DNA from: a bacterium
GTDB taxonomy: Bacteria > ARS69
Reading direction: 5' to 3'
Assembly: GCA_025774805.1 (NCBI GenBank)
Contig: JALGZR010000095.1
Location: forward strand, 1-14,911
DNA length: 14,911 nt
Positions within the stretch are counted from its first letter, which is position 1, and each line of letters begins with the position of its first letter. The notes beneath the pieces were generated by a model. That model had not been told where the DNA came from. It made no database searches and worked only from the letters and a program-made list of their open reading frames with translations. The position numbers were made by a program, and so were the translations under genes. Positions 1-14,911 of the stretch are shown piece by piece.

Positions 1-77
1 GGTCCGCTCACGCGGACGATGCCGACCCCGCTCTCTCCGAGGGCCGTCGCGATCGCCGCGATGGTGTCGGTCTCCAT
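1..77 (-). CDS. mnmE: tRNA modification GTPase MnmE, N-terminal fragment (runs off the window)
   Basis: Only the first 25 codons are visible; the rest lies beyond the left edge. They read METDTIAAIATALGES, then GVGIVRVSG. This matches the universal MnmE/TrmE N-terminus (D-T-I-A-A-x-A-T followed by G-I-G-x-V-R-x-S-G), which forms the formyl-THF-binding domain. With MnmG, the family makes the (carboxymethyl)aminomethyl modification at wobble U34 of certain tRNAs. The ATG (75-77) lies 13 bp after the yidC stop. A GGAGG sits only 2 nt upstream of it, which is unusually close, but no other start fits the family. The position directly after yidC is the classical order, without an intervening jag gene. 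Identification rests on a short but very characteristic stretch. Confidence 0.85.
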   Translation of the reverse strand, partial: METDTIAAIATALGESGVGIVRVSG

Positions 78-90
78 CGCCTCCGACGAT

Positions 91-1866
91 TCAGCTCGCC
101 GGCGCCGGGGTGGGAGGCGCCTTCATGAACAGCTTGGTCGAAATCGTGAAGAGGTTGCTCGTGAGCCAATAGAGAACGAGGCCGGACGGGAAGGAGAAGA
201 AGATGACCGTCATCATCACCGGCATCAGGTAGACCATCGCCTTCTGGTTCGGATCGGCCATGGTCATCTTCGATTGCAGGAACGAAGTCACGCCCATGAT
301 GATCGGCAGCGCGGCGACCCCCGTCCCGATGAACGGGATCGCGAACGGCAGGTGGAAGATCACGTCCGGTTGGGAGAGGTCGCGGATCCAGAGGATGAAC
401 GGCTCCTGCCGCAGCTCGATCGTCCGGAACAGCACGGCGTACAGCGCAAAGAAGATCGGCATCTGCAGCAGAATGGGAAGGCAGCCACCGAGGGGGTTCA
501 CGCCCGCCTCTTTGTAGAGCTTCATCGTGGCCTCGCTCATCTTCTGCTGATCGTTCTTGTACTTCTGCTTCAGAGCATCGAGCTGTGGCTTGAGCGCGGC
601 CATGTCGCGCATGGATTTCGTGCTCTTGAACGTCAGCGGGAAGAACACGAGATTCACCGCGGCGGCGAACAGCACGATCACGAACCCGTAGTTCGGGATG
701 AACCGGTGGAGCCAGATCAGGAACGCGAGCACCGTCCGTGAGAGGGGGCGGACCCATTTCATCCCGAGATCCATCGCGTTTTCGATGCCGAGCCCGAGCG
801 CCTTGATCCCGGCGTAATCCTGGGGACCGATGTACACGTCGTACACGACGCGCGTCGCCCCGAGCCCACCCGGGGAGCGCTCGGCCAGGATCTCCGCGCC
901 CATCGTATGGTCCTCGGTCCCGGCCGGGGTGACCCGCCAGAGCTTCGCGGGGCCCTGCCCCTCCTCGCGGGGCACGATCGCCGCCAGGAAATACTTGTTC
1001 TGAGACGTGACGAAGTACGCATGTCCCGGGTACTCCAGCGGTTCCTTCCACGCGTCCTTGGGGTTCTTCCGCTGTACCTCGCCCTCGGCCAGGACCGCCC
1101 CCTGGAAGTAGGGACCCCGCTGGCCGCCTGCCTTCGGGCCCTCCGTGACGCGCAGACCCCCCGCCCACGACAACCCCCACGCGGAGATCCCGACACGGTC
1201 CTCGACGATCTCGTGCTCCACCTGAATCAGGTTGCCCTCCCTCGGCACGATGAACGCCTTGCGGAGAATGACCTCCTCGAGGGGGAGCTCCCACACGATC
1301 CGACGCCCCCCCGCCGTCTCATCCTGCTGCGCGAGCCGGAAGTTGAACCGATCCAGAGAGATCTCCTGTCCCTGGAGAACGAGAACGCTGCCCAGCGCCC
1401 CCGGCCCGCCCTCGGGAATCAACTGGACCGGCTCTCCCGGCTCCTCTTCGAACCGTCGGAGACGGGCCTCGACGAGACGCGCACCCTGCCCGTCGATCTC
1501 CAGCGAGAGCTCCTCGTTTTCCAGACGCACCGTCTCGCGCCCCGCTCCCGGCTCCTCCCCGGAGAGCTTCAGCCGCGGGCCCGATCCCGAGATGACTCCC
1601 AGGAGGGAGCCCGCGTCCTCCGGTACGAGCCGATCGGGGGCGGCGGGTGCCCGCGTCGTCTCCGGCATCGCGCGATCGCGGGAGGACTCGTCGCGCGAGG
1701 CCTCCTGGAGCCCCACGATCTCTTGGGACGGAGTTCCCTCTCGTTCCACCGGTACCGACCGCTGCCTCTCCGGCGCAGGGAACATCACGCTCCAAAGCAG
1801 CAGCACGGCCATGGCGAGAAGGACGGCCCAGAATGCCCTTTGTTCCTGTCCCTGGTTCTCCGACAC
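91..1866 (-). CDS. yidC: Membrane protein insertase YidC (Gram-negative type, with periplasmic domain)
   Basis: This is a 591-residue inner-membrane insertase that inserts and folds membrane proteins alone or with SecYEG. It has an N-terminal membrane segment (about residues 11-30), a large periplasmic beta-domain (about 60-355), and the conserved five-helix insertase core (about 370-585). The core carries the family hallmark NPLGGCLPILLQMPIFFALY from residue 457 and FPSGLVLYW near the end. The C-terminal tail is short and not basic. The start is GTG at 1864-1866, with GGAAGG upstream. The gene lies 63 bp after yidD and 13 bp before mnmE in the same operon. The oddity is residue 405: aligned to E. 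coli ([20 protein letters not shown] against NYGFVIVLFAAAVNLVFFPL here), the conserved groove Arg366 is an Asn (codon AAT at 652-654). Identity is certain; the consequence of the change is inference. Confidence 0.97.
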   Translation of the reverse strand: MSENQGQEQRAFWAVLLAMAVLLLWSVMFPAPERQRSVPVEREGTPSQEIVGLQEASRDESSRDRAMPETTRAPAAPDRLVPEDAGSLLGVISGSGPRLKLSGEEPGAGRETVRLENEELSLEIDGQGARLVEARLRRFEEEPGEPVQLIPEGGPGALGSVLVLQGQEISLDRFNFRLAQQDETAGGRRIVWELPLEEVILRKAFIVPREGNLIQVEHEIVEDRVGISAWGLSWAGGLRVTEGPKAGGQRGPYFQGAVLAEGEVQRKNPKDAWKEPLEYPGHAYFVTSQNKYFLAAIVPREEGQGPAKLWRVTPAGTEDHTMGAEILAERSPGGLGATRVVYDVYIGPQDYAGIKALGLGIENAMDLGMKWVRPLSRTVLAFLIWLHRFIPNYGFVIVLFAAAVNLVFFPLTFKSTKSMRDMAALKPQLDALKQKYKNDQQKMSEATMKLYKEAGVNPLGGCLPILLQMPIFFALYAVLFRTIELRQEPFILWIRDLSQPDVIFHLPFAIPFIGTGVAALPIIMGVTSFLQSKMTMADPNQKAMVYLMPVMMTVIFFSFPSGLVLYWLTSNLFTISTKLFMKAPPTPAPAS

Positions 1867-1929
1867 GACGGCTTCCTTCCTGCGACTCGAGCCCGGTCGG
1901 GACTTTCCGGCGACCGGTCTACGGTTCGA

Positions 1930-2226
1930 TCACGTGGTGTCGGGCGGCGACGTGGGGACCGGGTCGAATCCACCCGGGTTCCAGGGGTGACAGCGGAGCA
2001 CCCGCCGAGCGATCAACGACAGGCCTCGCCATCCGTGGCCGGCGAGCGCCTCCGAAGCGTAACGGGAACAGGACGGGTGGAATCGGCAACGGGGGCCGAG
2101 CAGCGGCGCGATCGTCCACCGATAGATCGCCAACCCTGCCCTCAGCGGCCAGAGTCCGGCGCGGACGACGACGTCACGCGCCGCAAGAGCCTCACGACCT
2201 CCCCCTCCACCTCTCGGAAGCAGCAT
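1930..2226 (-). CDS. yidD: Membrane protein insertion efficiency factor YidD
   Basis: This small membrane-associated protein is encoded between rnpA and yidC in most bacteria and is thought to assist YidC-dependent insertion. The diagnostic core is clear: [13 protein letters not shown], then [15 protein letters not shown], then [18 protein letters not shown], including the three conserved cysteines and the C-H-P-x-x-P-G-G-x-D-P-V-P tail. The start is uncertain. The ATG used here (2224-2226) overlaps rnpA by 85 bp and adds a glycine-rich leader that looks like an out-of-frame shadow of rnpA. A TTG at 2131-2133, 8 nt after the rnpA stop and behind GAGGG, would avoid the overlap but trims part of the N-terminal amphipathic helix (67 residues). 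The stop is at 1930-1932. The gene sits inside the rpmH-rnpA-yidD-yidC operon. Confidence 0.88.
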
Positions 2227-2522
2227 CCGATCATCGCCGAGGAGGCCACGAACACGATGGCGAATCCCCCGCACGACAACTCCCTCTTGTTCCGCCGATA
2301 GGCCTCACGAATCAATCGCTTCAAGCGATTGCGAACCACCGCTCTCCCGAGACGCTTCCCGACGGCCACCCCGACACGATTCGCGCTCTCCGGGCTCCCG
2401 GCATCCCGGATCCAATAGACATGGAGGACTCTTCCCCGGACACGCCTTCCGCGCCGGAGAATGCGCGTGAACTCCTCCCCGCGTCGAACCCGCTCTTCCT
2501 TGGGGAAGCCCTCGGTCTGCAC
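2142..2522 (-). CDS. rnpA: Ribonuclease P protein component RnpA
   Basis: This 126-residue basic protein is the protein cofactor of RNase P, which binds the catalytic RNA and the 5' leader of pre-tRNAs. The RNR motif is intact ([18 protein letters not shown], about residues 59-76), preceded by the strand [11 protein letters not shown]. The N-terminal [12 protein letters not shown] corresponds to the substrate-binding helix. The start codon is GTG at 2520-2522, with GGAGG 6 nt upstream, an optimal arrangement. The gene lies 66 bp after rpmH and overlaps or abuts yidD. Length and order are normal for the family. The RNase P RNA is not in the window. Confidence 0.97.
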
Positions 2523-2588
2523 CGTCTCCCTCCGACGGCTCTCCCGCGGTCGAGTCGTAATCGCCTTCGCGTCAGGACCCGCGCCGGA

Positions 2589-2726
2589 TCAGGACGCGCT
2601 CAGACGCTTGCGCCCGTGTTTCCGGCGGAGCTTCAGGATCCTTCGCCCAGACTTCGTCTTCATCCGCTTCCGGAACCCGTGCGTCCGCTTCCGGCGTATG
2701 CGGCTCGGTTTGTAGGTGAAGCTCAC
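2589..2726 (-). CDS. rpmH: 50S ribosomal protein L34 (bL34)
   Basis: This 45-residue, strongly basic protein has the L34 signature. It opens with [20 protein letters not shown], followed by a lysine/arginine-rich helix that ends in K-R-L-S-A-S. It is a small protein of the large ribosomal subunit. The usual second residue pair KRT is replaced by SFT, a common variant outside Proteobacteria. The start is GTG at 2724-2726, behind a good GAGGAGAGG ribosome-binding site. It is the first gene of the leftward rpmH-rnpA-yidD-yidC-mnmE operon and faces the non-coding region upstream of dnaA. Confidence 0.97.
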
Positions 2727-2835
2727 CCGTCCTCTCCTCGCTGCGACGGCTCTCCACCCCCGATGGTGCAGAGCGATCCCGCTTTCCTCATGTCCCGGCG
2801 CCCGAGTCGGCGCTTTCCCCCAGAATCGGCCCGGC

Positions 2836-2865
2836 AGTTTCCCAGACCGGGCGGAGCTTTGTCAA
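2836..2865 (-). promoter_or_regulatory. Candidate promoter for the rpmH operon
   Basis: On the minus strand there is a perfect TTGACA (-35, 2860-2865), then an 18 nt spacer and a weak GAAACT (-10, 2836-2841). It would give a leader of about 100 nt before rpmH. A 6-bp inverted repeat (GCCCGG at 2829-2834 and CCGGGC at 2847-2852) surrounds the -10 and might be an operator or only a local hairpin. The -35 is convincing and the -10 is not. Confidence 0.35.
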
Positions 2866-3144
2866 GAGACCCCCGACTCCCCCCCATCTCCGATCGCGCT
2901 GTCGTTCCCTCTCACGTCCCGGTGCCGGATCCAGCCACCCTGCGGCGGCAGCCCTTCTCCAGAACGGGGCTTGCTTCATCTCAAACGGGGTGCGACGAGC
3001 CCTCGTTCCCTCTCCCTCTTGGGGGTGCATGGAGCGACTCCTCGTGGTCCCGGTGGCCCGTCGTGTCCCTCGAAGAGTCGGACCTCCGGCTCATTCTCCC
3101 TTCGACCCACGCGCCGCTTTTCCTGATTCTCTTCTCTTTTCGTG

Positions 3145-3173
3145 TTGACACCGCATGCCCAAACTTCCATAAT
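3145..3173 (+). promoter_or_regulatory. Promoter of dnaA
   Basis: TTGACA (3145-3150) and CATAAT (3168-3173) are separated by exactly 17 nt, a near-consensus sigma70-type promoter pointing at dnaA. The expected transcript start is near 3180, leaving a leader of about 240 nt. DnaA-box-like sites begin about 20-30 nt downstream of that start, which suggests autoregulation by DnaA. The motifs are seen directly; the use of the promoter is inferred. Confidence 0.65.
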
Positions 3174-3210
3174 CCCCGCTCTTCCAAGGATATACGGCCT
3201 TTTCCCCCTC

Positions 3211-3219
3211 GTGGAAAAG
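3211..3219 (-). promoter_or_regulatory. DnaA-box-like site
   Basis: CGTGGAAAA on the plus strand reads TTTTCCACG on the minus strand and matches 7 of 9 positions of TTATCCACA. It lies just downstream of the predicted dnaA transcript start. A degenerate TTTTCCCCC at 3201-3209 precedes it. Confidence 0.4.
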
Positions 3220-3278
3220 CTCCGGAGTCCGGGAAGTGCAGTCGTCGTCAGATCCCGCGGAGACAGGAACTTGGGCAC

Positions 3279-3298
3279 TTTTCCACCGTGGTGGATAA
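3279..3298. promoter_or_regulatory. Inverted pair of DnaA boxes upstream of dnaA
   Basis: TTTTCCACC (3279-3287, 7 of 9 to TTATCCACA) faces GGTGGATAA (3290-3298, 8 of 9 on the opposite strand) with two bases between them. The pair forms a near-palindrome in the dnaA leader. This is the best DnaA-box candidate in the window and could serve initiation, autoregulation or both. Confidence 0.6.
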
Positions 3299-3423
3299 CT
3301 CTGGGGGGCCGCCAACTTCATTTGGCTCAGGCACTTCAGCTGTTTCCCCCACCCCCGATCCTCCAAGCCCCTGCCTCGGCTCGTGCATAAGCTGTGAACC
3401 TTTGAACTTTCGGAGAAATGCCC

Positions 3424-4833
3424 ATGCCCGCTGTCTCCGAAGAACTCTGGTCGGGAATCATCGAGGATCTCTATCAGCAACTCGCTCCTCAAATCGTCGA
3501 TACCTGGCTCCGTCCTCTCACCGTTCGTTCCGGTGATGGTCCCTCTCTCCTGCTCGAGGCCCCGAATCGCTTTCATCTCCAGTACGTCCAGGAGAAGTAC
3601 GGTTCTCTCTTGCAGGGAATCGTTCGGAATCGTCTCGGCGCGGACCGGCGCGTGACCCTCGTTCTCGCGAACGGTTCTCCTCCGTCTGCCGGCATCCAGC
3701 CAGCCCCCCGGGGCTCGACGCCGGCTCCGGGTGATTCCGCCGTGACCGCCTACGACACCGCCCTGTCCCGGGTCACGAAGACCGGCTCGCCGGGTCGAGT
3801 TCCTCAACCCTCCACGCCGCTCAATTCCAAATACACGTTCGAGAACTTCGTCGTGGGAAAGTCGAACCAGTTCGCTCACGCCGCGGCCCGCGCCGTCGCC
3901 GAGCACCCCGCCACCGCGTACAACCCCCTGTTCATCTTCGGCGGCTCGGGTCTCGGAAAGACCCACGTCATGCAGGCGATCGGGAACGATATCCGTTCCC
4001 GGACCGGTCCTGACACGATCCTCCACTACGCCTCCGCCGAGAACTTCATGAACGAGATGATCGGGGCGATCCAAAGCGGCAACACGATGAACTTCCGCAA
4101 CAAGTACCGAAAGATCGACGTCCTTCTCATCGACGACGTTCACTTTCTCCAGGGGAAGGAATCCACTCAGGAGGAGTTCTTCCATACGTTCAACGCTCTC
4201 TACGAGTCCCATAAACAGATCGTCCTCACGAGCGACCGTCCACCCAAGGAGATCCCCACCCTCGAGGAGCGACTTGTCTCCCGGTTCGAGTGGGGACTCG
4301 TCACCGATATCCAACCACCCGACCTCGAGACCCGGATCGCGATTCTCCGCAAGAAGGCCGAAGATGACCGTCTCGAGATTCCGGATGACGTTCTGGAGTT
4401 CATCGCCTCCAACGTCCGTTCGAACATCCGTGAGCTCGAGGGGTCCCTTATCCGTCTTTTGGCCTTCTCCTCGCTCACCGACAGCGACATTGACATCGCT
4501 CTCGCCCGTGAGGTCCTCAAGGACTTCCTCAAGCAACCCGACCGGATCATCACCGTGGAGCAGATCCAAAAGACCGTCTCGGATCACTTCGGGATTCCCG
4601 AAGAGGCCATGAAGGTCAAGAAGCGCACGAGTTCCATCGCGTATCCTCGACAGATTGCGATGTTTCTCTCACGTGATCTCACGAACCTGTCTCTCTCCGA
4701 GATCGGAAACCGGTTCGGAGGTCGGGATCACACGACCGTCATGCACGCCTGTGAGAAGATCGGAAACGCCTCGACCGAGGACCCCGAGCTCCGTCGGATT
4801 CTCCACCGGCTGACGAGCACGCTGCGTGGATGA
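3424..4833 (+). CDS. dnaA: Chromosomal replication initiator protein DnaA
   Basis: DnaA binds oriC, unwinds it as an ATP-bound filament and loads the helicase. All domains are present: an N-terminal interaction domain (about residues 1-85), a Pro/Ser/Gly-rich linker (about 86-135), and an AAA+ core with Walker A GGSGLGKT (near 173) and Walker B VLLIDDVHF. The core is followed by SRFEWGL and the C-terminal helix-turn-helix with the signature GRDHTTVMHA. The length of 469 residues is normal. Two in-frame ATGs lie at 3418 and 3424. The ribosome-binding GGAG (3412-3415) is 8 nt from the second but only 2 nt from the first, so 3424 is chosen. The coding strand is unusually C-rich (for example 22 C and 12 G in 4441-4500), opposite to dnaN. 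Confidence 0.98.
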   Translation: MPAVSEELWSGIIEDLYQQLAPQIVDTWLRPLTVRSGDGPSLLLEAPNRFHLQYVQEKYGSLLQGIVRNRLGADRRVTLVLANGSPPSAGIQPAPRGSTPAPGDSAVTAYDTALSRVTKTGSPGRVPQPSTPLNSKYTFENFVVGKSNQFAHAAARAVAEHPATAYNPLFIFGGSGLGKTHVMQAIGNDIRSRTGPDTILHYASAENFMNEMIGAIQSGNTMNFRNKYRKIDVLLIDDVHFLQGKESTQEEFFHTFNALYESHKQIVLTSDRPPKEIPTLEERLVSRFEWGLVTDIQPPDLETRIAILRKKAEDDRLEIPDDVLEFIASNVRSNIRELEGSLIRLLAFSSLTDSDIDIALAREVLKDFLKQPDRIITVEQIQKTVSDHFGIPEEAMKVKKRTSSIAYPRQIAMFLSRDLTNLSLSEIGNRFGGRDHTTVMHACEKIGNASTEDPELRRILHRLTSTLRG

Positions 4834-5025
4834 TGGAGAGCGATCGAGTCGTGGAAAAGGTGAGCACGACGACGGGGACCGTTTCGGGATTGGATATCGC
4901 CCGTGGACAACCGGGCTCATCTTCCCCATCTATCCGGAATATCCCCACATCGTCGGGGGCACCATCATCGTTCGGAACTGGATATTTCACTGTGACTTCC
5001 GCCGGTTCCGAACTGGTCTTTCCCG

Positions 5026-5085
5026 ATTTCCACGGATCCTACTACTTCTACGAACTTGAATAGGTAAGGAAGAAGAATTAGAACT
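5026..5085. promoter_or_regulatory. Candidate DNA-unwinding element with DnaA-trio
   Basis: Read left to right there is a weak DnaA box (5026-5034), a short GC-rich spacer (GGATCC), then CTACTACTTCTA (5039-5050). On the complementary strand this reads 3'-GAT-GAT-GAA-GAT-5', four triplets fitting the DnaA-trio pattern 3'-[G/A]A[T/A]-5'. An AT-rich patch (5052-5085) follows. Box, GC cluster, trios and AT patch in this order are the arrangement described for the B. subtilis unwinding region. The box is poor, and a short match can arise by chance. Confidence 0.5.
5056..5084 (+). promoter_or_regulatory. Possible promoter for dnaN
   Basis: TTGAAT (5056-5061) and TAGAAC (5079-5084) are spaced by 17 nt upstream of dnaN. 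Both boxes deviate from consensus, and the site overlaps the proposed unwinding element. Confidence 0.3.
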
Positions 5086-5203
5086 GCGGGGGATATCTCC
5101 CACTTGCGGACTGTCGGAAAACCAGTTCGCTGAGGTAGCAGAAATGACGAAGGCAGCCATCGAGGAGAGTTCTCGGGTGACGAGTGAAAGTGATGGCGGA
5201 GCG

Positions 5204-6322
5204 ATGAGATTCACGACCCCACAGACGACTCTCGCGAGTGCGGTGGATCGTGTGCTGAACGTCGTTCCCCAGAAGACGACCATGCCGGTACTGGGTCACC
5301 TTCTTCTGGAGGCCTCCGGAAAGCAGGTGCAATTGACGGCGACCGATCTCGATCTGACGATCCGGACGCAGATAGACGCGGATGTGGCTCGAAAGGGAAC
5401 GGTCACCCTTCCTGCGAAGCGCTTCTCGGAGATCGTACGGCAGCTCGATCCGTCGGGCGACGTCGAGATCGACGTCCACAAGGCGAGCGCCCTCATCACG
5501 GCCGGACAGGCGAACTTCCGGATTCTCGGAATGGGGACGGACGAGTTTCCGCAGATTCCGGGACTCGATTTCAAAGAAGGCGTGACGATTCCGGGGGACG
5601 CCCTGAAGAAGGCGATTCAGAAGACCGTGTTCTGTGTTTCGAGGGACGAGACGCGGCGTGCCCTGACGGGAGTCCTCTGGGAGGTGAGTGGAAGCTCGAT
5701 GGCGATGGTGGGAACCGATGGGCACCGGTTGGCTCGCATCTGCCTTCCGGTGGAGATCGATGTGGAGGGAGATCGGGACTGCATCGTTCCGACGAAGGCT
5801 CTCCAACAGGTTGTCCGGCTGAGCGGGGATGCGGGAGAGAAGGGGATCCTGGTGAAGATCACCGAGGACCACGTGATCTTCCGTCTCGAGAACACGACGT
5901 TGTTCACGCGGTTGATCGAAGGGCCCTTTCCGAAGTACCAGGACGTGATTCCGAAGGAAAACGACAAGAAGATCGTGGCGCGGCGGGAGGCGCTCGGGGA
6001 CGCGCTTCGGCGAGTCAGCCTGTTGTCCGACAACCTGACACATCAGGTTCGGATGTCCCTTCGTCCCGACCGGGTCGTCCTCTCCGCACGGACCCAGGAC
6101 ATCGGCGAGGCACAGGAGGAGATCGAGATCCAGTACGGCGGCGAGGATATGGACATCGGCTTCAACGCCCAGTACCTGGGGGAAGTGCTCCGGAATATCG
6201 ACCGCGAGGAAGTTCTCCTCTCGCTGAGCACGCCGCTGAATGCGGGGCTCATCGAGCCACTCGAACAGACGGAGGAGGAGAACTACCTCTGTCTGATCAT
6301 GCCGCTTCGACTCGTGGACTGA
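5204..6322 (+). CDS. dnaN: DNA polymerase III beta subunit (sliding clamp)
   Basis: This is the ring-shaped processivity clamp of the replicative polymerase, 372 residues in three repeated clamp domains. Family marks are the N-terminal MRF followed by LASAVDRVLNVVPQKTTMPVL, the strand TATDLDLTI, the central GTDGHRLA, and the C-terminal CLIMPLRL. The start at 5204 matches the usual DnaN N-terminus, but its GGAG is only 2 nt away. An in-frame ATG at 5144 has a better placed GAGG (8 nt) and would add a 20-residue polar leader (MTKAAIEESSRVTSESDGGA). Homology favours 5204 and the ribosome-binding site favours 5144. The coding strand is G-rich. The expected downstream recF is absent; the next gene is a convergent msrAB 36 bp away. 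Confidence 0.98.
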   Translation: MRFTTPQTTLASAVDRVLNVVPQKTTMPVLGHLLLEASGKQVQLTATDLDLTIRTQIDADVARKGTVTLPAKRFSEIVRQLDPSGDVEIDVHKASALITAGQANFRILGMGTDEFPQIPGLDFKEGVTIPGDALKKAIQKTVFCVSRDETRRALTGVLWEVSGSSMAMVGTDGHRLARICLPVEIDVEGDRDCIVPTKALQQVVRLSGDAGEKGILVKITEDHVIFRLENTTLFTRLIEGPFPKYQDVIPKENDKKIVARREALGDALRRVSLLSDNLTHQVRMSLRPDRVVLSARTQDIGEAQEEIEIQYGGEDMDIGFNAQYLGEVLRNIDREEVLLSLSTPLNAGLIEPLEQTEEENYLCLIMPLRLVD

Positions 6323-6358
6323 GGTGAAACCCGAGGAGAATCAGGGACCGCGTCGTCG

Positions 6359-7498
6359 TCAGTCGTTCCACTCCCGGAGGAAGTGGCAGGTATAGCCGCC
6401 AGGGTTCTTCTCCAAGTAGTCCTGGTGGTAGTCCTCGGCAGGCCAGAACGGACCGGCGGGGGAGATCTCGGTAATAATGGGGGCGCCCCAACGGTTCGAG
6501 GTTTCCCACACCGCCTTGATACGCTCGGCCGTCTCGCGCTGCTGATCGTCGGCCACGAAGATCGCCGAGCGATACTGTGCACCCCGATCGTTTCCCTGGC
6601 GGTTGAGCGTGGTCGGGTCGTGCATGCGGAAGAACCAGTCGAGAAGCTGGGCGTAGGAGAGCTTCTCGGGATCGAACCGGACCCGCACGGCCTCGGCGTG
6701 CCCCGTATCGCCGCGCGAGACGTCCTGGTACCGTGGATTCTCGAGCGTGCCCCCCGAGTATCCCACCTCCGTCGTGATCACGCCCGGGATCTCGCGAAGA
6801 AGGTCCTCCATTCCCCAGAAGCAACCGCCCGCGAGGATGGCGACCTCGGTGTGCGAGGGCTCGACGGCGGGAACTTCATACCCGGCGGCCCGGAACGGCC
6901 CAATGTGGTCTCCGTAGCCTTCGGCCGCGAGGCGATCCAGGGGCACGAAGCGAAGAGCGGCCGAGTTGATGCAGTAGCGCATACCGGTCGGAGCCGGACC
7001 GTCGGGGAAGACGTGTCCGAGGTGGGAGTCGGCGTACTTGGAGCGAACCTCGGTCCGAGGGACACCGAGCTTTCGGTCCGTGTGCTCGGTGATGTGAGCG
7101 CTCTCGACCGGACGGGTGAAGCTCGGCCAGCCGGTGCCGGAGTCGAACTTGTCGAGGGAGCTGAAGAGGGGCTCTCCGGACACGATGTCAACGTAGAGTC
7201 CGGGCTCTTTGTGGTTCCAGTACTCGTTCCGGTAGGGGGCTTCGGTGGCCTCTTCCTGGGTGACGCGGTACTGGAGATCGGTCAAGCGGTTCTGCAGCTC
7301 GTCGGGCAGGGGCTTCTCCCAGTTCTTCATGACGTGTGGACTCCAGGTTGTGCGTTCGACGGTGGGAGGGGTCGGTGGTGCGGGCTCCTCGCTGCGCGCT
7401 CTCGGGAGCCGGGGAGCGAGAAACGCCCCCGCCAGGAGAACTGTGAGAGCTCCCAGGAGGACGGGGTTCACCCTGCGGCGGCGCGGCCTCTTGGTCAT
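6359..7498 (-). CDS. msrAB: Exported bifunctional methionine sulfoxide reductase, MsrB-MsrA fusion
   Basis: This 379-residue fusion reduces both stereoisomers of methionine sulfoxide in oxidised proteins. Residues 1-35 are an Arg-rich start plus a hydrophobic stretch, a Sec signal or membrane anchor, so it acts outside the cytoplasm. The MsrB domain (about 55-200) shows [29 protein letters not shown] and the catalytic Cys176 in MRYCIN. The MsrA domain (about 216-375) has catalytic Cys226 in GGCFWG, VGYSGG, TGHAEAV and a likely resolving Cys371 in GGYTCHF. The MsrB half has no CxxC zinc sites and only one cysteine. The ATG at 7496-7498 lacks a strong ribosome-binding site. The gene follows the Asp-box gene by 119 bp and converges on dnaN, with no obvious terminator between them. 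Confidence 0.95.
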
Positions 7499-7542
7499 GA
7501 TACGAACCACCCCGGGGGAGACGCGATCGACGATTGCCCCGG

Positions 7543-7563
7543 CCCCGTGTCCGGGACGCGGGG
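7543..7563. other. GC-rich hairpin between the Asp-box gene and msrAB
   Basis: CCCCGTGTC (7543-7551) and GACGCGGGG (7555-7563) can pair over 9 bp, with one G-T wobble, around a 3-nt loop. It lies 54 nt after the stop of the Asp-box gene in the direction of transcription. No T-run follows on either strand, so it is not a standard intrinsic terminator. It could dampen read-through into msrAB or protect the upstream mRNA end. Confidence 0.35.
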
Positions 7564-7617
7564 ACGAAAGGGATTCTGCGACTCTACGCTTGGGATGCGG
7601 GGGGAGTGACTTCGGAT

Positions 7618-9930
7618 TCATTCCCCGGAAGTCGAGAATTCGCCGGGTCCGACCCGTCGGCGCGAACGGACCAGAGCGAAGACGAGGCCTCCGGCCAGGA
7701 GGAGAGCGAGGGCGGTCGCGCCCAGGAGCTTTTTGGACTTGTACCACCGGCGGAAGAGCAGGTAACCGCGGGCCCTCCAATCGGGCCGGGGGATGTCGAG
7801 GACCGTCCAGGTCGCGCCGGCGTCCTGGGAGCGGAAGATCTGCGTGTCGGCGTAACCGAAGACCGTCCGATCCTCGGCGTAGGTCGGAGAGAAACGGAGC
7901 GGAACGGACGTGGCGAGAGGGAAGCCGTAGAGATTCGCCAGGAGGTAGTTGTTCTCGATGAGCTCCGTCCCGGTCGCGATGAACGTGTCCCCTCCGTCCT
8001 CGCTCTTGAAGAGCCCGTGTCCTCGTACGCTCACGAGGAGAGTCCGGTCGTGCAGGTACTCGGGGGAGACGACCACGGCCTCTACGAAGGCGTCGCCGCC
8101 GTATGCGTCGCCGGGGAGGCGCTCCCACTCGCCGCCGCGATCCCGGGTGCGATAGAGGCCGGCGGCCGTGCCGGCGAAGAGGACTCCGTCCTCTCGGTAG
8201 GCCGGGGACATCGCGAGCTTGACGCCGGCCGCGCGGTGGTAGAGCGGCTCGAGCCACTCGATGCCGGTGTCCGCCGGCGACCAGGTCCGGCCGAGGTCCT
8301 CGCTCTTGCGGATCCCGTTGGTCACTCCGGCGAACAGTGTCTTGTCGGCCCCGACGTCGGGAGAGACGAGGAGGGAGGCTACGGGGCGATCGACCTCTCC
8401 CTGGAGGGAGAAGGTCTCGCCCCGGTCGGTCGAGCGGAAAACGTGTCCCCGCGTCGTACCCAGGAAGAGGGTCCGGTCGTCGCTTTCGGCCGGCGCGAAG
8501 GCGATCGTGAGTCCGTGGTACGAGTCCAGCCACCAGGGCTCGTTCGCGGGTAAGATCTGGCGCCAGGAACGTCCCTCGTTCGTTGATTTGAGGAATCGGT
8601 ACCAAGTCCCGGTGTAGAGCGTGTGATCGCTCGGGTAGTCGGGAGAGAAGGGGATGTCGAAGAGACGGGTGCGGCCGTTCGGTCGGACGTAGTCGTCGGC
8701 GCCGCGGTTGATGGGGCTCCACGTGTGCCCGGCGTCGCGGGACAGAAACGCGCCCCAGAGATACGTCGTGATGGCGATGGTGCGGTCCTGGGCGAACGCG
8801 GGCGAGACCCCGAGCCCCATGACGGCGTTGTCGGAGAGGGTGGGGAGCTCACGCCAGCTCTGTCCGTCATCGGTGGACCGGAAGAGCCCGTTGTAGCCGG
8901 CGAGAAGGAGGACCCGTGCGCCACCCGGGGCCGTGCCGGCGGAGAGAACGCTGTAGAAAGGCCTCTCGACCCGTCGGGCCTGCGGATGAGCCGTGAGACC
9001 CCGCCCCGTCCGGGCCCAGGTGGCGCCGCCGTCGGGGGAGGCGAAGAGGCCGTCGTACTCGAGAGAGACCAGCGTGCGCGGACCGGCATCCTCCCCGGAG
9101 ACGACCCCCGCGATCAGTAACAGAGAGGCGACCGCCGACGGCCAGGCCTGCCCCGCCCTGGAGAAGGAGCCGCCGTGGTTCGTCGATCGGAAGACCTGCC
9201 CGTCCCGCGTTCCCGCGACGATCACCCCGTCGTCGACGAACGTCGGCGAGACGGCGAGGGCCGTGATCGGCCCGGCGCCCTCGAGCGGGAGAGAGCGCCA
9301 GTGGATCCCCGCGTCTCGCGAAACGTGGAGGACCCCCGCGTCGTCCCCGGCGGCTACCTGGTGGGGTCGTCCGGGGAAGAGCGCGAGGGACGTGATCCGG
9401 GTGTCCATGTCGAGAACGAGCGCCCAGCTCTTCCCCCCGTCCTCGGTGAGATGAAGCCCGCCCTCCGCTCCGGCGGCGAGGACGAGGTCCGAGGATTCGA
9501 GGGACCCGTGAACCCGCTCGATGTTGAGGGTGTGCAGTCCGCTGTTGACCGGCATCCACGAGCGACCCGCGTCGCGGGATCGGTAGACCCCGTCGCCGCG
9601 CGAGGAGACGAACAGGGTGCCGAGGGACCTGCCGGCGGTCGACAGGGAGATCAGGCGATGCGTGTGATCCAGCCCCCGGATGAGCCGCCGCCAGGTCGCT
9701 CCGGCATCCTCGCTCTTCATCAGGTTCCCGCGGACAATGATGAAGAGGGTCTCGTCTTCGTCGTGGGTCGGAGAGAGAGCGATGTCGTAGATGTCGTCGT
9801 GGGGTGTGTGGGCGGCGGCGCGATCGGGGAGCCCGAGCCCCCCGGGGAGGGCGAGCGCGGCGAGCCAAGCGAACGAAAGGGGGAGCTGGAGCGCCCACCC
9901 ACCCCTCTTGAGAAAGGTCAATCGAGCCAC
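7618..9930 (-). CDS. Secreted, membrane-anchored Asp-box (BNR/sortilin-like) beta-propeller protein
   Basis: The protein has 770 residues. A signal peptide is visible (hydrophobic about 13-32, likely cleaved near AAA-H at 38-41), and a single C-terminal membrane segment (735-754) is followed by RSRRR, giving an extracytoplasmic body with a short inner tail. I count 14 Asp-box motifs (S/T-x-D/N-x-G-x-x-W/F), beginning at residues 73, 118, 162, 204, 249, 298, 352, 397, 449, 500, 543, 595, 643 and 701. Many are preceded by SPxxxxDxTLFxGT-like strands. Fourteen repeats suit two seven-bladed propellers, similar in style to sortilin/Vps10 and BNR folds. No sialidase catalytic set was recognised, so enzyme activity should not be assumed. 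The GTG start (9928-9930) overlaps the sulfotransferase end by 13 bp, implying co-transcription. Function unknown. Confidence 0.85.
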
Positions 9931-10814
9931 GAGGAGAGGTCCTTTCCGATCATCGCTTGAAGCTCCCGAATGTCGTCACGGAAGTAATCCCGGAGACGGA
10001 CTCGATCCTCCTCGTCGAAGACGAGCTTGCGCTTCGGCCGGGAGGTGAAGAAAGAGCTGACCTTCAGGCGGACCGGCTTGGGAAGAAGGGGCCGGAGCGC
10101 GGCCTGAAGCGCATGGGTACGCGTCCAGAGGAATCGGAGGACCGGATTTCGGATCTCCCCCGACACGTTGAAGCGGCTCGACATCTCCGGCACGAAGGAG
10201 TCGTCGACTCCGAGGAAGCGGAAGAGATCCCGGAGGAGGCCGTCGGGATCGGCGGCGAGCTCGTCGTAGAGGTAGACCCGAACCCGGTCCGGGGGGAAGT
10301 GCTCGAGGTACTCGCGGAGGTGGCGGGCGTAGAGTCCGCGCTGGAGATACAGACCGCCGGCCCAACCCTCACGGAGGCGCCGGGGCTCGTCCTCGATGGC
10401 CTCCGCGAGCGTGGCACAGGGCTCCCACCCGTCCCGCCGGCGGAAGGAGTACTGGGAGAGCGACTGCTGCACGGGATTGCGCAGAATCGCGATGAGGCGC
10501 GCATCCGGGAGTAGCTCCCGGATACGCCGGGCCGTGCCCGGCGTGGGGAGATATTTGGGCGACGCCTCGCCGACGGCGATCTGGTTCGTCCTCCCCGCGA
10601 AGAGGTTCTCGTAGTCCTCGCGCCGGTAGACGCTGTCGCGATTCACCACGCGGCCGTCGGGCCCGCCGAAGGAAGGCTCCTCTCCCCCGAAGAGGAAGTA
10701 GTTCGTCTCCTTGAGGGGGCTCATGTAGACCTGCGGGTGCTGTCGCAGGTACTCGTAGAGAGAGGTCGTCCCCGAGCGGGCGGCGCCGATGATGATGAAG
10801 TTCGGCAGGGCCAT
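9918..10814 (-). CDS. PAPS-dependent sulfotransferase
   Basis: This 298-residue enzyme is predicted to transfer sulfate from PAPS to a carbohydrate, lipid or protein hydroxyl. The 5'-phosphosulfate loop is at residues 9-18 (IGAARSGTTS). The 3'-phosphate-binding element follows at 110-121 (ILRNPVQQSLSQ, with Arg112 and Ser120 in the expected places). LKETNYF (34-40) and FNVSGEIRNP are typical of the heparan-sulfate-type Sulfotransfer family in bacteria. No signal peptide or membrane segment is evident, so it is probably cytoplasmic. The ATG at 10812-10814 has a GAGAGG 5 nt upstream. It overlaps the next gene, the Asp-box protein, by 13 bp; a surface glycan or the propeller protein itself could be the acceptor, but that is speculation. 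Confidence 0.9.
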   Translation of the reverse strand: MALPNFIIIGAARSGTTSLYEYLRQHPQVYMSPLKETNYFLFGGEEPSFGGPDGRVVNRDSVYRREDYENLFAGRTNQIAVGEASPKYLPTPGTARRIRELLPDARLIAILRNPVQQSLSQYSFRRRDGWEPCATLAEAIEDEPRRLREGWAGGLYLQRGLYARHLREYLEHFPPDRVRVYLYDELAADPDGLLRDLFRFLGVDDSFVPEMSSRFNVSGEIRNPVLRFLWTRTHALQAALRPLLPKPVRLKVSSFFTSRPKRKLVFDEEDRVRLRDYFRDDIRELQAMIGKDLSSWLD

Positions 10815-10916
10815 GGGATCCTCTCGGGAGGACGGTGGGAAGGGGGAGCGCGGGGCACCGTCCGTTCGGTGATCGGAACGGTGCGCGGCGGCGCGAGGGC
10901 GCAGGCGTTCCCGAAC

Positions 10917-10945
10917 GTCCTAGACGAGTATCGGGCGGGTGACAA
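10917..10945 (-). promoter_or_regulatory. Possible promoter for the sulfotransferase operon
   Basis: On the minus strand TTGTCA (-35, 10940-10945) and TAGGAC (-10, 10917-10922) are separated by 17 nt in the 144 bp gap after the PLP genes. The predicted leader contains a 6-bp inverted repeat, CCGTTC (10862-10867) and GAACGG (10876-10881). The -10 is weak. Confidence 0.3.
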
Positions 10946-10958
10946 GCGAGAATGAGGG

Positions 10959-12322
10959 TCAGCCCCCGCGTCCGCGCCGGGCTCCGGTGTAGAGGACCGC
11001 GACGGTCTCCCCGGGATCCATCTCGCCGGTCTCGCGAAGGGTGAGCAGACCGGCCAATCCCGCGGTTCCCGTGATGCTCGGGGCGCTCGGGGTCGTTCCC
11101 TCCGCGAGCTCGTTCGCGCGACGGAGTCCGGGCTCGTCGACGACGACCGGACCACCTCCGGTCTCGAGCATCCCCCGGACGACGGCGAGCCAGTCGTACG
11201 TCTCGTCGTCGAGGATGCCCTCGGCGATGCTGCGCGGCGGGGTCTCCCACGGCCACATGAACTCGGAGCGGTGGCCGGCGGCGTACCCGAGCGCATCGTC
11301 GATCGCTTCGCCCCGAGCGCGCATTCGCTCCGCGACGCGGCGATGGGCGCGCTCGAGCGGATGGCTCCCCGCGGTCTGGACCGCATGGATCCGGGGAAGC
11401 GCGGGAAGAAGGCCGAGGTCTCGCGCCTCGCGCAGCGACGCGATCAAGGCGCTCGCGAGGGCGCCCCCGCCGACCTGCACGACCAGTCGATCCAGCGGAC
11501 GCGAGCTCTCCGCGAGAGCCGTCGCGATCTCCCACCCGAGGGTATGACCCCCCTCGATCGCGAGCCCGTTCTCGCTGCCCTGACACGTGAAGGGAATGGC
11601 GCCGGCCGCGATCGCCTCGCGGAAGCGGTGCACGCAGGGATCGCCGGGAGTCCCGGAGTCGCGACGACAGGAGAGGATGTGCGCGTCGAGATCGCGAAGG
11701 CGCGAGATCAATGCGTCGTCGGCGTCGGTCGGCACGTAGACGTCGAGCGGAAGCCGGGCCGCGGACGCGACGACCGCGGCGGCGAGCGCCGCGTTACCGC
11801 AGCTCGCGATGGCGAGGCGCGGGGACGGATGAGCGGGACTGAGGCCCAGCCGACGGCGGAGATCGAGATAGAGCGCGATCCCGAAGAGGTGCCGCGCCTT
11901 GTGGGAACCGGCGACGTTGCCCGTCTCGTCCTTGATCCAGAGGCCGCCCTCGGCGGTGAAGCCGAGCGCGTCGCTCAGCGTCTTCGAACGGGTGAAGGGG
12001 GTCTGGCGGAAGCCCCGGCCCTCGATGACGGCGACGGCCTCGTCGAGACGGAGGATTCGATCATCGAGCTCCCCGTCGGTCAGGCCCCGGGCGCGGCCGA
12101 GGTGACGCGCGTGGAAGAGATCGCGGAAGCGGAGGAAGGGGTTCGACGCGGGAGGGCGGCCGGAGGGCGGGGCGCCGCGGCCGAGGTCGATCTCGCGGCC
12201 GAGCACGTGGTCGATGTCATCCCCGTCCCGGGCGATCGGGCAGCGGAACGGCAGGAGGGAGGGGTCGTCGATCGTCGTGCCGCATCCCGAGCAACGGAAC
12301 CGCGTGGGGAGATCGGTCTCGG

Positions 12323-12326
<4 letters not shown>
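10959..12326 (-). CDS. Fold-type II PLP-dependent enzyme with N-terminal CxxC motif (threonine synthase-like)
   Basis: The protein has 455 residues. After a short cysteine-bearing N-terminus (Cys12, Cys15, Cys29; possibly a metal-binding ribbon like that in some threonine synthases), it shows the fold-type II PLP core. The Schiff-base lysine is Lys143 in AGSHKARH, the Asn loop is ASCGNAA (174-180), the phosphate-binding loop is GGGALAS (286-292), and TGTAGLAG lies near 419-426. The GSHK context recalls tryptophan synthase beta, but overall length and N-terminus suggest threonine synthase or ammonia-lyase relatives. The substrate cannot be assigned. The GTG start (12324-12326) overlaps the TGA of the upstream PLP gene in a GTGA, implying translational coupling. 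It is the last gene of the ssnA-like cassette. Confidence 0.8.
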
Positions 12327-13822
<1,496 letters not shown>

Positions 13823-13829
13823 GGTTCCG

Positions 13830-14911
13830 TCACTCCTTCCGGGCGGCCATGCGAGCCCACAGGTGGTCCGCCTCCGCGCGCGCCTCCTCACGGATCGCCG
13901 TGAGGTCGGCGGTGACGAGTTCCCCGTCGCGCACGACGGGCCGCCCCCCGACGACCACGTGTCGCGCGCGTCCTCCCCGCAGGACCCGGAGGTCGGCGGC
14001 CGTCCCCGCTTCCAGGGGAGAGAACGCGATCCCGAAGCGCTCGGCAACCAGTTCGTGTCCGGCCTCGGCTCGTCGCGCCACGACGGGCTCGCTCTCGCCC
14101 CGGGAGCGGGCCTCCCGGAGAAGGATCTCGCGCTCCGCGTCCATGTCGGCCGGGTAGCCGTCGGTCCCGAGCGCGACGCGGTCGCTCGCCTCCAACGCCC
14201 TCGGGTAGCCGACGCGGTTCCCCCGGTTCGAGCGTGGATTCTGGACGATCCAAAGACCGAGATCCCGAGCGGCCCGCACCTGGTCGGCCTCGAGGTGCAC
14301 ACCGTGCGCGAGAATGGACCCGTCGGGTAGCGCTCCGAGCTCCTGGAGCCGTTCGAACGGACCGCGCCACCCGCGCGTGGCGGCGTCGCGGACGTCGGCA
14401 CGGTCCTCGGCGACGTGGACGTGCATCACCGTGCCGAGGTCCCGGCAGAGCGCGCCGGCCTCGCGCACCGTCGCGTTCGACACGGTGAACGACGCGTGCA
14501 GTCCGACCACCCCGCGCACGCGGGCCCGGCGGTTCTCGCCGATGAATCGGCGGCACTCCGCGAGCCCCCGCCGGGCCTCCTCCCTGCCGCCGTTTCGCTC
14601 GGTCGCCCCGTAGACCAGGAGCGCCCGCATCCCGAGCTCCTCGCAGACGTCGCCGAGCACGTCGAGCGAGCCCTCGACGAGCTCGGGCGACTCGTGGTGA
14701 TCGATCAGCGTCGTGGTGCCCTGAAGCAGCGCCTCCGCCACGTAGAGCCGGGCGGCGGCGCGGAGCGAGCGCTCGTCGAGGGCGCGGTCGAGGCGCCACC
14801 AGACGCGGTCGAGGATCTGGAGGAAATTGTCCGGGGGAGGATCGGGGGTGGGCAGGCCGAGCGGGGCGAGGCCGCTGTAGAGATGCGTGTGGGCATTGAC
14901 GCGACCGCACT
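13830..14911 (-). CDS. SsnA-like metal-dependent aminohydrolase (5' end outside window)
   Basis: 359 C-terminal residues are visible; the start lies beyond the right edge. The first visible residues, [13 protein letters not shown], hold the HxH metal site of the amidohydrolase superfamily. [45 protein letters not shown] and [10 protein letters not shown] follow in order. These match the E. coli SsnA sequence closely ([50 protein letters not shown]). Likely ligands are His7, His9, His165, His202 and Asp250 of the fragment. The superfamily deaminates or hydrolyses guanine- and cytosine-like rings; the SsnA substrate is not established. In E. coli, ssnA lies in the ygeWXY-ygfK-xdhD cluster linked to purine breakdown and selenium enzymes. 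Here it leads two PLP enzymes in one operon. Confidence 0.88.

Follow-up and report, generated by a model that had tools for sequence, protein, structure and literature searches.

The closest described counterpart of the element considered here is the basal unwinding system (BUS) of the Bacillus subtilis oriC (PMC6669920, PMC8287927, PMC10721633). In the published search for such systems, a DnaA box may carry up to two mismatches relative to the E. coli consensus TTATCCACA or the native box of the species, and is followed, after 0-16 bp, by at least three DnaA-trios (3'-NAN-5') on the expected strand. Location at oriC, and a DnaA that possesses the trio-capturing residues and the arginine finger, are further criteria. 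A tandem DnaA box accompanies 57% of predicted BUS. Cryo-EM of the B. subtilis system showed that DnaA captures the first two bases of each trio and leaves the third out (PMC10721633).

The window, that is, the whole stretch of DNA analysed, is an entire 14.9-kb contig (G000:C46) of a 5.1-Mb genome held in 284 contigs. It was compared with four other genomes of the phylum (G001 to G004); the five belong to one family, each forming its own genus, and their DnaN proteins are 67-80% identical. The locus consists of dnaA and dnaN, with yidC upstream of dnaA on the minus strand (Table 1). The dnaN gene probably starts at the ATG at 5144, which would provide an N-terminal extension of about 20 residues, probably disordered and MTKxxxEE-like; the frame of this extension (5144-5203) is open in all five genomes. 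Near dnaN, an ORF on the minus strand (6359-8722) carries SelR (MsrB) and PMSR (MsrA) domains and is apparently an ordinary methionine sulfoxide reductase fusion. An Rfam search gave no match, and a literature search on the oriC of Gemmatimonadota found no description among the papers searched.

Table 1. Features of the dnaA-dnaN region (window positions) and trio sequences, top strand, in the five genomes
Feature	Position	Strand	Remarks
DnaA box TTTTCCACG	3210..3218	-	upstream of dnaA
DnaA box TTTTCCACC	3279..3287	+	upstream of dnaA
DnaA box TTATCCACC	3290..3298	-	upstream of dnaA
dnaA	3418..4833	+	Pfam Bac_DnaA 1.6e-71, Bac_DnaA_C 2.6e-31
DnaA box TTTTCCACG	4850..4858	-	in gap
DnaA box TTGTCCACG	4902..4910	-	in gap, 52 bp from the box at 4850
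Degenerate tandem upstream half-box CTTTCCCGA	5018..5026	+	TTTTCCCC, TTGTCCCC, TTATTCCG in relatives; weak
Trio-proximal DnaA box ATTTCCACG	5026..5034	+	TCCAC core invariant in 5/5 genomes
Spacer GATC, 4 bp	5035..5038		length constant in 5/5; GCCC, GGCC, GAAC, GGCC in relatives
Four DnaA-trios 3'-GAT GAT GAA GAT-5' (top strand CTACTACTTCTA)	5039..5050	-	pattern uniqueness, conservation, shuffles
AT-rich patch, purine-rich top strand	5051..5085		most AT-rich part of gap
Possible dnaN promoter TTGAAT-N17-TAGAAC	5056..5084	+	17-bp spacing in window, G001, G003, G004
Possible second trio array, TTCTTCTTCCTT on minus-strand reading	5066..5077	+	p = 0.06 (window); strongest in G002, G004
Degenerate inward-facing DnaA-box-like site ATATCCCCC	5088..5096	-	also one arm of GGGG-N6-CCC inverted repeat
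dnaN	5144 or 5204 to 6322	+	Pfam DNA_pol3_beta domains; core from 5204
Trios, window			CTA CTA CTT CTA CGA
Trios, G003			CTA CTA CTT CTA CTG
Trios, G001			CTA CTG GGA CTA CTT; third trio broken (GGA)
Trios, G002			CTA CTA CTG CTG CTG
Trios, G004			CTA CTA CTT CTA CGA

The initial annotation had described, in the dnaA-dnaN gap, a degenerate DnaA box, a GC spacer, four DnaA-trios and an AT patch, and had predicted from them an origin-unwinding element in a little-studied lineage. The coordinates and letters given for the box, the spacer and the trios are exact, and the letters confirm that the trios read in the expected orientation on the other strand. The box is indeed degenerate with respect to TTATCCACA, from which it departs at three positions, though much less so with respect to the lineage's own TTTTCCACG, from which it departs at one; it is therefore outside the two-mismatch limit by the first standard and within it by the second. 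The trio-proximal boxes of the relatives are one or two mismatches from TTATCCACA. The term "GC spacer" suits the relatives better than the GATC of the window, and the box-to-trio distance, 4 bp in all five genomes, falls inside the BUS range. Four strict trios follow, where three are the minimum, and they lead, as had been claimed, into the most AT-rich stretch of the gap, the 60 bp from 5026 to 5085 ranking first with 63% AT versus 47%. The AT patch itself, which is probably where the opened bubble extends, is present, and it may also hold a promoter for dnaN. A weak TTTTCCCC-like tandem half-box occupies the equivalent position in all five genomes, its core 8 bp off that of the main box.

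We take this element to be a BUS, the strand-opening module of the chromosomal oriC in the dnaA-dnaN gap, a reading to which we give, from the sequence comparisons, a probability of about 0.88. By homology, the helix-turn-helix of DnaA would bind the double-stranded box, and the AAA+ domain of the box-bound protein would be set on the trio strand. Successive DnaA protomers would then capture the 3'-GA of each trio and so extract the bottom strand from the duplex, and the AT-rich stretch up to about position 5085 would be opened for helicase loading, as in B. subtilis. Binding, opening and loading are proposed here by analogy with B. subtilis and the six other species studied in PMC8287927. The support for a BUS lies in the presence of the element, its uniqueness, the order and spacing of its parts, conservation in the phase of the trios, the contact residues of DnaA and agreement with the GC skew. 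The position of the gap beside dnaN, with yidC upstream of dnaA, and the occurrence of similar arrays upstream of dnaN in two genomes outside the phylum also speak for it. On the other side stand the three-mismatch box, outside the two-mismatch rule of the published search when the E. coli consensus is used, a spacer that is not GC-rich in the window, a broken third trio in G001 and a comparison of only five genomes. This kind of site is already known; what is new is a conserved example in a barely studied phylum.

Examination of the relatives had been set beforehand as the check on the prediction, and it turned out favourably: the prediction is supported by the comparison of the five genera. 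The best 23-bp block of the aligned gaps, 5029-5051, has a mean pairwise identity of 80%, versus a gap mean of 47%, and none of 10,000 column shuffles reached this value. The box core TCCAC and the sequence CCTACT are invariant in the five genera. If the fifth position of the array is included, 22 of 25 trios retain the CT that corresponds to the captured 3'-GA of the bottom strand, the remaining changes being mostly at the third, uncaptured base. This pattern of variation, with the captured GA kept and the third base free, is a match, from natural variation, to the dinucleotide pocket seen by cryo-EM.

The protein side was approached by aligning DnaA of the window and of the four relatives to B. 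subtilis DnaA (8btg, taken as the B. subtilis protein, numbering included, from its agreement with the residues named in PMC10721633). The equivalents of E183, N187, I190, I193, R202, K222, E223 and E228, which contact the trios or the fork, are identical to those of B. subtilis in all five proteins, as is the equivalent of the arginine finger, R264. The sole mapped trio-contacting residue that differs is that equivalent to N196, which is G or S; in B. subtilis, Asn196 touches the uncaptured third base of the trio.

The conserved block could instead be a promoter/operator of dnaN, in which DnaA or some other regulator, bound at 5026-5050, would act on TTGAAT-N17-TAGAAC, and its conservation would reflect transcription control. 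A TTGAA-N17-TAGAA-like spacing does occur in four of the five genomes (with TTGTAC in the G004 form), and the GGGG-N6-CCC inverted repeat follows, near the expected start. However, the conservation peak is upstream of the -35 element and coincides with the box and the trios, and no promoter account explains conservation in trio phase with a free third base. In addition, a scan with the sigma-70 consensus did not call TTGAAT-N17-TAGAAC, and G002, which has no promoter pattern, keeps the box and trios nonetheless. As the sole explanation of the block, a promoter/operator is improbable, while promoter and unwinding roles may coexist.

The unwinding site could also lie upstream of dnaA (3100-3417), the gap element then serving only for DnaA titration or as a regulatory site. 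This upstream region carries a conserved cluster of better-matching DnaA boxes, whose starts in the window stand at +0/+69/+80; this arrangement is repeated exactly in G002, G003 and G004, and as +0/+69 in G001, which suggests that the three boxes form one half of the origin, phased and serving regulation or looping. The 52-bp spacing of the two boxes at 4850 and 4902 is likewise repeated in G002 and G003. Since boxes with fixed spacing are found both upstream of dnaA and in the gap, the origin is bipartite in layout, with trios only in the gap half. Indeed, trio arrays comparable to that of the gap were found upstream of dnaA in none of the five genomes, the one match, at 3118 in the window, being weak and not conserved. 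The upstream region is also less AT-rich than the gap element. The skew argues in the same direction: the cumulative GC-skew minimum of the window is at 5051, next to the trios, so that the agreement claimed in the initial annotation stands, albeit as a coarse signal with a resolution of about 1 kb. On the 82-kb contig of G002, which was used beside that of the window, the minimum (30827) is on a flat stretch about 400 bp past the trios (30428), and on the remaining short contigs the minima are scattered within about 1.5 kb. Placement of the unwinding site upstream of dnaA is thus very improbable; under the BUS reading, the boxes of that region, together with those at 4850 and 4902, would be the likely distal, looping or regulatory half of the bipartite origin.

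The least credible explanation is coincidence, in which CTACTACTTCTA would be a simple pyrimidine-rich string beside a degenerate box; the permissiveness of the BUS rules, which 85% of origins pass (PMC8287927), leaves some room for it, but the element is unique in its genome, is conserved in phase across five genera, which we count as already refuting chance, and has a shuffle p value of 0.0015, so that next to nothing of this explanation survives. The pattern TTCCAC-N2-8-(YTW)x4 has a single match on both strands of the 5.1-Mb genome, which is the window element, and the reversed control has none. The looser TCCAC-N2-8-(YTD)x4 yields ten matches in the five genomes, four of which are the aligned origin element (G000, G002, G003 and G004); one more of the ten is a reverse-strand match in G002, 44 bp from the origin element of that genome. 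The p value quoted above refers to the forward trio score in the window, relative to dinucleotide shuffles of the 53-bp inter-box sequence; summed over the five genomes, the score gives p < 0.0005.

A bolder possibility is that the BUS is one of two convergent unwinding modules, the forward box and its trios being opposed by the facing box (5088-5096, in TCCCC/TCCAC form) and pyrimidine-rich trio-like arrays on the opposite strand. The facing site occurs as ATATCCCCC in the window, TCGTCCACA in G002 and TTTTCCCCA, TTGTCCCCG and TTATCCCCG in the other relatives, and in each of the five genomes its core lies 58-61 bp from that of the forward box. In G002 (p = 0.005), as in G004 (p = 0.0015), reverse-strand trio-like runs stand out from shuffles, and they are not clear in the window, G003 and G001; even the good p values are optimistic, since the shuffles ignore the local pyrimidine tract. 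The spacers between the facing site and these runs differ among genomes, and the block containing the facing box is not conserved above shuffle expectation (0.617 versus a mean maximum of 0.626). The GGGG-N6-CCC inverted repeat (5088-5103) overlaps the facing site. Because the latter is half of this repeat, an operator or a 5'-UTR hairpin is an equal alternative to a second module; as an RNA hairpin, the repeat gave a weak five-pair stem, from a poor alignment in which one of the five sequences was the wrong stretch, and this result was set aside. Of 82 dnaN-upstream regions surveyed outside the phylum, 11 had a strict array of box and four trios, and most of these lacked a facing box; the survey gives no support to the idea that the convergent arrangement is general. 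Taken together, we regard a second module as doubtful. How two helicases are loaded is unresolved in the B. subtilis literature; if the convergent arrangement were true, DnaA filaments on both strands would offer a symmetric route to loading them, and a genuine facing box would make this origin well suited to testing helicase loading by DnaA on both strands.

Outside the phylum, a similar box-GCCC-CTACT array is found upstream of dnaN in Candidatus Eisenbacteria RS_13_32 (L040) and in G072 (L008), at distances of about 709 bp and about 337 bp, respectively. Unlike the window, these two loci have a stronger box 12 bp from the trios, with tandem boxes in the usual strong-upstream order, and no inward-facing box was found within 55 bp beyond the array. 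In the published BUS survey too, the upstream box of a tandem is usually the better one, whereas here the trio-proximal box is better and the upstream tandem box is weak and offset by 8 bp. The element further differs from the B. subtilis BUS in having four or five trios instead of six, and a box-like site that faces the trios from the opposite side. In other respects it resembles the B. subtilis oriC closely (PMC6669920, PMC8287927, PMC10721633): it lies between dnaA and dnaN, the box has the same orientation, box, spacer and trios follow one another in the same order on the same strands, the trios are of the 3'-GA-N type with an AT-rich patch beyond them, boxes flank dnaA on both sides, and the contact residues of DnaA are alike. 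The comparison, made at the level of single bases, thus extends the opening system of DnaA box and trios to a lineage of phylum rank represented here by five genomes.
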